Assembly: GCA_018815245.1 (NCBI GenBank)
Contig: JAHIXK010000010.1
Location: forward strand, 310,001 to 374,000
Length of the DNA: 64,000 bases
Origin: Gammaproteobacteria bacterium
Lineage (GTDB): Bacteria > Pseudomonadota > Gammaproteobacteria > Burkholderiales > Burkholderiaceae_B
Direction of reading: 5' to 3'
Made by a program: the position numbers and the translations under genes. The notes below the pieces were generated by a model, which did not search any database, was not told the origin of the DNA, and worked only from the letters and a program-made list of their open reading frames with translations. Positions 1 through 64,000 of the stretch are shown piece after piece (the stretch's first letter is position 1; the number at the start of each line of letters is the position of its first letter).

Positions 1-708
1 GTTGAGCTGGGCGCACATGGCTTGCAAAAACTTCTCACGATTTGCGAGGGTGCAGACGACAAACATGGGCTGTTGCTAAAAGCTGTAAGGGAGCTCACAC
101 GTGACTGGCTGAATATTGTGTCAAGTCAGGTTGAAAGCCCGATCGAGCGCGCCCATTTGGTTTATCCCGTGGCCATGCTGGACCAGGCCGGCTTGGTAGA
201 TCCATCCTGGTGGTGGAAGCAGATTGCATTGTGCGACAGGCACACTGTGCTGGGCTTGGTAGAACTTGAAATCAACGACATGAATGAGATGCAGCCCACC
301 AGCAATGTGAGCTGGCGATCGTTTGACAAAAGATGGCGCAGGCTTCGGCTGCGTGCGCTGCTTGAGTACATCGGAGAGAAGCGTTTGCTGGCCGAGTTAT
401 TGAGAAAATCGGCAGTGGACGATTTTGAAGCCGTAGTGGCGGTTCGAATGTTGCGTGATGCCGGGCGATCGCGCGATGCAATTGTGCAGGCCGAACAATG
501 GATGCGGGCTTTGCCGCGTAGCCCGGTTTTGGCCGATGTGCTGTTTGATTTGTATACTGAAGACGGCTGGGATGAAGAAGCCCTTGCCTTGGCGGTGGTT
601 CACCATGGTTATGATCCCAACCCGGTGTGGATCGAAAAGTTGGAGAGGCTGGGCACCCCGGCGGCGAAAGCGAAAATCAAGGCATGGAAAAAACAGCACG
701 CTGCTTAG
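1..708 (+). CDS. Unknown helical protein, 5'-truncated by the window edge
   Basis: The reading frame is open from base 1, so the true start probably lies upstream; the first start-like codon inside the window is a TTG at 22, which would give 228 residues. I do not recognise the family. The visible part is alpha-helical, rich in Trp, Leu and Arg, and its C-terminal third (after about residue 130) reads like degenerate TPR-type helical pairs (repeated Ala/Leu/Glu patterns such as DAIVQAEQWMRALP). It ends in a basic Lys-rich tail. No signal peptide or membrane segment is visible in this part. It converges on the MOSC gene on the other strand, with only 13 bp between the stops. A C-terminal portion of a larger TPR-like protein is the best description. 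Confidence 0.6.
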   Translation, partial: VELGAHGLQKLLTICEGADDKHGLLLKAVRELTRDWLNIVSSQVESPIERAHLVYPVAMLDQAGLVDPSWWWKQIALCDRHTVLGLVELEINDMNEMQPTSNVSWRSFDKRWRRLRLRALLEYIGEKRLLAELLRKSAVDDFEAVVAVRMLRDAGRSRDAIVQAEQWMRALPRSPVLADVLFDLYTEDGWDEEALALAVVHHGYDPNPVWIEKLERLGTPAAKAKIKAWKKQHAA

Positions 709-721
709 TGGTTGCGGGCTG

Positions 722-1327
722 CTACAACAGATCCATTTGCCCTTTTTGGGTTTTCAGTCTGAATGAATCCATCACGGTTTTGCCATGAGGGTTTTCAAAG
801 TGTTTTAGCGCAACGCCAGCCTGAATTTTGCCGGTTTGAACCACACGCAGGTACCAGCCGCAGTTGCCCTGTTGGATCATCTGTTTTGGGGCTGCACCGA
901 AACCCATGCGGATGGCAAATTTGTGGCAGGGCTCGCGCGGATCCGTCACCCGCAATCGAACCTCACCCAATTCGAACTCATCGCCAATTCGAACGCTGTT
1001 TTCGTTCAATCCTTCCACCACCAGGTTTTCGCCGAGGAACCCCCAAGGCAGGTCGGTGTCCAGATTTTTCTCCGCACGGCGTTCTTTCCAGAATTCATAA
1101 TGCTCAGCGGGCATCATGTACACGGCCTTGTCCAAGCCACCATGCACAGACAAATTGCATTGTTCGTCGCCTTCAAGGCCAAGTTTTTTAAGTTCAATGA
1201 TGGATGGGTTTTCTTCGGTGCTGACCGCCTTTTTTTTGATGCCGCTGGCCTCTGTTTTGATGGCACCAGATGCCGTTCGGTACACCAGTGGGGCAACCAG
1301 GCCTGTGCAAACTGCAATCAACTTCAT
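722..1327 (-). CDS. MOSC domain protein (YiiM-like)
   Basis: A 201-residue protein of the molybdenum cofactor sulfurase C-terminal (MOSC) family. Visible MOSC hallmarks are the VHGGLDKAVY segment and the single conserved cysteine in DPREPCHKFAIRMG, the residue thought to carry or transfer sulfur in the family. The size and layout match stand-alone YiiM-type proteins, which in E. coli are linked to detoxification of N-hydroxylated bases with molybdoenzymes; that role here is inference. The frame is open 60 bp further upstream, but the ATG at 1327 gives MKLIAVCTGLVAPL, which fits the family start. A 7-bp inverted repeat lies 10 bp upstream of this start. Confidence 0.8.
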   Translation of the reverse strand: MKLIAVCTGLVAPLVYRTASGAIKTEASGIKKKAVSTEENPSIIELKKLGLEGDEQCNLSVHGGLDKAVYMMPAEHYEFWKERRAEKNLDTDLPWGFLGENLVVEGLNENSVRIGDEFELGEVRLRVTDPREPCHKFAIRMGFGAAPKQMIQQGNCGWYLRVVQTGKIQAGVALKHFENPHGKTVMDSFRLKTQKGQMDLL

Positions 1328-1336
1328 GTGGATTCC

Positions 1337-1357
1337 GTGACAATGCAATTTTGTCAC
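1337..1357. promoter_or_regulatory. Inverted repeat upstream of the MOSC gene
   Basis: GTGACAA (1337-1343) and TTGTCAC (1351-1357) form a perfect 7-bp inverted repeat with a 7-nt spacer. It sits 10 bp upstream of the MOSC start codon, so it could be an operator or an mRNA hairpin masking the ribosome-binding region. No regulator is identified. The rest of the 1358-1585 interval upstream of pckG shows no promoter I would defend. Confidence 0.35.
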
Positions 1358-1585
1358 TTTACATGGCCTGTGCCGGAAAGCAAACACCGTATGCGATTAG
1401 GTGATTGAACCTATAGGAAAAACTTATTTCTGTTTGCTTACAACATGTTAAACTCGAGGGCTAAGTTTGCGGATAAGCGACACATCGATCGCCCGTGCGC
1501 TTGGTGTCATGTTCCGGTCACACTGTAGAGCAACGCCAAAGCCCCCGCACAAAAGAATTACATTTGTCTATCTGGAGGTTTTAGC

Positions 1586-3427
1586 ATGAGTGCAGTGCTG
1601 TCTATGGTCAGCCAGACCGTGCCGTCGTATGTCAAGCACGAGAAGCTTGTGGCTTGGGTGCAAGAAATTGCAGCCCTTACCGAGCCCAAGAACATTGTGT
1701 GGTGCGATGGTTCACAAGAAGAGTACAAACGCCTTTGCGCGGAAATGGTTGAAGCAGGTACGCTTCGCAAGCTCAACCCTGAAAAGCGCCCCGATTCCTA
1801 CCTGGCCTGGTCTGATCCTTCAGACGTGGCCCGTGTGGAAGACCGCACCTACATCTGTTCTGAAAAGAAAGAAGATGCCGGCCCCACCAACAACTGGGAA
1901 GATCCCGCGAAAATGCGCGCCACTTTGAACGGTTTGTTCAAAGGCGCCATGCGCGGCCGCACGCTGTATGTGATTCCGTTCTCCATGGGCCCACTGGGCA
2001 GCCCCATCGCCCACATCGGCGTGGAGTTGTCCGATTCTGCCTATGTGGTTACCAACATGCGCATGATGACGCGCATGGGCAAAGCTGTGTACGACGTGCT
2101 GGGCGAAAATGGCGAGTTCGTGCCTTGTGTACACACTGTGGGTGCTCCGCTGGAAGCTGGCCAGAACGATGTTTCATGGCCCTGCAACCCCACCACCAAG
2201 TACATTGTTCACTACCCCGAAACACGCGAAATCTGGTCATATGGTTCCGGTTATGGTGGCAACGCCTTGCTGGGCAAGAAGTGCCTGGCCTTGCGCATTG
2301 CTTCCACCATGGGCCGTGACCAAGGCTGGTTGGCTGAGCACATGCTGATTCTGGGTGTAACCAATCCCGAGGGCAAGAAATACCACGTGGCTGCAGCATT
2401 TCCCTCCGCCTGTGGCAAAACGAATTTTGCAATGTTGATTCCACCTGCATCCATGAAAGGCTGGACAGTCACCACCATTGGTGACGACATCGCCTGGATC
2501 AAACCCGATGCCAATGGCAAGTTGCGCGCAATTAATCCGGAAGCGGGTTATTTCGGCGTGGCCCCCGGCACCAACACCAAAACCAACTCCAACTGCATGG
2601 CTTCTTTGAACGCCAATGTAATTTTCACCAACGTGGCCCTGACAGATGACGGCGATGTTTGGTGGGAAGGCTTGACCAAAGAGGCGCCTGCGCACTTGGT
2701 TGACTGGACTGGCCAAGACTGGACCCCCGATTGTGGTCGCAAGGCTTCACACCCGAATGCCCGTTTCACCGTGGCGGCCGAACAAAACCCCGTGATCGAC
2801 AACAACTGGGACAACCCGGCTGGCGTTGAGATCGACGCCTTCATTTTCGGTGGCCGTCGCTCAACCACCGTGCCTTTGGTAACCGAGGCCCGTAACTGGG
2901 TGGAAGGTGTGTACATGGCAGCAACCATGGGTTCGGAAACCACCGCTGCGGCATTTGGCCAGCAAGGCGTGGTTCGCCGTGATCCGTTCGCCATGTTGCC
3001 ATTCTGTGGCTACAACATGTCGGATTACTTCCAGCACTGGCTCGATCTGGGCAAGAAACTGGAATCGTCTGGCGCCAAGTTGCCCAACATTTTCTGCGTG
3101 AACTGGTTCCGCACAGATGCGGAAGGCAAGTTTATCTGGCCCGGTTTTGGTGAAAACATGCGCGTGCTGAAATGGGCGCTGGAGCGTGTTGAAGGCAAGG
3201 GCAACGGTGTTGAGCATGTATTTGGCACATCACCAAGCTACGAAGATATTTCCTGGGATGGTCTGGAATTCAGCAAGGCTGAATTTGAATCCATTACCGC
3301 GATTGACAAGGCAGCGTGGTTGGAAGAGCTGGATTTGCATGCCGAGTTGTTCGAGAAGCTGAAGCACAACCTGCCAGCACAGCTGGAAGAAACCAAAGCA
3401 CAAATTGCAAACCGCCTGGCGGCCTGA
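1586..3427 (+). CDS. pckG: Phosphoenolpyruvate carboxykinase (GTP)
   Basis: A 613-residue cytosolic enzyme that interconverts oxaloacetate plus GTP with PEP, GDP and CO2, the gateway of gluconeogenesis. It is the GTP type rather than the ATP type: the length is about 610 residues and it carries the kinase loop [13 protein letters not shown] (about residues 270-282) and the family start with KNIVWCDGS. The metal and substrate region [10 protein letters not shown] and the C-terminal Asn/Trp-rich GTP-binding region ([14 protein letters not shown]) are intact. The ATG at 1586 is preceded by TGGAGG at good spacing. A strong intrinsic terminator lies 53 bp after the stop, so the gene is probably monocistronic. 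Confidence 0.97.
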
Positions 3428-3479
3428 TTTGGCTTGAACGTTTTGACTTTTTTCTGATACTCCGGAATAAGTCCTATGG

Positions 3480-3509
3480 CGGGCGCCCACAAGGCGCCCG
3501 TTTTCTTTT
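3480..3509 (+). terminator. Intrinsic terminator of pckG
   Basis: CGGGCGCC (3480-3487), loop CACAA, then GGCGCCCG (3493-3500): a perfect 8-bp GC stem followed by TTTTCTTTT. It separates pckG from the permease gene that starts 16 bp further on. Confidence 0.92.
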
Positions 3510-3524
3510 CTGCGGAAACTTTTC

Positions 3525-4325
3525 ATGTTCGAGAGCATCGAGTTGTGGGTTTTGGTTTTGTTGTGTGCGGCCGCTTTTTCCGCGGGCTTGATTGATGCCA
3601 TGGTGGGTGGGGGCGGTTTGATTCAAATTCCCGCTTTGTTTGGTTTGCTACCAAGCCAGGGGCATGCCACGCTGTTGGGCACCAACAAAATCTCCAGTGT
3701 GGTCGGTACAACTTTTGCGGCGTACAAGTATGCCAAAGCCATTCAGGTGCCGTGGAACGCAGTGTTGCCAGCCACTGCAATGGCGCTGATTGGCGCTTAC
3801 TGCGGCGCCTACATCGTGACGCAAATTTCGACCGAGGTGTTGCGATTGATGTTGCCTTTGTTGTTGCTTGCGGTGGCTATTTACACTTTTTTGCGCAAAG
3901 ACCTGGGCAGTGTGCATGCGCCCAAGCTGGACAGGAATCGGGAGCGCTTTTTCGGTGCTTGCGTTGGTTTGACCATTGGTTTTTATGACGGTTTTTTTGG
4001 GCCGGGCACGGGTTCTTTCTTGATGGTCGCCTTTGTGGTGTTTTTTGGTTTCGACTTTCTGGCAGCCACTGCAGGTGCAAAGATGGTGAACATTGCCTGC
4101 AACCTGGCATCGTTGGCCTGGTTTGCACCGGCAGGTCATGTCATTGTTGCTTTGGGTGTGTTGATGGCCGTATTCAACCTGGCGGGTGCCCGGGTTGGGG
4201 CAAGCTTGGCCATCCGCAAGGGTGCGGGTTTTGTTCGCAAGGTGTTGTTGACGGTGGTTTTCTTGTTGATATTACGCACGAGTTACGACAGCTATTGGCC
4301 GTATGTGAAAGCCTGGGTAGCGTGA
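3525..4325 (+). CDS. TSUP family permease (TauE/SafE-like)
   Basis: A 266-residue inner-membrane protein with about eight hydrophobic segments, of the TSUP family that exports or imports small organic and inorganic anions such as sulfite, sulfoacetate and related compounds. The family repeat is visible as GLIDAMVGGGGLIQIP near residue 22 and again as GFYDGFFGPGTGSFL near residue 150. The substrate cannot be read from sequence. Its stop overlaps the edge of the first parS site by one base. A second, unrelated-looking TSUP gene lies at 54375-55151. Confidence 0.88.
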   Translation: MFESIELWVLVLLCAAAFSAGLIDAMVGGGGLIQIPALFGLLPSQGHATLLGTNKISSVVGTTFAAYKYAKAIQVPWNAVLPATAMALIGAYCGAYIVTQISTEVLRLMLPLLLLAVAIYTFLRKDLGSVHAPKLDRNRERFFGACVGLTIGFYDGFFGPGTGSFLMVAFVVFFGFDFLAATAGAKMVNIACNLASLAWFAPAGHVIVALGVLMAVFNLAGARVGASLAIRKGAGFVRKVLLTVVFLLILRTSYDSYWPYVKAWVA

Positions 4326-4341
4326 TGTTTCACGTGGAACA
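4326..4341 (+). other. parS centromere site 1
   Basis: TGTTTCACGTGGAACA differs by one base from the near-universal chromosomal parS palindrome TGTTTCACGTGAAACA. It begins at the last base of the permease stop codon region, about 3 kb upstream of parA-parB. ParB should load here and spread to form the segregation complex. Its reverse complement is identical to site 2. Confidence 0.9.
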
Positions 4342-4625
4342 TGATTGCTTTGATGCGGCTGTGGCCGGATTTTCGCGGTCGCCCCACGCTTCGAATCAAG
4401 ACAGGCGACTTGATCCAGAATCGGCAGAACGATGTGGCGCATCGGTAAACCTGGGGCATTCTCACCGGCTGGAAGTGGCATGCGATTTCGCGAGCACCAC
4501 TTAGTAAACGTGGGTTGCGATTTCCTGTGCGCAAGATAGAGAAGGGGTGTGTGGTTTTCCGCCAGTGTCAGAAACGTAAACGCCAGCAACCAGACCGCCG
4601 TGGCGTGTTTGATCTGTCTGTTTTC
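4342..4625. other. Non-coding spacer between the two parS sites
   Basis: About 284 bp with no credible gene. A minus-strand open frame across it (4272-4718) has no family resemblance, no ribosome-binding site and overlaps the permease end, so I regard it as chance. No DnaA box (TTATNCACA) was found, so I see no evidence that this is oriC even though E. coli oriC lies beside mnmG. Confidence 0.6.
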
Positions 4626-4641
4626 TGTTCCACGTGAAACA
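4626..4641 (-). other. parS centromere site 2
   Basis: TGTTCCACGTGAAACA is the exact reverse complement of site 1 and one base from the parS consensus. It lies 7 bp upstream of the -35 of the mnmG promoter, so ParB bound here could affect transcription of the mnmG-rsmG-parA-parB cluster. Confidence 0.92.
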
Positions 4642-4648
4642 TGTTCAC

Positions 4649-4677
4649 TTGGGCAAAACACTGCTGCGGCATATAAT
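4649..4677 (+). promoter_or_regulatory. Sigma70 promoter of mnmG-rsmG-parAB
   Basis: TTGGGC (4649-4654), a 17-bp spacer, and a perfect TATAAT (4672-4677). Transcription would start near 4684 and give a leader of about 87 nt before mnmG. Confidence 0.72.
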
Positions 4678-4770
4678 TGCGCCATTGTCGCTGAATCGAT
4701 TGAATCCGATTTTGGCATTTAAATTTTGAATCTCGCGTTGGATTCCGGCATCAAGTGCCAGGAGTGAAGA

Positions 4771-6726
4771 ATGTTTTATCCCGAAGAATTTGATGTCATT
4801 GTAATAGGTGGCGGGCATGCCGGTACCGAGGCCGCGCTTGCTGCTGCCCGTGCCGGAAGCAAAACACTGCTTCTTACGCACAACATTGAAACGCTTGGGC
4901 AAATGTCATGCAACCCTTCAATTGGCGGTATTGGCAAAGGTCACTTGGTTAAAGAAGTGGATGCCCTGGGCGGTGCCATGGCCATTGCCACGGATGAAGC
5001 AGGTATTCAATTCAGAATCCTCAATGGCTCAAAAGGCCCTGCTGTGCGCGCAACCCGCGCCCAAGCCGATCGAGTGTTATACCGGCAGGCCATTCGCACA
5101 CGCTTGGAAAATCAACCCAATCTCAGCTTGTTTCAGCAGTCTGTTGAAGACCTGTTGCTTGACGGTGATCGGGTGTGCGGAGCTGTTACGCAAGTAGGTT
5201 TGAAGTTCAGGGCCAAAGCAGTGGTGCTTACAGCGGGTACATTCCTGAATGGCAAAATTCATGTGGGTTTGCAAAATTATTCGGCGGGCCGGGCAGGGGA
5301 TCCTCCTTCGATTGGTTTGGGCATGCGCCTGCAAGAAATGAAATTGCCGCAAGGGCGCTTGAAAACAGGTACGCCCCCCCGCATTGATGGCCGCAGCATT
5401 GATTTCTCAGTGATGCAAGAGCAGCCTGGCGATCTGGATCCCGTGCCTGTATTCTCCTATTTGGGTAACAAGGCCATGCACCCAAGGCAGTTGCCTTGCT
5501 GGATCACACACACCAATCAGAAAACTCACGATATTATTCGCGGTGGTTTGGACAGAAGCCCCATGTACACTGGCGTGATCGAGGGCATCGGCCCACGCTA
5601 TTGCCCGTCGATTGAGGACAAGATTCATCGTTTCGCCGACAAAGAATCGCATCAGATTTTTCTTGAGCCAGAAGGCTTGAGTACCAACGAATATTATCCA
5701 AACGGCGTGTCAACATCTTTGCCGTTTGATGTGCAATTGAACTTGCTGCACTCCATCAAGGGTTTGGAAAATGCATACATCATGCGCCCGGGCTATGCGA
5801 TTGAGTACGATTACTTTGATCCGCGCGCACTGAAAACGACGCTGGAAACGAAGGCTATTGAGGGCTTGTTCTTTGCTGGTCAAATCAATGGCACCACAGG
5901 TTACGAAGAGGCGGCTGCCCAGGGTTTGCTGGCCGGTGTGAATGCAGCACTGATGGTGCAAGGCAAAGACCAATGGACGCCACGCCGCGACGAGGCCTAT
6001 CTGGGTGTGCTTGTGGATGATTTGACCAGCAAGGGTGTGGCGGAGCCTTACCGCATGTTTACCAGCCGTGCTGAGTACCGCTTAAGCCTGCGAGAAGACA
6101 ATGCAGACCAGCGCCTTACCCCGATAGGGCGAAAATTGGGTTTGGTCGATGATATTCGTTGGCAAGCTTTCTCTGAAAAGCGAGAGGCCGTGGAGCTGGA
6201 AAAGCAGCGGCTACGTTCCACGTGGATCAATCCGAAAATTGTGGCGCAGGCTGAAGCCGAGCGAGTGTTGCACAAAGGCATTGACCGTGAATACAACCTG
6301 TACGATCTTCTGAAGCGCCCGGATGTGAGTTATCAAGACTTGAGTACCTTGAGCAAAGAAAGCGGCGAGCTGGCTCTGCTCGAGCCCTTGCAGCAAAGCG
6401 ATCTGATTTCCCAGCTTGAAATTGAAGTCAAGTACGCGGGCTATGTGCTCCGCCAACAGGCCGAAGTAGAGCGTGGCGCAGGCAATGAATCCACCCGCCT
6501 GCCCGCCGATTTCGATTACAGCGGGGTAAACGGGCTAAGCAAGGAAGTGCAACAAAAGCTGAATATGCACAAGCCAGAAACCATTGGGCAGGCTGGGCGC
6601 ATTCAGGGCGTTACACCTGCGGCCATTTCCCTATTGTTGGTGCACCTGAAAAAGCGTGACTTGCTGAATCGAAGCGCTGGCGCGGCGACAAAATCCGCTG
6701 ACGGAACATCGGAGCAGGTTGCTTGA
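4771..6726 (+). CDS. mnmG: tRNA uridine-5-carboxymethylaminomethyl(34) synthesis enzyme MnmG
   Basis: A 651-residue FAD enzyme which, with MnmE, installs the carboxymethylaminomethyl group on U34 of tRNAs reading split codon boxes. The N-terminal dinucleotide motif [17 protein letters not shown] (from about residue 11), the [14 protein letters not shown] loop, the two conserved cysteine regions and the [12 protein letters not shown] segment are all present, followed by the helical C-terminal domain that contacts MnmE and tRNA. The ATG has AGGAG at ideal distance. The stop overlaps the rsmG start (TTGA), indicating translational coupling. MnmE is not in the window. Confidence 0.97.
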
Positions 6727-7400
6727 ATTCAGCGCACCGAAAACCACGGTCTGAAACCTTGGGGTCTTCAGACCAAACCCTGCTGAATGAAGGCATTGCA
6801 CAATTGCGTTTGGGCCTGAGCAACGAGCAGCATGATCAGCTATTCAAATACGGGCAGCTTATCCAGAAATGGAACCGGGTGTACAACCTGACCGCCATTC
6901 GCAATAACCGCGAATTGGTCACGCATCATTTGCTCGATTCTTTGGCAGTATTGCCGGAAATTTCATTTGCGCTTCAATCCATGGCGGGCCCTAAAATTTT
7001 GGATGTCGGCGCGGGTGCGGGTCTGCCTGGCCTGGTGTTGGCAATTGCCCAGCCCAACTGGCAGGTCACGCTGATCGACACCGTTCAAAAAAAGGCGGCC
7101 TTCATGCAGCAGGCCATTGCAAGCCTGGGTCTGAAGAATGCGCAGGCGGTCCATGGCCGGGTAGAGGGATATCAGCCCAATACTCTGTTCGACCTGATTT
7201 GCTCTCGCGCTTTTTCAAGCATCGACAATTTCATCGCGCTTGGCCAACACCTGCTGTCCGAAAACGGCCAGTTTGCGGCCTTGAAGGGCAGGGTAGAGGT
7301 TGACAATGAAGTGCCGGCAGGTTGGCGAATTGAGGCCTTGCACCCAATTCAAGTGCCATTCCTGGACGAGGCAAGGCACTTGTTCCTGATTAAACGCTAG
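6723..7400 (+). CDS. rsmG: 16S rRNA (guanine(527)-N7)-methyltransferase RsmG
   Basis: A 225-residue SAM-dependent methyltransferase (GidB) that modifies G527 in the 530 loop of 16S rRNA; loss gives low-level streptomycin resistance in other bacteria. Motif I is visible as [18 protein letters not shown], followed by the [13 protein letters not shown] acidic strand and the [10 protein letters not shown] catalytic-region motif. The TTG start at 6723 overlaps the mnmG stop by 4 bp and has GGAG-type pairing upstream. The first 20 residues are less conserved than the rest, so a slightly later start is possible. Confidence 0.95.
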
Positions 7401-7430
7401 AATCGAAACATTCATTCACAGGACAAGAAG

Positions 7431-8207
7431 ATGGCGAAAGTGTTCTGCATTGCCAACCAGAAAGGTGGCGTGGGAAAAACCACCACTGCGGTGAATCTGG
7501 CTGCTGGTTTGGCAATGGCCAAGCAACGCGTGTTGTTGGTTGATCTGGATCCCCAAGGCAATGCCACCATGGGTTGCGGCATTGACAAGCGCAGCGTCAA
7601 GCACACGGTGTACCAGGTGTTGGTTGGCATGGTGGGTGTGGCAGAAGCCACCGTGCGCGCTGAAGGCGATTTCGACGTGTTGGCGGCCAACCGTGAACTG
7701 GCCGGTGCCGAAGTGGAAATGGTTGAATTCGAAGACCGCGAGATCAAGCTGCGAGAGGCTATTTCCGAGGTGGACAGCCAGTACGACTTCATTCTTATTG
7801 ATTGTCCGCCAGCGCTTTCCCTGCTCACCCTGAATGCCCTGTGCTGTGCCAATGGCGTGGTTATTCCCATGCAATGCGAATACTATGCCCTGGAAGGTTT
7901 GAGCGATCTCGTGAACACCATCAAGCAGGTGTGCAAGAACTTGAACCCGAACTTGACCATCATTGGCTTGTTGCGGGTGATGTACGACCCGCGCATGACC
8001 CTGGCGCAGCAGGTGTCGGCCCAGCTTGAGAAGCATTTCGGCAACAAAGTGTTTAAAACAATCATTCCACGCAATGTCCGCTTGGCCGAAGCACCCAGTT
8101 ATGGTGTGCCGGGCGTGCTGTTCGACAAGTCCAGCAAGGGTGCAAAGGCCTATCTCGATTTCGCCAATGAAATGGTCGAACGTTTGGGCTTGCCGATTGC
8201 GGCATAA
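7431..8207 (+). CDS. parA: Chromosome partitioning ATPase ParA (Soj)
   Basis: A 258-residue deviant-Walker ATPase that binds nucleoid DNA as an ATP dimer and moves ParB-parS complexes. The signature KGGVGKTTT lies at residues 11-19, Walker A' at LLVDLDPQGN, and Walker B at FILIDCPPALS. It is the short chromosomal type without the N-terminal HTH of plasmid ParAs. It lies 30 bp after rsmG and 36 bp before parB, with its parS sites about 3 kb upstream. Confidence 0.97.
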   Translation: MAKVFCIANQKGGVGKTTTAVNLAAGLAMAKQRVLLVDLDPQGNATMGCGIDKRSVKHTVYQVLVGMVGVAEATVRAEGDFDVLAANRELAGAEVEMVEFEDREIKLREAISEVDSQYDFILIDCPPALSLLTLNALCCANGVVIPMQCEYYALEGLSDLVNTIKQVCKNLNPNLTIIGLLRVMYDPRMTLAQQVSAQLEKHFGNKVFKTIIPRNVRLAEAPSYGVPGVLFDKSSKGAKAYLDFANEMVERLGLPIAA

Positions 8208-8243
8208 ACAATAGCAGCCTAACCAAATTCAGCAGAAGAAAAT

Positions 8244-9125
8244 ATGAACGCGATTAAACGTACAAAAGGCCTGGGAAGGGGCTTGGAAGCACTATTGGGG
8301 CCTTCTGGCGACGACGTCAACAAAGACATGGGCGAGCAGGTCATGACCCTGCCGCTGGGCAAGCTGCAGGCCGGTAAATACCAGCCACGTTCCCGCATGG
8401 ACGAAAGCTCACTGATGGAACTGGCGGAGTCGATTAAAAGCCAGGGCATCATGCAGCCCATTCTGGTTCGCCCCATCGGCTCAGGAAAGTACGAAATTAT
8501 TGCGGGTGAGCGTCGTTTCCGCGCATCAAAAATAGCAGGTCTGGAAGAAGTCCCTGTGTTGGTGCGTGCGGTTCCCGATGAGTCCGCCCTGGCCATGGCG
8601 CTGATCGAAAACATTCAGCGTGAAGACCTGAACCCCCTGGAAGAAGCGCTGGGCGTACAACGTTTGATTCGTGAATTCAATTTGACCCACGAAGATGCCG
8701 CACGCGCCATTGGTCGATCCCGCAGTGCAACAAGCAATATGCTGCGCCTGTTGAACCTGGCCGAGCCGGTGCAAACCATGCTGTTGGCTGGGGATGTAGA
8801 AATGGGCCATGCCCGTGCCTTGCTGGCTTTGACTGCGGCTGAGCAAATTGCGTGCGCCAATGAAGTGGTGAACAAACGTTTGTCCGTGCGTGAAACCGAG
8901 AAACTGGTGAATGACTGGGCCAGCAACAATGATCGGGTGGCCACCAAACCCAGGCAAACTGCCGATGTGCGCCGTCTCGAAGAAGGCTTGGCAGACTGGT
9001 TGGCCAGCGCGGTTCAATTAAAAGCCAATCCAAATGGCAAAGGCAGTGTTACTATTAAATTTAACAGTTTGGACGAATTGGACGGTGTGCTGGCGCGCAT
9101 CGGCTTTCCCAAAGAAGAGCTTTAG
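8244..9125 (+). CDS. parB: Chromosome partitioning protein ParB (Spo0J)
   Basis: A 293-residue CTP-dependent DNA clamp that loads at parS. The N-terminal Lys/Arg-rich ParA-stimulating segment (KRTKGLGRGLEALLG) is followed by the CTP-binding ParB domain with GERRFRASK (box II, about residues 88-96) and ENIQREDLNPLEEA, then the HTH (EDAARAIGRSRSATSNML) and a C-terminal dimerisation domain. It is the last gene before the atp operon promoter. Confidence 0.97.
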   Translation: MNAIKRTKGLGRGLEALLGPSGDDVNKDMGEQVMTLPLGKLQAGKYQPRSRMDESSLMELAESIKSQGIMQPILVRPIGSGKYEIIAGERRFRASKIAGLEEVPVLVRAVPDESALAMALIENIQREDLNPLEEALGVQRLIREFNLTHEDAARAIGRSRSATSNMLRLLNLAEPVQTMLLAGDVEMGHARALLALTAAEQIACANEVVNKRLSVRETEKLVNDWASNNDRVATKPRQTADVRRLEEGLADWLASAVQLKANPNGKGSVTIKFNSLDELDGVLARIGFPKEEL

Positions 9126-9165
9126 CCTTTGCACCAAATCGGTGTGAAAAATAAGCCGTTTTCGT

Positions 9166-9195
9166 TTGACGAAGGGCCTTGCAAACCCCTATAAT
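9166..9195 (+). promoter_or_regulatory. Sigma70 promoter of the atp operon
   Basis: TTGACG (9166-9171), an 18-bp spacer and a perfect TATAAT (9190-9195), 53 bp upstream of the chosen atpI start. It is one of the best promoter matches in the window. No strong terminator separates it from parB. Confidence 0.8.
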
Positions 9196-9247
9196 CTGCC
9201 GGTTTGTCAAAAACACGTGCGCCTTACGGGAAAATACGTACCCGACA

Positions 9248-9607
9248 ATGGTGAAATGTGGCGGTGCAGCAAAAATGTGGAAAATTGTCGGACTCCAATG
9301 GGTCGTCGGGGTGGCTACGTGCCTCCTCATGTGGTTGGTGTCCCCTGTCCACGCGCAGTCTGCTGCATGGGGTTTCGTAGCCGTTGCGTTGCCGAGCACA
9401 TTGTTCGCCGCACGGTTGGCCTTGGGAAGTAAAACTCCCATGGGCGGAACTTTTGTGTTTTTGGCCGGAGAATTCCTGAAGGTTGGCGCAACAATCGCAA
9501 TCATGTTTGTAGCGAGTCAAGTTGACCCGAACATTGTTTGGTGGTCCTTGATCCTCACAGCGATCGTCACCCTCAAAAGCTATTTTTTGGCATTTTTCTT
9601 GAGATAA
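9248..9607 (+). CDS. atpI: ATP synthase subunit I
   Basis: A 119-residue membrane protein with four hydrophobic segments, first gene of the atp operon; AtpI assists c-ring assembly and possibly Mg2+ uptake and is not part of the final complex. The open frame extends to 9179, but that region contains the promoter downstream box and has no membrane character, so the ATG at 9248 is preferred (a second ATG at 9275 is also possible). Conserved features are the Gly/Pro loop [19 protein letters not shown] and the C-terminal [17 protein letters not shown]-like helix. The stop is 2 bp before atpB. Confidence 0.85.
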
Positions 9608-9609
9608 GT

Positions 9610-10470
9610 ATGGCATCTTCACCGAATGGGCAAACGCCCTCAGAGTACATCGTCCATCACTTGCAGCATTTCGCAACCGATAAACAAAAATTTATCGTCG
9701 ATTTCTCAGTGATCAACCTTGACACGATGTTTTTTTCCATCCTGTCAGGCCTTCTCGTTATTTTATTTCTGCGCAAAGCAGCGTCCAAAGCCACTTCTGG
9801 CGTACCCAACCGTTTTCAGGGTTTCGTCGAAATGTTGGTTGAGATGGTTGAAAACCAGTCAAAATCCATCGTGCACGGCGACCGCAGCTTCATTGCTCCA
9901 CTGGCATTGACGGTGTTTCTGTGGATCATCGTCATGAATACCTTTGACTTGATCCCCGTGGACCTGATTCCCATGGCTTGGGGCCATTTGATGTATAACC
10001 TTGGCTTTGCAGCCAGCCCCGGCGACCCCTATATGCGCGTGGTGGCCACGGCTGACCTGAATGGCGCTTTGGGTATGTCATTGGGTGTGTTGTGCCTGAT
10101 GCTTTATTACTCAGTGAAAATCAAAGGTGCCGGCGGCTTTGTGCACGAATTGTTCTGCGCACCTTTTGGTGCCAATCCACTGCTGTGGATCCCGAACTTT
10201 GTATTGAACCTGATTGAGTTTGCTGCGAAAACCGTGTCCTTGGGCATGCGACTGTTCGGCAACATGTATGCAGGCGAATTGGTGTTCATGCTGATTGCTT
10301 TGCTGGGTGGCGCTGCTGCGTTGTCCATGGGTGGTGCGTTTGCCTTCTTGGGCCATGTGTTGGCCGGAACAATCTGGGCAATTTTCCACATTCTGATTGT
10401 GTTGCTTCAAGGCTTTATTTTCATGATGTTGACCTTGATCTACATTGGCCAGGCACATCAGAGCCACTGA
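9610..10470 (+). CDS. atpB: ATP synthase Fo subunit a
   Basis: A 286-residue subunit that forms the proton half-channels against the c-ring. The essential arginine lies in the helix [19 protein letters not shown], and the glutamate and histidine region follows. The open frame runs upstream through atpI, but the ATG at 9610 gives [20 protein letters not shown], the usual betaproteobacterial N-terminus. The gene is tightly linked to atpI. The following 59-nt spacer is extremely T-rich (see the atpE leader). Confidence 0.97.
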
Positions 10471-10772
<302 letters not shown>

Positions 10773-10799
10773 TTTACAGCCACTTCCTTCGAACAACAC

Positions 10800-10834
10800 C
10801 GCACGAATGTTTTAAGTCCAATTCGTGCGTTTTA
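10800..10834 (+). other. Intercistronic hairpin after atpE
   Basis: CGCACGAAT (10800-10808) pairs perfectly with ATTCGTGCG (10821-10829) across a 12-nt loop, followed by TTTT. It could end part of the transcription after the highly expressed atpE or protect the upstream mRNA from 3' decay. The T-run is short and atpF must still be transcribed, so full termination is unlikely. Confidence 0.6.
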
Positions 10835-10847
10835 GAGGAAACATGCC

Positions 10848-11318
10848 GTGAACTTAAACGCAACGCTGTTTGCTCAGCTCGTCGTTTTCTTCATCTTGGC
10901 GGTCTTTACGATGAAATTCGTATGGCCCCCGTTGATCAAGAGCATCGATGAGCGTGCAAAGAAAATCGCAGACGGCCTGGCCGCTGCAGAACGTGGTAAG
11001 CAGGCTTTGGCAGAAGCCGGTCGTAAAGCTGAACAGGAGCTGGCTGTTAGCCGTTCTGAAAATCAGCAACGTCTGGCCGAAGCAGAAAAGCGTGCCCAGC
11101 AGATTATTGAAGAGGCAAAACAACAAGCCGAAGTTGAGCGCAAGCGAATTCTTGCGCAGGCTGAAGCGGAAGCTGCAAACGAAGCACAACGTGCCCGTGA
11201 CCAGTTGCGCGATCAGTTGGCAACACTCGTGGTGAAAGGCGCAGAACAAATCCTGAAGAAGGAAGTGAACGCCCAGGCCCACGCAGATTTGCTGAATCAA
11301 CTGAAAGCGGAACTGTAA
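10848..11318 (+). CDS. atpF: ATP synthase Fo subunit b
   Basis: A 156-residue peripheral-stalk subunit: one N-terminal membrane helix (about residues 5-27) followed by a long, highly charged helix (Glu/Lys/Ala/Gln-rich) that dimerises and holds F1. The start is the GTG at 10848: AGAGGAA lies about 8 nt upstream, while the ATG at 10843 is only 3 nt from it and opens a three-codon frame (ATG CCG TGA) that overlaps the GTG. The resulting [10 protein letters not shown] is the usual N-terminus in the group. Confidence 0.96.
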
Positions 11319-11342
11319 GCCTAAAGCTTAAGGAAACACAAC

Positions 11343-11876
11343 ATGGTCGAACTATCCACCATCGCCCGTCCTTACGCTGAAGCAGCGTTTGATGTTGCCA
11401 AAACATCAAACCTGAATCAGTGGAGTGATTGGCTACAGTCGTGGTCGGCAGTCGCAAGCAACGAAGACATCAAATTGCTGGTCAGCAACCCTAAGTTGAC
11501 TGACGAGCAGGTGTTGAAAGTGTTTGTTGAACTGACCAAGACACCGGCGGAAGCGCAAGCAACGAATTTCTTGAGTGCGCTTGTGGAAAATGGCCGTTTG
11601 CTGGCCTTGCCAGAAATCGCTCGACAGTTCGAAGAATTGAAGAACAGCCATGAAGGTTCTGCTGACGCGATTATCGCTTCTGCGTTCCCCATGACTGACG
11701 CTGAAGTTCAAAACGTACGTGGCGCATTGGAAAAGAAGTTTGGTTCCAGGCTGAAGGTAACAGTTCAGGTGGATGAATCGCTGATTGGTGGCGTTTGCGT
11801 CACCGTGGGCGACCAGATTTTGGATAGTTCGGTGCGCGGCAAACTCAACGCGATGAAGGCGGCTTTAACAGCCTAA
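11343..11876 (+). CDS. atpH: ATP synthase F1 subunit delta
   Basis: A 177-residue subunit linking the top of F1 to the b stalk. The N-terminal helical bundle begins [15 protein letters not shown], the family hallmark, and the C-terminal signature [20 protein letters not shown] is complete. It sits 24 bp after atpF and 32 bp before atpA with AAGGAAA upstream of its ATG. Confidence 0.96.
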
Positions 11877-11908
11877 CTTGGCCCTCAAACGTAATTGGAG
11901 CAATCAAT

Positions 11909-13450
11909 ATGCAGATTAATCCCTCTGAGATCAGTGAACTGATCAAGAGCCGGATCGAAGGCCTCGGATCATCGGCCGACATCCGGACACAAGGTACTGT
12001 AGTGTCCGTGAGCGACGGTATTTGCCGCGTTCATGGTTTGTCAGATGTTATGCAAGGTGAAATGCTGGAATTCCCAGGCAACACCTTTGGTTTGGCGCTC
12101 AACCTGGAACGTGATTCCGTGGGTGTTGTTATTTTGGGTTCATACGAGCACATTTCTGAAGGCGACATGGTCAAGTGTACCGGCCGCATTCTGGAAGTGC
12201 CTGTTGGTCCGGAACTGCGTGGTCGCGTGGTGAACGCATTGGGTGTGCCTATCGATGGCAAGGGCCCAGTGAACGCCAAGATGACTGACGTGATTGAAAA
12301 AGTGGCGCCTGGTGTTATTGAACGCAAGTCAGTAGACCAGCCACTGCAAACCGGCGTGAAAGCGATTGATGCCATGGTTCCCGTTGGCCGTGGCCAGCGT
12401 GAATTGATTATTGGCGACCGCCAGACTGGTAAAACAGCAGTAGCGATCGACGCGATCATCAACCAGAAAGGCACCGGCGTAACCTGCGTGTACGTGGCAG
12501 TGGGTCAAAAAGCCTCCTCCATCGTGAACGTGGTTCGCAAGCTTGAAGAGTTCGGCGCGCTGGAATACACCATTGTTGTGGTGGCTTCTGCCTCTGAGTC
12601 AGCCGCCATGCAATACCTGGCGCCTTACTCAGGTTGCACCATGGGCGAATATTTCCGCGATCGCGGTGAAGACGCCCTGATCGTGTATGACGACCTGTCC
12701 AAGCAAGCTGTGGCCTACCGTCAAATTTCCCTGTTGCTGCGTCGCCCACCCGGCCGCGAAGCTTACCCAGGTGACGTGTTCTATCTACACAGCCGTTTGC
12801 TCGAGCGCGCATCACGCGTGAACGCCGATTACGTTGAAAAATTCACCAAAGGTGAAGTGAAAGGCAAAACCGGTTCATTGACCGCACTGCCAATCATTGA
12901 AACCCAGGCGGGTGACGTAACCGCGTTCGTTCCAACCAACGTAATTTCGATTACTGACGGTCAAATCTTCCTGGAAACCGACTTGTTCAACGCCGGTATT
13001 CGTCCAGCGATCAACGCGGGTATCTCCGTGTCTCGCGTGGGTGGTGCAGCGCAAACCAAGGTGGTCAAGAAGCTGTCAGGTGGTATCCGTACCGACTTGG
13101 CCCAGTACCGTGAATTGGCTGCGTTTGCGCAGTTTGCTTCTGATTTGGACGAAGCAACTCGCCGCCAGCTGGAACGTGGTCGCCGTGTGGTTGAATTGTT
13201 GAAGCAGCCCCAGTACGCCCCGTTGAAAACATGGGAAATGGCACTGGCCCTGTTCGCAATCAACAATGGTTATCTGGATGATGTTGACGTCGCGAACGTT
13301 CTTCCTTTTGAGGTTTCTCTGCGTCAATTCATGCAGACAAGTCACAAGGACCTGATCGATCGCATCGAGCAGACTTACGAGTTGTCGAAAGACGACGAGC
13401 CAAAGCTGCACGAGGCCGTGAAGTCATTCAAGAAAACTGGCGCGTATTAA
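11909..13450 (+). CDS. atpA: ATP synthase F1 subunit alpha
   Basis: A 513-residue non-catalytic nucleotide-binding subunit. The P-loop GDRQTGKTA lies near residue 170, the arginine-finger region follows in the VSRVGGAAQ stretch, and the C-terminal helical domain is complete. Length and motifs match the family exactly. Two small hairpins follow in the spacer to atpG. Confidence 0.98.
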
Positions 13451-13506
13451 TCAGAGCGATCTGATTGTACCCACCGCATAACCCGGAAGGTCTTGCACCT
13501 TCCCGG
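13451..13506 (+). other. Two hairpins between atpA and atpG
   Basis: TCAGA-GCGA-TCTGA (13451-13464) has a GNRA-type tetraloop, and GGAAGGT (13485-13491) pairs with ACCTTCC (13497-13503) across a 5-nt loop. Neither is followed by a T-run, so they look like mRNA-stability or translation-tuning elements rather than terminators. Confidence 0.5.
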
Positions 13507-13523
13507 TCATTGGAGGAAATACG

Positions 13524-14393
13524 ATGTCAGGAATGAAGGAAATCAGGACCAAGATCAAGAGCGTGCAAAACACGCGAAAGATCACGAAGGCGATGGAAAT
13601 GGTGGCTGCGTCCAAAATGCGCAAAGCCCAGGACCGTATGCGTTCGGCTCGTCCCTATGCGGACAAAGTTCGGAATATTTGCGCCAACTTGGCCAAAGCT
13701 AATCCTGAATACCGCCATGAATACATGGTGGCGCGCGACGAAATCAAAAACGTGGCTGCGATTGTTGTAACAACAGACAAAGGCTTGTGTGGTGGCTTGA
13801 ACACCAACATTCTGCGTTTGGTGACCAGCAAGTTTCAGGAGTTTGGTGCCAAGGGCGCGAAAGTTCGGGCAACCGCAATCGGTACAAAGGGCGCTGGCTT
13901 TTTTAGCCGGATTGGTGTTGATGTCACTTCCAAGGTAACGGGTCTTGGCGACAAGCCCCACCTGGAAGCGCTGATCGGCGCGATCAAGGTACAACTTGAT
14001 GCGTACGTTGCAGGCGAAGTGGATGCTGTTTATTTGGCGTACACCAAGTTTGTAAACACCATGAAGCAAGAGGCCGTGTTTGAGCAACTGCTGCCCTTGG
14101 GTGGCGAAAGGCTGCAAGCCGATGAAGGATCCACGTCGTGGGACTACATCTATGAGCCGGATGCGAAGGCCGTAATTGACGATTTGCTGCTGCGTTACAT
14201 CGAAGCATTGGTGTACCAGGCTGTGGCAGAGAACATGGCTTCAGAACAATCAGCACGCATGGTTGCGATGAAGGCAGCGTCAGACAACGCCAAGAATGTG
14301 ATCAGTGAACTGCAACTTACCTACAACAAAGCCCGTCAGGCTGCCATTACGAAAGAATTGGCAGAGATCGTCGGCGGCGCAGCGGCTGTGTAA
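13524..14393 (+). CDS. atpG: ATP synthase F1 subunit gamma
   Basis: The 289-residue central rotor shaft. The N-terminal helix [18 protein letters not shown] and the C-terminal helix ending [14 protein letters not shown] form the coiled coil; the conserved [12 protein letters not shown] motif lies near residue 80. The ATG is preceded by GGAGG at 9 nt spacing. Its length is normal for Burkholderiales. Confidence 0.97.
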
Positions 14394-14416
14394 GCGGAAG
14401 TTCGGAACGATTTTGA

Positions 14417-15823
<1,407 letters not shown>

Positions 15824-15840
15824 TCCGATTGCTGTGTCGT

Positions 15841-15872
15841 GTGCCGGTTCAGGTGAAAGCCCAAGCCGGCAC
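15841..15872 (+). other. Hairpin between atpD and atpC
   Basis: GTGCCGG (15841-15847) pairs with CCGGCAC (15866-15872) across an 18-nt loop, just before the atpC ribosome-binding site. No T-run follows. It may lower atpC expression relative to atpD, as expected from 1:3 stoichiometry. Confidence 0.5.
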
Positions 15873-15892
15873 CCATCACAAAGGAAATGAGT

Positions 15893-16312
15893 ATGTCGAC
15901 AATCCGCGTGGACGTGGTGAGTGCAGAAGAATCAATCTTCGAAGGTGAAGCAGAGTTTGTTGCTTTGCCCGGAGAGCAGGGTGAGTTGGGTATTTACCCA
16001 CGCCACACCCCGCTGATTACGCGCATCAAGCCCGGTACAGTTCGCATCAAGATTGCAGGTCAGGCTGAAGAAGAAGTGGTGTTTGTGAATGGTGGCGTGT
16101 TGGAAGTACAACCCAACTCCGTTACTGTTCTCGCAGACACGGCCCTTCGCGGCAGTGACCTGGATGAAGCCAAAGCAACCGAGGCCAAGCGTTTGGCTGA
16201 AGAAGCATTGGCCAATCGCAGTGCGGACATTGACTATGCTCAAGCACAGGCTGAATTGGCTTCCGCAATTGCGCAGCTGCAGGCTATCAAGCGCTTGAGA
16301 AAAGTACGCTAA
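15893..16312 (+). CDS. atpC: ATP synthase F1 subunit epsilon
   Basis: A 139-residue subunit with an N-terminal beta-sandwich and a C-terminal helical hairpin that can inhibit ATP hydrolysis. The conserved [16 protein letters not shown] segment is present. An ATG six bases earlier (15887) lies only 1 nt from the AAGGAA Shine-Dalgarno, while the ATG at 15893 is 7 nt away and gives [13 protein letters not shown], so the later start is chosen. It is the last gene of the operon, followed by a strong terminator. Confidence 0.95.
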
Positions 16313-16365
16313 AAGCAATACAAGGCCGAAACCCCGACAGGTTGAGGCAGGTTGAAAAACCAATG

Positions 16366-16395
16366 AAAAGCCACGGTGAATGCCGTGGCTTTTTT
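16366..16395 (+). terminator. Terminator of the atp operon
   Basis: AAAAGCCACGG (16366-16376), 6-nt loop, CCGTGGCTTTT (16383-16393), continuing into more T. An 11-bp perfect stem with a U tail: a classic intrinsic terminator. Confidence 0.95.
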
Positions 16396-16474
16396 CTTGA
16401 CCGGAGACAAATCAGCAGAAAGTGGAACTCCACCGGAGGAATAACAACATAAAAGGCTTCTTAGGAGCTATTTT

Positions 16475-16864
16475 ATGTACAGTAAATTCGATGACCTTCT
16501 CAACGATCTAAGTCGTTCACGCCCAACGGAACGAGGCCCAAATGGGCGCGTGTTTTTCTTTAGTGATCAACCTGTTGAATTGTTTGCTGGTGAAATGGAA
16601 GGTGTACATTGGGTGGACATCCATATCGAGTTGAAAAACTTTCATGTGAACAACCTTTCTGCTGCCAAGAAAGTGCTGCAGGCTAACCGGGAAATGGGGT
16701 CTTCAACCCCCATTCCAACCTGGTTTGCCATCAATGAAAAAAATGACAAACTTGTGTTTATCAATCGTTTAGATTGGCGACACATCAGTTGCAAAATTCT
16801 GGAAGACCACATTCTGCGTTGCATTGAACAAATGGGTGATGCTTTGCGCACCGAAGGCGTCTAA
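16475..16864 (+). CDS. Small unknown protein
   Basis: A 129-residue soluble protein I cannot assign. It has no signal peptide or membrane segment. The middle contains VDIHIELKNFHVNNLSAAKKV and a strand-rich stretch (PTWFAINEKNDKLVFINRL), and the C-terminus is a helix with paired cysteines (CKILEDHILRC). The alternation of strands and a final helix, and the size, resemble small chaperone-type folds such as CesT/YbjN, but this is a guess. It has its own TAGGAG ribosome-binding site after the atp terminator, so it is transcribed separately. Confidence 0.7.
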   Translation: MYSKFDDLLNDLSRSRPTERGPNGRVFFFSDQPVELFAGEMEGVHWVDIHIELKNFHVNNLSAAKKVLQANREMGSSTPIPTWFAINEKNDKLVFINRLDWRHISCKILEDHILRCIEQMGDALRTEGV

Positions 16865-16900
16865 GCAACTTCGGTAATTTGAACGGGTTAGAATAAAGGC

Positions 16901-17725
16901 ATGAAAATAGCCTTGTATTCTGACCTGCATCTTGAAACGATGCGCCATTTCCCCGCCTTGGCGGCTGTTCCACAGCCCGCCAGTGATGTGGATTTGATGA
17001 TACTTGCCGGCGACATTCACCAAGGCATCAAAGGCTTGCAAGCTTTGGCTGGCATGGGCGAAAAAAATCATATTTATGTTGCTGGCAATCATGAGTACTA
17101 CCACCATGACATCGAAATTCTTGATGATCAGCTGTTTGAACTTGCCGCCCGACATGGCCTGAATTACCTTCAGCGAACCTGCGCGGTGATTCATGGAGTC
17201 AGGTTTCTGGGTTGTACCTTGTGGACTGACTTCAACATTCAACCAGGTTGGCGTTTTGGCGCAGAATTGGTTGCCAAGGCTTTCTTGCCGGATTACAAAT
17301 TGATCCGCATGCGGGGCAAGCAGTTTTCACCCACCATGGGCATCGATTTGCACGGTCAGAATATTGATTGGCTGCAAGCCGAGTTGGCAAAACCCTTCGG
17401 GGGCAAAACCGTGGTGGTAACCCACCATGCCCCCCACCCGCAAAGCATTCACCCACGGTTTTATTTAAGCCCGATCAATGCCGCTTTTGTGTCGGATCTT
17501 GGCCGTTTAATGGGCAAGGCCGATGTGTGGGTGCACGGTCACATGCACGATTCCTTTGACTACACCGTTCACCAGAACGGCGGTCAAACCCGTGTGTTGG
17601 TGAACCCGCGCGGTTATGTGCGCAAGAAGGGGAAAGCCAGAAAAATGGAACGTGGGCAAGTGCAGGTGACGCCGCAGGCGTTCGAGAATCCATTCTTCAA
17701 CCCGAACCTGGTGTTTGAGGTATGA
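16901..17725 (+). CDS. Calcineurin-like metallophosphoesterase
   Basis: A 274-residue cytosolic phosphoesterase with all family metal-binding motifs: SDLHLE (residues 7-12), GDIHQG, GNHEYY, a THHAPHP motif and the final HGHMHDS. The variant with GNHEYY is common in small uncharacterised bacterial phosphoesterases; the substrate is unknown. Its stop overlaps the start of the next gene (ATGA), so it is probably co-translated with the isomerase-like gene. Confidence 0.9.
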   Translation: MKIALYSDLHLETMRHFPALAAVPQPASDVDLMILAGDIHQGIKGLQALAGMGEKNHIYVAGNHEYYHHDIEILDDQLFELAARHGLNYLQRTCAVIHGVRFLGCTLWTDFNIQPGWRFGAELVAKAFLPDYKLIRMRGKQFSPTMGIDLHGQNIDWLQAELAKPFGGKTVVVTHHAPHPQSIHPRFYLSPINAAFVSDLGRLMGKADVWVHGHMHDSFDYTVHQNGGQTRVLVNPRGYVRKKGKARKMERGQVQVTPQAFENPFFNPNLVFEV

Positions 17726-18537
17726 GGCTGGCCGCCAACCTGAGCTGGCTGTACACCGAGTTCGAGTTCCTTGACCGATTGCAAGCGTGCGCCGAAGACG
17801 GTTTTCGACATGCTGAATGCATGTTTCCCTATGAATATTCCGTTAGCCTGCTACGTGAAAAGGCAAACAGTGTGGGCGTGCAGTGGGTGTTGATTAACGC
17901 GCCGGCGGGCAACTGGGCGCAAGGCGACCGGGGGTTGGCTGTTGACCTGGCACGGCGCGATGAGTTCCGGAGGTCAGTTGAACGGGCCATCGACTATGCC
18001 AACACCCTTGGTGTACGCAAAGTGCATGTGTTGGCTGGTGTGGTGAATTTGGCTGAACCGGCTTCAGTGGCGCGCGCTTGGGCTTGTTATGAAGAAAACC
18101 TGGCTTGGTTGGCTGATGCAACAGTTGGCGGGTCAATTGACTGGCTGATCGAACCAATTAATCGACAAGATGTACCCGGTTACCTGTTAACCGAGCAAGC
18201 CGCCGCACACGCGTTGATACAACGTTTGGACCGCACCAACCTGGGCGTGCAAATGGACCTTTACCATTGCCAGCGTGTGGAAGGTGATGCGCTGGATGCA
18301 CTGGCCCGATACTTGCCCACCGGGCGGGTGAAGCACCTGCAAATTGCGGGGGTGCCCGATCGGGATGAGCCCGCTTGTGCAGGGCTGGATTATTCGCAGG
18401 TGTGCCGACAGTTGAAGGCGCTGGCTTACACTGGGCACATCGGTTGTGAATACCGGCCAAAAGGGGCCACCCGGGATGGACTTGGGTGGATCCGGCAGAC
18501 GGGTTTTTCAGGCACAATGGAGTCCTTCGAATCTTGA
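17722..18537 (+). CDS. Hydroxypyruvate isomerase family protein
   Basis: A 271-residue TIM-barrel protein of the xylose-isomerase-like superfamily, closest to Hyi and OtnI (hydroxypyruvate or 2-oxo-tetronate isomerase). The family start RLAANLSWLYTEFEFLDR, the metal-site glutamate in LIEPINRQDVPGY, the aspartate/histidine of QMDLYHCQ and the glutamate of GCEYRP are all present. The pathway partners (glyoxylate carboligase, tartronate semialdehyde reductase) are not adjacent, so the physiological substrate is uncertain. It is coupled to the upstream phosphoesterase by a 4-bp overlap. Confidence 0.85.
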   Translation: MRLAANLSWLYTEFEFLDRLQACAEDGFRHAECMFPYEYSVSLLREKANSVGVQWVLINAPAGNWAQGDRGLAVDLARRDEFRRSVERAIDYANTLGVRKVHVLAGVVNLAEPASVARAWACYEENLAWLADATVGGSIDWLIEPINRQDVPGYLLTEQAAAHALIQRLDRTNLGVQMDLYHCQRVEGDALDALARYLPTGRVKHLQIAGVPDRDEPACAGLDYSQVCRQLKALAYTGHIGCEYRPKGATRDGLGWIRQTGFSGTMESFES

Positions 18538-18569
18538 GCTTAAGCGGGCATCCGCCGGAAGGATTGTGC

Positions 18570-18998
18570 ATGCAAGACCCTGAACTGAAGCAATTGCTGG
18601 AAACAGCAAAAACCATCGCCGTGGTGGGGTTTTCGTCGCAGGCACACAAGCCCAGCTTTTTTGTCGCCAAATATTTGCAGTCACAGGGCTATCGGATTTT
18701 GCCCATCAACCCTGGTTTGATAGGGCGCCCCAGCGGCCTGTTGGGTGAAACCTGCTACCCCGATTTGAAGACGGCAATTGAAGAAACTGGCCTCAAGGTC
18801 GATTTGGTGGACGTGTTTCGCCGCGCGGAATACACACCGGATGTGCTGGCACAGGCCATGAATATCGGCGCTGGCGCGGTGTGGTTGCAGCAGGGTATTC
18901 GCAATGACTTGGTGCAAGCCAAAGCGAAGGCAGCAGGACTGCCTTTTGTGATGGATCGCTGTTTGAAAACTGAGCACCAGCGCCTGTTTCACATTTGA
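18570..18998 (+). CDS. CoA-binding protein (YccU-like)
   Basis: A 142-residue Rossmann-fold protein of the CoA_binding_2 family, similar to YccU. The glycine-rich region is seen as IAVVGFSSQAHKPSFFVAKYL (residues 14 on) and the C-terminal segment AVWLQQGIRND...FVMDRCLKTEH is the family hallmark. The frame is open to 18486, but GGAAGG precedes the ATG at 18570. No enzyme activity is known for the family. It sits directly upstream of hemE. Confidence 0.88.
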   Translation: MQDPELKQLLETAKTIAVVGFSSQAHKPSFFVAKYLQSQGYRILPINPGLIGRPSGLLGETCYPDLKTAIEETGLKVDLVDVFRRAEYTPDVLAQAMNIGAGAVWLQQGIRNDLVQAKAKAAGLPFVMDRCLKTEHQRLFHI

Positions 18999-19023
18999 AT
19001 TATTTTATTAAGTACCAAAGACC

Positions 19024-20118
19024 ATGAGCAGTTTTCAACCCGTCAAGAACGATACTTTCCTGCGTGCCTTGCGCCGCGAGCCTACTGAATACACGCCTGT
19101 GTGGCTGATGCGCCAAGCTGGGCGTTATTTGCCAGAATACCGGGCAACCCGGGCCAAGGCTGGCAATTTCATGGGTTTGTGCACGAACCCTGAAGCCGCC
19201 TGTGAAGTTACTTTGCAGCCGCTTGAGCGCTACAAGCTGGATGCGGCCATTTTGTTTTCCGACATTCTGACTGTGCCCGATGCCATGGGCTTGGGCTTGT
19301 ACTTCTCCGAAGGTGAGGGCCCAAAGTTTGAGAGACCCTTGGTGACGGAAGAAGATGTGGCCAAGCTGGCGGTGCCTGACATTGGCACCAGCCTGAGGTA
19401 TGTCACCGATGCGGTCAGCACCATCCGTGGTGCTTTGGGTGGGCGTGTGCCTTTGATCGGTTTTTCTGGCAGCCCTTGGACTTTGGCCTGTTACATGGTT
19501 GAAGGCGGTGGCAGCAGCGACTTCCGAAAGGTGAAAACCATGTTGTACAAGCGCCCTGACCTGATGCATCGCATTCTTGAAGTGACCACTGAGGCGGTTA
19601 GCCAGTACCTGCGCGCACAAATTGATGCGGGAGCCCAGGCCGTGATGATTTTCGACAGCTGGGGTGGTGCGCTTGCCGATGGCGCATTCCACAAGTTCAG
19701 CTTGAACTACATCAAGAAAATTGTGGCCGGTTTGCCTTTGCAGGCCGACCGTGGCAGTTTCATGGAAAGCATCCCCTCCATTGTTTTCACAAAGGGCGGC
19801 GGTTTGTGGCTGGAAGATATTGCTTCCACTGGCGCAAGCGCAGTGGGGGTGGACTGGACTGTCAACCTGGGTCAGGCCCGTGCCCGCATTGGTGACCGTT
19901 GTGCCATTCAGGGCAACCTGGACCCCAATGTGCTGTTCGCTGAACCTGCGCAAATTGAGGCTGAAGTGGCCAAGACGCTGGAAAGTTTTGGTGTGCCACA
20001 AGCGGGTGCCGGGCATGTGTTTAACCTTGGGCATGGTATTTCCCAGTTCACCAACCCCGACAGCGTTGAGGTAATGGTGAATGCTGTTCATGCATACAGC
20101 CGCAAACAAAGGCAGTGA
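19024..20118 (+). CDS. hemE: Uroporphyrinogen decarboxylase
   Basis: A 364-residue cytosolic enzyme that removes four acetate carboxyls from uroporphyrinogen III to give coproporphyrinogen III in heme synthesis. The N-terminal signature [16 protein letters not shown] (about residues 22-37) holds the catalytic arginines, and the second signature [16 protein letters not shown] follows. Length and motifs are normal. Its order before priA is typical of Burkholderiales. Confidence 0.97.
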
Positions 20119-20230
20119 AAACTTGGACTTATGCACATTTTTGGCGCAAGCAGAAGGAAACCTTTTTTTGCATTGCACGATGATCGGATAGGTAAGGTTG
20201 TTATTTAAGCTGTTGATTTTATATAACAAA
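20119..20230. other. hemE-priA spacer, first part
   Basis: No gene. A small AAGG-AAA-CCTT stem followed by seven T residues (about 20156-20169) may be a weak hemE terminator. TTGTTAT (20198-20204) and ATAACAA (20223-20229) form an A+T-rich inverted repeat. The stretch 20195-20260 is strikingly A+T-rich compared with its surroundings. Confidence 0.45.
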
Positions 20231-20259
20231 TTGACATTTGACAAAATTTGCACTTTACA
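20231..20259 (+). promoter_or_regulatory. Probable priA promoter
   Basis: A consensus TTGACA (20231-20236), a 17-bp spacer and TTTACA (20254-20259). A second TTGACA overlaps at 20238. Transcription would begin near 20266, just upstream of the DnaA-box cluster. Confidence 0.55.
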
Positions 20260-20293
20260 TGAACACCGGCATCATGTAGCGCCTTCAAGGAAA

Positions 20294-20324
20294 CAATCCA
20301 CGGATGTCCACAAAGTTATCCACA
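20294..20324 (+). promoter_or_regulatory. DnaA-box cluster upstream of priA
   Basis: A perfect DnaA box TTATCCACA (20316-20324) is preceded by ATGTCCACA (20304-20312, 7 of 9) and CAATCCACG (20294-20302, 6 of 9), all in the same orientation with TCCAC cores 10 and 12 bp apart, about one helical turn. This suggests cooperative DnaA binding, either regulating priA or as part of an origin-like element. Confidence 0.55.
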
Positions 20325-20389
20325 ATGTGGTTTGGGGTTTTGTAATCCGTTTAATTCAAGTCAGCTATTCCATGAACTTAAAGTAAGCT

Positions 20390-22492
20390 GTGAAGACAAT
20401 CCATAACCCAAACCCTTCATCTAACCCGATCAAGCGATGTTCAAAGTTGGTGAATGTGTTGGTTGCTGCACCGCTTCCCAAAGCATTCACCTACCAATGG
20501 CACAGTGACGCCTCGCCCGAATTCGGGGTGCGGGTGATTGTACCTTGGGGGCGTCAGCATCGAATTGGGCTGATCCAGGGTGTGGCCCCTGACCAGCCAA
20601 TGGCCGAGAACATCAAGCCTGTGCACACAGTGCTGGACCAGGGCGAGTGCATGGGCGGCGACTGGCGTGCCCTGATTGAATTCGCTGCCAGGTACTATCA
20701 CCACCCACTGGGCATGATTGCCCTGGAGGCTTTGCCCAAAGCCCTGCGCGTTTTGAATGCACGTGGTGAAGAACCTGTGATGGTGGGCAAATCCCGAGAG
20801 CACGCTTTGAAGTTGCTGGCCGAACGCAATGACCCGGTTGCTGTGGCAAAAGCCAACAAAGTGAAAATCGACAAGCTTGAAAAGCCGGTGTTGAACACCG
20901 AGCAAGTGGAGGCTGTGGCGCAGTTGTCGGCGGCAGCCGGCTTTCAGCCTTTTTTGTTATATGGTGTAACGGGTAGCGGCAAAACCGAGGTGTACTTGCA
21001 CACGGTGGAAGAACGCTTGAATAAAGGTGAGCAGGTGTTGGTGTTGCTGCCTGAAATTAACCTGACCCCGGCCGCGCAGGCTTTGTACAAAGAACGCCTT
21101 GCCCCGCACCGCGTGGTGGTGATGCACAGCAACCTGGCTGAACTGACCCGCACCAAAGCCTGGTTTGAAGCGGCCACTGGTGCAGCCGACGTAATTATTG
21201 CCACGCGCCTTGGCGTACTAACCCCATTGCCAAGGCTTGGCATGATTGTTGTGGACGAAGAACACGACCCTTCGTACAAGCAGCAGGACGGCATGCGCTA
21301 CCATGCCCGCGACTTGGCGCTGATGCTGGCCAAACAGCGTGCGGTGCCGATTGTGTTGGGTTCGGCCACCCCTGCATTGGAAAGCTGGTTGAAGGCTGAC
21401 ACAGGCTTGTACAAGCGCCTTGCTTTGAAGAATAGGGCGGTGTTGGGCGCAAGCCTGCCGAAAGTAGAATTGATCAATACCGCCAACTTTCCGGCCAGGG
21501 AAGGTTTGAGCGAACCCGCCATGCAAGCCTTGGTCCAAAACTTTGAGGCGGGCAAGCAAAGCATTGTGTTTTTGAACCGCCGTGGCTACGCGCCGCAAAT
21601 GGTGTGCAATGCCTGTGGCTGGGTGGCCAACTGCGACCATTGCACGGCGCACATGGTGTGGCACAAGAACGAGCGCATGCTGCGGTGCCACCACTGTGGT
21701 GCAGGCCAGCGCGTGCCCACGCATTGCCCCACCTGCGGCAATCAGGACCTGACCGGTTTTGGACGTGGTACCCAGCGCATTGAAGAAACACTGGCGGGCC
21801 TGTTGCCCACGGCCAATATTCTGCGAATTGATGCCGACAGCACCCGCAACAAGGGGCAGATGGAAGCCCTGCTGCAGCAGGCGCACAGCGGGGAAGCCGA
21901 TGTGCTGGTGGGTACGCAAATGATTGCCAAGGGGCACGACTTTGCCAACGTAACCCTGGTGTTGGCCCTGAATGTGGATGCATCGCTGTATTCGCACGCC
22001 TACCGCGCGCCCGAACGTTTGTTTGCGCAGCTGATGCAGGTCGCGGGCCGGGCAGGCCGCAGGGCAGGCGACGCCCGAATGGTGGTGCAAACCCGATACC
22101 CGCAACACCCCCTGTTTGATGCCTTGAAAGCGCATGATTACGAAAGTTTTGCCAGCCACGAAATGCAGGCCCGAAAAGACGCGCGCATGCCGCCCTTTTC
22201 ACACCAGGCCACCATTCGGGCTGACCACAAAAAGCTGGCGAATTGCCTGCAATTTTTAAGCACGGCACGTGAGTTGGGCGAACCTTTGGTGGATTCGGGC
22301 AACCCTGTGTTTATGTGTGACCCGGTGCCGTTGACGGTTGTGCGGGTGGGCGGTATTGAACGCGCGCAAATGCTGATTGAAAGTGAATCGAGGCCTGCGC
22401 TGCACCGTTTTTTAACCCAATGGTTGGCGCAATTGCACGAGCTACCCGGCAGCGTTCGCTGGTTTTTGGAAGTGGATCCGGTTGATCTGTAA
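20390..22492 (+). CDS. priA: Primosomal helicase PriA
   Basis: A 700-residue 3'-5' helicase that reloads the replisome at stalled forks. The N-terminal 3'-DNA-binding domain (VLVAAPLPKAFTYQW) precedes Walker A GVTGSGKTEVYL (about residues 192-203), the DEEH box in VDEEHDPSYKQ, the eight-cysteine zinc region (CNACGW, CDHC, CHHC, CPTC) and helicase motifs V-VI (VGTQMIAKGHDF, QVAGRAGR). The GTG at 20390 lacks a strong ribosome-binding site; a GTG about 54 bp later, just before NVLVAAPLP, is an alternative. Confidence 0.96.
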   Translation: MKTIHNPNPSSNPIKRCSKLVNVLVAAPLPKAFTYQWHSDASPEFGVRVIVPWGRQHRIGLIQGVAPDQPMAENIKPVHTVLDQGECMGGDWRALIEFAARYYHHPLGMIALEALPKALRVLNARGEEPVMVGKSREHALKLLAERNDPVAVAKANKVKIDKLEKPVLNTEQVEAVAQLSAAAGFQPFLLYGVTGSGKTEVYLHTVEERLNKGEQVLVLLPEINLTPAAQALYKERLAPHRVVVMHSNLAELTRTKAWFEAATGAADVIIATRLGVLTPLPRLGMIVVDEEHDPSYKQQDGMRYHARDLALMLAKQRAVPIVLGSATPALESWLKADTGLYKRLALKNRAVLGASLPKVELINTANFPAREGLSEPAMQALVQNFEAGKQSIVFLNRRGYAPQMVCNACGWVANCDHCTAHMVWHKNERMLRCHHCGAGQRVPTHCPTCGNQDLTGFGRGTQRIEETLAGLLPTANILRIDADSTRNKGQMEALLQQAHSGEADVLVGTQMIAKGHDFANVTLVLALNVDASLYSHAYRAPERLFAQLMQVAGRAGRRAGDARMVVQTRYPQHPLFDALKAHDYESFASHEMQARKDARMPPFSHQATIRADHKKLANCLQFLSTARELGEPLVDSGNPVFMCDPVPLTVVRVGGIERAQMLIESESRPALHRFLTQWLAQLHELPGSVRWFLEVDPVDL

Positions 22493-22538
22493 GTGCCTCT
22501 GGTACAGTAATGCCTTCCCCTGGAGTTTCCCCCCCTGT

Positions 22539-24539
22539 ATGTCTGTTGGCCTGAACAAAGCCCAAAGCGAAGCGGTAGTTTATGTGGATGGCCCCTGCCT
22601 TGTACTGGCAGGCGCGGGGTCGGGCAAAACACGTGTAATTACCCAAAAAATTGCGCACTTGATTCAAAACAAGGGCGTGAGCGCCAAGAACATTGCAGCG
22701 GTTACTTTCACCAACAAAGCCGCGAAAGAGATGGAAGAACGCGCGGCCAAACTGTTGCATGGCAATGAAGGCAAGGGTCTGTTGGTGTGCACGTTTCACA
22801 GCCTGGGCATTCGGATTTTGCGCGAAGAACACAAGCACGCGGGGTTGAAAGCGCGGTTTTCGATTCTGGACGCCACCGACACCTACGGCCTGGTGCAACA
22901 GCTGTATGGCACCACCGACAAGCAATTGATTCGCAAGGCGCAAAGCGTGATTTCCTTGTGGAAAAACGGCCTTGTCGACCCCGACGCTGCACTGGCGCAA
23001 GCGACTTCTGAAGATGAGGGCCAAATTGCCCGCCTGTACAAAAGCTATGAAGCCACACTGGCTGCTTACCAGGCGGTGGATTTTGATGACCTGATATTGA
23101 AGCCCACACGCCTGTTGGCCAGCAACGATGAGGTGCGTAGCCGCTGGCAAAACCGCCTGCGCTATTTGCTGGTGGACGAGGTGCAAGACACCAACGCTTG
23201 CCAGTACGATTTGCTGCGTTTGATTGCCGGGCCACGCGCCATGTTTACGGCTGTGGGCGACGATGACCAGGCCATTTACGCCTGGCGTGGCGCCACCATT
23301 GAAAACCTGCGGCAATTGACTGAAGACTATCCACAGTTGAAAGTGATCAAGCTGGAGCAAAATTACCGTTCAACCTTGCGTATTTTGCAAGCGGCCAACC
23401 GGCTAATCGAGAACAACCCCAAGCTGTTTCCGAAAACCCTGTGGAGCGACCACGGTCCTGGTGAGCCGATTGTAATCAGCCCCATGGCCGACGATGAACA
23501 CGAGGCCGAACAGGTGGCCATGATGCTGAGTGGCCACCGCTTTGAGCGCCGCGCCAAGTATGGCGACTACGCAGTGTTATACCGCAGCAACTTTCAGGCG
23601 CGCATTCTGGAGCAGGCTTTGCGCCGCCAGAAAATTCCGTACATTTTGAGCGGTGGGCAAAGTTTTTTTGAGCGCGCGGAAATCAAGGATGTAATTGCCT
23701 ACCTGCGCCTGTTGGTGAATTCCGACGACGACCCCGCATTCATTCGCGCCGTGACCACGCCCAAGCGTGGCATTGGGCAAAAAACACTGGAAGCCTTGGG
23801 CACCTATGCAGGCACGCGTGGGGTGTCGCTGTTTGAAGCAATTTTCGAGACGGGTGCTGAAAGCCATTTGAACGCGGGCATGGTGGACGCATTGCGCACC
23901 TTTGGCACTTTCATCAACAAGCTGGAATACCGCGCACAGCGCGAGTCTGCGCGTGATTTGCTCAATGAACTGTTAAGCACCATCAAGTACGAAGAGTGGC
24001 TTTACGAGCAGCAAGATGAACGTGGCGCGCAAGGCAAGTGGCAGAACGTGCTCGACTTCGTGAAGTGGATGGGCGACAAGGGCGAGGAAGAGGGTTCAAC
24101 CCTGTTGGACCTGACGCAAAAGGTGGCCTTGATGACCATGCTGGACCGGCAAGACGATGGCACCCGACCCGATGCGGTGCAGCTAAGCACCCTGCATGCG
24201 GCCAAGGGGCTGGAATTTCCGCATGTGTTTTTGATTGGTTGCGAAGAAAGCATTTTGCCCAGTTTTGGCGATGGCGAGGGGCGTGAACTGACCGACGACA
24301 GGCTGGAAGAAGAACGCCGCCTGATGTACGTGGGGGTAACGCGCGCGCAGCGTAGCCTGAATATTACCTGGTGCAGAAAGCGCAAGAAGGCGCGTGAATT
24401 GATCAGTTGTTTTCCTTCGAGGTTTATCAAGGAACTGCAGCTGGAAACCGACAAAGACCTGCCCGACGACACGCCGAAAATGAGCCCGAAAGACAGGTTG
24501 AGTGCTTTGAAAGGACTGCTGACGAAGGTGGGTACTTAG
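22539..24539 (+). CDS. rep: ATP-dependent DNA helicase Rep (UvrD/Rep family)
   Basis: A 666-residue superfamily-1A helicase. Motifs in order: Q-motif LNKAQSEAV, Walker A AGAGSGKTRVI (about residues 26-36), motif II VDEVQDTN, motif III GDDDQAIYAWRGA, motif IV NYRST, motif V TLHAAKGLEFPHVFL and motif VI RRLMYVGVTRAQ. Length is closer to Rep (about 670) than UvrD (about 720), favouring Rep. The frame is open to 22482, overlapping priA, but the ATG at 22539 gives the conserved start. The last codons lie in a 12-bp tandem repeat. Confidence 0.92.
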   Translation: MSVGLNKAQSEAVVYVDGPCLVLAGAGSGKTRVITQKIAHLIQNKGVSAKNIAAVTFTNKAAKEMEERAAKLLHGNEGKGLLVCTFHSLGIRILREEHKHAGLKARFSILDATDTYGLVQQLYGTTDKQLIRKAQSVISLWKNGLVDPDAALAQATSEDEGQIARLYKSYEATLAAYQAVDFDDLILKPTRLLASNDEVRSRWQNRLRYLLVDEVQDTNACQYDLLRLIAGPRAMFTAVGDDDQAIYAWRGATIENLRQLTEDYPQLKVIKLEQNYRSTLRILQAANRLIENNPKLFPKTLWSDHGPGEPIVISPMADDEHEAEQVAMMLSGHRFERRAKYGDYAVLYRSNFQARILEQALRRQKIPYILSGGQSFFERAEIKDVIAYLRLLVNSDDDPAFIRAVTTPKRGIGQKTLEALGTYAGTRGVSLFEAIFETGAESHLNAGMVDALRTFGTFINKLEYRAQRESARDLLNELLSTIKYEEWLYEQQDERGAQGKWQNVLDFVKWMGDKGEEEGSTLLDLTQKVALMTMLDRQDDGTRPDAVQLSTLHAAKGLEFPHVFLIGCEESILPSFGDGEGRELTDDRLEEERRLMYVGVTRAQRSLNITWCRKRKKARELISCFPSRFIKELQLETDKDLPDDTPKMSPKDRLSALKGLLTKVGT

Positions 24540-24562
24540 GTGGATACTTAGGTGGATGCCTA
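24527..24562. repeat. Three 12-bp tandem repeats at the rep 3' end
   Basis: Units GGTGGGTACTTA, GGTGGATACTTA and GGTGGATGCCTA lie head to tail. Because 12 is a multiple of three, each unit supplies a stop codon in the rep frame, and the third unit overlaps the stop of the response-regulator gene on the other strand. It looks like a local slippage duplication. Confidence 0.8.
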
Positions 24563-24925
24563 AGCCGCACCCAGCGCTGAATTTACTTTTTGGATGAGTG
24601 CTTCAGGCGTGACAGGCTTAAGCAGCCACCCCGCAAGGCCTAGGGTTTTGGCTTGTTGAATCATTTCTTTGTCTGAATACGAGGTGATCACCACGATGGG
24701 CACAGTGGCACCGGTTTTTCGAATTCGATTGCACAGTTCCAGCCCGTCCATGCCGGGCATGTCGATGTCGGTGATGATCAATTCGGGTGCGCCGTTTTCT
24801 ACGATGTCACGGATACCTTCTTGAGCCGATGCTGCCGTACGGACCACATGACCGGATTGGGTCAATATGTGCGCACACACTTTGCGTATGGTGTTCGCAT
24901 CGTCAATGAGAAGAATGATGGCCAT
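24560..24925 (-). CDS. CheY-like single-domain response regulator
   Basis: A 121-residue receiver with no output domain. The acidic pair is at D8-D9, the phosphoacceptor at D53 in TDIDMPGMDG, the switch threonine at T81 and the conserved lysine at K103 in LLKPVTPE. Such proteins work in chemotaxis-like, twitching (PilG/PilH) or phosphorelay systems; no chemotaxis gene is adjacent, so the partner is unknown, though two hybrid kinases are encoded elsewhere in the window. It is convergent with rep, about 20 bp apart. Confidence 0.93.
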   Translation of the reverse strand: MAIILLIDDANTIRKVCAHILTQSGHVVRTAASAQEGIRDIVENGAPELIITDIDMPGMDGLELCNRIRKTGATVPIVVITSYSDKEMIQQAKTLGLAGWLLKPVTPEALIQKVNSALGAA

Positions 24926-24983
24926 GCTGCGACTGTAAAATTATTTGCCCAATCATACCGTGTGAAACTGGTTTTTCGACTAT

Positions 24984-25637
24984 TCACTGAAAACTTTCTG
25001 ATTCCAGCACCTTGACGCCTTGCTCTGCTTTCAAGGCTTCTTCCAGCATGACACGTGCCAGTTTTTCAACTTTTACGCTTCGCAATCGCTTGGGCAATAA
25101 CGGGCTAAGCAGGCGGCTTGCCATCAATCCAATTTCTTCGCCGAAACGAAATTCTTCGCGGTCCCCATCCAGCAAGCCCGGGCGAGCAATCACCACGCTG
25201 GGAATGCCTGCATTTCTTACAGCCTGTTCAGCTTCGCCCTTGGTACGAAGGTACAAGCCTTTGGCTTTGGTGCTGGCCATCATGGCGGAATTCAGCACGA
25301 AGCAGGGCACGGCATGTTGTGCGGCCAGCGCTGCAAACTGCGCCACCAGGGTGAAATCAACGAAGCGGAATTGCTCGCTTGTTCCTGCCACTTTGATGGT
25401 GGTGCCGAGCGTGCAGATGAGCGCGTCGGTTTGCCACCAGGGTGCCTCTTCGGGTATGGCGTTGAAGTCGATGAGCTGATTGAGCAATTTGGGGTGGGGG
25501 GTGATGGGCTTGCGTGTCAATGCAACAACTTTGCCCACTTGTGGGTTGGCAAGTGCCTGTGCCAATACGCTTTGACCCACCAGGCCTGTGGCGCCCACCA
25601 GCAGAATGGTTTTTTGTGTTGCTGGTTTTTCCAACAT
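24984..25637 (-). CDS. NAD(P)-binding epimerase-like protein
   Basis: A 217-residue atypical short-chain dehydrogenase with the N-terminal Rossmann motif LLVGATGLVGQSVL (residues 12 on). It resembles the TIP30/HTATIP2-like NAD(P)H-binding group: the IARPGLLDGDREEFR segment is typical. The substrate is unknown. It is cytosolic with no membrane segment. A minus-strand terminator just upstream separates it from the preceding SDR gene. Confidence 0.8.
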   Translation of the reverse strand: MLEKPATQKTILLVGATGLVGQSVLAQALANPQVGKVVALTRKPITPHPKLLNQLIDFNAIPEEAPWWQTDALICTLGTTIKVAGTSEQFRFVDFTLVAQFAALAAQHAVPCFVLNSAMMASTKAKGLYLRTKGEAEQAVRNAGIPSVVIARPGLLDGDREEFRFGEEIGLMASRLLSPLLPKRLRSVKVEKLARVMLEEALKAEQGVKVLESESFQ

Positions 25638-25651
25638 GCCTCCCCTTCAAT

Positions 25652-25687
25652 AAAAAAACGCGGCAGCCTTAAGACTAACCGCGTTTT
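25652..25687 (-). terminator. Terminator of the SDR gene
   Basis: AAAACGCGG (25655-25663) pairs with CCGCGTTTT (25679-25687) across a 15-nt loop. Read on the minus strand the stem is followed by seven T residues, so it ends transcription coming from the SDR gene at 25732-26628. Confidence 0.85.
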
Positions 25688-25731
25688 ACACACCAAGTCC
25701 AAACAGTCGCCTGTTTGATGCCTGTCAGTGC

Positions 25732-26628
25732 TTAGGCACTTTGGGTTTGTTTTTCGTTGGCGTTGCGTTTTTTGCGGGCAATTTGTTTGCTGCGCATTTT
25801 TTTCATTTGACCAACAATGATGGATTGATAAAGCTCGGGCAAGGTGCGCACCATGGTGTCAATAGCTACCGCATCGGGGCCGACCAACACGCGTCGCTTG
25901 TCTTTCTTCACGGCTTTCAAAATAATGTCGGCTGCTTTCCCGGCAGTGGTGATGAACATTTTTTCGAACAGGTCTTTGCCGCTTTCCGGGTCTGTGCCTG
26001 TGAATTCTTCAGTTTCAGGCGTGGTCACGCTTTTGCGCGCAATCGCGGTTTTGATGCCGCCGGGGTGAACGCTGGTGGCCGACACGCCACAGTTCATCAT
26101 GTCCAGTTCCTGGCGAAGGCTTTCAGTAAAGCCGCGCACCGCAAATTTGGTGGCGTTGTAAGTGGATTGTGTGGGCTGTGCGCACAGGCCAAACACGCTG
26201 GAGGTGTTGATGATGTGGCCTTCGCCGCTCGCTTTCAAATGGGGCAGGAATGCTTTGGTGCCATACACGACACCCCAGAAGTTGATGCCCATGATCCATT
26301 CGAACTTGTCGTAGTCAATGTGCTCAATCGGGGTTGCGTAGGCCACGCCTGCGTTGTTGAATATCAGGTTCACTTTGCCGTGGTCTTTCGCGGTTTGATC
26401 GGCCCAGGCGTACATGGCGTCGCGGTTGGACACGTCCAGTTGCTGGCTTGTTACCTTGACATTGGGGGCAGCGGCCTTTACCAGTTTCACGGTCTCGGCC
26501 AGACCTTTGGTGTCCACGTCAGAAATGGACACGTTGCAGCCTTCTTTGGCCAGTTGAAGGGCCAGTGTGCGGCCCATGCCAGATGCGGCACCGGTGATTG
26601 CAGCCACTTTGCCGTTGAATGATTTCAT
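25732..26628 (-). CDS. Short-chain dehydrogenase/reductase
   Basis: A 298-residue classical SDR. Cofactor motif TGAASGMG (residues 12-19), NNAG motif in FNNAGVAYA, catalytic serine in NTSSVFG, and YxxxK in STYNATKFAV. The C-terminus is extended and very basic (KKMRSKQIARKKRNANEK), typical of a subgroup often annotated for hydrophobic substrates. The ATG at 26628 has GGAG at ideal spacing. It is divergent from a TetR regulator, with a 20-bp palindrome between them, so the pair is probably a local induction circuit. Confidence 0.9.
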   Translation of the reverse strand: MKSFNGKVAAITGAASGMGRTLALQLAKEGCNVSISDVDTKGLAETVKLVKAAAPNVKVTSQQLDVSNRDAMYAWADQTAKDHGKVNLIFNNAGVAYATPIEHIDYDKFEWIMGINFWGVVYGTKAFLPHLKASGEGHIINTSSVFGLCAQPTQSTYNATKFAVRGFTESLRQELDMMNCGVSATSVHPGGIKTAIARKSVTTPETEEFTGTDPESGKDLFEKMFITTAGKAADIILKAVKKDKRRVLVGPDAVAIDTMVRTLPELYQSIIVGQMKKMRSKQIARKKRNANEKQTQSA

Positions 26629-26660
26629 GTGTTTGTCTCCGTAGTTCGATGGTTTTGGCG

Positions 26661-26678
26661 TCACAATCTGGTTTGTGA
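26661..26678. promoter_or_regulatory. Secondary inverted repeat in the SDR/TetR spacer
   Basis: TCACAA (26661-26666) and TTGTGA (26673-26678) flank a 6-bp spacer. It shares the ACAATC word with the main palindrome at 26692 and may be a weaker second regulator site near the SDR start. Confidence 0.4.
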
Positions 26679-26691
26679 TCTTGCCTGTAAT

Positions 26692-26711
26692 TTGACAATC
26701 CTGATTGTCAA
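26692..26711. promoter_or_regulatory. Operator palindrome between SDR and TetR genes
   Basis: TTGACAATC-CT-GATTGTCAA is a perfect 9-bp-arm inverted repeat. Each arm begins with TTGACA, a consensus -35, so it would cover -35 elements on both strands. This is a textbook arrangement for a TetR-family repressor controlling itself and its divergent neighbour. Confidence 0.8.
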
Positions 26712-26766
26712 TTTAATGTTGGCCCTTCATACTGTCAATGCCTATTATTCGAGTATCTCTTCCAAT

Positions 26767-27435
26767 ATGAATGTGAAAGCACCAGAACAAATTGCCAAGA
26801 ACGCAGGGCGGCGATACCGCGGTGTGTCCAATGAAGCTCGCAAGGCCGAGCGTCGGTTAAAGCTGATTGATGCGGGCATCAAGGTGTTCGGCTCCACGGG
26901 CTATCATGCGGCCACTGTGAAGGGTTTGTGCCAGGAAGCGGGTTTGACCGAGCGGTATTTTTACGAAAGCTTCAGCAATGCCGAGGCGCTGTTCACGGCC
27001 TGTTACCTGCACATCACTGACACGTTGCGCGAGAAATTGCAGCATGTGCTGCTTGGCATGGAAGAGGACAATCTGGAGCAGGCAACCCGCGCCGGTTTGA
27101 CGGTGTTTTTCACGCAGTTCAAGGAAAGCCCACAGGCCGCGCGCATTTTGCTGGTAGAGGTGTTGACCGTGAACCGCCACCTGGAAGAGTTGAGTTTGAA
27201 AACCTTGTACAGTTTTGTGGAAATGCTGGAAACCCTGGCCAAGCCCTTGATTGAACAACGCAAGGGTGGCGTGGTGACCGGGCTGGATTCAACCTTGCTG
27301 GCGTCTGGTTTGGTGGGGGCAGTGCTTTACATGGCCGCCCGCTGGAGCCTTGATGGTTGCAAGAAGCATGTTGAGGATGTGGTGGAAAATGCCATGCTGA
27401 TATTCAAGGGCGTGGGCATGATGCTGGGCAGGTAG
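26767..27435 (+). CDS. TetR/AcrR family transcriptional regulator
   Basis: A 222-residue repressor. The HTH is visible as AATVKGLCQEAGLTERYFYESFSNAEALF (about residues 46-74), preceded by a basic N-terminal arm. The C-terminal ligand domain is helical, with no clue to the ligand. The frame is open to 26629, but the upstream part crosses the operator and promoter, so the ATG at 26767 is chosen. It is divergent from the SDR gene and followed by a bidirectional terminator. Confidence 0.92.
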   Translation: MNVKAPEQIAKNAGRRYRGVSNEARKAERRLKLIDAGIKVFGSTGYHAATVKGLCQEAGLTERYFYESFSNAEALFTACYLHITDTLREKLQHVLLGMEEDNLEQATRAGLTVFFTQFKESPQAARILLVEVLTVNRHLEELSLKTLYSFVEMLETLAKPLIEQRKGGVVTGLDSTLLASGLVGAVLYMAARWSLDGCKKHVEDVVENAMLIFKGVGMMLGR

Positions 27436-27444
27436 CGGACATAA

Positions 27445-27475
27445 AAAAACCCGCTGTTCAAAGCGGGTTTTTATT
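27445..27475. terminator. Bidirectional terminator between TetR and cytochrome c genes
   Basis: AAAAACCCGCT (27445-27455), 6-nt loop, AGCGGGTTTTT (27462-27472). A-run on one side and T-run on the other let it serve both convergent genes. Confidence 0.93.
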
Positions 27476-27502
27476 TGCCAACGGGCGCTACAGTGCTATG
27501 GA

Positions 27503-28054
27503 TTATTTCGCAGTTTCCGCTGCGGGTTGTTCCGCGGCTGGTGCATCGGCTGGGGCAGTGGGTTCAGGCGCTTTGAAATCGGCACCCGCTTCTTTGCCCA
27601 TGTAGGCTACAGCACGGGCCACTTCAATGTCGTCCAGGTCGGCGTTGCCACCTTTGGCTGGCATGGCACCAATGCCGTTGACAGCGTTTTTCCAGAGGGT
27701 GTCAAAACCTTTGCCCAGGCGATCGCCCCACTGGCCTTTGTCGCCAAACTTTGGCGCACCTGCTGCACCTGTGGTGTGGCAGGCTGCACAGGCGGCGGCA
27801 TACACTTGTTCGCCTGTTTTCAGAACCTTGGGGGCGTTTGCGTCGACGAAGTCAATCGTTCCAACGGGGGCCAGGCGTTCTGCGATGGCTTCTTTGGAGA
27901 ATGCATCGCTGCCAGCGGCGGGCTTTTCGCTGCTGCTGACGTAGTTGGCCAACAAAATAATGATGAAAATCGGGATAACGAAAGAGGCAACAATCGCAAT
28001 GATGAGCTGCTTCGGTGTTTTGATTAGAAGTTCGTGTTCGTTTGAATCGCTCAT
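27503..28054 (-). CDS. Membrane-anchored cytochrome c5-like protein
   Basis: A 183-residue c-type cytochrome. An N-terminal membrane anchor (about residues 17-38) is followed by one heme domain with CAACH (89-93) and a likely axial methionine in GAMPAKGG (about M131), as in cytochrome c5/CccA proteins. The C-terminal 25 residues are an Ala/Pro/Glu low-complexity tail, which is unusual for the family. It faces the periplasm and probably carries electrons to a terminal oxidase. Confidence 0.9.
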   Translation of the reverse strand: MSDSNEHELLIKTPKQLIIAIVASFVIPIFIIILLANYVSSSEKPAAGSDAFSKEAIAERLAPVGTIDFVDANAPKVLKTGEQVYAAACAACHTTGAAGAPKFGDKGQWGDRLGKGFDTLWKNAVNGIGAMPAKGGNADLDDIEVARAVAYMGKEAGADFKAPEPTAPADAPAAEQPAAETAK

Positions 28055-28225
28055 ACGACGTCCTGATTGATAGCGCTGGGTTGAAACGTGATTATAACGG
28101 GATGCAAAAGCATGCTATGGCATGTACGCAGCATCAAAACAACTGTAAATTGTATCTTGAAAAACACTTTGAACCCAACTATTTATTGCTGAAAATGCAA
28201 GCAGGCGCAGCAGAGGGATGAGATT

Positions 28226-28786
28226 TTGAAGAGTGCATTGAGCGAGAATCATCGCTATGGTTTGCCCATGATGGTGGTTCACTGGTTGATGGCGGTGGGC
28301 ATTTTGACGGCATTTGGTGTGGGTTTGTACATGGTCGACATCCCCGGCATTACCCCTTTCAAGCTGAAGCTGTTTAACTGGCACAAGTGGTTGGGTGTTA
28401 CTTTGTTTGCGCTGGTGTTGCTTCGCATTGTGGTGCGCTTGATGTCGAAAACACCCAAGTACCCTGCGCATTGGGGGCACAACACCGTGTTGTTTGCAAA
28501 ACTGGGGCACATGGCTTTGTATGTGTTTATGTTGGGGGTGCCCACGTTTGGCTACCTGTATAGCCTGGCCTCCGGTTACCCGGTGGTGTGGTTCGGTGTG
28601 ATCGAGTTGCCGGTGTTGATCGACAAAGACCCGGCGTTGAAAGAGCTGTTCAAAACCCTGCATGAACTTTCGGGCAAAGGCTTGGTCTTTCTGGTGGCGG
28701 GCCATGTGTTGATGGCCCTGAAACACCACGTTCTGGACAAAGACGGCATTTTGGGTCGAATGATCCCCGGAATGCGGGCCGATTAA
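28226..28786 (+). CDS. Cytochrome b561
   Basis: A 186-residue four-helix diheme b-type membrane cytochrome (CybB type). Heme-ligand histidines are visible in VVHWLMAVG, FNWHKWLG and AGHVLMALKHH, with further histidines in LGHMALY and LHELSGKG. The start is TTG at 28226, preceded by GAGGGA at 8 nt; the nearby ATG closes after three codons. It lies 19 bp before a yceI gene, a common pairing in proteobacteria in which b561 and YceI are proposed to act in redox or isoprenoid-quinone handling. Confidence 0.9.
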   Translation: MKSALSENHRYGLPMMVVHWLMAVGILTAFGVGLYMVDIPGITPFKLKLFNWHKWLGVTLFALVLLRIVVRLMSKTPKYPAHWGHNTVLFAKLGHMALYVFMLGVPTFGYLYSLASGYPVVWFGVIELPVLIDKDPALKELFKTLHELSGKGLVFLVAGHVLMALKHHVLDKDGILGRMIPGMRAD

Positions 28787-28805
28787 TTCACAAGCAGGCA
28801 GAAAA

Positions 28806-29375
28806 ATGATTTATCGATTGGCCTTCACGGTGGCCAGCATGGCCGCAGGTCTGGCATTTGTAGGGTTTGCCGTCCCGGCCCTGGCGGCCCCGCTGGACGT
28901 GGCGCAAAGCGAAGTGACGGCAACTTTCAAGCAGTTCAATGTGCCGGTAAGCGGTAACTTCAGGAAGTTTTCCGGCGATGTGCAATACAACCCGGCCACG
29001 CCTTCTGACACGAAAGCCACTTTGAGTGTTGAAACGGCCAGTTATGATTTGGGCGACCCTGAGTACAACAAGGAAGTGGCGGGCAAGGACTGGTTTGATT
29101 CAAAAAACCATCCCAAGGCAACTTTTTTGATCACTGGCGTAACGGGGGCTGGCAACAATCTTCAGGCCACGGGCGATTTGACCGTTCGTGGTATTAAAAA
29201 GCCACTCAAGTTTCCGGTGAAAATTCAAACCGCAGGCGGCAAGCACACCTTCACGGGCAAAACGCAGATCAAACGCCTTGATTTCAAGGTGGGTGCTGAC
29301 GGGGAGTGGGGCGACACCAGCCTGGTGGCTGACGAGGTGGTCATTGATTTCAAACTGGTGATGCCCGCCAAATAG
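28806..29375 (+). CDS. YceI family periplasmic protein (first copy)
   Basis: A 189-residue secreted lipocalin-like beta-barrel. The signal peptide ends with PALAA near residue 28, the mature part contains the conserved GDPEYNKEVAGKDWFDSKNHPKATF segment and GDLTVRGIKKPL. YceI proteins bind polyisoprenoid lipids. It is the second gene of the b561-YceI-YceI cluster. It and the second copy are clearly diverged, so they are probably not redundant. Confidence 0.9.
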   Translation: MIYRLAFTVASMAAGLAFVGFAVPALAAPLDVAQSEVTATFKQFNVPVSGNFRKFSGDVQYNPATPSDTKATLSVETASYDLGDPEYNKEVAGKDWFDSKNHPKATFLITGVTGAGNNLQATGDLTVRGIKKPLKFPVKIQTAGGKHTFTGKTQIKRLDFKVGADGEWGDTSLVADEVVIDFKLVMPAK

Positions 29376-29419
29376 GGTGGCGTTACCGTGGGCGTACGGC
29401 AACAAACAAGGAGCAAAGG

Positions 29420-30016
29420 ATGTTCAAGCAGTTATCAATAACGGCAGTGGGTGGCGCACTGGCGCTGGGCATGTTGGGTGCAGCGCATGCGGCGGTTGAT
29501 ACCTACATGGTAGACCCAAGCCACACTTACCCTTCTTTTGAAGCCGACCACCTTGGCGGTTTGTCCCTGTGGCGTGGCAAATTTGAAAAAACCAAGGGCA
29601 CCTTGACCCTGGACCGTGTCAACAAAACCGGGACGGTTGACATTGAAATTGATGCCAACAGTCTGGACTTCGGCCATGGAAAAATGAATGAAGAGGCCAA
29701 AGGTGTGAACATGTTTGATGTGGAGGCGCACCCCACCATTGCCTACAAGGCGAACAAAATTCGTTTTGAGGGTGACAAGCCTGTGGAGGTGTTGGGTGAT
29801 TTGACCCTGAAGGGTATTACCAAGCCCGTGCCGTTGAAAATAAATACTTTCAAGTGCATGATGCACCCCATGAAAAAAGCCGAGGTGTGTGGCGCCGATG
29901 CAGTGGCTGAATTCAAGCGCACGGATTTTGACTTGGGTTATGCCGTGGACCGTGGTTTTTTTCCGGAAGTGAAAGTTCTGATTACCATTGAAGCGGTGAA
30001 GCAGCCGAAGCAATGA
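29420..30016 (+). CDS. YceI family periplasmic protein (second copy)
   Basis: A 198-residue secreted YceI protein: signal peptide ending AAHAA near residue 25, then DPSHTYPSFEADHLGGLSLWRGKF, the family N-terminus, and GDLTLKGITKPVPL. Unlike the first copy it contains two cysteines (KCMMHPMKKAEVCGAD) in the position common to E. coli-like YceI. AAGGAG-type sequence (GGAGCAAAGG) precedes its ATG. The stop overlaps the next start by 4 bp. Confidence 0.92.
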   Translation: MFKQLSITAVGGALALGMLGAAHAAVDTYMVDPSHTYPSFEADHLGGLSLWRGKFEKTKGTLTLDRVNKTGTVDIEIDANSLDFGHGKMNEEAKGVNMFDVEAHPTIAYKANKIRFEGDKPVEVLGDLTLKGITKPVPLKINTFKCMMHPMKKAEVCGADAVAEFKRTDFDLGYAVDRGFFPEVKVLITIEAVKQPKQ

Positions 30017-31275
30017 GATCATTTAACACCCTCTCGAATATTGCACCAAGACTGATTCGAGCTGATGGCGCACATGTGCTACGGCAAGCTGTAAAGGGTC
30101 TTGGCAGTCAGCCCCAGGCGGAAAACCAGTTTGCCAGATCCGCAAGCCAGTTGATGATCCCACTCTTGAGATCTAACCCCTTGGTGCGAGCAGACTTACC
30201 CGCCAAACTCACAGGACAGATCTGCCAGATGAGTTTGCGCAATCTCGGAAGGCTGGGGGGTATCAGAACTTATTCCGACAAGCTGCCCCCCACCAGTTTG
30301 ATTGCTCGATACAAACCGGTTTTGGAAGAAGCGGTTGCCAATCACGAGGAATTGGTTGAGCTGGTTGAGCATGACAATTTTTGTGTCGCCTCGTTTGTGA
30401 TGACGGCATTGAACATGATTCCCGGGGTGTCATCCATTCAATTGGACAACGGCTACTTGATCACCGGGATCAGAGAGACGAGGCGTGTAGAAAATACCAC
30501 CGCACGAATGTATGACCTTCGGGTCCAACCACCCGATAATCTGGGCAGAGCGCGAAAACCATTCGTGTTGTCGATTACAGTTTACAAAGCCGACATGTTC
30601 AATGATGCAAGGCCAGGCAATCTGAAAGTTTTGCTCGGCCTTTGTTCAACTGCAGTCAATATTCACAGAAGCAAATTACCCAGAAAACTGTACGATTCGA
30701 TCAAGGTGTTTAGCCCTGCTTTTCAAGATCTGGGCAAATTGTATTCGTGTATGGGCGTTGTGAAAGAATTGATTTCGTACGGTTATGTGTCAACCCCGGC
30801 AGGATTGTTTGAGGCGATTGGCAATCGACTGAAAGCCGATGAGATTGACCCGGAAGATCATTTTGTACCACCATTGAAGTCTATTTTAATCGAGGCCTTC
30901 AAGGATAGATATCCAGGACATGATCAGGAAATCCAGCGCCTGTTGGGAAATGAAAAACCTCCTCAACAAGCTTTGTTCAGGCATGCAATTGATCACAAAG
31001 GTGGGGCTTACCGTGCCGCCATGAAACTGAATGGTTTTGCAAAGGCCAATCCGAAAGCGGGAATTTCGGCGGTATGCGTAACCCATGCTGACGAACCTGG
31101 AGAGCAGAGATTCTCCATTTTTTATCACCCAAGCCACGTTTGGATTGAACAGAGAAACAATCTGCAAACGGGGGAACTTGAAAGCCGCATTTTTGCAAAA
31201 CCCGGGCAGTTGTCTGAGGCATTGAAACAAAGGGGCGTGAAATCAATCATTTCACAGTCGCTTGGAATGCTTTAA
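30013..31275 (+). CDS. Orphan 420-residue protein coupled to yceI
   Basis: I do not recognise this family. It begins at an ATG overlapping the yceI stop (ATGA). There is no signal peptide or membrane span; the N-terminal 100 residues are basic and helical, the centre contains PFVLSITVYKADMF and the C-terminal third a strand pair near FSIFYHPSHVWIEQRNNLQ that looks like a small beta-domain. It is visibly more A+T-rich than its neighbours, which suggests separate acquisition. The coupling to a periplasmic protein gene may be incidental. It is followed by a terminator. Confidence 0.7.
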   Translation: MRSFNTLSNIAPRLIRADGAHVLRQAVKGLGSQPQAENQFARSASQLMIPLLRSNPLVRADLPAKLTGQICQMSLRNLGRLGGIRTYSDKLPPTSLIARYKPVLEEAVANHEELVELVEHDNFCVASFVMTALNMIPGVSSIQLDNGYLITGIRETRRVENTTARMYDLRVQPPDNLGRARKPFVLSITVYKADMFNDARPGNLKVLLGLCSTAVNIHRSKLPRKLYDSIKVFSPAFQDLGKLYSCMGVVKELISYGYVSTPAGLFEAIGNRLKADEIDPEDHFVPPLKSILIEAFKDRYPGHDQEIQRLLGNEKPPQQALFRHAIDHKGGAYRAAMKLNGFAKANPKAGISAVCVTHADEPGEQRFSIFYHPSHVWIEQRNNLQTGELESRIFAKPGQLSEALKQRGVKSIISQSLGML

Positions 31276-31320
31276 AAATTTGTACCGAAACCAGGCCCAA
31301 GAAACAGACCAACCAGAATT

Positions 31321-31365
31321 CATGCACCGTACGGATTTGAAACCCGCCGGTGCATGGCTTTTATT
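31321..31365. terminator. Terminator between the orphan gene and terC
   Basis: CATGCACCG (31321-31329) pairs with CGGTGCATG (31348-31356) around an inner CGG/CCG stem, followed by CTTTTATT. It lies at the convergent junction and overlaps the last codons of the TerC gene. Confidence 0.75.
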
Positions 31366-32374
31366 AGCGTTGTACGGTGCTGTGTTCCGGTTTGCCTTGC
31401 GTGGTTTCTCCGCGTGTTTTCCAAAGCGAGAACACCACACCACCGGCAATCAGGCCCAAGGTGATGCTCAGTGACAGGGCGGGCGGAAATTTGCCGATGA
31501 AGTTCACCAGGAAAATTTTGCTGCCAATAAACACCAGCACCAAGGCCAGGGCGTACTTCAGGTACTTGAAGCGGTGAATCATCGCGGCCAGGGCAAAGTA
31601 CAGTGCACGCAAACCCAGGATCGCGAAAATATTGCTGGTATACACGATGAACGGGTCGGTGGTGATCGCGAAAATCGCGGGCACGGAATCGACTGCGAAG
31701 ATCAAATCCACAAACTCAATCAACACCAGTGCCAGCAACAGTGGGGTGGCAAAACGTGCCACCTTGCCGGTTTTGGGATCGGCTTCATTGACCACAAAGG
31801 CGTTGCCGCGCAGGCCTTCGGTAACACGCATGCGCTTGCGCAGGAACTTCAGAATGGGATTGCTTTCAATGTCGGGTTCGTGGTCCACCATGAACCACAT
31901 CTTGATGCCTGTGACCACAAGAAAAGCACCGAACAGGTACAACACCCAACTGAATTCTTTCACCAATGCAGCACCCAGGCCAATCATGACGGCACGCAGC
32001 ACGATGACACCCAGGATGCCCCAGAACAACACGCGGTGCTGGTATTGGCGGGGTATGGCGAAGAAGGAGAAGATCATCGCGATGACAAACACATTGTCCA
32101 TCGACAGTGATTTTTCAATCGCAAAGCCAGTGAAGTAGTTCATGCCGCTTTCTGCGCCAAGGTACCACCACACCCATGAACCGAACAGCACTGCGGCGGT
32201 GATGTAGCCGCCGGAAAGCAGCAGGCTTTCTTTCACACCAATTTCCCGATCGTCTTTGTGAAGTACGCCAAGGTCGAAGGTGAGTAGTGCGATCACAATG
32301 CCGACAAACAACACCCAGATCCATGCGGCGGTGCCCAGAAAGTCGGCATGCATGAATTCCATAAAAACGTCCAC
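31364..32374 (-). CDS. TerC family membrane protein (Alx/YgjT-like)
   Basis: A 336-residue integral membrane protein with about nine spans. It belongs to the long TerC group that contains E. coli Alx, implicated in Mn2+ efflux and alkaline-pH response. Family motifs seen are SLSMDNVFVIAMIF and LIEFVDLIFAVDSVPAIFAI, whose aspartates line the proposed metal path. The start is GTG at 32374 with GGGGT upstream; an in-frame ATG at 32362 has poorer context. It is divergent from an NhaR-like regulator. Confidence 0.92.
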   Translation of the reverse strand: MDVFMEFMHADFLGTAAWIWVLFVGIVIALLTFDLGVLHKDDREIGVKESLLLSGGYITAAVLFGSWVWWYLGAESGMNYFTGFAIEKSLSMDNVFVIAMIFSFFAIPRQYQHRVLFWGILGVIVLRAVMIGLGAALVKEFSWVLYLFGAFLVVTGIKMWFMVDHEPDIESNPILKFLRKRMRVTEGLRGNAFVVNEADPKTGKVARFATPLLLALVLIEFVDLIFAVDSVPAIFAITTDPFIVYTSNIFAILGLRALYFALAAMIHRFKYLKYALALVLVFIGSKIFLVNFIGKFPPALSLSITLGLIAGGVVFSLWKTRGETTQGKPEHSTVQR

Positions 32375-32498
32375 TTTGTTACCCCATGAAGATTGAATTG
32401 AACACGGCGCAATGGTGTATTAGTTGTGACTTCGGAAAAATCAGTATTTAATGAAGTGTTACTGCGGTTTTCACGAAGTTAAAATTTGAGGCGTACCC

Positions 32499-33383
32499 AT
32501 GACACTGAACTATCGCCATTTGCATTACTTCTGGATGGTGGCCAAAGAGGGTGGTTTTGCCCGCGCGGCCGAGCGCATGGACATGGCCATTCAAACCATC
32601 AGCGCGCAAGTGCGCGAACTTGAAAAAGACCTGGGCCACCAGCTGTTGAAGCCGGCAGGGCGCGGCGTGGCACTGACCGAGGCCGGGCAAGTGGCCTTTG
32701 CCAAGGCCGAGGAAATTTTCCAGATTGGCCAAAGCCTGCCTGAATTGGTGCGGGCGGTGGCTGGCAAGCCGGTGCTGCATTTCAGGATTGGCCTGTGCGA
32801 TGGCATATCAAAGCTGGCTGTGCATGCCCTGTTAAAGCCGGTGCTTGATACGGAAAATTTGCACCTGACCTGCCATGAAGGCGAGCCCGAGCAGTTGCTG
32901 GCCGAACTGGCCTTGCATCATCTGGATTTTGTGTTTGCCGGGCAACCGCCGCCAGCGAACCCGAATTTGCGGGTGCAAAGCCGCATGCTGATCAGTTCGG
33001 AAGTGGATTGGTATGGCGCGTCGAAATGGGTGAAAAAAAGCCACGTCAATCACTTTCCGCAATGCCTGGCCGAATTGCCGGTGCTGTTGCCCACTGGGCA
33101 TTCAAGGCTGCGGGTGGATTTGAATTACTGGTTCGAGCAGTTGGGCATTGTGCCCCACGTGGTGGGGGAGTTCGAGGACAGTGCTTTGATGTCGGTTTTT
33201 GCCGCGCGCGGTTCAGGCGTGTTTCCGGTCAGCCGTCTGGGTGTATATGACACGGGCACGCTGAGTGGACTTCGCTTGTTGGGGCGGTGCGATGCGGTGC
33301 ACGAGGCAATTCACGGTGTGTGGAATGTAAGGGGCATCGACCACCCGTTGGTGGTCGATCTGCTGGAAAGGCTTGCCGTTTAA
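32499..33383 (+). CDS. LysR-type regulator, NhaR-like
   Basis: A 294-residue LysR protein. The HTH starts LNYRHLHYFWMVAKEGGFARAAE, and the pattern NYxHLxYFWxVxKEG together with GEFEDSALM and a conserved PVLLPTGHSRLR matches NhaR, the Na+/pH-responsive activator of nhaA, rather than generic LysR members. It is divergent from terC, so TerC/Alx-like transport is its likely target. No nhaA is in the window. Confidence 0.85.
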   Translation: MTLNYRHLHYFWMVAKEGGFARAAERMDMAIQTISAQVRELEKDLGHQLLKPAGRGVALTEAGQVAFAKAEEIFQIGQSLPELVRAVAGKPVLHFRIGLCDGISKLAVHALLKPVLDTENLHLTCHEGEPEQLLAELALHHLDFVFAGQPPPANPNLRVQSRMLISSEVDWYGASKWVKKSHVNHFPQCLAELPVLLPTGHSRLRVDLNYWFEQLGIVPHVVGEFEDSALMSVFAARGSGVFPVSRLGVYDTGTLSGLRLLGRCDAVHEAIHGVWNVRGIDHPLVVDLLERLAV

Positions 33384-33387
33384 ACGA

Positions 33388-33984
33388 TCAAGCCGCAGCC
33401 ACCGCCGCTTCAATTTCCGCAAAAGTGCTGGCTTTCACGGGGTCAATCACGGGGATGCCCATTTGTCGCGCAATTTGTGTTGAGGAAAACAGGCCCACGA
33501 CCCGCATGCTGCCAGTGCGGTTGTCCACCACCAGTGCATGTTGCCGGTTGTGCGCGCGCAGTGTGGCAATAATGTGGCCCACTTCGGCACGCGATACGGC
33601 GCCAAATTCCAGAAACTCCAGGTCGGGAAGGCGCACCATCACATCATGGACGGTCAGTTCTGGCACGGTGCGGTTGCTGGACGATGCTTCCTTGATGGCG
33701 CGTTCACCAGCCAGGTCGTTTGCGGTCAGCAGGCCTTGCAGGTGGCCTTGTTCATTGCGCACAAACAGCAGTTTCACGCCACACACAATCATGGTGGTGC
33801 GGGCTTGTTCCAGTGTTTCGGAGCCTGAAATGCTGACTGGGTGTACACGCCGAAGGTCGGTCATGGCGTCGAAAGCTGGCGAATCGGCGGTCAGCTTCAA
33901 AGGGCGACTGGGATCGCTGACCGTGATGGTGTCAGTGGCCGCTGCGCTGATGTGTTCGAGTGCTTGATAGTGTTGTCTGATCAT
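33388..33984 (-). CDS. CBS-domain protein
   Basis: A 198-residue soluble protein with two CBS motifs: one about residues 45-100 (HPVSISGSETLEQARTTMI... GLLTANDLAGE) and one about 110-185 (VHDVMVRLPDLEFLEF... VVGLFSSTQIARQMG). CBS pairs bind adenine nucleotides and act as energy or ligand sensors. No effector domain is attached, so a partner is likely. It converges on the NhaR-like gene with 4 bp between stops. Confidence 0.88.
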   Translation of the reverse strand: MIRQHYQALEHISAAATDTITVSDPSRPLKLTADSPAFDAMTDLRRVHPVSISGSETLEQARTTMIVCGVKLLFVRNEQGHLQGLLTANDLAGERAIKEASSSNRTVPELTVHDVMVRLPDLEFLEFGAVSRAEVGHIIATLRAHNRQHALVVDNRTGSMRVVGLFSSTQIARQMGIPVIDPVKASTFAEIEAAVAAA

Positions 33985-34102
33985 GTTGAACCCCTGTAGG
34001 ACACAAAATCAGTCTACGCTGCTCGCGAAAAGTTTCAAGTCAGTGAAAGCCCGGAGGAAACAATTGAACACCCGCCTGTTCTGGCGATTGAAGTGCTCAA
34101 GG

Positions 34103-34828
34103 TTATTTGAGCGGGGTGCCCAGCGCATAGGGCAGCAGGTTCATTACTTCCTTGCTGACGCCCATGGCCAAATGGGGGGTGTCAATTTCAAGGTGTTCTA
34201 CGTTGGGGCTGAAGCGGTCAATGCAGGCCTGCCAGCTAACAATCGAATCTTTCTTGCAGTACAGCGCCACGATTGGGCACACAATCGGGTGTTCGAACCG
34301 TTTCAGGGTGCTGTTTTCAATCGATTCCACGTCCAGCCCGCGAATGTCGTAGAAGGCTTTGACTGCGGTGTACTTCGGCCCGCCAATTACGGGGCTGCCA
34401 ATGGTTACGATGCGGCTTACATTTTGTTGCACTTCACGTGCGGCCTCGCGGGCCAGGTAGCCGCCCAAACTCCAGCCCAGCAATTTGATGGGGGCTTGCG
34501 CGGTGTCGGAATGTTCTTTGATGTCGGCAATGACTTGTGGCAACAGTTTGCCTATTTCACCATGGTTGAAACCCGCAGACCAGTGAACGGCTTTGTAGCC
34601 CAGTGAATCGAGATAGCGTTTGATGAATGTCATGCTGCTTGAGCTTGCGCCAAAGCCCGGCAACAGCAACACGGTTTGGCCTTGCCCCACGTTTTTGCGG
34701 GCCAGAAAGCGCCAGCCCACGGCCAGTTTGGCGGCTTCAAATGGGGTTTTTACTTCGCCAAACAACAGGCTCAGTTTGGGTTTGCCGATGGCGTTGCCGT
34801 ATCGTTTCTGGAATTCTGCTTTGTTCAT
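34103..34828 (-). CDS. Alpha/beta hydrolase
   Basis: A 241-residue alpha/beta hydrolase. LLLPGFGASSSS marks the oxyanion-hole loop, GWSLGGYLA contains the nucleophile serine, CKKDSIVSW the likely acid region, and EIDTPHLAMG the histidine. There is no signal peptide. It resembles PGAP1/lipase-type esterases; the substrate is unknown. It is downstream of the SulP gene on the same strand, with a hairpin in the spacer. Confidence 0.85.
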   Translation of the reverse strand: MNKAEFQKRYGNAIGKPKLSLLFGEVKTPFEAAKLAVGWRFLARKNVGQGQTVLLLPGFGASSSSMTFIKRYLDSLGYKAVHWSAGFNHGEIGKLLPQVIADIKEHSDTAQAPIKLLGWSLGGYLAREAAREVQQNVSRIVTIGSPVIGGPKYTAVKAFYDIRGLDVESIENSTLKRFEHPIVCPIVALYCKKDSIVSWQACIDRFSPNVEHLEIDTPHLAMGVSKEVMNLLPYALGTPLK

Positions 34829-34879
34829 GGGGTGTTACAAGGTTGTGTACACCCGAGAAAATACGGCAAGGCGCGGCTG

Positions 34880-34906
34880 CACACAAAGAGGAATTCCTCT
34901 AGTGTG
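34880..34906. other. Long palindrome between SulP and hydrolase genes
   Basis: The core AGAGGAATTCCTCT (34887-34900) is a perfect 14-bp palindrome; flanking CACAC (34880-34884) and GTGTG (34902-34906) extend it. No T-run follows on either strand, so it is more likely an operator or an mRNA-processing hairpin than a terminator. Confidence 0.55.
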
Positions 34907-34915
34907 GTCGCTTGG

Positions 34916-37102
34916 TTATTGGATCAGTGCAAGGCTTTGATTGGCCAGGCGAACGCGCAGGGCCAGTTCGCGGGCCAGGTTGTTGTGCAAAATGTGGCCC
35001 AGTTCGCTGTCGTGCCGAAGCAGCTGATCGAATTGTGCCGTGGGCATGAACAGCAGGCGGCAAGGTGTGTCGGCCCGCACGGTGGCCGAACGGGGTTTGC
35101 GGTCGATCAGTGCCATTTCACCAACCATGCTGCCGGGGCAAAAGCGCATCAGCCTTTCGTTGCTGTGGCCTGTGTGGTGCCAGGCGCTAAGCTGTCCCTG
35201 TTGCAACACATACAAGCCGCAGGGTGCTGCGCCCTCATCGAACAGAGCTTGGCCGGCGGGCAGTTCGGCGCTTTGCCAGTAGCTGGCAAAGGTGTGGGTT
35301 TGCGCTGTGGCCATGTGGTCGCACAGGTGGCTGTCGATCAGGGTTTCCAATGCTTCGGTGGGGGTTGCTGTGCTGTTGTGTTCAAGAAGCAGGTTTTCAA
35401 GGTGCCAGAAGGCATCGTCCACATGGCTGTGAATGGCAATTCCCCGCGCTTTTAAAGTGCGGTGCAAGAGGTTTTCACCGCCCATGGGTGGCTGGGAAAT
35501 GACGGGCAAAACTGCCACCGTGTGGGTGCAATGCAGGCTTTGTTTTATCAGGCGTTCAATGCAGTCGCAGGCGGTGTCGTCGATGTAGCGCAGGTGGGTG
35601 AAATCAAGCACTGTGGTTTGTGCGTTTTCAAGTTCGTCTTGCAGGCGAATGGCAATGGCGGGGGCATTGCCGAAAAACAGATTGCCATCAAAGTGCACCC
35701 AGGCCAGGTGTTCAAAGGCGGTATCCAGTTGCTGGCGGTGTGCACGTGGGCGCATGCTGCGCGACCGCGCGGCGGGGTTGAATTCAATGTTGCGCAAGCC
35801 GCTGCTGGACTGCTGTTGCAAAAAGTAGGCAGCCACGAACAACACCCCCACCAAGGTGCCGATCAGCAGGTTGCTAAGGCCGGTTACCAAAATCATGGTG
35901 AACACCACCCACACTGTAAAACGTTCGGTGGGTGCCATGCGTTTGCGTTGGGCGGGGCGTGCAAACTGTGCAATCAATCGCAGGGTGTTACCTTGAATCA
36001 GAAACAGGGAGCTGATGGCCACTGCGGTGGCCAGAATGTGTAAAGGCAGTTGAGCCAGAATGGGCCAGGTCAGCAACACGAGTGCGGCCAAAAGCACCAT
36101 GTACCAGCCTTCGCTTTGACGGCTTTTTGCACCCACACCCAAGCCCGCGTTGCTTCTGGAAAAGTAGTTGGAACTGGGTAGCGCAAGGGCCAAACCGCAC
36201 AATACGTTCACCACAGCCAGTGTGTTCAGTTCCCGGCGTGTGTTGTGCCGGGTGCCCAGGGCTTGGTCCACCTGCAACATGGATTGCATGCTTTCCAGCA
36301 CCACCAGCAAAGCCAGCACGGCGGCACCCACCAGCACTTGAAGCAGCAGGCCGGGTGTACCCAGCAATAGCGCCGGAAGCTGTTGAATGCTGCTGTAAAG
36401 GCTGGATGCTTGTGCTGCCCACAGGGGGTGTTGGGGCAGCGCAGCCACGGTTTGCACCGGCAGGGTGCCGGGCCAGGCCCATAAAAACAGGGAATGCACG
36501 GCAAAGCCGCAAGCCAGCCCGTACACCAGGCCAAGCGGGTTGGGCCGTATGGCACGGAAATACAGCAACACCGCAGTGGTAATGGCCGACACACCCAGTG
36601 CCACCGGTGAAAACAGGGTGGGTGAATTTGCGGCCTGCAACACGGTGGTGTACACCGCAAAACCCACCATGGCGGGCATCAGCTTCCAGGCTGAAAAAAC
36701 ACCCAGGGTGGTGTTCATGCCGATTAACACCGGGGCGGGAAGAAACTGCATCAATTTGCCCACGCCCTGTTGCTGGGCCAACGCAATGAACGCACCTGCC
36801 AGCGAAATTTCCAGTGCCAGCAGCAACATGAGTTCATTGTGATTGTTGGTGCTTTGCAAAAAGCCCAGTAGCGAACCGGCAACAATCAGCGCGGTTGAAG
36901 AACGCGGCCCGCCAAACTGCACGGGTGCTTTTCCAAATAAGGCACCCAGCAAACCACCCAGCAGCGCACTGGCCAAACCGGCGTAAATACCATAGGTCAA
37001 GCCGGCCTGCCCCAGGGGGGCGAAGGCCAGCATGCCGTAAACAATTGATTGTGCGTAACCACCGAATGCGACCAGTGCGCCCGCTTTAAATTCGGTGTTC
37101 AA
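34916..37102 (-). CDS. SulP (SLC26) permease fused to STAS and cyclic-nucleotide-binding domains
   Basis: A 728-residue inner-membrane protein. Residues about 1-420 form the SulP transporter core (GGPRSSTALIVAGSLLG is the substrate-region motif). A STAS domain follows (about 450-560, with VLDFTHLRYIDDTA), then a cNMP-binding domain (about 600-728) with the phosphate-binding-cassette-like GEMALIDRKPRSATV. SulP-STAS is the usual form for sulfate or bicarbonate transport; the added cNMP domain suggests ligand-gated transport. The TTG start is 6 bp after mmsA and without a clear ribosome-binding site, so translation is probably coupled. Confidence 0.88.
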   Translation of the reverse strand: MNTEFKAGALVAFGGYAQSIVYGMLAFAPLGQAGLTYGIYAGLASALLGGLLGALFGKAPVQFGGPRSSTALIVAGSLLGFLQSTNNHNELMLLLALEISLAGAFIALAQQQGVGKLMQFLPAPVLIGMNTTLGVFSAWKLMPAMVGFAVYTTVLQAANSPTLFSPVALGVSAITTAVLLYFRAIRPNPLGLVYGLACGFAVHSLFLWAWPGTLPVQTVAALPQHPLWAAQASSLYSSIQQLPALLLGTPGLLLQVLVGAAVLALLVVLESMQSMLQVDQALGTRHNTRRELNTLAVVNVLCGLALALPSSNYFSRSNAGLGVGAKSRQSEGWYMVLLAALVLLTWPILAQLPLHILATAVAISSLFLIQGNTLRLIAQFARPAQRKRMAPTERFTVWVVFTMILVTGLSNLLIGTLVGVLFVAAYFLQQQSSSGLRNIEFNPAARSRSMRPRAHRQQLDTAFEHLAWVHFDGNLFFGNAPAIAIRLQDELENAQTTVLDFTHLRYIDDTACDCIERLIKQSLHCTHTVAVLPVISQPPMGGENLLHRTLKARGIAIHSHVDDAFWHLENLLLEHNSTATPTEALETLIDSHLCDHMATAQTHTFASYWQSAELPAGQALFDEGAAPCGLYVLQQGQLSAWHHTGHSNERLMRFCPGSMVGEMALIDRKPRSATVRADTPCRLLFMPTAQFDQLLRHDSELGHILHNNLARELALRVRLANQSLALIQ

Positions 37103-37108
37103 TGGGTG

Positions 37109-38620
37109 TTATTTCGAGGTCGGCATCACGAATTCGGCACCTTTCTCAATGCTGTCGGGCCAGCGCTGCATGATGGATTTCTGGCGGGTGTAAAAGCGTA
37201 CACCTTCTTCGCCGTAGGCGTGCATGTCGCCAAACAGGCTGGCCTTCCAGCCGCCAAATCCATGCCAGGCCATGGGCACGGGAATGGGCACGTTGATGCC
37301 CACCATGCCCACCTGCACCTGGCGGCCGAATTCGCGGGCTACGTTGCCATCGCGGGTGTAGCAGCTAACGCCGTTGCCGTACTGGTGGCTGTTGATCAAA
37401 TCAAGACCCTCGGCAAAGTTGGCCACGCGCACGCAACCCAGCACCGGGCCGAAAATTTCTTCCAGGTAAATGCGCATGTTGGGCTTTACGTTGTCGAACA
37501 AAGTGCCGCCGGTGTAAAAGCCATTTTCGAATCCGGCAGGTTTCTGGCCGCGACCATCCACTACCAGTGTGGCACCTTCGTCCACGCCAATTTGCACGTA
37601 GTCTTCAATGCGCTTGAGGGCTTCGGCGGTAACGATTGGGCCCATTTCGGCGGACAAATCCATGCCGTCGGTTACCTTCAGTGTTTTCAGGCGTGCGGCC
37701 AGTTTGGGAATCAGCTTGTCGCCCACGTCGCCCACCATCACGGCCACGGAAATGGCCATGCAGCGTTCACCCGCACTGCCGTAAGCGGCTCCAATCAAGG
37801 CGTCGGTTACCTGATCCAGATCGGCGTCGGGCATCACCAGCAAGTGGTTTTTCGCGCCGCCCAAGGCTTGTACGCGCTTGCCGTTGCGGGCGCCGGTTTC
37901 ATAGATGAATTTCGCAATGGGGGTGGAACCCACAAAGCTGAGTGCGGCCACATCGGGGTGGTTCAGCAAGGTTTCCACGGCCAGTTTGTCGCCGTGCACC
38001 ACGTTGAAAACGCCGTCGGGCAGGCCTGCTTCTTTCATCAGCCGGGCCATCAGGTTTGCAGCGCTGGGGTCGCGTTCGCTGGGCTTGAGAATAAAGGTGT
38101 TGCCGCAGGCAATGGCCACGGGGAACATCCAGCAAGGCACCATGCAGGGAAAGTTGAACGGCGTAATGCCGGCCACCACGCCAACGGGTTGGCGCAGGGT
38201 CCAGTTGTCGATGTTGGTGGAAACCTGCTCGGTGTAGTCGCCTTTCAACAACTGCGGAATGCCGCAAGCGAATTCAATGATGTCGATACCGCGGCTGACC
38301 TCGCCTTGTGCGTCGGTGAACACTTTGCCGTGTTCAGCCGTGATGATGGCGGCCAGTTCGTCGCGGTGCTGGTTCATCAGCGCCAAGAATTTGTTCATGA
38401 TGCGCGCGCGCTGCAAAGGCGGCTTGTTGGCCCATGCCGGCAGGGCGGCTTTGGCAGCTTCCACGGCCTTGTTGACCGTGGCCACATCGGCCAGTTCAAC
38501 CTGGCGGGCAATTTTGCCCAGCGACGGGTTGAACACATTGGCTGTGCGTGCACCGGGTGTGCTGAGGGTGTTTCCGCCAATGAAGTGGGCGACAGTTTGA
38601 TCGTTTGTGTACGGTTGCAT
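37109..38620 (-). CDS. mmsA: CoA-acylating methylmalonate-semialdehyde dehydrogenase
   Basis: A 503-residue aldehyde dehydrogenase that converts methylmalonate semialdehyde to propionyl-CoA in valine (and inositol) catabolism. The catalytic cysteine is in [14 protein letters not shown], the NAD region in [16 protein letters not shown] and [12 protein letters not shown]; these are MmsA-specific variants (usual ALDHs have a glutamate at the second catalytic site, absent here in favour of [10 protein letters not shown]). Other valine-degradation genes are not in the window. A long open frame on the opposite strand is a shadow. Confidence 0.95.
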
Positions 38621-38729
38621 GGTTTAAAAGCCTGTTCGGTTTTTTATCTGAAGCTGATTATTGTCGCGCAATCCAGGGGGGTGTTGAATCGGTGCTTACA
38701 CCAAGCTTCCGGATTTTTTTCGCATGGCA

Positions 38730-38753
38730 ATTTACCGGGGTGTGTCGGTAAAT
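38730..38753. promoter_or_regulatory. Inverted repeat between mmsA and the acylase gene
   Basis: ATTTACCG (38730-38737) and CGGTAAAT (38746-38753) flank an 8-bp spacer, in the middle of the divergent promoter region. An operator for an unknown regulator of mmsA or the acylase is likely. Confidence 0.5.
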
Positions 38754-38846
38754 CACTGATTTGCAATCCAATTGCATCCTTCGGCGGTACCAATTACACA
38801 AGGCGCGCCCCGATGCGGGCCAAGAATTAGAACCAAGGAGACAGCA

Positions 38847-41528
38847 GTGAACACAGTCTTGAAGAACAAGGCCGCGTTGCGGCGTGGGCGTTTGGGCTTG
38901 GCTGGCGGGGTAGCGGCCCTGCTGCTGGCGGGCTGCCTGAGCAACGGCGATGATGCCACGCAAAGCGGCGCTGACAGCCGAACCAACCCAAGCGAGAATG
39001 CCGGCCTGAAATACGATGTCAGCATTACCCGCACCACCTTTGGTGTGCCCCACATTCGCGCGAAAGATTACGGCAGTTTGGGTTACGGGCAAGGATATGC
39101 TTTTGCGCAAGACAACCTGTGTGTGTTTCTCGAGGACTTGTTGACCATTCGTGGCGAACGTTCGCGCTTCTTTGGCCCCGATGGAACCTACACGATCGAG
39201 CCCAATGGTTCAACGGCCAACAACGTGGCCAGCGACTTTTTCTGGAAAAGCATTTTTGCGCATGAAGAAGCGGGCGCAGACGGCGTGGTGCGCAATGCCT
39301 GGCAGCGTACCCGCGACAAAACCATTCCCGATTTCCAGAACGTGGTGGCGGGCTACGCCGATGGCGTGAACCGCTACATAGCGGAACTGAAAGCGGGCGA
39401 GCATGAATATGCGCAGGCCGATGGAAGTACAAAACCCGCACACGCAGCCTGCGCCAACGCGCAATGGCTTGCGCCGATCAGCACAGAAGACATGTATCGC
39501 CGTTTCGTGCGCCTGTCGATATTGGCCAGCAGCTCCGTGTTTGTCACTGAGATTGGCAATGCGCAGCCCCCCGGTGGTTTGCCTTCACCCACTGCGCAAG
39601 CAACTGATTCATTGGGCGGTTTGAGCACTGCCCAGCAAGTGGCCTTGCTCAAGGGCGCACCCAACCCCCTGACTGCGATGCAGAACAAAGACCACTTTGG
39701 CAGCAACATGTACGCGTTTGGCAAAGACGCCACAGCGAACGGCGAATCGCTTGTGTACGGCAACCCGCACTTTCCCTGGCGCGGCACCGAACGCCTTTAT
39801 TTGAGCCACAACATTCTGGAAATGAATGGCGAAAAAACCATGGACATCATGGGTGTTGGCTTGTACGGCGTGCCAGCCGTGCTGATTGGTTTTAACGAAC
39901 ACGTGGCCTGGAGCCACACTGTGTCCACGGCCTACCGGTTCACTTTCTACCAGTTGCAGATCAACCCCAGCAACCCCACGCAGTACATGTACGACGGTGA
40001 AATGGTCGACATGATCCAGTTGCCCATCGAGATTGAGGTGAAACAGGCCGATGGCAGCATCACCAAACAGCAGCGCACCATGTACCGGTCCAAATTCGGC
40101 CCCATGCTGGTGCTGGAAGCCAGCGGTGTTCCCGTGCTGGGCTGGAACCAGTTGATGGCCTTCACGCTGCGCGATGCGAACCTGGAAAACGACCGCCTGA
40201 TCAACCAGTTTGCCAAGTGGAACATGGCCAAGTCCCTGGAGGAATTTGTGGGCCTGCACGGCAGTGAACTGGGCGTGCCCTGGGTGAACACGGTGGCCAG
40301 TGGCCCGGGCAAACCCGCTTACTACGGCGATGTAACCGTGGTGCCGCATGTTACCGATGAAAAGGTGGCCGATTGCGCGGCCGAGCCTTTTAACAGCGTG
40401 GTGGGCCAGTTGTCTGCTGGTTTGCCTGTGCTGGACGGTTCCCGTGCCGAGTGTGAATGGGGCAGCGACCCCGATGCACCCGCACCCGGTATTTTCGGCC
40501 CGGGCAACCTGCCCACCCTGCAGCGAAATGACTACGTGACCAACTGTAACGACAGTTACTGGTTAAGCAACCCCAAGCAACCCCTGACCGGTTTTGATCG
40601 CATTATTGGCGATGAAAATGCAGAACGCACCTTGCGCACGCGCCTGTGCACCTTGCAGGCTGAACGCAGGTTGGCGGGGACTGATGGCCGCGCGGGCGAT
40701 AAGTTCACGCAGGAAAACCTGAAAGAAATTGCGTTAAGCAGTGAAGTTTATTCCGCCACACTGGCCCGGCAGGCTGTGGTGGACAACATTTGTCAGTCGC
40801 CGGTGTTGCTCAGCACTGGTTTGATGCCGGTTCAAACAGCCGGTGCCTGTGCCGCACTTGCAGCTTGGGATGGAAAAGCCAACCTGGACAGCAAGGGTGC
40901 CCACCTGTGGCGTGAATTCTGGAGCCGCGCAATTGCCAACCCGGGTGGTTTGCCTGTGGGCGCACCGCAATTGCATTTGCCGCTTGACAACCCAACGCCT
41001 GTTTCACTGCCTACCAATTTCTGGACCAACGGGTTTAGTGCCACCAACCCGGTGAACACGCCCAACAGCCTGAATGTGGCCAACCCGTTCACCCAGGCTG
41101 CTTTGGCCGATGCAATTCTCGCCGTGCAGGCGGCAGGCTTTGCATTTGACAAGCCTTTGGGTGAAATTCAGCGGTCGGGCGTACACACCAGCAATATTCC
41201 CGTGTTTGGTGGTACCAGCCCGGAAGGTGCCTTCACGATTGTGAGCACCCAGCCAAGCCGTTTGAATGCAGAAGGCTACAAGGTAACTTACGGCAACAGC
41301 TACATTCAGGCGGTGACGTGGGATGACAGTGGCATGCCGCAGGCCGATGCCATGTTGACCTACTCCATGTCGACCGACCCGGCCAACCCGAATTTCGAGG
41401 ATTACACCAAGGCGTATTCACAGAAAAACTGGCAACGTTTGCCATTCACCAGAAGCCAGATTGAAGCAGCTAAAATTGGGCCAGCCTTGAATTTGAGGCT
41501 TCCAAGGGCAGCAAACTCAGCGCCCTGA
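38847..41528 (+). CDS. Penicillin acylase family lipoprotein (AHL acylase-like)
   Basis: An 893-residue Ntn-hydrolase precursor. A signal with lipobox (LLLAGC, cysteine near residue 32) marks it as a lipoprotein. The small chain begins ITRTTFGVPHIRAKD, and the autoproteolytic site is the serine of FGSNMYAF (Ser286 counting from the GTG), which would become the N-terminal nucleophile of the large chain. Homologues cleave penicillins or acyl-homoserine lactones (QuiP, PvdQ, HacA types). The start is GTG at 38847 with AAGGAG 8 nt upstream; the frame opens earlier but without such a site. A strong terminator follows. Confidence 0.9.
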   Translation: MNTVLKNKAALRRGRLGLAGGVAALLLAGCLSNGDDATQSGADSRTNPSENAGLKYDVSITRTTFGVPHIRAKDYGSLGYGQGYAFAQDNLCVFLEDLLTIRGERSRFFGPDGTYTIEPNGSTANNVASDFFWKSIFAHEEAGADGVVRNAWQRTRDKTIPDFQNVVAGYADGVNRYIAELKAGEHEYAQADGSTKPAHAACANAQWLAPISTEDMYRRFVRLSILASSSVFVTEIGNAQPPGGLPSPTAQATDSLGGLSTAQQVALLKGAPNPLTAMQNKDHFGSNMYAFGKDATANGESLVYGNPHFPWRGTERLYLSHNILEMNGEKTMDIMGVGLYGVPAVLIGFNEHVAWSHTVSTAYRFTFYQLQINPSNPTQYMYDGEMVDMIQLPIEIEVKQADGSITKQQRTMYRSKFGPMLVLEASGVPVLGWNQLMAFTLRDANLENDRLINQFAKWNMAKSLEEFVGLHGSELGVPWVNTVASGPGKPAYYGDVTVVPHVTDEKVADCAAEPFNSVVGQLSAGLPVLDGSRAECEWGSDPDAPAPGIFGPGNLPTLQRNDYVTNCNDSYWLSNPKQPLTGFDRIIGDENAERTLRTRLCTLQAERRLAGTDGRAGDKFTQENLKEIALSSEVYSATLARQAVVDNICQSPVLLSTGLMPVQTAGACAALAAWDGKANLDSKGAHLWREFWSRAIANPGGLPVGAPQLHLPLDNPTPVSLPTNFWTNGFSATNPVNTPNSLNVANPFTQAALADAILAVQAAGFAFDKPLGEIQRSGVHTSNIPVFGGTSPEGAFTIVSTQPSRLNAEGYKVTYGNSYIQAVTWDDSGMPQADAMLTYSMSTDPANPNFEDYTKAYSQKNWQRLPFTRSQIEAAKIGPALNLRLPRAANSAP

Positions 41529-41566
41529 ATTGTTTAAATTGTATGAAAAATTCAAAGTAACAAACT

Positions 41567-41590
41567 AAGGGGGCGAAAGCCCCCTTTTTC
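41567..41590 (+). terminator. Terminator of the acylase gene
   Basis: AAGGGGGC, GAAA tetraloop (41575-41578), GCCCCCTT, then TTTC. Very stable stem with a stabilising GNRA loop. Confidence 0.95.
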
Positions 41591-41650
41591 TTGGATTGAA
41601 CGGGTGCAAAGGGCGCATCGTGATGGCGTCGGCATCCTATTCTATATTCC

Positions 41651-42640
41651 ATGTGCATTCGCTCTTTCCTTGTTCGAGTTTTGGCCATTGTGCTTTGCAC
41701 CGGGGCGGGTTTTGGCTCAATCGCGGCTGCTGCCGAGCCCCGCATTGCGGTGTTCAGGTCGCCTTTGTCGCTGCCATTTTTTGTGGCCAAAGAAAAGAAT
41801 TTGTTTGCAAAGTACAGAGTTGAGCCCATATTGATCGAATGTGTGGGGGGCAATCGTTGCATGAAAGAACTTGTAGAGGGGCGGGTCGACATGGCCACGT
41901 CATCTGAATTGCCTTTCATGTTTGCGGTGTTTGAAGCTGCTCCTGTTTCCCTGATCACCACGTTTGTGACCAACAAAGACGACATGCGTTTTGTGGTCCG
42001 AAAAAGTGTGTTGCAAGGTGGCGTCAAGGCGCTGGCCGGAAAACGCGTGGGCTATGTTGAAAAAGCATCGTCGCATTACTACCGGGATTTGTTCCTGCTG
42101 TATCACGGTGTTGATCCTCAATCGATTGTTCCTGTGCCCATGGGCGGCGAGGCATTGGCCGCAGCGTTGGCCAAAGGCGAAGTAGATGCAATTTCCGTGT
42201 GGGAACCCTGGGGGAATGTGGCGCTTCAACTGGGTGGTGCAGATGTTGCATTGGTGGATACCCCTCGTTTGTACAGCCAGTCATTCAACCTGATGGCGCG
42301 CAATGACTATCGCGTACCGCAAGCCCGCCGGATCAGTGCCGTGCTGGGTGCCTTGCGCGAGGCGATTCAATTCATCAAAAAGAACCCCGAGGAAGCCAAA
42401 CGCATACTTGCCCGTGATGCCGGGGTTGATTCCGCCATCGTCGAGGCCATGTGGTCAACCTATCGGTTCGAGCTGTCTTTGCATCAATCCCTGTTGACCA
42501 CGCTGCAGGGGCAGGCGCGATGGGCAAGGCGGGAGGGGCATGTGAACAAAGCGCTTGGTGAACCGGAATTTCTAAACTATATCGATGCAAGTCTGTTGAG
42601 GAAGTTGTCAGCCAAGGCGGTTGACTATGTATACCCATGA
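41651..42640 (+). CDS. NitT/TauT-type substrate-binding protein
   Basis: A 329-residue exported protein of the SsuA/NMT1 (NitT/TauT) binding-protein class. The signal peptide ends in AAAAEPR near residue 29. The mature start RIAVFRSPLSLPFFVAKEKNLF and the DMATSSELPFMFAVFEA segment are typical of proteins that bind taurine, aliphatic sulfonates or thiamine precursors. No permease or ATPase gene is adjacent. Instead its stop overlaps the start of a hybrid sensor kinase (ATGA), suggesting it is a sensory binding protein. Confidence 0.85.
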   Translation: MCIRSFLVRVLAIVLCTGAGFGSIAAAAEPRIAVFRSPLSLPFFVAKEKNLFAKYRVEPILIECVGGNRCMKELVEGRVDMATSSELPFMFAVFEAAPVSLITTFVTNKDDMRFVVRKSVLQGGVKALAGKRVGYVEKASSHYYRDLFLLYHGVDPQSIVPVPMGGEALAAALAKGEVDAISVWEPWGNVALQLGGADVALVDTPRLYSQSFNLMARNDYRVPQARRISAVLGALREAIQFIKKNPEEAKRILARDAGVDSAIVEAMWSTYRFELSLHQSLLTTLQGQARWARREGHVNKALGEPEFLNYIDASLLRKLSAKAVDYVYP

Positions 42641-45330
42641 AACCATTGCTACGACTTAAACATGGCGTTTCTATCGCCTTGATCTTTCTGTTTGGCCTGA
42701 CGATACTGGCCACTGCGGTGGTGTACACCATCAACGAGCAGTGGCAGGTGCTACAGGAGCAAACTGTGGCGGCGCGAAATATTTCCCGCCTGTCCACGCG
42801 CATTTTGGTTTTGACGCACAACGTGTCCAGCAACATGAACGAAACCAACCTTCGGCAATGGTGGCTGGTTCACAATTCCATTGTGGATGAAATGGGGCGC
42901 CTGCAACTTTCTGATGACAACAGCGATTTAATCGTAAGGCTGGACGAGCGGCTTGGCGAGATTGCCGAACTATTCAGTGGATTTGGACTGATGGTGGCAG
43001 AAGATGAGTCGTCACTGGACAAGCGCCGAAGCGCAGTGCTGGTTGACCGCCTGATATCGGAGGCAGAGCAACTGGCCGAAATCAGTTACAAATTGGCGGA
43101 TGTGGCCATTGAGCATCAGGAAGAGCTTCTCGAGAGGCGCAGAAGCATTGTTGCCACGTTTGCCGCGTTGTTCGCAATCAACTCGTTCTTGTTGTTGATC
43201 CTGATCCGCTTCCGGGTGGTTGGGCCTTTAGAGAAAATTGAAGGTGTTGCGAAAGAAATGCGACGCGGGAACCTGGCGGCGCGCTGTGACGTGCCCGAAG
43301 GCGATGAGATAGGCGACGTGGCGGCTGCGCTGGACAAGCTGGCTATTGAGTTGAACAAAAGACTTGCCGAACTGACCTCGACTACCCACTTGCTTGAGGT
43401 GGCGGGTCACATGTGTGGTGTGGGAGCCTGGACCCTGAACCTGGACACCAACGAGCTGACCTGGTCGAAGCAGATTTACAACATTGTCGAGGCCGATTTT
43501 ACGCATCAACCCACGCTGGAAGAGGCCATGAGCCTTTACCCGGGGGACTCTGCCGCACAGTTGTCGAAAGCGATGGACGATGCCATACAGACTGGCGATA
43601 ACCTCAACATCGAGTTGCCGTTCCTCACCTACAAAGGCAATTTGATTTGGGTGCATGTGTTTGGCGAGGTGGCTTATGAAGGAACAGGTGTCAACCGAAA
43701 GCCGATGACGATGCGAGGTGCGTTCCAGAACATCACCGAACGACGGCAGGTGGAGGAAGAATTCCGGCAGGCGAAAGAGCTTGCTGAATCGTCCAGCAAA
43801 GCCAAAGGTGATTTCCTCTCCAACATGAGCCACGAAATTCGCACCCCCTTGAACGCGGTGGTCGGCCTGACTTACATTTTGAGGCAAACCCGGCTGGACA
43901 ATACCCAGCGGGAGTTTGTAGAGAAACTTGAAAACGCCGGGCGTGGTCTGATCGATCTTGTCAGTAGCGTGCTGGACGTTTCGAAAATCGAGGCGGGTGC
44001 CATGGAGTTGGAAAAGCGGCCCTTTTCTGCCCGTCAGTTGGTTGATTCCCTGGTCGATCTGATGACCGGTGCGGTGTCAAACAAAGCAATTGAATTCGTG
44101 GTCTCGGTGGCGCCCAATGTTCCAGATCGTCTGATTGGCGATGAAACCAAATTGCGCCAGGTGTTGGTCAACCTTGCGGGCAATGCCATCAAGTTCACCA
44201 AGCGCGGCCATGTCAAAGTGGGTTTGACGTTGGATCAGCTTGACCCCACCAGTTGCGTGCTTCGCTTTGTTGTGCAGGACACCGGTCTGGGCATGGATCC
44301 AGCCGCCATGAAACGACTGTTTCAATTGTTCTCTCAAGCTGACTCCTCCATTTCCCGGCGGTTTGGCGGCACAGGGATTGGTTTGGCCCTGAGCCAAAAG
44401 CTGGTCGAGCTGATGGGCGGCACCATTTCGGCGGTTAGTGCGCCTGGCCAGGGCAGTTTGTTTGCTTTTTCCCTGCTGCTGGGCCTGGATGAAAAAGTTG
44501 GTCAAACGCAAGGCACCTGCGAGCTTGGTGATTATGATGTGGTGGTGGTTGATGATTTCAAGCCGCAACTGGACAGCGTGATTCAAATGCTGCAATGGTA
44601 CGGTGTTGCGGCCCAAGGCTATGCCAGCGGCAGTGAAGCATTAAGCGTGGCCCGTGGCCAGCGGCCCCGGTTGTACATTGCCAGCCACAGCTTGCCAGAC
44701 ATGAGCGGGCAGGATTTCGCGCGCGAAGTGAAAGCGCAACTGGGCTTGCAGGCGTCGAAACTTGTCATCATGGTCAAGCCCCATGATCTGGAGCGTGTTC
44801 AGGCCTTTGTGGGCAGCGACAGGATCGATGCCATGTTGGTGAAGCCCGTGTCTTTTTCTGCATTAAGAGGCACCCTCAAAGACCTGGGCACGGGCCGGCG
44901 ACAACACAAGCCCGAGCCAGTCCATTTGGGCGGCTTGAACGTGCTGGCCGTGGACGATCACAAGCTGAATCTGACGATTTTGCAAAAAATTCTCGAAAGC
45001 CACGGTGCGAAAGTGCTTCTTGCGGATTCCGGGAAGCAGGCCATTGACCTGTTGTCGCAATCAGGCAGATCCGGTGTGGATGTCTGCCTGATGGACATTC
45101 AAATGCCCGACATGGATGGGCTGGAAACCTGCGAATTCATTCGAACCCAGATGGGAATCCAGAACCTGCCGATACTGGCCTTGACGGCAGGGGTGATGGG
45201 GGCAGACCACCAGCTTGCGCTGGATGCCGGCATGAACGAAGTGCTGACCAAGCCGTTGCAAGTTGACAAGGTGCTGGATGCCGTGAAACGGTGGGGTTAT
45301 CATATGGACACCGCCCTTCCCCCAGGCTGA
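42637..45330 (+). CDS. Hybrid sensor histidine kinase coupled to a binding protein
   Basis: An 897-residue membrane kinase. Order: membrane helix (about 10-30), periplasmic helical region (about 31-165), membrane helix (about 170-190), HAMP, PAS-like region (about 255-370), HisKA with phospho-histidine H399 in SNMSHEIRTP, HATPase (GTGIGLALSQKLVELMGG), then two receivers. The first receiver lacks the phosphoacceptor aspartate (S683 in ASHSLPDMSG); the second is intact (D820 in LMDIQMPDMDG). There is no output domain, so it should feed a phosphorelay. It overlaps the upstream binding-protein gene by 4 bp. Confidence 0.92.
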   Translation: MKPLLRLKHGVSIALIFLFGLTILATAVVYTINEQWQVLQEQTVAARNISRLSTRILVLTHNVSSNMNETNLRQWWLVHNSIVDEMGRLQLSDDNSDLIVRLDERLGEIAELFSGFGLMVAEDESSLDKRRSAVLVDRLISEAEQLAEISYKLADVAIEHQEELLERRRSIVATFAALFAINSFLLLILIRFRVVGPLEKIEGVAKEMRRGNLAARCDVPEGDEIGDVAAALDKLAIELNKRLAELTSTTHLLEVAGHMCGVGAWTLNLDTNELTWSKQIYNIVEADFTHQPTLEEAMSLYPGDSAAQLSKAMDDAIQTGDNLNIELPFLTYKGNLIWVHVFGEVAYEGTGVNRKPMTMRGAFQNITERRQVEEEFRQAKELAESSSKAKGDFLSNMSHEIRTPLNAVVGLTYILRQTRLDNTQREFVEKLENAGRGLIDLVSSVLDVSKIEAGAMELEKRPFSARQLVDSLVDLMTGAVSNKAIEFVVSVAPNVPDRLIGDETKLRQVLVNLAGNAIKFTKRGHVKVGLTLDQLDPTSCVLRFVVQDTGLGMDPAAMKRLFQLFSQADSSISRRFGGTGIGLALSQKLVELMGGTISAVSAPGQGSLFAFSLLLGLDEKVGQTQGTCELGDYDVVVVDDFKPQLDSVIQMLQWYGVAAQGYASGSEALSVARGQRPRLYIASHSLPDMSGQDFAREVKAQLGLQASKLVIMVKPHDLERVQAFVGSDRIDAMLVKPVSFSALRGTLKDLGTGRRQHKPEPVHLGGLNVLAVDDHKLNLTILQKILESHGAKVLLADSGKQAIDLLSQSGRSGVDVCLMDIQMPDMDGLETCEFIRTQMGIQNLPILALTAGVMGADHQLALDAGMNEVLTKPLQVDKVLDAVKRWGYHMDTALPPG

Positions 45331-45350
45331 ACGCTACAGTGCGTTCAGCC
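45325..45350. terminator. Hairpin at the convergent kinase/thioesterase ends
   Basis: GGCTGAACGC (45325-45334) pairs perfectly with GCGTTCAGCC (45341-45350) across a 6-nt loop. It contains the stop of the kinase gene and overlaps the end of the thioesterase gene. There is no clear T-run, so termination is likely but not certain. Confidence 0.55.
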
Positions 45351-45804
45351 GTTCTTCGTATTCCTTGCGAAATGTTTTTCGCAACTGGGCATTGGCTGCG
45401 CGTTTTATTTCCTCGGCCGAGCTTGGTATCAGGGGCGGTACCTTCGCAGGCGTGCCATCTGCATTCATGGCCACCATTGTGAAAAAACAGCTATTGGTGT
45501 GGCTGGCAATGCCCTTGTGAATGTCTTCTGACACCACCTTGATGCCCACCTCCATCGACGTGTTCCCGGTGTAATTCACGCTGGCCAGAAAGGTAACCAA
45601 TTCGCCCACGCGAATGGGCTGGCGAAACAGCACCCTGTCGACCGACAACGTAACCACATACATGCCCGCATACCGGCTTGCGCAGGCATAGGCCACCTGA
45701 TCAAGCAATTTCAGAATATGACCACCATGCACGTTGCCGCTGAAGTTGGCCATGTCGGGGGTCATCAATACGGTCATGCTGAGTTGGTGGTTTGGAAATG
45801 GCAT
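45334..45804 (-). CDS. Acyl-CoA thioesterase (hotdog fold, YciA/BACH-like)
   Basis: A 156-residue cytosolic hotdog-fold thioesterase that hydrolyses acyl-CoA. The central helix and catalytic region FSGNVHGGHILKLLDQVAY (about residues 21-39) is the family hallmark, with VDRVLFRQPIRVGE in the strand region. The length suits a hexameric YciA-type enzyme. It is convergent with the kinase gene, 3 bp apart. Confidence 0.9.
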   Translation of the reverse strand: MPFPNHQLSMTVLMTPDMANFSGNVHGGHILKLLDQVAYACASRYAGMYVVTLSVDRVLFRQPIRVGELVTFLASVNYTGNTSMEVGIKVVSEDIHKGIASHTNSCFFTMVAMNADGTPAKVPPLIPSSAEEIKRAANAQLRKTFRKEYEERLNAL

Positions 45805-45903
45805 GGTTTCAGTTCAAGAGTGGGCAATCAACGCAGTGTAACGCGCCTGTGCAGCGGGTGACACGTCTACAATGTTCCGAAGAAATCAAATGTGGAGAAC
45901 ATT

Positions 45904-46698
45904 GTGGCTGCAGAGCTGACCAAGTACGCCATCTGGCTGTTAAGCCCGTTGGGAATATGGATCGCCTTGACTGCGTTGGCTGGCTTGGGCCTGTTTGGCC
46001 GCAAACAATGGCGCGTCCGTGCCCTGGTGTTCGCGCAGCTTCAACTGCTCGCATTCAGTTTGCCTTGGGTGGGCGACGCATTGTTGGGCATGCTGGAAAA
46101 GGACGCCCTTGTGCTGCAAACCAGCAGGCCGTTGCCCCCACGGGTGGATGCAATTGTGGTGCTGGGCGGTGGCATGGAAGGGCGTTATGACGGGATTCGA
46201 CATGTTCCCGACTTGAACGACTCTGGCGACCGCGTTTGGCAAGGCGCACGTTTGTACAAACAAGGCGTAGCCGAGCGCGTGGTGCTTAGCGCAGGCCAGT
46301 TTGAAGCCGATCCTCGTCGTGAAGCCGAAGCCCACGGCATGAAAGTGTTCATGACCGACATGGGCGTACCCGATCAAGCCTTGTTGATTGAAGGTGCCTC
46401 GCGCACTACCTTTGAAAATGCATTGCGAACACGCGACTTGCTGGGCATTGATGCAAAACACATTGCCTTGGTCACGTCGGCCTTTCACATGGGGCGCTCG
46501 GTGTTGTGGTTCGAAAAAGCCGGGTTCACCGTGTACCCGGTGCGGGCCGACATCCGCGTGCTGCATGAAAAACGTCCTTTCTGGGAATGGCTGCCCAAAC
46601 CACAGGCGCTGGATGAAAGCACCATTGCCATCAAGGAATATCTGGGCCGCTGGCAACTGAAGGCAAGTGGTGTTTATGAAACAGGTGGCACAACATGA
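45904..46698 (+). CDS. YdcF family (DUF218) membrane protein
   Basis: A 264-residue protein with two N-terminal membrane helices (about 9-30 and 37-58) and a C-terminal DUF218 domain starting VDAIVVLGGGME, with SRTTFENA and TSAFHMGRSVLWF motifs. Family members (YdcF, ElyC, SanA) act in envelope polysaccharide or peptidoglycan precursor handling; the exact reaction is unknown. A GTG at 45892 is also open, but the GTG at 45904 has TGGAG 6 nt upstream and is preferred. The stop overlaps aapJ by 4 bp. Confidence 0.88.
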   Translation: MAAELTKYAIWLLSPLGIWIALTALAGLGLFGRKQWRVRALVFAQLQLLAFSLPWVGDALLGMLEKDALVLQTSRPLPPRVDAIVVLGGGMEGRYDGIRHVPDLNDSGDRVWQGARLYKQGVAERVVLSAGQFEADPRREAEAHGMKVFMTDMGVPDQALLIEGASRTTFENALRTRDLLGIDAKHIALVTSAFHMGRSVLWFEKAGFTVYPVRADIRVLHEKRPFWEWLPKPQALDESTIAIKEYLGRWQLKASGVYETGGTT

Positions 46699-47714
46699 GT
46701 TTGCGAATGGCCCTTGCCGTGCTTGCATGCGGCCTTGCCTTCACCGGCGTGGCGCAGGCCGGCCCAGTGCTGGATGCCGTTAAAAAACGCGACGCAGTGC
46801 GGTGCGGCGTCAGCAGTGGCGTGGCAGGTTTTTCGGCCTTGGGCAGTGACGGCCAGTGGCGTGGGCTGGACGTGGCCGTGTGCCGCGCCGTGGCCGCCGC
46901 CGTGTTGGGCGATGCGCAAAAAGTTGAATTCACGCCACTTAGTTCGCAGCAACGTTTTGCCGCTTTGCAAGCCGGGCAAATCGACATTCTTTCCCGCAAC
47001 ACCACCTGGACGTTAAGCCGCGATGCAGGTTTGAATGTGCATTTTGCTGCCATCACATACTACGATGGGCAAGGCATTCTGATGCACAAACGCTTTGGCG
47101 TAAAAAGTGCGAAAGAACTGAAAGGCGCTGAAATTTGTGTGCAGTCGGGCACCACCAATGAAAAGAATTTGACCACCTATTTGGGCACGCAAGGCATCAA
47201 GGCGAAAGCCATTGTGTACGACAACTTCGAGGCGGCCTACAAAGCTTTTTTCAGTGGCCGCTGCCAGGCATTTTCCACCGACGTGTCCGCACTGATTGGT
47301 TTGAAAAGCAGCCAAAGCGGCAAGCCAGATGACTACGTGGTGCTGCCTGAAATTTTTTCAAAAGAACCCCTTGGTCCTGCCGTGCTGCGCGGTGACGATG
47401 AGTTTTTCGCCGTCGTGAAATGGGTGGTGTTCGCCATGATTGAAGCTGAAGAACTGGGCGTAGGGCAAGGCAATATCAACAAGGCCTTGCAAAGCAACAA
47501 CCCGGCAGTACAACGCTTGCTGGGCGGCGCCGAAAACCTTGGCAAACCGCTGGGTTTGCCGCGCAACTGGGTTGAAAACGTGTTGAAGCAAGTGGGCAAT
47601 TACGGCGAAGTGTTCGAGGCCAATCTGGGCAAGCAATCACCCCTGAAACTGGAGCGTGGCCTGAACGCACTGTGGACCGAAGGTGGGTTGATGTACGCCC
47701 CGCCATTGCGTTAG
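46695..47714 (+). CDS. aapJ: General L-amino-acid ABC transporter, binding protein AapJ-like
   Basis: A 339-residue periplasmic binding protein. Signal peptide ends VAQAG near residue 23; the mature part has RDAVRCGVSSGVAGFS, GLDVAVCRAVAAAVLG and DILSRNTTWTLSRD, all diagnostic of the AapJ/BztA branch that binds a broad range of L-amino acids. It starts with an ATGA overlap at the end of ydcF, an unusual partner. Confidence 0.92.
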   Translation: MSLRMALAVLACGLAFTGVAQAGPVLDAVKKRDAVRCGVSSGVAGFSALGSDGQWRGLDVAVCRAVAAAVLGDAQKVEFTPLSSQQRFAALQAGQIDILSRNTTWTLSRDAGLNVHFAAITYYDGQGILMHKRFGVKSAKELKGAEICVQSGTTNEKNLTTYLGTQGIKAKAIVYDNFEAAYKAFFSGRCQAFSTDVSALIGLKSSQSGKPDDYVVLPEIFSKEPLGPAVLRGDDEFFAVVKWVVFAMIEAEELGVGQGNINKALQSNNPAVQRLLGGAENLGKPLGLPRNWVENVLKQVGNYGEVFEANLGKQSPLKLERGLNALWTEGGLMYAPPLR

Positions 47715-47724
47715 GGCCGGCACA

Positions 47725-48552
47725 GTGAACTTTGAATTTATCACCGACCCGGCAGGCTTTGGCTTAAGCGAAGGCTGGCTGCACGTCGCCTTTGATTCAC
47801 CTTACTGGCAAATCCTGTTGGCCGGTTTGCTGAACACCTTGAAGGTGGCCCTGCCCGCCCTGCTGTTGGCCACACTGTTGGGTTTGTTCATCGGGCTTGG
47901 GCAACTGGCGACACACCCGCTGCTGAAAGCCCTGTGCAGGGGTTACGTCAACCTGTTTCGCAATGTGCCCCTGCTGTTGCAGTTGCTTGCCATTTACTTT
48001 GCAATCACCCAGTTTTTGCCCATCGCCAGCCAAGCATTGTCATTTGGCGACACAGTGTTTTTAAGCAAAAGCGGTTTGGCAGTGCCCTCGTTTTCAGAAA
48101 TACCCACGCGGGGCCGTTTTGCCATTGAAGGAGGCTGGGTGCTTAGCCCCGAATACCTGGCCGTGCTGCTTGCGCTGGTGGTGTACACCGCAGCATTTGT
48201 TGCCGAAGTGGTGCGCGCGGGCATACAGGCTGTGAAACCCGGCATGCGGCAAGGCGCACTGGCCTTGGGTTTGAACAACAGGCAGCTTAACCGGCATGTG
48301 GTGTTACCTTTGGCCTTGCGCGTCATGGTGCCCTCCCTTTCAAACCAGTATTTGAACTTGCTGAAAAATGCATCGCTGGGTGTGGCGGTGGGTTATCCGG
48401 AACTGGTGTCGGTCGCCAACACAGCCATCAACCAAAGCGGCAAGGCGGTGGAATGCGTGCTCATCATTCTGTTCACCTACGCGCTGTTAAGCGCCGTGGC
48501 GGCAGGCTTGATGAACATGCTCAACACGCGTGTGAACCGGGGGGCACTGTGA
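47725..48552 (+). CDS. aapQ: General L-amino-acid ABC transporter permease AapQ-like
   Basis: A 275-residue inner-membrane permease of the polar amino acid (HAAT) family. The EAA-loop region is EVVRAGIQAVKPGMRQGALALGL, which would contact the ATPase. It has the large periplasmic insertion typical of AapQ/BztB. GTG start, 10 bp after aapJ; the end overlaps aapM (GTGA). Confidence 0.92.
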   Translation: MNFEFITDPAGFGLSEGWLHVAFDSPYWQILLAGLLNTLKVALPALLLATLLGLFIGLGQLATHPLLKALCRGYVNLFRNVPLLLQLLAIYFAITQFLPIASQALSFGDTVFLSKSGLAVPSFSEIPTRGRFAIEGGWVLSPEYLAVLLALVVYTAAFVAEVVRAGIQAVKPGMRQGALALGLNNRQLNRHVVLPLALRVMVPSLSNQYLNLLKNASLGVAVGYPELVSVANTAINQSGKAVECVLIILFTYALLSAVAAGLMNMLNTRVNRGAL

Positions 48553-49505
48553 GGCTTTTCCTGTGGGTTGCACTTCCCCTGCTACTGGCCCCAGCTTTGT
48601 GGGCGGTGGCCGATTGGGCGCTGTTCAGTGCCGTGTTTCAGCCCGACTTGCAAGCCTGCCAACAGGCTGCGGGGCAAGGTGCGTGCTGGGGTGTGGTGGC
48701 TGAAAAGTGGCCGATCATTCTGTTTGGCCGTTACCCGCTTGACGAACAATGGCGCGCAGGTGTGGTGTTGGTGGTGTGGTCGGCCTTGATGTTTGCCACC
48801 GCTGCGCGGTTGTTCAAACCCAGGGTGGTGTTTGCCGCTTGGGCATTTGCCTTGCCCATCAGTGCCGTGCTGTTGGCAGGTGGTGCGCCCACCACCTTGT
48901 GGGGTGGCCTGCCGCTTACGCTCATTTTAAGCACCGTGGGCTTTGCCCTGGCCTTTCCACTGGCCGTGTTGCTGGCATTGGGGCGGCAATCTACCTTTGC
49001 ACCACTGCGCTGCTTTTGCCTTGCTTACATTGAATTGATGCGTGCCTTGCCGCTGGTCACCGTGTTGTTTATGGCCGCCTTTGTGTTGCCTCTCTGGTTG
49101 CCGGGCGACGGGCTGGATTTGTTCACACGCGTGTTGCTGACCATTGCCCTGTTCAGCGCTGCCTACTTGGCCGAAGTGCTGCGGGGTGGCTTGCAGGCCG
49201 TGCCACAGGGGCAAAACATGGCCGCCAGGGCGCTGGGCTTGAATGCAGTTCAACGCAACCTGCTGGTCGTGTTGCCGCAAGCCATCAAGGCGTGCCTGCC
49301 CAGCCTGACCAACAGTTTCGTGACGCTGTTCAAGGAATGCTCACTGGTCACCATTGTTGCCTTGTTTGAACTCACGGGTTCCCTGAGCCTGGCCTTGGCG
49401 GGCGATGTGCAGTGGCGCAGTTTCTACCTCGAAGGGTATTTGTTCATCGGCCTTGTGTATTGGGCCTATTGCTTTGGTTTGTCGCGATTAGAAAGCAAGT
49501 TCTAG
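48549..49505 (+). CDS. aapM: General L-amino-acid ABC transporter permease AapM-like
   Basis: A 318-residue permease, partner of AapQ. EAA-loop region is EVLRGGLQAVPQGQNMAARALGL; the C-terminal FVTLFKECSLVTI is conserved. The frame is open upstream inside aapQ, but the GTG overlapping the aapQ stop gives the usual N-terminus. The normal fourth gene aapP (ATPase) does not follow; a lipase-like gene does. Confidence 0.9.
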   Translation: MRLFLWVALPLLLAPALWAVADWALFSAVFQPDLQACQQAAGQGACWGVVAEKWPIILFGRYPLDEQWRAGVVLVVWSALMFATAARLFKPRVVFAAWAFALPISAVLLAGGAPTTLWGGLPLTLILSTVGFALAFPLAVLLALGRQSTFAPLRCFCLAYIELMRALPLVTVLFMAAFVLPLWLPGDGLDLFTRVLLTIALFSAAYLAEVLRGGLQAVPQGQNMAARALGLNAVQRNLLVVLPQAIKACLPSLTNSFVTLFKECSLVTIVALFELTGSLSLALAGDVQWRSFYLEGYLFIGLVYWAYCFGLSRLESKF

Positions 49506-49522
49506 CGCAAGAAAATTATTCA

Positions 49523-49538
49523 GTGTACATTTGTACAC
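49523..49538. promoter_or_regulatory. Palindrome upstream of the lipase-like gene
   Basis: GTGTACA-TT-TGTACAC is a perfect 7-bp-arm inverted repeat 31 bp before the ATG at 49570. Its symmetry suits a dimeric regulator site; none is encoded next to it. Confidence 0.5.
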
Positions 49539-49569
49539 AAACAAGCCATGCCCTTTGCGGAGACGTTTC

Positions 49570-50790
49570 ATGACCAGGAAAAGTGAGCCCACCACCGGCG
49601 AGAAACTGGAAGGCACCTTAATGCTGGTGGGCGACACCATTGCCCACACCGCAACGCGTGTGCATGAATTCCACCGCGCCATCAGCGACATGCCTTTCAA
49701 GGCCGTGGGCACAGCCACCTTGAATGCCAGCAAGCCTGTTGAAGAAGTTCACAACGAAATCACTGACCTGGTGTACAGCGCCGTACGCGAAGCCGGCAAA
49801 GGCGTGTTTTCCGGCGCGGCCTGGGTGGTGCGCCAAGCCAACCAAAGCCTGGCCTCGCCGCAAATAATCGACCAAGCCATGGACGACAAACGTGTGTCCG
49901 CAATTTCCAGCGCCATCAACGGTGTGTTTGGCGACCACCTTGCCGCCACACGCAACCCCATGCAAGTGCGCATGAACCTGTATGCCAACGGGCAAGCACT
50001 GGCGGCTGATCAAGCCGCCATCATGGCGCAATTGCCAAATGCCCAAAACCACTTGGTGATATTTCTGCATGGCCTGTGCTGCAATGAAAATAGCTGGCAG
50101 ATGTACTACAACCCCAGTGAGCCTGCCACCCGCCCCTATGGCGACAAGCTGGAAGAAGCCTTTCCGGTGACAGCGCTTTATTTGCGTTACAACACGGGCC
50201 GCAACATTGACGCCAATTCACGTCAGTTCAAACGCATATTGAACCGGCTGGTGCGCAACTGGCCCGTGGCCGTGGAAAGCATTACCCTGGTGGGCCACAG
50301 CATGGGCGGTTTGATCAGTCGCACCGTGGTTGAAACCCTGACCGACGAGGACATTATTCTGCAACGCGCGATCCGCGATGTGGTGTGTCTGGGTTCACCC
50401 CATGCGGGCGCACCGTTGGCACGTTTGGCCGCTGCTGGCGAACAGTTGTTTGACCGCTTTGAATTGTCCCGGCCAATTGGCCGTGTGCTGGGTGTGCGTT
50501 CGCGCGGCATTCGCGATCTGGACTACGGCCTGGGGGCATTGCAAACCCGCGATGGTCATGAAGTGATGTTCCACCTCGTCGGGTCAACCATTGCTGATCA
50601 CGGTTCATCGTGGTTGAACACCACGGTGGGCGATGGTTTGGTTACACCCGATTCAGCCCTGGCTGACGACACCGGCAAAGCGCAACGCGTCATGTTCGCG
50701 CAAAAGCATCACATGACCTTGCTCAACGATCCAGATGTGTATCTGGAATTGGAAATGGTGCTGCGCCAGAGCCTGGTTCAGAAATTGTAA
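49570..50790 (+). CDS. Alpha/beta hydrolase, PGAP1/lipase-like
   Basis: A 406-residue protein with an N-terminal helical region (about 1-140) and a hydrolase domain: oxyanion loop VIFLHGLCCNENSW, nucleophile elbow GHSMGGLISR, then CLGSPHAGAPLARL typical of PGAP1/LipA-type esterases, and a histidine near the C-terminus (AQKHHMTLLND). No signal peptide is visible. The ATG at 49570 has GGAG upstream; the frame opens at 49531. Substrate unknown, perhaps storage or membrane lipid. It overlaps the convergent unknown gene by 13 bp. Confidence 0.85.
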   Translation: MTRKSEPTTGEKLEGTLMLVGDTIAHTATRVHEFHRAISDMPFKAVGTATLNASKPVEEVHNEITDLVYSAVREAGKGVFSGAAWVVRQANQSLASPQIIDQAMDDKRVSAISSAINGVFGDHLAATRNPMQVRMNLYANGQALAADQAAIMAQLPNAQNHLVIFLHGLCCNENSWQMYYNPSEPATRPYGDKLEEAFPVTALYLRYNTGRNIDANSRQFKRILNRLVRNWPVAVESITLVGHSMGGLISRTVVETLTDEDIILQRAIRDVVCLGSPHAGAPLARLAAAGEQLFDRFELSRPIGRVLGVRSRGIRDLDYGLGALQTRDGHEVMFHLVGSTIADHGSSWLNTTVGDGLVTPDSALADDTGKAQRVMFAQKHHMTLLNDPDVYLELEMVLRQSLVQKL

Positions 50791-51344
50791 GTGGAGGTTT
50801 TGCTTTCCTGCAAAAACACACGTTGTGTGGTCAGCAAGTAGTTCACCAACAAGTCAGCGTAAGTGCGCTTGAATTTTGATTCCCGCATGCCGCTTTCCAC
50901 CAGGTTCAGGCCGTAGTATTTCAAGGCCAGGTGGGCCTGCTGGCATTCTTTGCTCCAGCAATCCAGCGGTTCAAGAATCTGGTTCACGGCGTCTTGAAAG
51001 CCCGTTGTGAAATTCAGAAAATCGGCCTCGTTCATCTCCTCAACCAATTCAAGCGCGTTGTGTTCCACATGCATGTGCTGTGAATGCAAACCCATGCGCG
51101 GGCGCGATTGAAAAACATTCAGAAACTGGAACAACAAGGTTTCGGGCAAATGTGAACTGGGCACCCCGTACAGCAACTGCACACGGCTAAGGTCGATTTG
51201 CAGTTGCATGGCAAAAATGCCTGACACATTGCGTGAACTCAAGGCCCAACACGCACCCAGTGTTTCGAAAAACACTTCGCGTTCGAAAGAGAATTTCTTG
51301 TAGGGGCTGCTGTGCAGCACCTGGTAGGGAGCTCGAATGGTCAT
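50778..51344 (-). CDS. Unknown 188-residue protein
   Basis: I do not recognise this family. The frame is open to 51428, but the ATG at 51344 (MTIRAPYQVLHSSPYKKF) is more likely because the added 28 residues are Cys/Arg-rich and lack a ribosome-binding site; neither start has a strong one. The protein is mostly helical, acidic and soluble, with QMHVEHNALELVEEMNEADF-like Met/His/Glu-rich sequence. Its end overlaps the lipase-like gene tail by 13 bp. It lies downstream of nothing obvious and shows no signal peptide. Confidence 0.6.
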   Translation of the reverse strand: MTIRAPYQVLHSSPYKKFSFEREVFFETLGACWALSSRNVSGIFAMQLQIDLSRVQLLYGVPSSHLPETLLFQFLNVFQSRPRMGLHSQHMHVEHNALELVEEMNEADFLNFTTGFQDAVNQILEPLDCWSKECQQAHLALKYYGLNLVESGMRESKFKRTYADLLVNYLLTTQRVFLQESKTSTYNF

Positions 51345-51469
51345 GCTGAATCCAGTGCGTTGCCGTTCATTGTTTAAGTATTGTCGTCGGGCTTGGGCAC
51401 ATTTGGCATCGCATAGGTGAGGGTTCACCGTTTGCGGGGAGGTTCACCTTTTCGGGGGGTAGGTTTCCC

Positions 51470-54325
51470 CTAGGAGGGGGTGGTGGCGTCCGCTTGCTGC
51501 GTGTACCGCAACACCAGTGCAGGCCAGGCAGCGTGAATTTGATTCAGTGCGTCATCCGGCTTCAGGGAGCCATCGCCAAGCCCCTGTTCAAAAGACCGAA
51601 ACAGCACATGAAGTTCCTGTTCATCCAGCAAAGCCAACAAGCTGACCAATGAATGGATTTCGCGCGCGAAGGCCTCGGGGTTGTTTTGCGTCAAGTGCGC
51701 ATGCAATTTGGCAGGCAAGTCTGCGCAATGGGTCATGAACAAATTGGGCAATTGCGCAAGGAGGTTGTTTTCCTTGCGCACGGGTACTTCCTTCATGTGC
51801 AGTGCGTCCATCAAGGCGCTGTAAAGCACATCGGCTTCCACGGGTTTGGTGATGAAGTCGTCCATCCCCAGTTCAAGGCAGCGGGTTCGCGTTTCTGCAA
51901 ATGCATGGCCTGTCAGCCCAATCACCGGGGTGTCCAACCAGCGGGTTTGGTCGCGCAGCCAGCTTACAAATTCGTAGCCATCCATCATCGGCATCTCCAG
52001 GTCAGTGATAATCACATCGACATGGGCCGCCTCATCCAGATCCAGCAGGTCAACGGCCTCCTGGCCGTGCCCGCACAGCGTTACCTTCAAGCCCACGGCT
52101 TCCAGCAGGGAGCGGATCAGCACCTGGTTCACCGGGTGGTCTTCAAGCACCAGCACGTGCTTGCCCTGCAGCTTTTCGCTGGCTTCCCTCTCGTTGCATG
52201 GCAAGGGGTTTGGCGATAGCTCCGCACGGGGTGCCGCGCAAATGTCTTGCGCCAACACAGGGTGCGCCACGTGGATCAGCTGTTTGCACAAACCGGGTGG
52301 CAACACCTGCAACAACGCACTGTCTGCGGAAAACAGGTCGCGGTCAATTGCCACCATGTGCAGCTTGGGTTTGAGCAATCCATCCAGCAGTTCTTGTGGC
52401 AGCGCGGCGTGGTGGTCGATCAAATCGGATTGAAGCATGGCCCAGTCGAAGCAGCCGTTATGCAGTACCTCTACAAAAGCGCCGATGGTGCTGACCTGTG
52501 TTGTATTCAGCCCGACCGAACGGAGTATAGACAACACACTGTTGGCCGCTGTGCCGTGCTGGTGAAGCAGAACCGCGTTTTGGCCCGCCAACGGCAGCGC
52601 TTCCGCCAGAATGTCGCTGTTGTATGCCACAGGCACAGAAAACCGGAAGCAACTGCCCTTGCCCTGCGTGCTTTCAACGGAAACGGCACCGCCCATCCGC
52701 GTCACCAGCTCGCGTGCAATGCTCAAACCCAAACCTGTGCCGCCATACACACGGCTTACGCTTGAATCGCCTTGAGCGAATTTCTCAAAAATCCGGTCCA
52801 CCTGCGACTTGCTCAAACCCGAGCCGGTGTCGTGCACCTCAATGTGTAAATCCAGCTCGGTGTCCGATCGGGTTTGCAGCCTGGAATACACGCGAATGGA
52901 TCCCGATTCCGTGAACTTGACCGCATTGCTCAACAAATTGCTAAGCACCTGGCGCAAACGCGATGGGTCGCCCACCAGCCGTTGCCCCAGCTGGCTGGAA
53001 TAGCCGGGCGCCACCTCATTGAGCAGAATCAGCTTTCGGCTTGCCGCCTGGCTTTGCACGGCCAGAAACGAATTGGCCAGCACTTCATCCAGCGTAAAAG
53101 GAATTTGCTCGAATTCCACCATCCCGGCTTCAGCCTTGGAATAGTCCAGCACATCGTTGAGCAGGCCCAGCAAGGATTTCGCAGCATCCTGAACCTTCAT
53201 CAGGTAACTGCGTTCCCGTTCCGGCAAGGGCGATTTCAGGGTCAATGCCGTCATGCCCAGAATGGCATTCATGGGGGTTCTGATTTCATGGCTCATATTG
53301 GCCAGCAACATGCCACGGGCTTCCACCTGGGCCTCTGCACGTTCTCGCCCCATCTTTGCTTCCAGTGCCGCCAGTTCTGCAGCGCGTGTAGCATCCGCTT
53401 GTTCAAGTTCACGGCGAAATGAACCAATCATCAGCGCGTAACCTTTCAGCAGGTTCACCATTTCCGTCACGAATTTTGGCTTGGGCAGCGTCACGCTGTA
53501 ATTGCCCCGGGCAATGTGCTGGCTGACCGTGTTCAGTTCATGCAGCGGGGCCACCACATACCGCTGCAACACTGCAAGGCCGATCAGCGCCATCAGGGTC
53601 ACCAGCAGGCCCAGGTAGAAGTCGAACCGCGCGGTCAAATTGATGTTGTCAGCCTGCTGGGCAATTACCGTTTGAAAGCCCAGTTCAACAGCCCGGATCC
53701 GCCCCTGAATTTCAGCGCGAACAGCATTGGTCATGCCCAGGTATTCTTCGGAAAACAGCATTTGAATCGCCAGGTCTTCTCGCACATCTGCTTCGGAAAC
53801 ATATTTTTGCAGAACCGGGTCGTACAGCCCCTGGGTCAGTGCAAACACAATTTGCTCGCGTTCGCGCAAGCGCCTGCTCAAGGCCAGAATACTGTCCACC
53901 GATATTTTCAGGCTGTTGGTCAGTTGGGGGGCCAGGCGTTCCGGGGCCATCAAGCGGTCTTCCAGTGTGGGCCCTTGCCCAAGTACCAGTGGAACAGGCT
54001 CGGTGTTGCCGGCAATCAGTTTGCTCCAGTACACATTGTCAACGGCTTGCTCGTAATGGCGCGCACCCGCGTGCGCATCTAGTAGTTCGTAATAATGCAC
54101 CAGGTGTTGGCTGTTTTGGCTGACCACGTAAGCCGCCACCAAGGTTTGCAGTGCATCGAATTCCGATTGAAGCAAACGCAGTTCATTGATGGCGTTCAGG
54201 CGTGTGCTTAGCAAGGCGGTCTGCGACGTTTGCAGTTGTTCTGCCCGCTCGCCCATCCACACATTGGAGGCAAGGCCCAGAAGGGTGGCAAACAACACAA
54301 ATCTAAACAGGGCTGCCAGCTTCAT
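51470..54325 (-). CDS. Hybrid sensor histidine kinase with receiver and HPt-like domains
   Basis: A 951-residue membrane kinase. An N-terminal membrane helix, a periplasmic helical sensor of about 200 residues (about 30-230), a second membrane helix, HAMP, coiled coil, HisKA with H346 in LANMSHEIRTP, HATPase (GGTGLGLSIARELVTRMGG), a receiver-like region without phospho-site (about 590-710), a canonical receiver with D775 (IITDLEMPMMDG), and a C-terminal HPt-like domain with H891 in REIHSLVSL, lacking the usual Lys-Gly after the histidine. The layout resembles BarA/EvgS-type phosphorelay kinases. Confidence 0.9.
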   Translation of the reverse strand: MKLAALFRFVLFATLLGLASNVWMGERAEQLQTSQTALLSTRLNAINELRLLQSEFDALQTLVAAYVVSQNSQHLVHYYELLDAHAGARHYEQAVDNVYWSKLIAGNTEPVPLVLGQGPTLEDRLMAPERLAPQLTNSLKISVDSILALSRRLREREQIVFALTQGLYDPVLQKYVSEADVREDLAIQMLFSEEYLGMTNAVRAEIQGRIRAVELGFQTVIAQQADNINLTARFDFYLGLLVTLMALIGLAVLQRYVVAPLHELNTVSQHIARGNYSVTLPKPKFVTEMVNLLKGYALMIGSFRRELEQADATRAAELAALEAKMGRERAEAQVEARGMLLANMSHEIRTPMNAILGMTALTLKSPLPERERSYLMKVQDAAKSLLGLLNDVLDYSKAEAGMVEFEQIPFTLDEVLANSFLAVQSQAASRKLILLNEVAPGYSSQLGQRLVGDPSRLRQVLSNLLSNAVKFTESGSIRVYSRLQTRSDTELDLHIEVHDTGSGLSKSQVDRIFEKFAQGDSSVSRVYGGTGLGLSIARELVTRMGGAVSVESTQGKGSCFRFSVPVAYNSDILAEALPLAGQNAVLLHQHGTAANSVLSILRSVGLNTTQVSTIGAFVEVLHNGCFDWAMLQSDLIDHHAALPQELLDGLLKPKLHMVAIDRDLFSADSALLQVLPPGLCKQLIHVAHPVLAQDICAAPRAELSPNPLPCNEREASEKLQGKHVLVLEDHPVNQVLIRSLLEAVGLKVTLCGHGQEAVDLLDLDEAAHVDVIITDLEMPMMDGYEFVSWLRDQTRWLDTPVIGLTGHAFAETRTRCLELGMDDFITKPVEADVLYSALMDALHMKEVPVRKENNLLAQLPNLFMTHCADLPAKLHAHLTQNNPEAFAREIHSLVSLLALLDEQELHVLFRSFEQGLGDGSLKPDDALNQIHAAWPALVLRYTQQADATTPS

Positions 54326-54374
54326 CAGGCGGGAAAGGCTAGTTGCGGGAAGCTCCTATTCTTACCGGAAAAAC

Positions 54375-55151
54375 CTAGTGTGTGTGCAGTGATTGCAAAA
54401 TCAGCCAAATTGCCGCAATGATCATGACCACCGCAAAGCTGCGGCGCAGCGCTTTTTCAGGCAGGTAATGCGCAACGGCCACCCCGGCAGACACCGTGAA
54501 CAAACCACCAAATGCAAGTGGCAAGCCCAATTCCCAGTTCACGCGGTGGGCGTTGGCATAGGTGGTCAGCGCCATGACTGAACTGGGTGTAACCAGTGCC
54601 AGCGACAAGGCCTGCGCCGTGGTTTGTGTGTGCTTGAACACCGTGGTCAACATGGGCGTGGCCACCAAGCCGCCCCCCATGCCCAGCAAGCCCATGCTGG
54701 TGCCACCCAGCACGCCCACTATTGGCATGGCTGCGGTGTTGGGTGCATCGGCTTGCGCGTGCCCGGCACTTGGGTTGTTGCGCAGCAACAGCATGCGAAA
54801 ACCCACAACCAGAACGAACAGGTTGAATATCCAGTGAAGCACCTCTTGATCCAGCCGCACGGCCAGCTTGGCGGTAAGCCAGGTTGTGAAGGTGGCTGAA
54901 ACGCCAATGGCTGCAATGGCCAGCCAAGGCAGCTTGTTGTGCTGGTTGTAGCGCCACCAGCCGATCAGCAGGTTGGGCACCATCAACACCAGCGCGGTGC
55001 CCTGGGCCAGGGCCTGGTCCATGCCAAACCCGATAATAAAAAGCGGGACAGCAATAATGCCACCCCCAATACCAAACAGCCCACCGAAGAAACCCAAGGC
55101 CGCGCCCAACGACAAAACAAGGAGTAAATCTGGAAGGGCGTGCCAAGGCAT
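54375..55151 (-). CDS. TSUP family permease (second copy)
   Basis: A 258-residue TauE/SafE-type membrane protein with eight spans. Repeat motifs GGLFGIGGGIIAVPLFI (about residues 23-39) and LLGMGGGLVATPML (about 155) are clear. It is divergent from a LysR regulator, which probably controls it. Sequence differs considerably from the TSUP gene at 3525, so the two likely carry different anions. Confidence 0.9.
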   Translation of the reverse strand: MPWHALPDLLLVLSLGAALGFFGGLFGIGGGIIAVPLFIIGFGMDQALAQGTALVLMVPNLLIGWWRYNQHNKLPWLAIAAIGVSATFTTWLTAKLAVRLDQEVLHWIFNLFVLVVGFRMLLLRNNPSAGHAQADAPNTAAMPIVGVLGGTSMGLLGMGGGLVATPMLTTVFKHTQTTAQALSLALVTPSSVMALTTYANAHRVNWELGLPLAFGGLFTVSAGVAVAHYLPEKALRRSFAVVMIIAAIWLILQSLHTH

Positions 55152-55216
55152 GGGTTGGTGTGCTGCGTGATGTGGAAGGCCCAGTCTATTGATTCTAAAA
55201 ATAACTACAATGGTGC

Positions 55217-55231
55217 AATATTTAAAATATT
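55217..55231. promoter_or_regulatory. A+T palindrome between TSUP and LysR genes
   Basis: AATATTT-A-AAATATT is a perfect 7-bp-arm palindrome in the 118-bp divergent spacer, 39 bp before the LysR start. It fits a LysR recognition site (T-N11-A type symmetry). Confidence 0.55.
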
Positions 55232-55269
55232 ATTAACAAATACGCACGAATTGAAATTGGGGTGATTTT

Positions 55270-56175
55270 GTGAAACAACTGTCCGACCTGGCGTTTTTCA
55301 ACGAACTGGTGCGCCATGACAGTTTGGCCAGTGCTGCCATGGCTTTTGATGTAACCCCGCCCGCAGTTAGTCGCCGCCTTGCAGCACTTGAAAAACGCTT
55401 GGGTGTGCGCCTGCTTCACCGCAGCACCCGCCGCATAGGCCTAAGCGCCGAGGGCGAACGTTACCTGGAAGAGGGCGCACAAATTCTTCGCCAGCTTGAT
55501 GCGCTGGAAGCCACCTTGCGTGCCGGGCAAGACACCCCGCGTGGCCTGTTGCGCGTAAATGCCAGCCTGGGTTTCGGGCGCAAGCACATGGCCCACGTGG
55601 TGTCGGCTTACCACGCGGAATTTCCCGCGGTGGAAGTGATTCTTGAATTGACCGATCACCCCATTGAATTGATTGAGGGCGGTTTTGATGTGTCCGTGCG
55701 TTTTGGTGAACCACCCGACCAACGGCTGATTGCCCAAAAGTTGGCCAGCAACCGGCGCATACTGTGTGCCGCACCTTCGTATTTGGCGCGGGCAGGGGCG
55801 TTGGGTACACCGGCCGATTTAACCCGCCAAGATTGCCTGGTGATTCGGCAAGAGAACCACACCTTCAACAATTGGCAACTGCGCAATGGCAAGCAGGAAA
55901 CCACGGTCAAAGTGCGCGGGCCTGTCAGTTCAAACGATGGCGATGTTTCCGTGCTGTGGGCCTTGCAAGGCAAGGGCGTGTTATTGCGCTCGGAATGGGA
56001 CATTCAACAAGAACTTAAAAACGGCGCACTGGTGCGCGTGCTGACCGATTGGGCAGGCGCACCGGCCGACATTTTTGCCGTGTGCCCCTACGCCAACCCC
56101 ATGCCCGCCAAAACCCGCGAATTTATTCGCGTAACGCGCGAGGTGCTGGCCAGCAAGGCGGGGTTTATTGTTTAG
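55270..56175 (+). CDS. LysR family transcriptional regulator
   Basis: A 301-residue regulator of the CrgA/DmlR-like group. The HTH is DSLASAAMAFDVTPPAVSRRLAALE (about residues 15-40), followed by RSTRRIGLSAEGERYLEE, and the effector domain has the LIEGGFDVSVRFGEPPD motif of that group. GTG start. It probably controls the divergent TSUP permease. Its stop abuts the stop of the DUF748 gene with no intervening base. Confidence 0.92.
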   Translation: MKQLSDLAFFNELVRHDSLASAAMAFDVTPPAVSRRLAALEKRLGVRLLHRSTRRIGLSAEGERYLEEGAQILRQLDALEATLRAGQDTPRGLLRVNASLGFGRKHMAHVVSAYHAEFPAVEVILELTDHPIELIEGGFDVSVRFGEPPDQRLIAQKLASNRRILCAAPSYLARAGALGTPADLTRQDCLVIRQENHTFNNWQLRNGKQETTVKVRGPVSSNDGDVSVLWALQGKGVLLRSEWDIQQELKNGALVRVLTDWAGAPADIFAVCPYANPMPAKTREFIRVTREVLASKAGFIV

Positions 56176-59100
56176 TTATTTGTTCACGGCCACACCCAAT
56201 TCCATCGGCACGGTTTTGTCGTCGCTCGCTTTGGTTTCCTTGGGTGCATCGGTTTTCACGCGCTCGGCCGGTACACCCGCAGCCGTTAATCCGGTGCTTA
56301 CAAGCTGTTGCCGTTGCGTGGCCAATGCCTGCAATTGCGCGGTGCTTACTTCTTCTGAATCCTGCAGCTTTTGCGCCAACACCGCATAAAAGTTTTTGCC
56401 CTTCAGTGCGCTTACTTCGGTTTCGCTTAACTCGCGGTTGTCTTTGAACAGGTTGGTAATTTGCCCCAAGGCTTTGCCCGCCACACCTTGCTCAAGCTGG
56501 CCGGGGTTGGCTTTTCTGAAGCCTGTTTTCAGCGACGCCAGTTCACCCCCGCTGACGCGTTTTTCAAACAACGCTTCCAGTGATTTTTGTGTGGCCTCGT
56601 TGTTCAAAGCCAGGGGGCCGGGGTCTTCATTGGGCTGCAATTTTTCACCAGCTTGCGTGGCCACCGCGCGGCGCATTTGCAAGTTCTGAATGGCAGTTTT
56701 ATCAGCCGCAGCCCAAGTGCCTTGCACGGTCAGCGCCAGGTTGGGGCGGGTGGTTAGCGCCTCCCCAAGTTTTTTCAAGCCTTCGCGTTGTGAAGGGCTT
56801 AGTGTGTTCGCCCCGGCGGCGAAGGCAACCTTGCCCAGTTCTTCACCAGCGCCGCCACCAAACAAGGCACCCAGCGCGCGGAAGGGGGCGGTCACGATTT
56901 TGGTCAGCACATTGCCAATGGCTTTCCACACAATGGCCCCGTAGCTGAATTGCGGGTCGTTCAAATTGCCGGTAATGGGCAGGCCCAAATCGATGCGGCC
57001 ATTGCTGTCTTCAAGAATGGCAATGGCCAGTTCCAAAGGCAGGTCGCGGCCTTGCGGGCTTTGCACCCGTTCGCCCAGTTTCAGCTTGTCGACGATCACC
57101 TGGTTGCTGCTGTTCAATTGCTGGTTTTCAATGTTGTACACAAGGTTCATCGACAACTTGCCCGACTCTATTTTGCGGTTCGCAAACGTGCCGGAATAGG
57201 CGGTCAGGTTGCTCATCTCCACGTTGCTGAATTTCACCACAATGTCCATATAAGCAGTGGGGTCCAGCAGGTTCACGGTGCCCTGTGCATCGGCCTCGCC
57301 GTATTCGTCCACAGCGCCTTTCAGCGCCAGTTCACCACGCGTACCCGGCTTGTTCGACAAACCATTCACCACACCTTCCAGGCTGTGAATGCGCGTGCCG
57401 AATGGAATGAACAGCGATTCATCAGCAAAGTCCAATTCGCTGTTGGCAATGTTGAAGCGATCAATGTTCACCGCGAAAGCCGGGGTTGTATTGGTGGCTG
57501 GTTTTTCAGAAGGTGTTGTGGTGTTTTTGGGTTCTTCCTTGTTCACCAGAATACGGCTGATGTTGGTTGATTTGTCTTTCGCTATCAGCAGCGCAGTGTC
57601 CAGCCCCTCAAGCGTTAAGCGTTGAATGTTCAAGCCCTTGGCGTTGGCGCTAAGGCTGGGGGTGAACAGTTTTTTGAATTCCAGAAACGAATTTCTGGTG
57701 CCTGTTTCATTCAGGCGCAAACCCGCCACCGTAAGGCTACCCACATAGCCTTGCTGCTGCGCGTTGTAAGTGGCCTTGCCTTTGGTGTAAATAGCGCCAC
57801 CTGCCAGGTCCAGCTTGACGAATTGTTTCAAGAAAGGCTGTGCCGGTTGCAGGGCCAGCGCATTGATTTCCACGTTCAATTGCGTGGCCGCTGTACTGGG
57901 GTTGATGTTGCCATTCACCGCAATGTTGCCGCCACTGGCCACATTCAGGCTTGCTTTCAGGGGCAGGGTTTTGGAAAGGTTTTGCGTTACACCACTGGTG
58001 GAAACTGCAATGTTGTTCAGGCCAATGTTCAGCGCGGGCTTTGTGGTTTGGTCTTCAATGGCGGCGTTGATGCCCGAAACGGCAAAGGTGTCCACGGCAT
58101 AGGTCCAGGGCTTGGCGGGTTTTTCGTTTTCATTTACGGTTGGCTTTTTTGTAGGGATCCAGTCGTTAATCGCCGCCATTAAATCAAGCTCGCCCTTGGC
58201 GTTGCGTTTTACATTCACCTGCCCGCCTTGAATGGTTGCGCTGCTTACCTGCGCATGCTGTTCATCCAGGTCCACTGCAATGGGGCCCACTTCAATGGTG
58301 TTCAAGCCAATCGCCTTGGCCTTGTTGCTGTGGTTCAGTTGCAGGCCAGCCAGCACAACGCCCGCCAGCTCGGCTTTGTTGGCTTGCAAATCAAAGCTGC
58401 CCTTGTTGATGTTCAGTTTCGAAAATTGCGCAGCAGCACTGGCACCTTGCGGCTTGGCTGCAATATTGAATTCACGCACTTCCGCGTTGATGTTGTTGAT
58501 CAACACCTTGGGCGGTACTTCTTCGCTGGCGTCTTTCAGGTTCACATCAAAATTCAAGGCCAGGTCGGCACTGCCAGCGGGTGGTGCGGTGGGTAGCAGG
58601 GGTTTTAACAGTGGTTCCAGCTTGGCAATATTCAGGCCCGTGATCGACATGTCACCCACCATCGAAGGGTCGGCCAACTGAACTTGAGCGCGCAAGTTCA
58701 GTTCACCGCCCAGCCCGGTGATCGCGTTCAATACAAAGTTGCCATCGGTTTCAGAACGGGTGGCCAGGTCGCGCAATTCCAGGTTCAGCGGCGTGAAGGT
58801 GGTTTTAAGGCCATCGGGCTTGCGGCGGTCTTCAAAATTTACAGCGGCATCGGTAATCAGCAGGTGGCTGAGTAAAAACGCCGGCGGCTCGGTGTTTTCT
58901 TCTTCCTTGGGCTCGTCGGTTTTAAAGGCATCCAGCAGGGCGGTAAAATTGTTTTTACCCTCTGGCAGCAGCGCCATATTCAGGTTCAGGTTCTTCAGGT
59001 CAATTTGATCAAGCGCAACAAGCCCGGTAAACAGGTCGGTACCGGAAACATCGACAAACAAATGCTCGAACGACACCAGTTGCTCGCCTTCCGGCGTGGC

Positions 59101-59313
59101 CAGGTTCAGTTTGGGTATGCGCAGTGTCAGCTTGAAGGGGTTGAGTTCAGGCAGGTCCATTTTCAGCACATGGCCGGAACGCTCAAGCACCTGCTTCTCG
59201 GCTTGCCAGTGCACCAGGCGCGGCAGGCCTGCCCAGGCGAATACATAGAAAAGCACAATCATGACAAGCGGAATCAGCACCGCTTTGGACCGAATAATTT
59301 GGGTAATTTTCAT
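56176..59313 (-). CDS. AsmA-like/DUF748 large envelope protein
   Basis: A 1045-residue protein with an N-terminal membrane anchor (about residues 10-30) and a very long periplasmic region of repeated beta-strands, characteristic of DUF748/AsmA-like proteins that are proposed to bridge membranes and move lipids. Phrases such as LTLRIPKLNLATPEG and GLPITGNLNDPQFSYGAIVWKAIGN are family hallmarks. The C-terminal 200 residues are helical. A TTG at 59325 is open upstream, but ATG at 59313 gives MKITQIIRSK; neither has a clear ribosome-binding site. Confidence 0.88.
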   Translation of the reverse strand: MKITQIIRSKAVLIPLVMIVLFYVFAWAGLPRLVHWQAEKQVLERSGHVLKMDLPELNPFKLTLRIPKLNLATPEGEQLVSFEHLFVDVSGTDLFTGLVALDQIDLKNLNLNMALLPEGKNNFTALLDAFKTDEPKEEENTEPPAFLLSHLLITDAAVNFEDRRKPDGLKTTFTPLNLELRDLATRSETDGNFVLNAITGLGGELNLRAQVQLADPSMVGDMSITGLNIAKLEPLLKPLLPTAPPAGSADLALNFDVNLKDASEEVPPKVLINNINAEVREFNIAAKPQGASAAAQFSKLNINKGSFDLQANKAELAGVVLAGLQLNHSNKAKAIGLNTIEVGPIAVDLDEQHAQVSSATIQGGQVNVKRNAKGELDLMAAINDWIPTKKPTVNENEKPAKPWTYAVDTFAVSGINAAIEDQTTKPALNIGLNNIAVSTSGVTQNLSKTLPLKASLNVASGGNIAVNGNINPSTAATQLNVEINALALQPAQPFLKQFVKLDLAGGAIYTKGKATYNAQQQGYVGSLTVAGLRLNETGTRNSFLEFKKLFTPSLSANAKGLNIQRLTLEGLDTALLIAKDKSTNISRILVNKEEPKNTTTPSEKPATNTTPAFAVNIDRFNIANSELDFADESLFIPFGTRIHSLEGVVNGLSNKPGTRGELALKGAVDEYGEADAQGTVNLLDPTAYMDIVVKFSNVEMSNLTAYSGTFANRKIESGKLSMNLVYNIENQQLNSSNQVIVDKLKLGERVQSPQGRDLPLELAIAILEDSNGRIDLGLPITGNLNDPQFSYGAIVWKAIGNVLTKIVTAPFRALGALFGGGAGEELGKVAFAAGANTLSPSQREGLKKLGEALTTRPNLALTVQGTWAAADKTAIQNLQMRRAVATQAGEKLQPNEDPGPLALNNEATQKSLEALFEKRVSGGELASLKTGFRKANPGQLEQGVAGKALGQITNLFKDNRELSETEVSALKGKNFYAVLAQKLQDSEEVSTAQLQALATQRQQLVSTGLTAAGVPAERVKTDAPKETKASDDKTVPMELGVAVNK

Positions 59314-59389
59314 TTTTATAGGCAATACGGTGGATAGTTGTCGTCAGTATCCTAGATCCCAGCGCTGGTGTACACTAACGCCTTCGCGT

Positions 59390-59465
59390 GCGGCTGTAGC
59401 TCAGTGGATAGAGTATTGGCCTCCGAAGCCAAGGGTCGTGGGTTCGATCCCCGCCAGCCGCGCCA
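59390..59465 (+). tRNA. tRNA-Arg (anticodon CCG)
   Basis: A 76-nt cloverleaf including encoded CCA. Acceptor GCGGCTG (59390-59396) pairs with CAGCCGC (59455-59461); the anticodon stem TTGGC/GCCAA encloses CTCCGAA with anticodon CCG at 59423-59425, reading CGG (Arg). The T-arm GGTTCGATCC is normal. It marks the boundary between backbone and accessory DNA; the 3' half is a usual integrase attachment site. Confidence 0.97.
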
Positions 59466-59556
59466 TTGAATTTTCTCTCGAGAGGCCCGTCATTTGGGCG
59501 TTTCCGTCGGAAACCAGTTTTCTCTATCCAAAAATTTCTTGTTTCGCGCAGCATGT
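59466..59556. other. Spacer after the tRNA
   Basis: No gene. A CTCTCGAGAG palindrome (about 59472-59481) and a GCCC-N7-GGGC stem follow; the latter may be a weak tRNA terminator. A minus-strand open frame over this region and the tRNA is a chance reading. Confidence 0.4.
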
Positions 59557-59601
59557 TTGTGCCCATCTTGTGCCCCAAAATTTTGGGCACGATGGGCACA
59601 A
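59557..59601. repeat. Nested palindrome with TGTGCCCAT words
   Basis: Outer 11-bp arms TTGTGCCCATC (59557-59567) and GATGGGCACAA (59591-59601); inner arms GTGCCC (59570-59575) and GGGCAC (59585-59590) around AAAATTTT. The left side has 2 extra T residues. It looks like recombinase or regulator binding sites rather than a terminator. Confidence 0.75.
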
Positions 59602-59616
59602 GAGTATCGGTTTGAA

Positions 59617-59638
59617 TATGGGCACAAGTGTGCCCATA
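59617..59638. repeat. Second TGTGCCCAT palindrome
   Basis: TATGGGCACA (59617-59626), AG, TGTGCCCATA (59629-59638): perfect 10-bp arms, the same word as the preceding nested palindrome, which ends 15 bp earlier. The 11-mer ATGGGCACAAG occurs in both elements. Confidence 0.8.
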
Positions 59639-59812
59639 ATATTCGCTGGTTTTGATTGAGTAACCGCAATTCGGCCAAAACGGGCACTCACTGATCTACT
59701 CGTGTGAGGCCGCTTTTGGGTTGTGGCAGTCCTTCATGACGGAGGGCAGATGGTCTGTTGATTATTGATTACATCTTTGTCGACCAAATTCAAAGTATTA
59801 TTCTCTATCGTC
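59639..59812. other. Spacer upstream of the defence-like operon
   Basis: No credible gene; a 66-codon frame at 59758-59958 begins with TTG and has no family resemblance or ribosome-binding site. No convincing sigma70 promoter is visible. Confidence 0.4.
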
Positions 59813-59831
59813 TTCCAGCTATTAGCTGGAA
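59813..59831. promoter_or_regulatory. Inverted repeat upstream of the three-gene cassette
   Basis: TTCCAGCT-ATT-AGCTGGAA: perfect 8-bp arms with a 3-nt centre, about 126 bp before the first gene. No T-run follows. It may be an operator for the cassette, perhaps for its own small wHTH-like protein. Confidence 0.55.
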
Positions 59832-59957
59832 CGCCGAATTAGCCGATTCAATCGATATTTCTAACCGGGTGATATATTGCTGGATTCTCACCATCTCTCA
59901 TGGTTGTGTTCGGACAAATCAAGATGAGGGACAATATGGCTTAGGAGGTGTGCGGTA

Positions 59958-61208
59958 GTGGAAGGATTCACCAATAGCGAGGAGCACATCAGTCGGGAGG
60001 CTGGTGACAAGACGAAGGGATTTCGTTTTCAAAAGCTACGTGCCGCAATTCGTTTTCTCCAACGAGTACAGGAGAACAGCGATGGGCAGGTCCTTTGCGC
60101 CATGGAGCTTTTGGAGGATTCTGTACTGTACGACGGGAATAGCGAACAACTCATCAGCGGCGAAGAGAACAAGTACTACAGTTCACGCATCAGCTTTAAT
60201 TCTGCGGCGCTGAAAAACACGTTAGTAGCCTTTCTAGACCTGTACTTCGCATTCATGCGCTCAGGGGCACTAAAGCTTGGAATCTATGCCTCGGCAGAAA
60301 TCGCCCAGGAGCGCATATCCGCCGAGTTTCGTCAAGGCCTAGGTTTAGAACCAACGCAAAAACATTACGACATCCTCAAACTACTAACTCTGGGTGAAAC
60401 CCTAGACGATGAGGAACAGTTGGTCGCCTTCGCGATAGTTAAGGCTGAATATTCCGCACAGTATCCAGACACTTCAAAAGGCTATCGAAATTTACTCGAT
60501 CAAATGACATTGGAGGAGTTTTCTTCTTTTATTAGCGCGATTGACTGGACGCTGACAAATGAATCTAATGAAACCCTCGAGGCGACAGCGCTTCAACAAG
60601 TTAGAACCTGTAAGTTTTTCAGCCATCGCCACGTTGGACTGGAGCAGTTCATATTATCCGCATTGCTTGACGAGCTTGAAAAGAGATCAGGGGCAGGTGG
60701 CGTCACAGACCGGCTATTAAGTACAGATTCCCTCAAAAACATTTTTAATGAGATTCTTTTAGGCCCCACTGAACAGGAGCGCACTGATGACCCCGCTTCT
60801 GACAATTGGTCTGAAGTTGACAACGAGGACTTTAGAAATCTCTCTGAAAAAATCAAAGCTGTTTGTCCTAGTTTCAATACTAAGCTACTCAGTGCTCTCG
60901 CCCGAAGTTGCAGTTTAGCGAGAAGCGTAGAGGCTGAAGGACAAAGGGAAATGAAAGCCCTTCTTCGCAGAATCCTTGATGCATGTGAGGTATATCTTCT
61001 CACTAACTATCCACCCTCATCGGCACTTACCGAGAAGCAGATATTAGATCTGATTGATGAGTTGGTGAAGGTCGCAGAGAAGCATGTTGCAAGCTTGAGA
61101 AGCCGTTATAAGTATGCGTTACGTGACGATCATTCTATTAAGGGTGCAGTGCTTACACTTTTTGATGACTGCTATTTAGCATTTGATGAGGTCAATCTTG
61201 GAGAATAG
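59958..61208 (+). CDS. Putative nuclease component of an ABC-3C-like defence system
   Basis: A 416-residue soluble protein, first gene of an overlapping trio. The N-terminal 120 residues resemble Cap4/DUF4297-type nuclease domains: GDKTKGFRFQKLRAAIRFL, then an acidic strand ELLEDSVLYD (E50, E53, D54) and ENK (E70-N71-K72), which could be a PD-(D/E)xK active site; this match is by eye. The remaining 290 residues are helical with no known motif and probably contact the ATPase or sense a trigger. The GTG start has AGGAGG 9 nt upstream. Base composition is more A+T-rich than the left 59 kb. Confidence 0.75.
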   Translation: MEGFTNSEEHISREAGDKTKGFRFQKLRAAIRFLQRVQENSDGQVLCAMELLEDSVLYDGNSEQLISGEENKYYSSRISFNSAALKNTLVAFLDLYFAFMRSGALKLGIYASAEIAQERISAEFRQGLGLEPTQKHYDILKLLTLGETLDDEEQLVAFAIVKAEYSAQYPDTSKGYRNLLDQMTLEEFSSFISAIDWTLTNESNETLEATALQQVRTCKFFSHRHVGLEQFILSALLDELEKRSGAGGVTDRLLSTDSLKNIFNEILLGPTEQERTDDPASDNWSEVDNEDFRNLSEKIKAVCPSFNTKLLSALARSCSLARSVEAEGQREMKALLRRILDACEVYLLTNYPPSSALTEKQILDLIDELVKVAEKHVASLRSRYKYALRDDHSIKGAVLTLFDDCYLAFDEVNLGE

Positions 61209-61764
61209 CCATGAACAATTCGGGGCCGGCGAGCCAAAGAGACCGCACAAGAGTAAGCGTCCCTTGTTCTTCATCTCTGGTGAAGACTTGTACTTTGTCG
61301 CCTACTCAATCCTCTTAGTTCTTGAACACCTCGGAGGTAGTGCAAAGCGCGTGAAAGACCATAGAAAGATTGCTTACTTGATTCAGTTTCTTGGTGACTC
61401 TCGGCTTATAGATTTATTGGAACGGACCCAGGGAATCGGTGTTGCGAATGCCACTGATCGAGAACTTCTTTTTACGAGCTATACCAACGCGGAACTCCAT
61501 AAGCGTGAGGTATACAAGATAATATTTTCCATGGAACGACGCGGATTTCTGCATATGCAGCGTACTGACAGACCCGAGATTATCGACATTTCCCTCATCA
61601 GTGACCGTGTCCCACAAGGCTTCTTTGCAAGCGACGCGTATGCCGATGAGAGGGCCAACGCCGAAAGTTTGAAGAAGCTTTTTCCACGGTTATCTGCCTT
61701 GACGTTCGATAGTTTATTAGAGCGACTATACAAAGATAGAGGTGTTCGTGTATGGGCTTCCTGA
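61186..61764 (+). CDS. Middle component (probable winged helix) of the ABC-3C-like system
   Basis: A 192-residue protein resembling the small middle components of ABC-three-component systems: a helical core SGEDLYFVAYSILLVLEHL, then FSMERRGFLHMQRTDRPEIIDISLI, which reads like a winged-helix wing. The start is uncertain. In-frame ATG 61186 lies inside the upstream gene without a ribosome-binding site; an ATG at 61211 has GGAGA upstream but is in another frame that closes after 35 codons. The last 13 bp overlap the ATPase gene. Confidence 0.72.
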   Translation: MRSILENSHEQFGAGEPKRPHKSKRPLFFISGEDLYFVAYSILLVLEHLGGSAKRVKDHRKIAYLIQFLGDSRLIDLLERTQGIGVANATDRELLFTSYTNAELHKREVYKIIFSMERRGFLHMQRTDRPEIIDISLISDRVPQGFFASDAYADERANAESLKKLFPRLSALTFDSLLERLYKDRGVRVWAS

Positions 61765-63686
61765 GTATTAAGAAAGTCGAATACATCGGCGATAAGTATT
61801 ATTTCGAGTCTCCGACGTTCGATGACGGGGTGTCTATCATCGAAGGACCAAATGGGACGGGGAAGTCTACCTTTTTCAACCTAATTTATTACGGGCTTGG
61901 AGGTAGAGTCGAGGAGTTCGACCCCACTTCTACAGAGGTGCATGTCGAAATAGTGAATGACTCAAACAACTTTGTTCGTCTCGTAATTGGGATAGATAAT
62001 GAGCTGTTTACCATCAGTCGGCGTCTGCGTGACAACAACATCTCCGTAATCAGGGCTATGACGGAGGCTGACGGAGTACCCGCAGAACTGCAGGCTAACA
62101 CCTATCCAATAGTTCGACGCGAAGATGCAAAGACTTTCTCTGATTGGTTACTTGAGAAATTGCACATTCCTGTAGTTGACATCTTCCAAGGCGGGAAGCA
62201 ATTTAAGCTCAACTTTACTGACCTTGCTCGGCTGATTTATCACAATCAGAGCCCAGACCCTAACGGTATTTATAAGCCAGCAGACGCTACCAACTTTGTT
62301 TCTGATTCGTTAGAGATTCGTCGTGCCATCTTCCAGATTCTGATCGGAAAAACCCTGATGGAGCTCTATGCGGCAATCGGCTCGCAGAAGAACGCGGAGC
62401 GAGATTTCATGGCAGCAAAGTCCGTGCGTCAGGAATATGAAGATATCGTTAACCATTTGCTTCGTGCCAGCGGAATAAATGAAATATCTAATATCAAAGC
62501 TTTGAATGAACGAATCGAGGATCTTGAAGCTCAGATTGAATCACTGTTAGCCTCGCGAAAGGCATTTTCGCGTGGTCAGCTTGGAAGTGCACAAGCACAA
62601 CGAACTCTTGATGCAGAACTACGGCAGGTCCATGAGCTGATGATTCAACAGCGAACAATTGACGAAAATCGAGAGCAGTTAATTGATGAAGCGGGTCGCC
62701 TTGTCGATGTTGAGCGGGCGCTAGGGGCTGATATTCAAAGAATTAATAAGGTCATATATGCACATGGCCAGCTCAACCTATTCTCACGCGACACTTGCCC
62801 CTATTGTTTGAACGATGTCTTACGCACTCCCGGTCATTGCGTTTGCGGGCATGCCGTGGAAGAGCAGGATTACCAGCGATTCTTCTATAGTCCAGCCGAG
62901 TATTTGGAGATTCTAAAAGGAAAGACCAAAGCACTCGAAACCTTGAAGCTAGCGATACGTGGTATCCGAGAGGAGCATACATATTGGAACGAGGCCCGAG
63001 AGAGGGTTTTGCACGATATTTCCACAAAGCGGGCGCGAATAGAGAAAGCCGGCGCCAGCCCATATCAAGTGGAGAAGGCGATGGAGGAACTCGACGATAA
63101 ACTTCTGGAGTTGCGTGAAAAACTCGCAAAGTGCCAGGAGGCATTTAGGCTAGAGAGTAAGCTTGGCGATCTTTTGAAGCGGCAAAATGACAAAAAAGCT
63201 CTGTTTGAAAGGTTAAAACTTGAAGTCCAGCGACTCGATAGCGAATCAAAGGTCGAATTGCAGAAGCAGATCAATGCTTTTGACCGGACGTATCATGAAT
63301 TCATGACCACCGTGGTCGTTGATTGCAGAAGTGCGGCCATCGACCGCCAAACTTATTTACCGATCATTAACAACGGCCAGTATCGAGAGCATAGCGCCAA
63401 GGTTCCAAAGCGTTTCCTCTATTACTTAGATTTGCTACAGTTGGCGCTACTTTCAGATATTCCCTTCCCACGCCTCCTCTTGGTCGACACTCCTGAGACA
63501 GCCGGTATTGACCTTGATGGGCTTGTAAAGATGCTGCGGCAGATTGATGCGCTTGAGAATCCAAAGAGCAAGGCATTTCAAATTTTGTTCTCGACAGGAA
63601 ATGGAAAATACCCGCCAGAGTTTGCATCGAAAGTTGTTCTGAGGTTATCGAAGGAGCAACGCCTACTGGTTCGTCGAGATTTGTAG
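61752..63686 (+). CDS. Rad50/SMC-like ABC ATPase of the ABC-3C-like system
   Basis: A 644-residue ATPase. Walker A GPNGTGKS at residues 32-39; a central coiled coil (about 205-345 and 375-500) interrupted by a four-cysteine zinc motif CPYC...CVCG (C349, C352, C363, C365) at the hairpin tip, recalling but not identical to the Rad50 zinc hook; and a C-terminal lobe with Walker B LLLVDTPE (D579, E582). The latter form (DTP in place of DE) is common in conflict-system ATPases. The ATG overlaps the upstream gene by 13 bp and has AGAGGT upstream. The three genes form one translational unit. Confidence 0.88.
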   Translation: MGFLSIKKVEYIGDKYYFESPTFDDGVSIIEGPNGTGKSTFFNLIYYGLGGRVEEFDPTSTEVHVEIVNDSNNFVRLVIGIDNELFTISRRLRDNNISVIRAMTEADGVPAELQANTYPIVRREDAKTFSDWLLEKLHIPVVDIFQGGKQFKLNFTDLARLIYHNQSPDPNGIYKPADATNFVSDSLEIRRAIFQILIGKTLMELYAAIGSQKNAERDFMAAKSVRQEYEDIVNHLLRASGINEISNIKALNERIEDLEAQIESLLASRKAFSRGQLGSAQAQRTLDAELRQVHELMIQQRTIDENREQLIDEAGRLVDVERALGADIQRINKVIYAHGQLNLFSRDTCPYCLNDVLRTPGHCVCGHAVEEQDYQRFFYSPAEYLEILKGKTKALETLKLAIRGIREEHTYWNEARERVLHDISTKRARIEKAGASPYQVEKAMEELDDKLLELREKLAKCQEAFRLESKLGDLLKRQNDKKALFERLKLEVQRLDSESKVELQKQINAFDRTYHEFMTTVVVDCRSAAIDRQTYLPIINNGQYREHSAKVPKRFLYYLDLLQLALLSDIPFPRLLLVDTPETAGIDLDGLVKMLRQIDALENPKSKAFQILFSTGNGKYPPEFASKVVLRLSKEQRLLVRRDL

Positions 63687-64000
63687 GGGGGACTGACATG
63701 GAATCAATCTTTGTCGAGTAGAGTCAGGTTAACGACGATTCACAAAAGAACTTTAACGTATGCAAGTTGGTGATCGTTGCTAACATTCAAGCTGACATCA
63801 ACGGCAGGTAACTGCTTCATTGCCGTCTCGTCTAGGCACTATAGTAAATGACCGCTCCGGCCGACAAGCGGAAGTAGTAATCAATGCATTAAGCTCATTT
63901 ACTACTTTAAAGGTCGTTCTTTCGCGGGTAAGCCCCCAGCCATCCCGTCTTGAAATGCCAGTGTGTGAACAACGATCATAGTGTCCACTTCATTTCTTGG
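63687..64000. other. Non-coding end of the window
   Basis: No gene is seen; ATG frames are very short (for example eight codons including stop at 63699). No copy of the tRNA-Arg 3' end was found, so the island continues beyond the window. It contains the inverted repeat described at 63842-63904. Confidence 0.5.
63842..63904. repeat. Inverted repeat with nested stem
   Basis: TAGTAAATGA (63842-63851) and TCATTTACTA (63895-63904) are perfect 10-bp arms 43 bp apart; inside, CCGCT (63852-63856) pairs with AGCGG (63867-63871). It could be a structured RNA, a recombination site or a regulator site. No attC-type core sequence was recognised. Confidence 0.5.

Follow-up and report, generated by a model that had tools for sequence, protein, structure and literature searches.

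Next to a tRNA-Arg gene, near the right end of the 64,000-nt stretch of DNA analyzed here (the window), lie three overlapping genes, raising the questions of what system they encode and how they came to be there. From the letters alone, a sequence-only reading had proposed an anti-phage cassette of the ABC-three-component (ABC-3C) class. Our analysis assigns the trio at 59,958 to 63,686, with a probability of roughly 0.93, to the type II (three-gene) Lamassu immune operons, ABC-3C/DdmABC-like in kind. Lamassu type II is the better name for it than ABC-3C; PMC10586767 places both ABC-3C and DdmABC inside the Lamassu superfamily.

Gene content and structural kinship of the operon

All three open reading frames were found where they had been placed beside the tRNA, on the plus strand and free of internal stops (Table 1). 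The start of lmuC is best placed at the listed ATG, matching a Sideroxydans relative, where a mechanical ORF list gives TTG at 61183; lmuA and lmuC overlap by 23 nt. The G+C content of the trio is 0.467 versus 0.543 for positions 1 to 59389, bearing out the shift in base composition noted earlier, and 1-kb bins left of the trio span 0.48 to 0.59. Promoter- and terminator-like sites were no more numerous than in shuffled sequences.

Table 1. Features of the tRNA-Arg locus and the three-gene operon
Feature	Coordinates	Strand	Basis or remark
tRNA-Arg(CCG), island integration target	59390..59465	+	ARAGORN
attL core, 27 bp (tRNA 3' end plus 2 bases)	59441..59467	+	Repeat copy on contig C13
Island left end, common to the G767 and G773 islands; repeated TGTGCCC/GGGCACA words	59466..59679	+	Comparison
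lmuA ribosome-binding site, AGGAGG	59943..59948	+	Read in sequence, 9 nt upstream of GTG
lmuA, predicted Cap4-like nuclease effector	59958..61208	+	416 aa, GTG start
lmuC, middle component, winged-helix-like	61186..61764	+	192 aa from ATG 61186
lmuC end/lmuB start overlap, 13 nt	61752..61764	+	Equal length in 12 of 14 loci
lmuB, Rad50/SMC-like ABC ATPase with four-Cys zinc motif	61752..63686	+	644 aa

The suggestion that the first gene encodes a Cap4/DUF4297-like effector held up, as PADLOC model PDLC03848 matched residues 11 to 369 of LmuA (E = 7.2e-14). When the LmuA model was searched with Foldseek, the best 12 of 76 matches were Lamassu chains (8 titled LmuA and 4 from LmuABC/LmuACB complexes; E from 1.1e-5 to 2.9e-3, probability 1.00), followed by the CBASS Cap4 structures 6vm5, 6vm6, and 7yib and the DUF4297 structure 8zgi at E of 0.1 to 0.8; the TM-scores to the Lamassu chains were just 0.28 to 0.38, with rmsd of 14 to 19, and the model itself has a pTM of 0.52. 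LmuA matched no Pfam or NCBIfam family above chance (DUF5783, at E = 0.06, scored 13.9 bits where the cut-off is 32). Its C-terminal part, which had seemed undescribed, is indeed without a Pfam family; however, because Foldseek aligns LmuA to solved Lamassu chains over 414 to 458 columns, it lacks a Pfam name but is not of a novel kind. Conserved residues of LmuA are R13, G21, Q25, E50, D54, and K72, the last three each at least 90% conserved among relatives, and the stretch from 51 to 76, which includes D54 and K72, was modeled at pLDDT below 50. The active site of Cap4-type nucleases is of the PD-(D/E)xK type.

For LmuC, the top two Foldseek matches were LmuC-sized chains (171 and 164 residues) of solved LmuABC/LmuACB complexes, with probability 1.00 and TM-scores of 0.54 to 0.62 at E values of only 0.02 to 0.03; none of the 733 matches reached E of 0.001. 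The earlier wHTH-like label stands in part: the fold points to LmuC, but the helix-turn-helix signal is weak. The window protein has no Pfam match and no NCBIfam family name, while HTH_46 was matched in two of the seven LmuC alignment members, the window protein not being one of them, and in L014 fell below the Pfam cut-off. The winged-helix assignment is weaker than the assignments of genes 1 and 3.

PADLOC model PDLC03859 matched LmuB over residues 5 to 633 (E = 3.6e-60), and LmuB also matches AAA_23 and, weakly, Rad50/SMC models and structures; its coiled coils are predicted from matches to SMC/Rad50 coil regions. Its Walker A motif, GPNGTGKS, lies at residue 32 and its four cysteines, as CPYC-x11-CVC, at residue 349, upholding the description of a zinc-motif ABC ATPase. 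Of 14 loci, 13 have such a four-cysteine motif, and the remaining one (L006) is cut by a contig end. Walker B reads LLLV-D579 followed by TPE, and Thr (DTP) occupies the expected site of the catalytic Glu in all 12 LmuB proteins with a complete C terminus, the register being set by the motif and not by structure. In Lamassu type II the catalytic Glu after Walker B is replaced, generally by Gln (PMC10586767); Glu is absent here too, but the Thr differs from the reported Gln.

The trio shares with solved type II LmuACB systems (Salmonella enterica, PDB 9hqu/9hqx/9hr5; Vibrio cholerae DdmABC, 9uxl) the A-C-B order, a Cap4-like LmuA, a small LmuC, and an SMC-like LmuB, and the LmuA and LmuC folds match. 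LmuB proteins of type II are about 650 aa long, and the enzymatic N terminus of LmuA effectors varies, being Cap4-like here. DdmB carries DUF6521 according to PMC12409362, unlike the window LmuC with its lack of a Pfam match. The ABC ATPase, middle component, and effector of the ABC-3C class are all present in the trio, in which LmuA and LmuC differ in lacking a Pfam family. As for CBASS, a cyclase gene is absent from the trio, with genes past the contig end out of view. The view that few members of the class have been tested no longer holds, as there are solved structures and, according to reviews, phage and plasmid assays. Kinship to these tested systems appears remote, because searching PDB sequences by phmmer and by profile reached no Lamassu chains, the solved LmuACB ones included, in a copy that may lack those chains. 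The sole match of one PDB search, 4eqq (E = 0.0088, 32 positions), was judged a chance hit and rejected.

Relatives and their mobile contexts

A search for the trio as a unit in other genomes found the A-C-B order on one strand, with the small LmuC in the middle, in all 13 tabulated relatives, supporting the proposed ABC-3C gene set and order. The same order holds in a 14th relative with broken frames, G1129, kept out of that table. Distant bacteria have relatives of all three genes arranged in this order, so the ORFs of the trio have not come together by chance. The L002 relative is 78 to 86% identical and has intact frames. Other relatives lie on plasmids and phage contigs, including three P2-like phage contigs that have it between the phrog_91 (gpA-type) and phrog_68 (portal) genes. 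This is the gpA-gpQ interval, a known defense hotspot of P2-like phages (PMC9122126); the window copy instead lies in a chromosomal tRNA island. Of 399 genomes searched in the order, LmuA was found in 2, its own included, and the LmuB profile matched in 2 of 16 genus genomes, the second match being DndD-like.

Alignment-based scans found 5 and 8 loci, L015 to L018 and L020 being the same contigs as L010 to L014. G436 and L003 proved identical in DNA and count as one. Several candidates were set aside: the "LmuB" match in G770 is DndD-like; the locus of G790, a candidate at E = 5.8e-4, gave no tblastn match to any of the three window proteins; and L022 matches LmuB weakly, at 25% across some 140 residues, and has no LmuA or LmuC matches. 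Phage records searched by tblastn with LmuA or LmuB, Escherichia coli genomes searched by blastn, and a first scan of viral contigs gave no matches.

The tRNA-Arg island and its counterparts in sister genomes

The trio rides as cargo in the tRNA-proximal part of an integrative island located at tRNA-Arg. A second copy of the 27-bp repeat, with one mismatch, was found in the same genome on contig C13 (G000:C13:12432-12458) and is the proposed attR. From 12459 on, C13 resembles G771 DNA starting about 113 bases past the G771 tRNA repeat (80% over 385 bp), a long match seen in G771 alone among the relatives compared. The repeated tRNA 3' end at the flank, together with this match, as of an empty site in a relative, fits a tRNA-integrated island, whose far end is likely on C13; C1 and C13 are without a physical link. 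The TGTGCCC/GGGCACA words may be arm-type integrase sites. The sister-island integrase was not found in this genome, where the only match, on C2, was at 21%, and an assembly gap may hide it.

Because the contig stops 46 bases past the window end, a defense island cannot be judged from the window alone; the tRNA-side defense island proposed earlier gained its support from the sister genomes. Following the same tRNA-Arg, an OLD-like gene is present in three sister-species genomes and a Lit-like gene in two of them (the G766 contig stops early, and no Lit-like gene was seen there), while one other sister genome has Dnd-like genes. The comparison covered 12 of 15 same-genus relatives (G764 and G777 were left out, and a 480-base stretch of G772 was without annotation). 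Genes were assigned by profile in G767 and G770, and those of G773 and G766 from their identity to G767; in G774, G776, and G003, one ORF each was assigned by profile, and the others, available as ORF lists only, may hold defense genes.

Alternative readings and a proposed mechanism

The same ingredients (an ABC ATPase, a partner of winged-helix type, and an accessory nuclease) might instead belong to an operon for DNA repair or chromosome maintenance, like SbcCD/MRN or MukBEF, as the AAA_23 and weak Rad50/SMC matches of LmuB and a cohesin-head chain at rank 20 of the LmuC Foldseek list would allow. We consider this highly improbable and reject a housekeeping repair role on distribution and context: occurrence is patchy in the order and genus, relatives lie on plasmids and phage contigs, and the top structural matches are Lamassu subunits. 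That the operon is Lamassu but now a non-functional island remnant is unlikely. Its relatives are often broken (LmuA lies in two frames in L003, LmuA and LmuB each in two frames in G1129, and the pR997 LmuB has 494 aa), and the 21% match is the nearest to a sister-island integrase in this genome; yet in the window all three genes have their full length, are uninterrupted by stops, and retain a ribosome-binding site, Walker A, the zinc motif, and the effector residues, and the L002 relative keeps its frames.

It is quite unlikely that LmuA, while Cap4-like in fold, is not a nuclease and acts in another way. The proposed active-site stretch is poorly modeled, and relatives differ at the position two residues ahead of K72 (E70 in the window, G in L008, Q in L021), but E50, D54, and K72 are strongly conserved, and DNA-bound LmuA chains are among the best Foldseek matches.

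For the Lamassu operon, we propose a mechanism modeled on studied relatives, as described in PMC10586767, PMC12409362, and PMC12904381. LmuB would form a Rad50-like dimer that, with LmuC bound, holds the LmuA nuclease inactive. On meeting aberrant DNA ends or structures from a replicating phage or plasmid, LmuB would release LmuA, which may assemble, as a tetramer, into an active Cap4-type nuclease; the ensuing DNA cutting would stop the invader, the cell paying with its life. The operon itself travels on mobile elements as their cargo. The present analysis shows what the genes are and how they are ordered, the kinship of their folds, their motifs, and their mobile contexts, and sequestration, trigger, release, tetramer formation, and cell death would carry over from the relatives.

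The 13-nt lmuC-lmuB overlap and the Thr of LmuB are less familiar features of this Lamassu. Tentatively, and with considerable doubt, we suggest a remote Lamassu branch (Pseudomonadota, Bacillota, phages, and plasmids) in which LmuB, having the Thr of DTPE in place of the catalytic glutamate, would be a one-shot DNA-binding switch, and the fixed overlap would couple translation of the sensor subunits. With lmuB starting inside the end of lmuC, such coupling might ensure that the nuclease is never without its clamp.

The trio adds a new member to the well-described Lamassu kind and gives a firm family assignment to three proteins, two of them without a Pfam or NCBIfam name. It also presents Lamassu as exchangeable mobile cargo, since after one tRNA-Arg there is Lamassu here and OLD-like/Lit-like or Dnd-like genes in sisters. 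The operon is a testable Lamassu case that the sequence searches made did not link to the solved ones, in which a Lamassu DNA sensor would most likely unleash a DNA-cutting enzyme under phage or plasmid attack.

The type II Lamassu operon beside tRNA-Arg

The genes lmuA, lmuC and lmuB, encoding a Lamassu-type effector, a small middle component and a Rad50/SMC-like ATPase, respectively, overlap by 23 nt (lmuA-lmuC) and 13 nt (lmuC-lmuB) with no internal stops. The G+C content of the trio is 0.467, compared to 0.543 for positions 1-59389 of the window, and left of the tRNA-Arg are ordinary chromosomal genes of the families DUF748/AsmA, LysR and TauE (Pfam). The contig ends 46 bases beyond the window.

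Coordinates of the trio, the tRNA and the features of other loci
Feature	Sequence	Position	Strand or place
lmuA	window	59958-61208	+
lmuC	window	61186-61764	+
lmuB	window	61752-63686	+
tRNA-Arg(CCG)	window	59390-59465	5' of trio
OLD/AriA/GajA-like ATPase; Lit-like peptidase	L040 (G767)	833-2791; 4650-5594	
DndD-like and Dnd-associated genes	L055 (G770)	1387-3902	
Genes of the probable island right end	L039 (G000:C13)	4870-5793; 5794-11229; 11372-12175	-
IS66-family transposase	L039 (G000:C13)	2256-3950	
Trio after tRNA-Ser, LmuA in two frames, weakly recombinase-like ORF downstream	L003	7299-7388; 8001-9057; 11540-12301	

Only LmuB received a Pfam name (AAA_23, E=1.5e-11), with nothing above the cut-off for LmuA and LmuC of the window. 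PADLOC matched gene 1 to LmuA (PDLC03848, E=7.2e-14, residues 11-369) and gene 3 to LmuB (PDLC03859, E=3.6e-60, residues 5-633), while no match was obtained for gene 2; the LmuA model was matched by 5 of the 7 LmuA alignment members, window included. LmuA and LmuC were then modeled with AlphaFold, each on a 10-protein alignment. For the LmuC model (mean pLDDT 84.4), the top two PDB matches were 9ny5_C (LmuABC complex) and 9hqu_D (LmuACB complex), with a probability of 1.00, TM-scores of 0.54-0.62 and weak E-values of 0.02-0.03, followed by MarR-type winged-helix regulators. The winged-helix family HTH_46 was detected in 2 of 7 LmuC alignment members, the window protein excluded (best E=0.00056), and in one of four viral-contig LmuC proteins (L014; 18.4 bits, below the cut-off of 29.3). 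The top 12 matches of the LmuA model (mean pLDDT 75.4, pTM 0.52) were all chains of Lamassu entries (E from 1.1e-5 to 2.9e-3), 8 titled LmuA and 4 from LmuABC/LmuACB complexes, with a HerA-DUF assembly, Cap4 receptors and a DUF4297 structure next. Because TM-scores against the Lamassu chains were low (0.28-0.38) and rmsd high (14-19) over alignments spanning 414-458 columns, the domain arrangement of LmuA is not reliably modeled. Altogether, the PADLOC and structure matches support the sequence-only reading of the trio as an ABC-3C-like defense cassette, and also support classing it as type II Lamassu in preference to that earlier name.

Among 10 LmuA sequences, R13 is invariant and G21, Q25, E50, D54 and K72 are at least 90% conserved, a pattern that fits expectation for a Cap4-like nuclease; residues 51-76 were poorly modeled by AlphaFold. 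LmuB carries a Walker A motif (residue 32), a four-cysteine motif (residue 349) and a Walker B motif reading LLLV-D579-TPE. The four-cysteine motif was found in 13 of 14 loci (the window and 13 tabulated relatives), the exception being L006, truncated by a contig end. Thr directly follows the Walker B Asp in all 12 LmuB proteins with a complete C-terminus, the context being DTPE in 11 and DTPK in L021 (L006 and L009 are without the region). According to PMC10586767, the catalytic Glu is generally replaced by Gln in LmuB.

Of the 14 loci, 12 have an lmuC-lmuB overlap of exactly 13 nt; several of the 12 are close kin (L007, L010-L013), so they do not count as independent cases. The overlap is 10 nt in L009 and 8 nt in L021. 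In the window, the overlap (61752-61764) ties the C-terminal Trp codon of LmuC to the LmuB start, and a GAGG-like word lies within lmuC directly 5' of the lmuB start in several loci. A literature search on this overlap matched 383 papers by two of its four terms, and none of the 8 listed has a title addressing such an overlap in Lamassu.

Relatives and their mobile contexts

That the same trio recurs in other genomes was borne out: the lmuA-lmuC-lmuB order on a single strand was present in all 13 tabulated relatives and also in genome G1129, with broken frames. These relatives come from a Sideroxydans MAG (L002), a gammaproteobacterial MAG (L003, adjoining tRNA-Ser), genome G340 (L006), plasmid records of Aeromonas, Peribacillus and Proteus (L007-L009) and viral contigs (L010-L014, L019 and L021). 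Incomplete members include L003, with LmuA split over two frames, L006, which runs off its contig end, and L009, whose LmuB has 494 aa. The ORF downstream of the L003 trio matched Zn_ribbon_recom at E=0.01, below cut-off. Locus L022 gave a weak LmuB match and no LmuA or LmuC match. LmuA is rare in genome samples: with the window's own genome counted each time, it was detected in 2 of 399 genomes from the order, in 2 of 369 from the class and in 3 of 398 from the phylum, one of these three matches being weak. Within the genus, the LmuB profile matched 2 of 16 genomes, and the second match was rejected as Lamassu, being DndD-like.

L007 was typed as a conjugative plasmid, L008 carries Tn7-like transposition genes 5' of the trio, and L009 (pR997), which we take to be an SXT/R391-type element, carries TraG, TraH and eexS genes. 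Among the viral contigs, L010 has a lambda O-like replication gene and L019 portal and capsid genes. In L011, L012 and L013, the trio is flanked by phrog_91 (nicking at origin; gpA-type) and phrog_68 (portal) proteins, the place that PMC9122126 describes as the defense hotspot of P2-like phages, between gpA and gpQ.

The tRNA-Arg island

A 27-base repeat comprising the tRNA end and two further bases (59441-59467) occurs again, with one mismatch, at 12432-12458 of C13, another contig of the same genome. Sister genomes G767 and G773 have islands of approximately 39 kb at the same tRNA, which end at the same repeat and whose right end shares 91.5% identity with C13:4880-12458; being at least 99.8% identical to each other, the two islands count as one witness. 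From 12459 onward, C13 has a long match only to G771 among the relatives compared (80% over 385 bp), beginning approximately 113 bases past the tRNA repeat of G771. The 214 bases after the window tRNA (to 59679), which contain repeated TGTGCCC/GGGCACA words, are also present in G767 and G773. The repeat and the shared ends therefore place the left end of an island in the window and, very probably, the right end of that island on C13; the two contigs are not linked. A search of the window's own genome for the integrase of the sister islands found no close relative. An IS66-family transposase gene lies within the proposed island and may have contributed to the assembly break.

At the same tRNA, G767, G773 and G766 encode an identical 652-aa OLD/AriA-like (GajA-like) ATPase in the tRNA-proximal stretch; G767 and G773 also encode, farther in, a Lit-like peptidase that is identical in the two. 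G770 has genes for a DndD-like ATPase and a Dnd-associated protein 4-like product approximately 5 kb past the tRNA, and G774 and G776 have integrases in the tRNA-proximal stretch. In 6 of the 12 relatives examined (G769, G771, G775, G765, G768 and G003), OLD-like or Dnd-like genes were not recognized, as judged by ORF lists only. The right-end block encodes an 1811-aa protein, a 307-aa protein and a DUF3800 protein. The first two had no match in Pfam, PADLOC or NCBIfam, and the 1811-aa protein had no PDB sequence match. The block has counterparts at 91.5% identity in two sister islands and at 66-75% identity in G776; it is possible that it constitutes an undescribed system.

Proposed mechanism

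According to PMC10586767, PMC12409362 and PMC12904381, LmuB of the studied Lamassu relatives senses aberrant DNA (ends, hairpins and stalled forks), and freed LmuA forms a homotetramer whose Cap4 domain cuts DNA, usually with cell death. By analogy, LmuB of the window operon would sense such ends, hairpins and stalled forks, and LmuA, once freed, may assemble into a homotetramer, with its Cap4 domain predicted to cut DNA and usually kill the cell.
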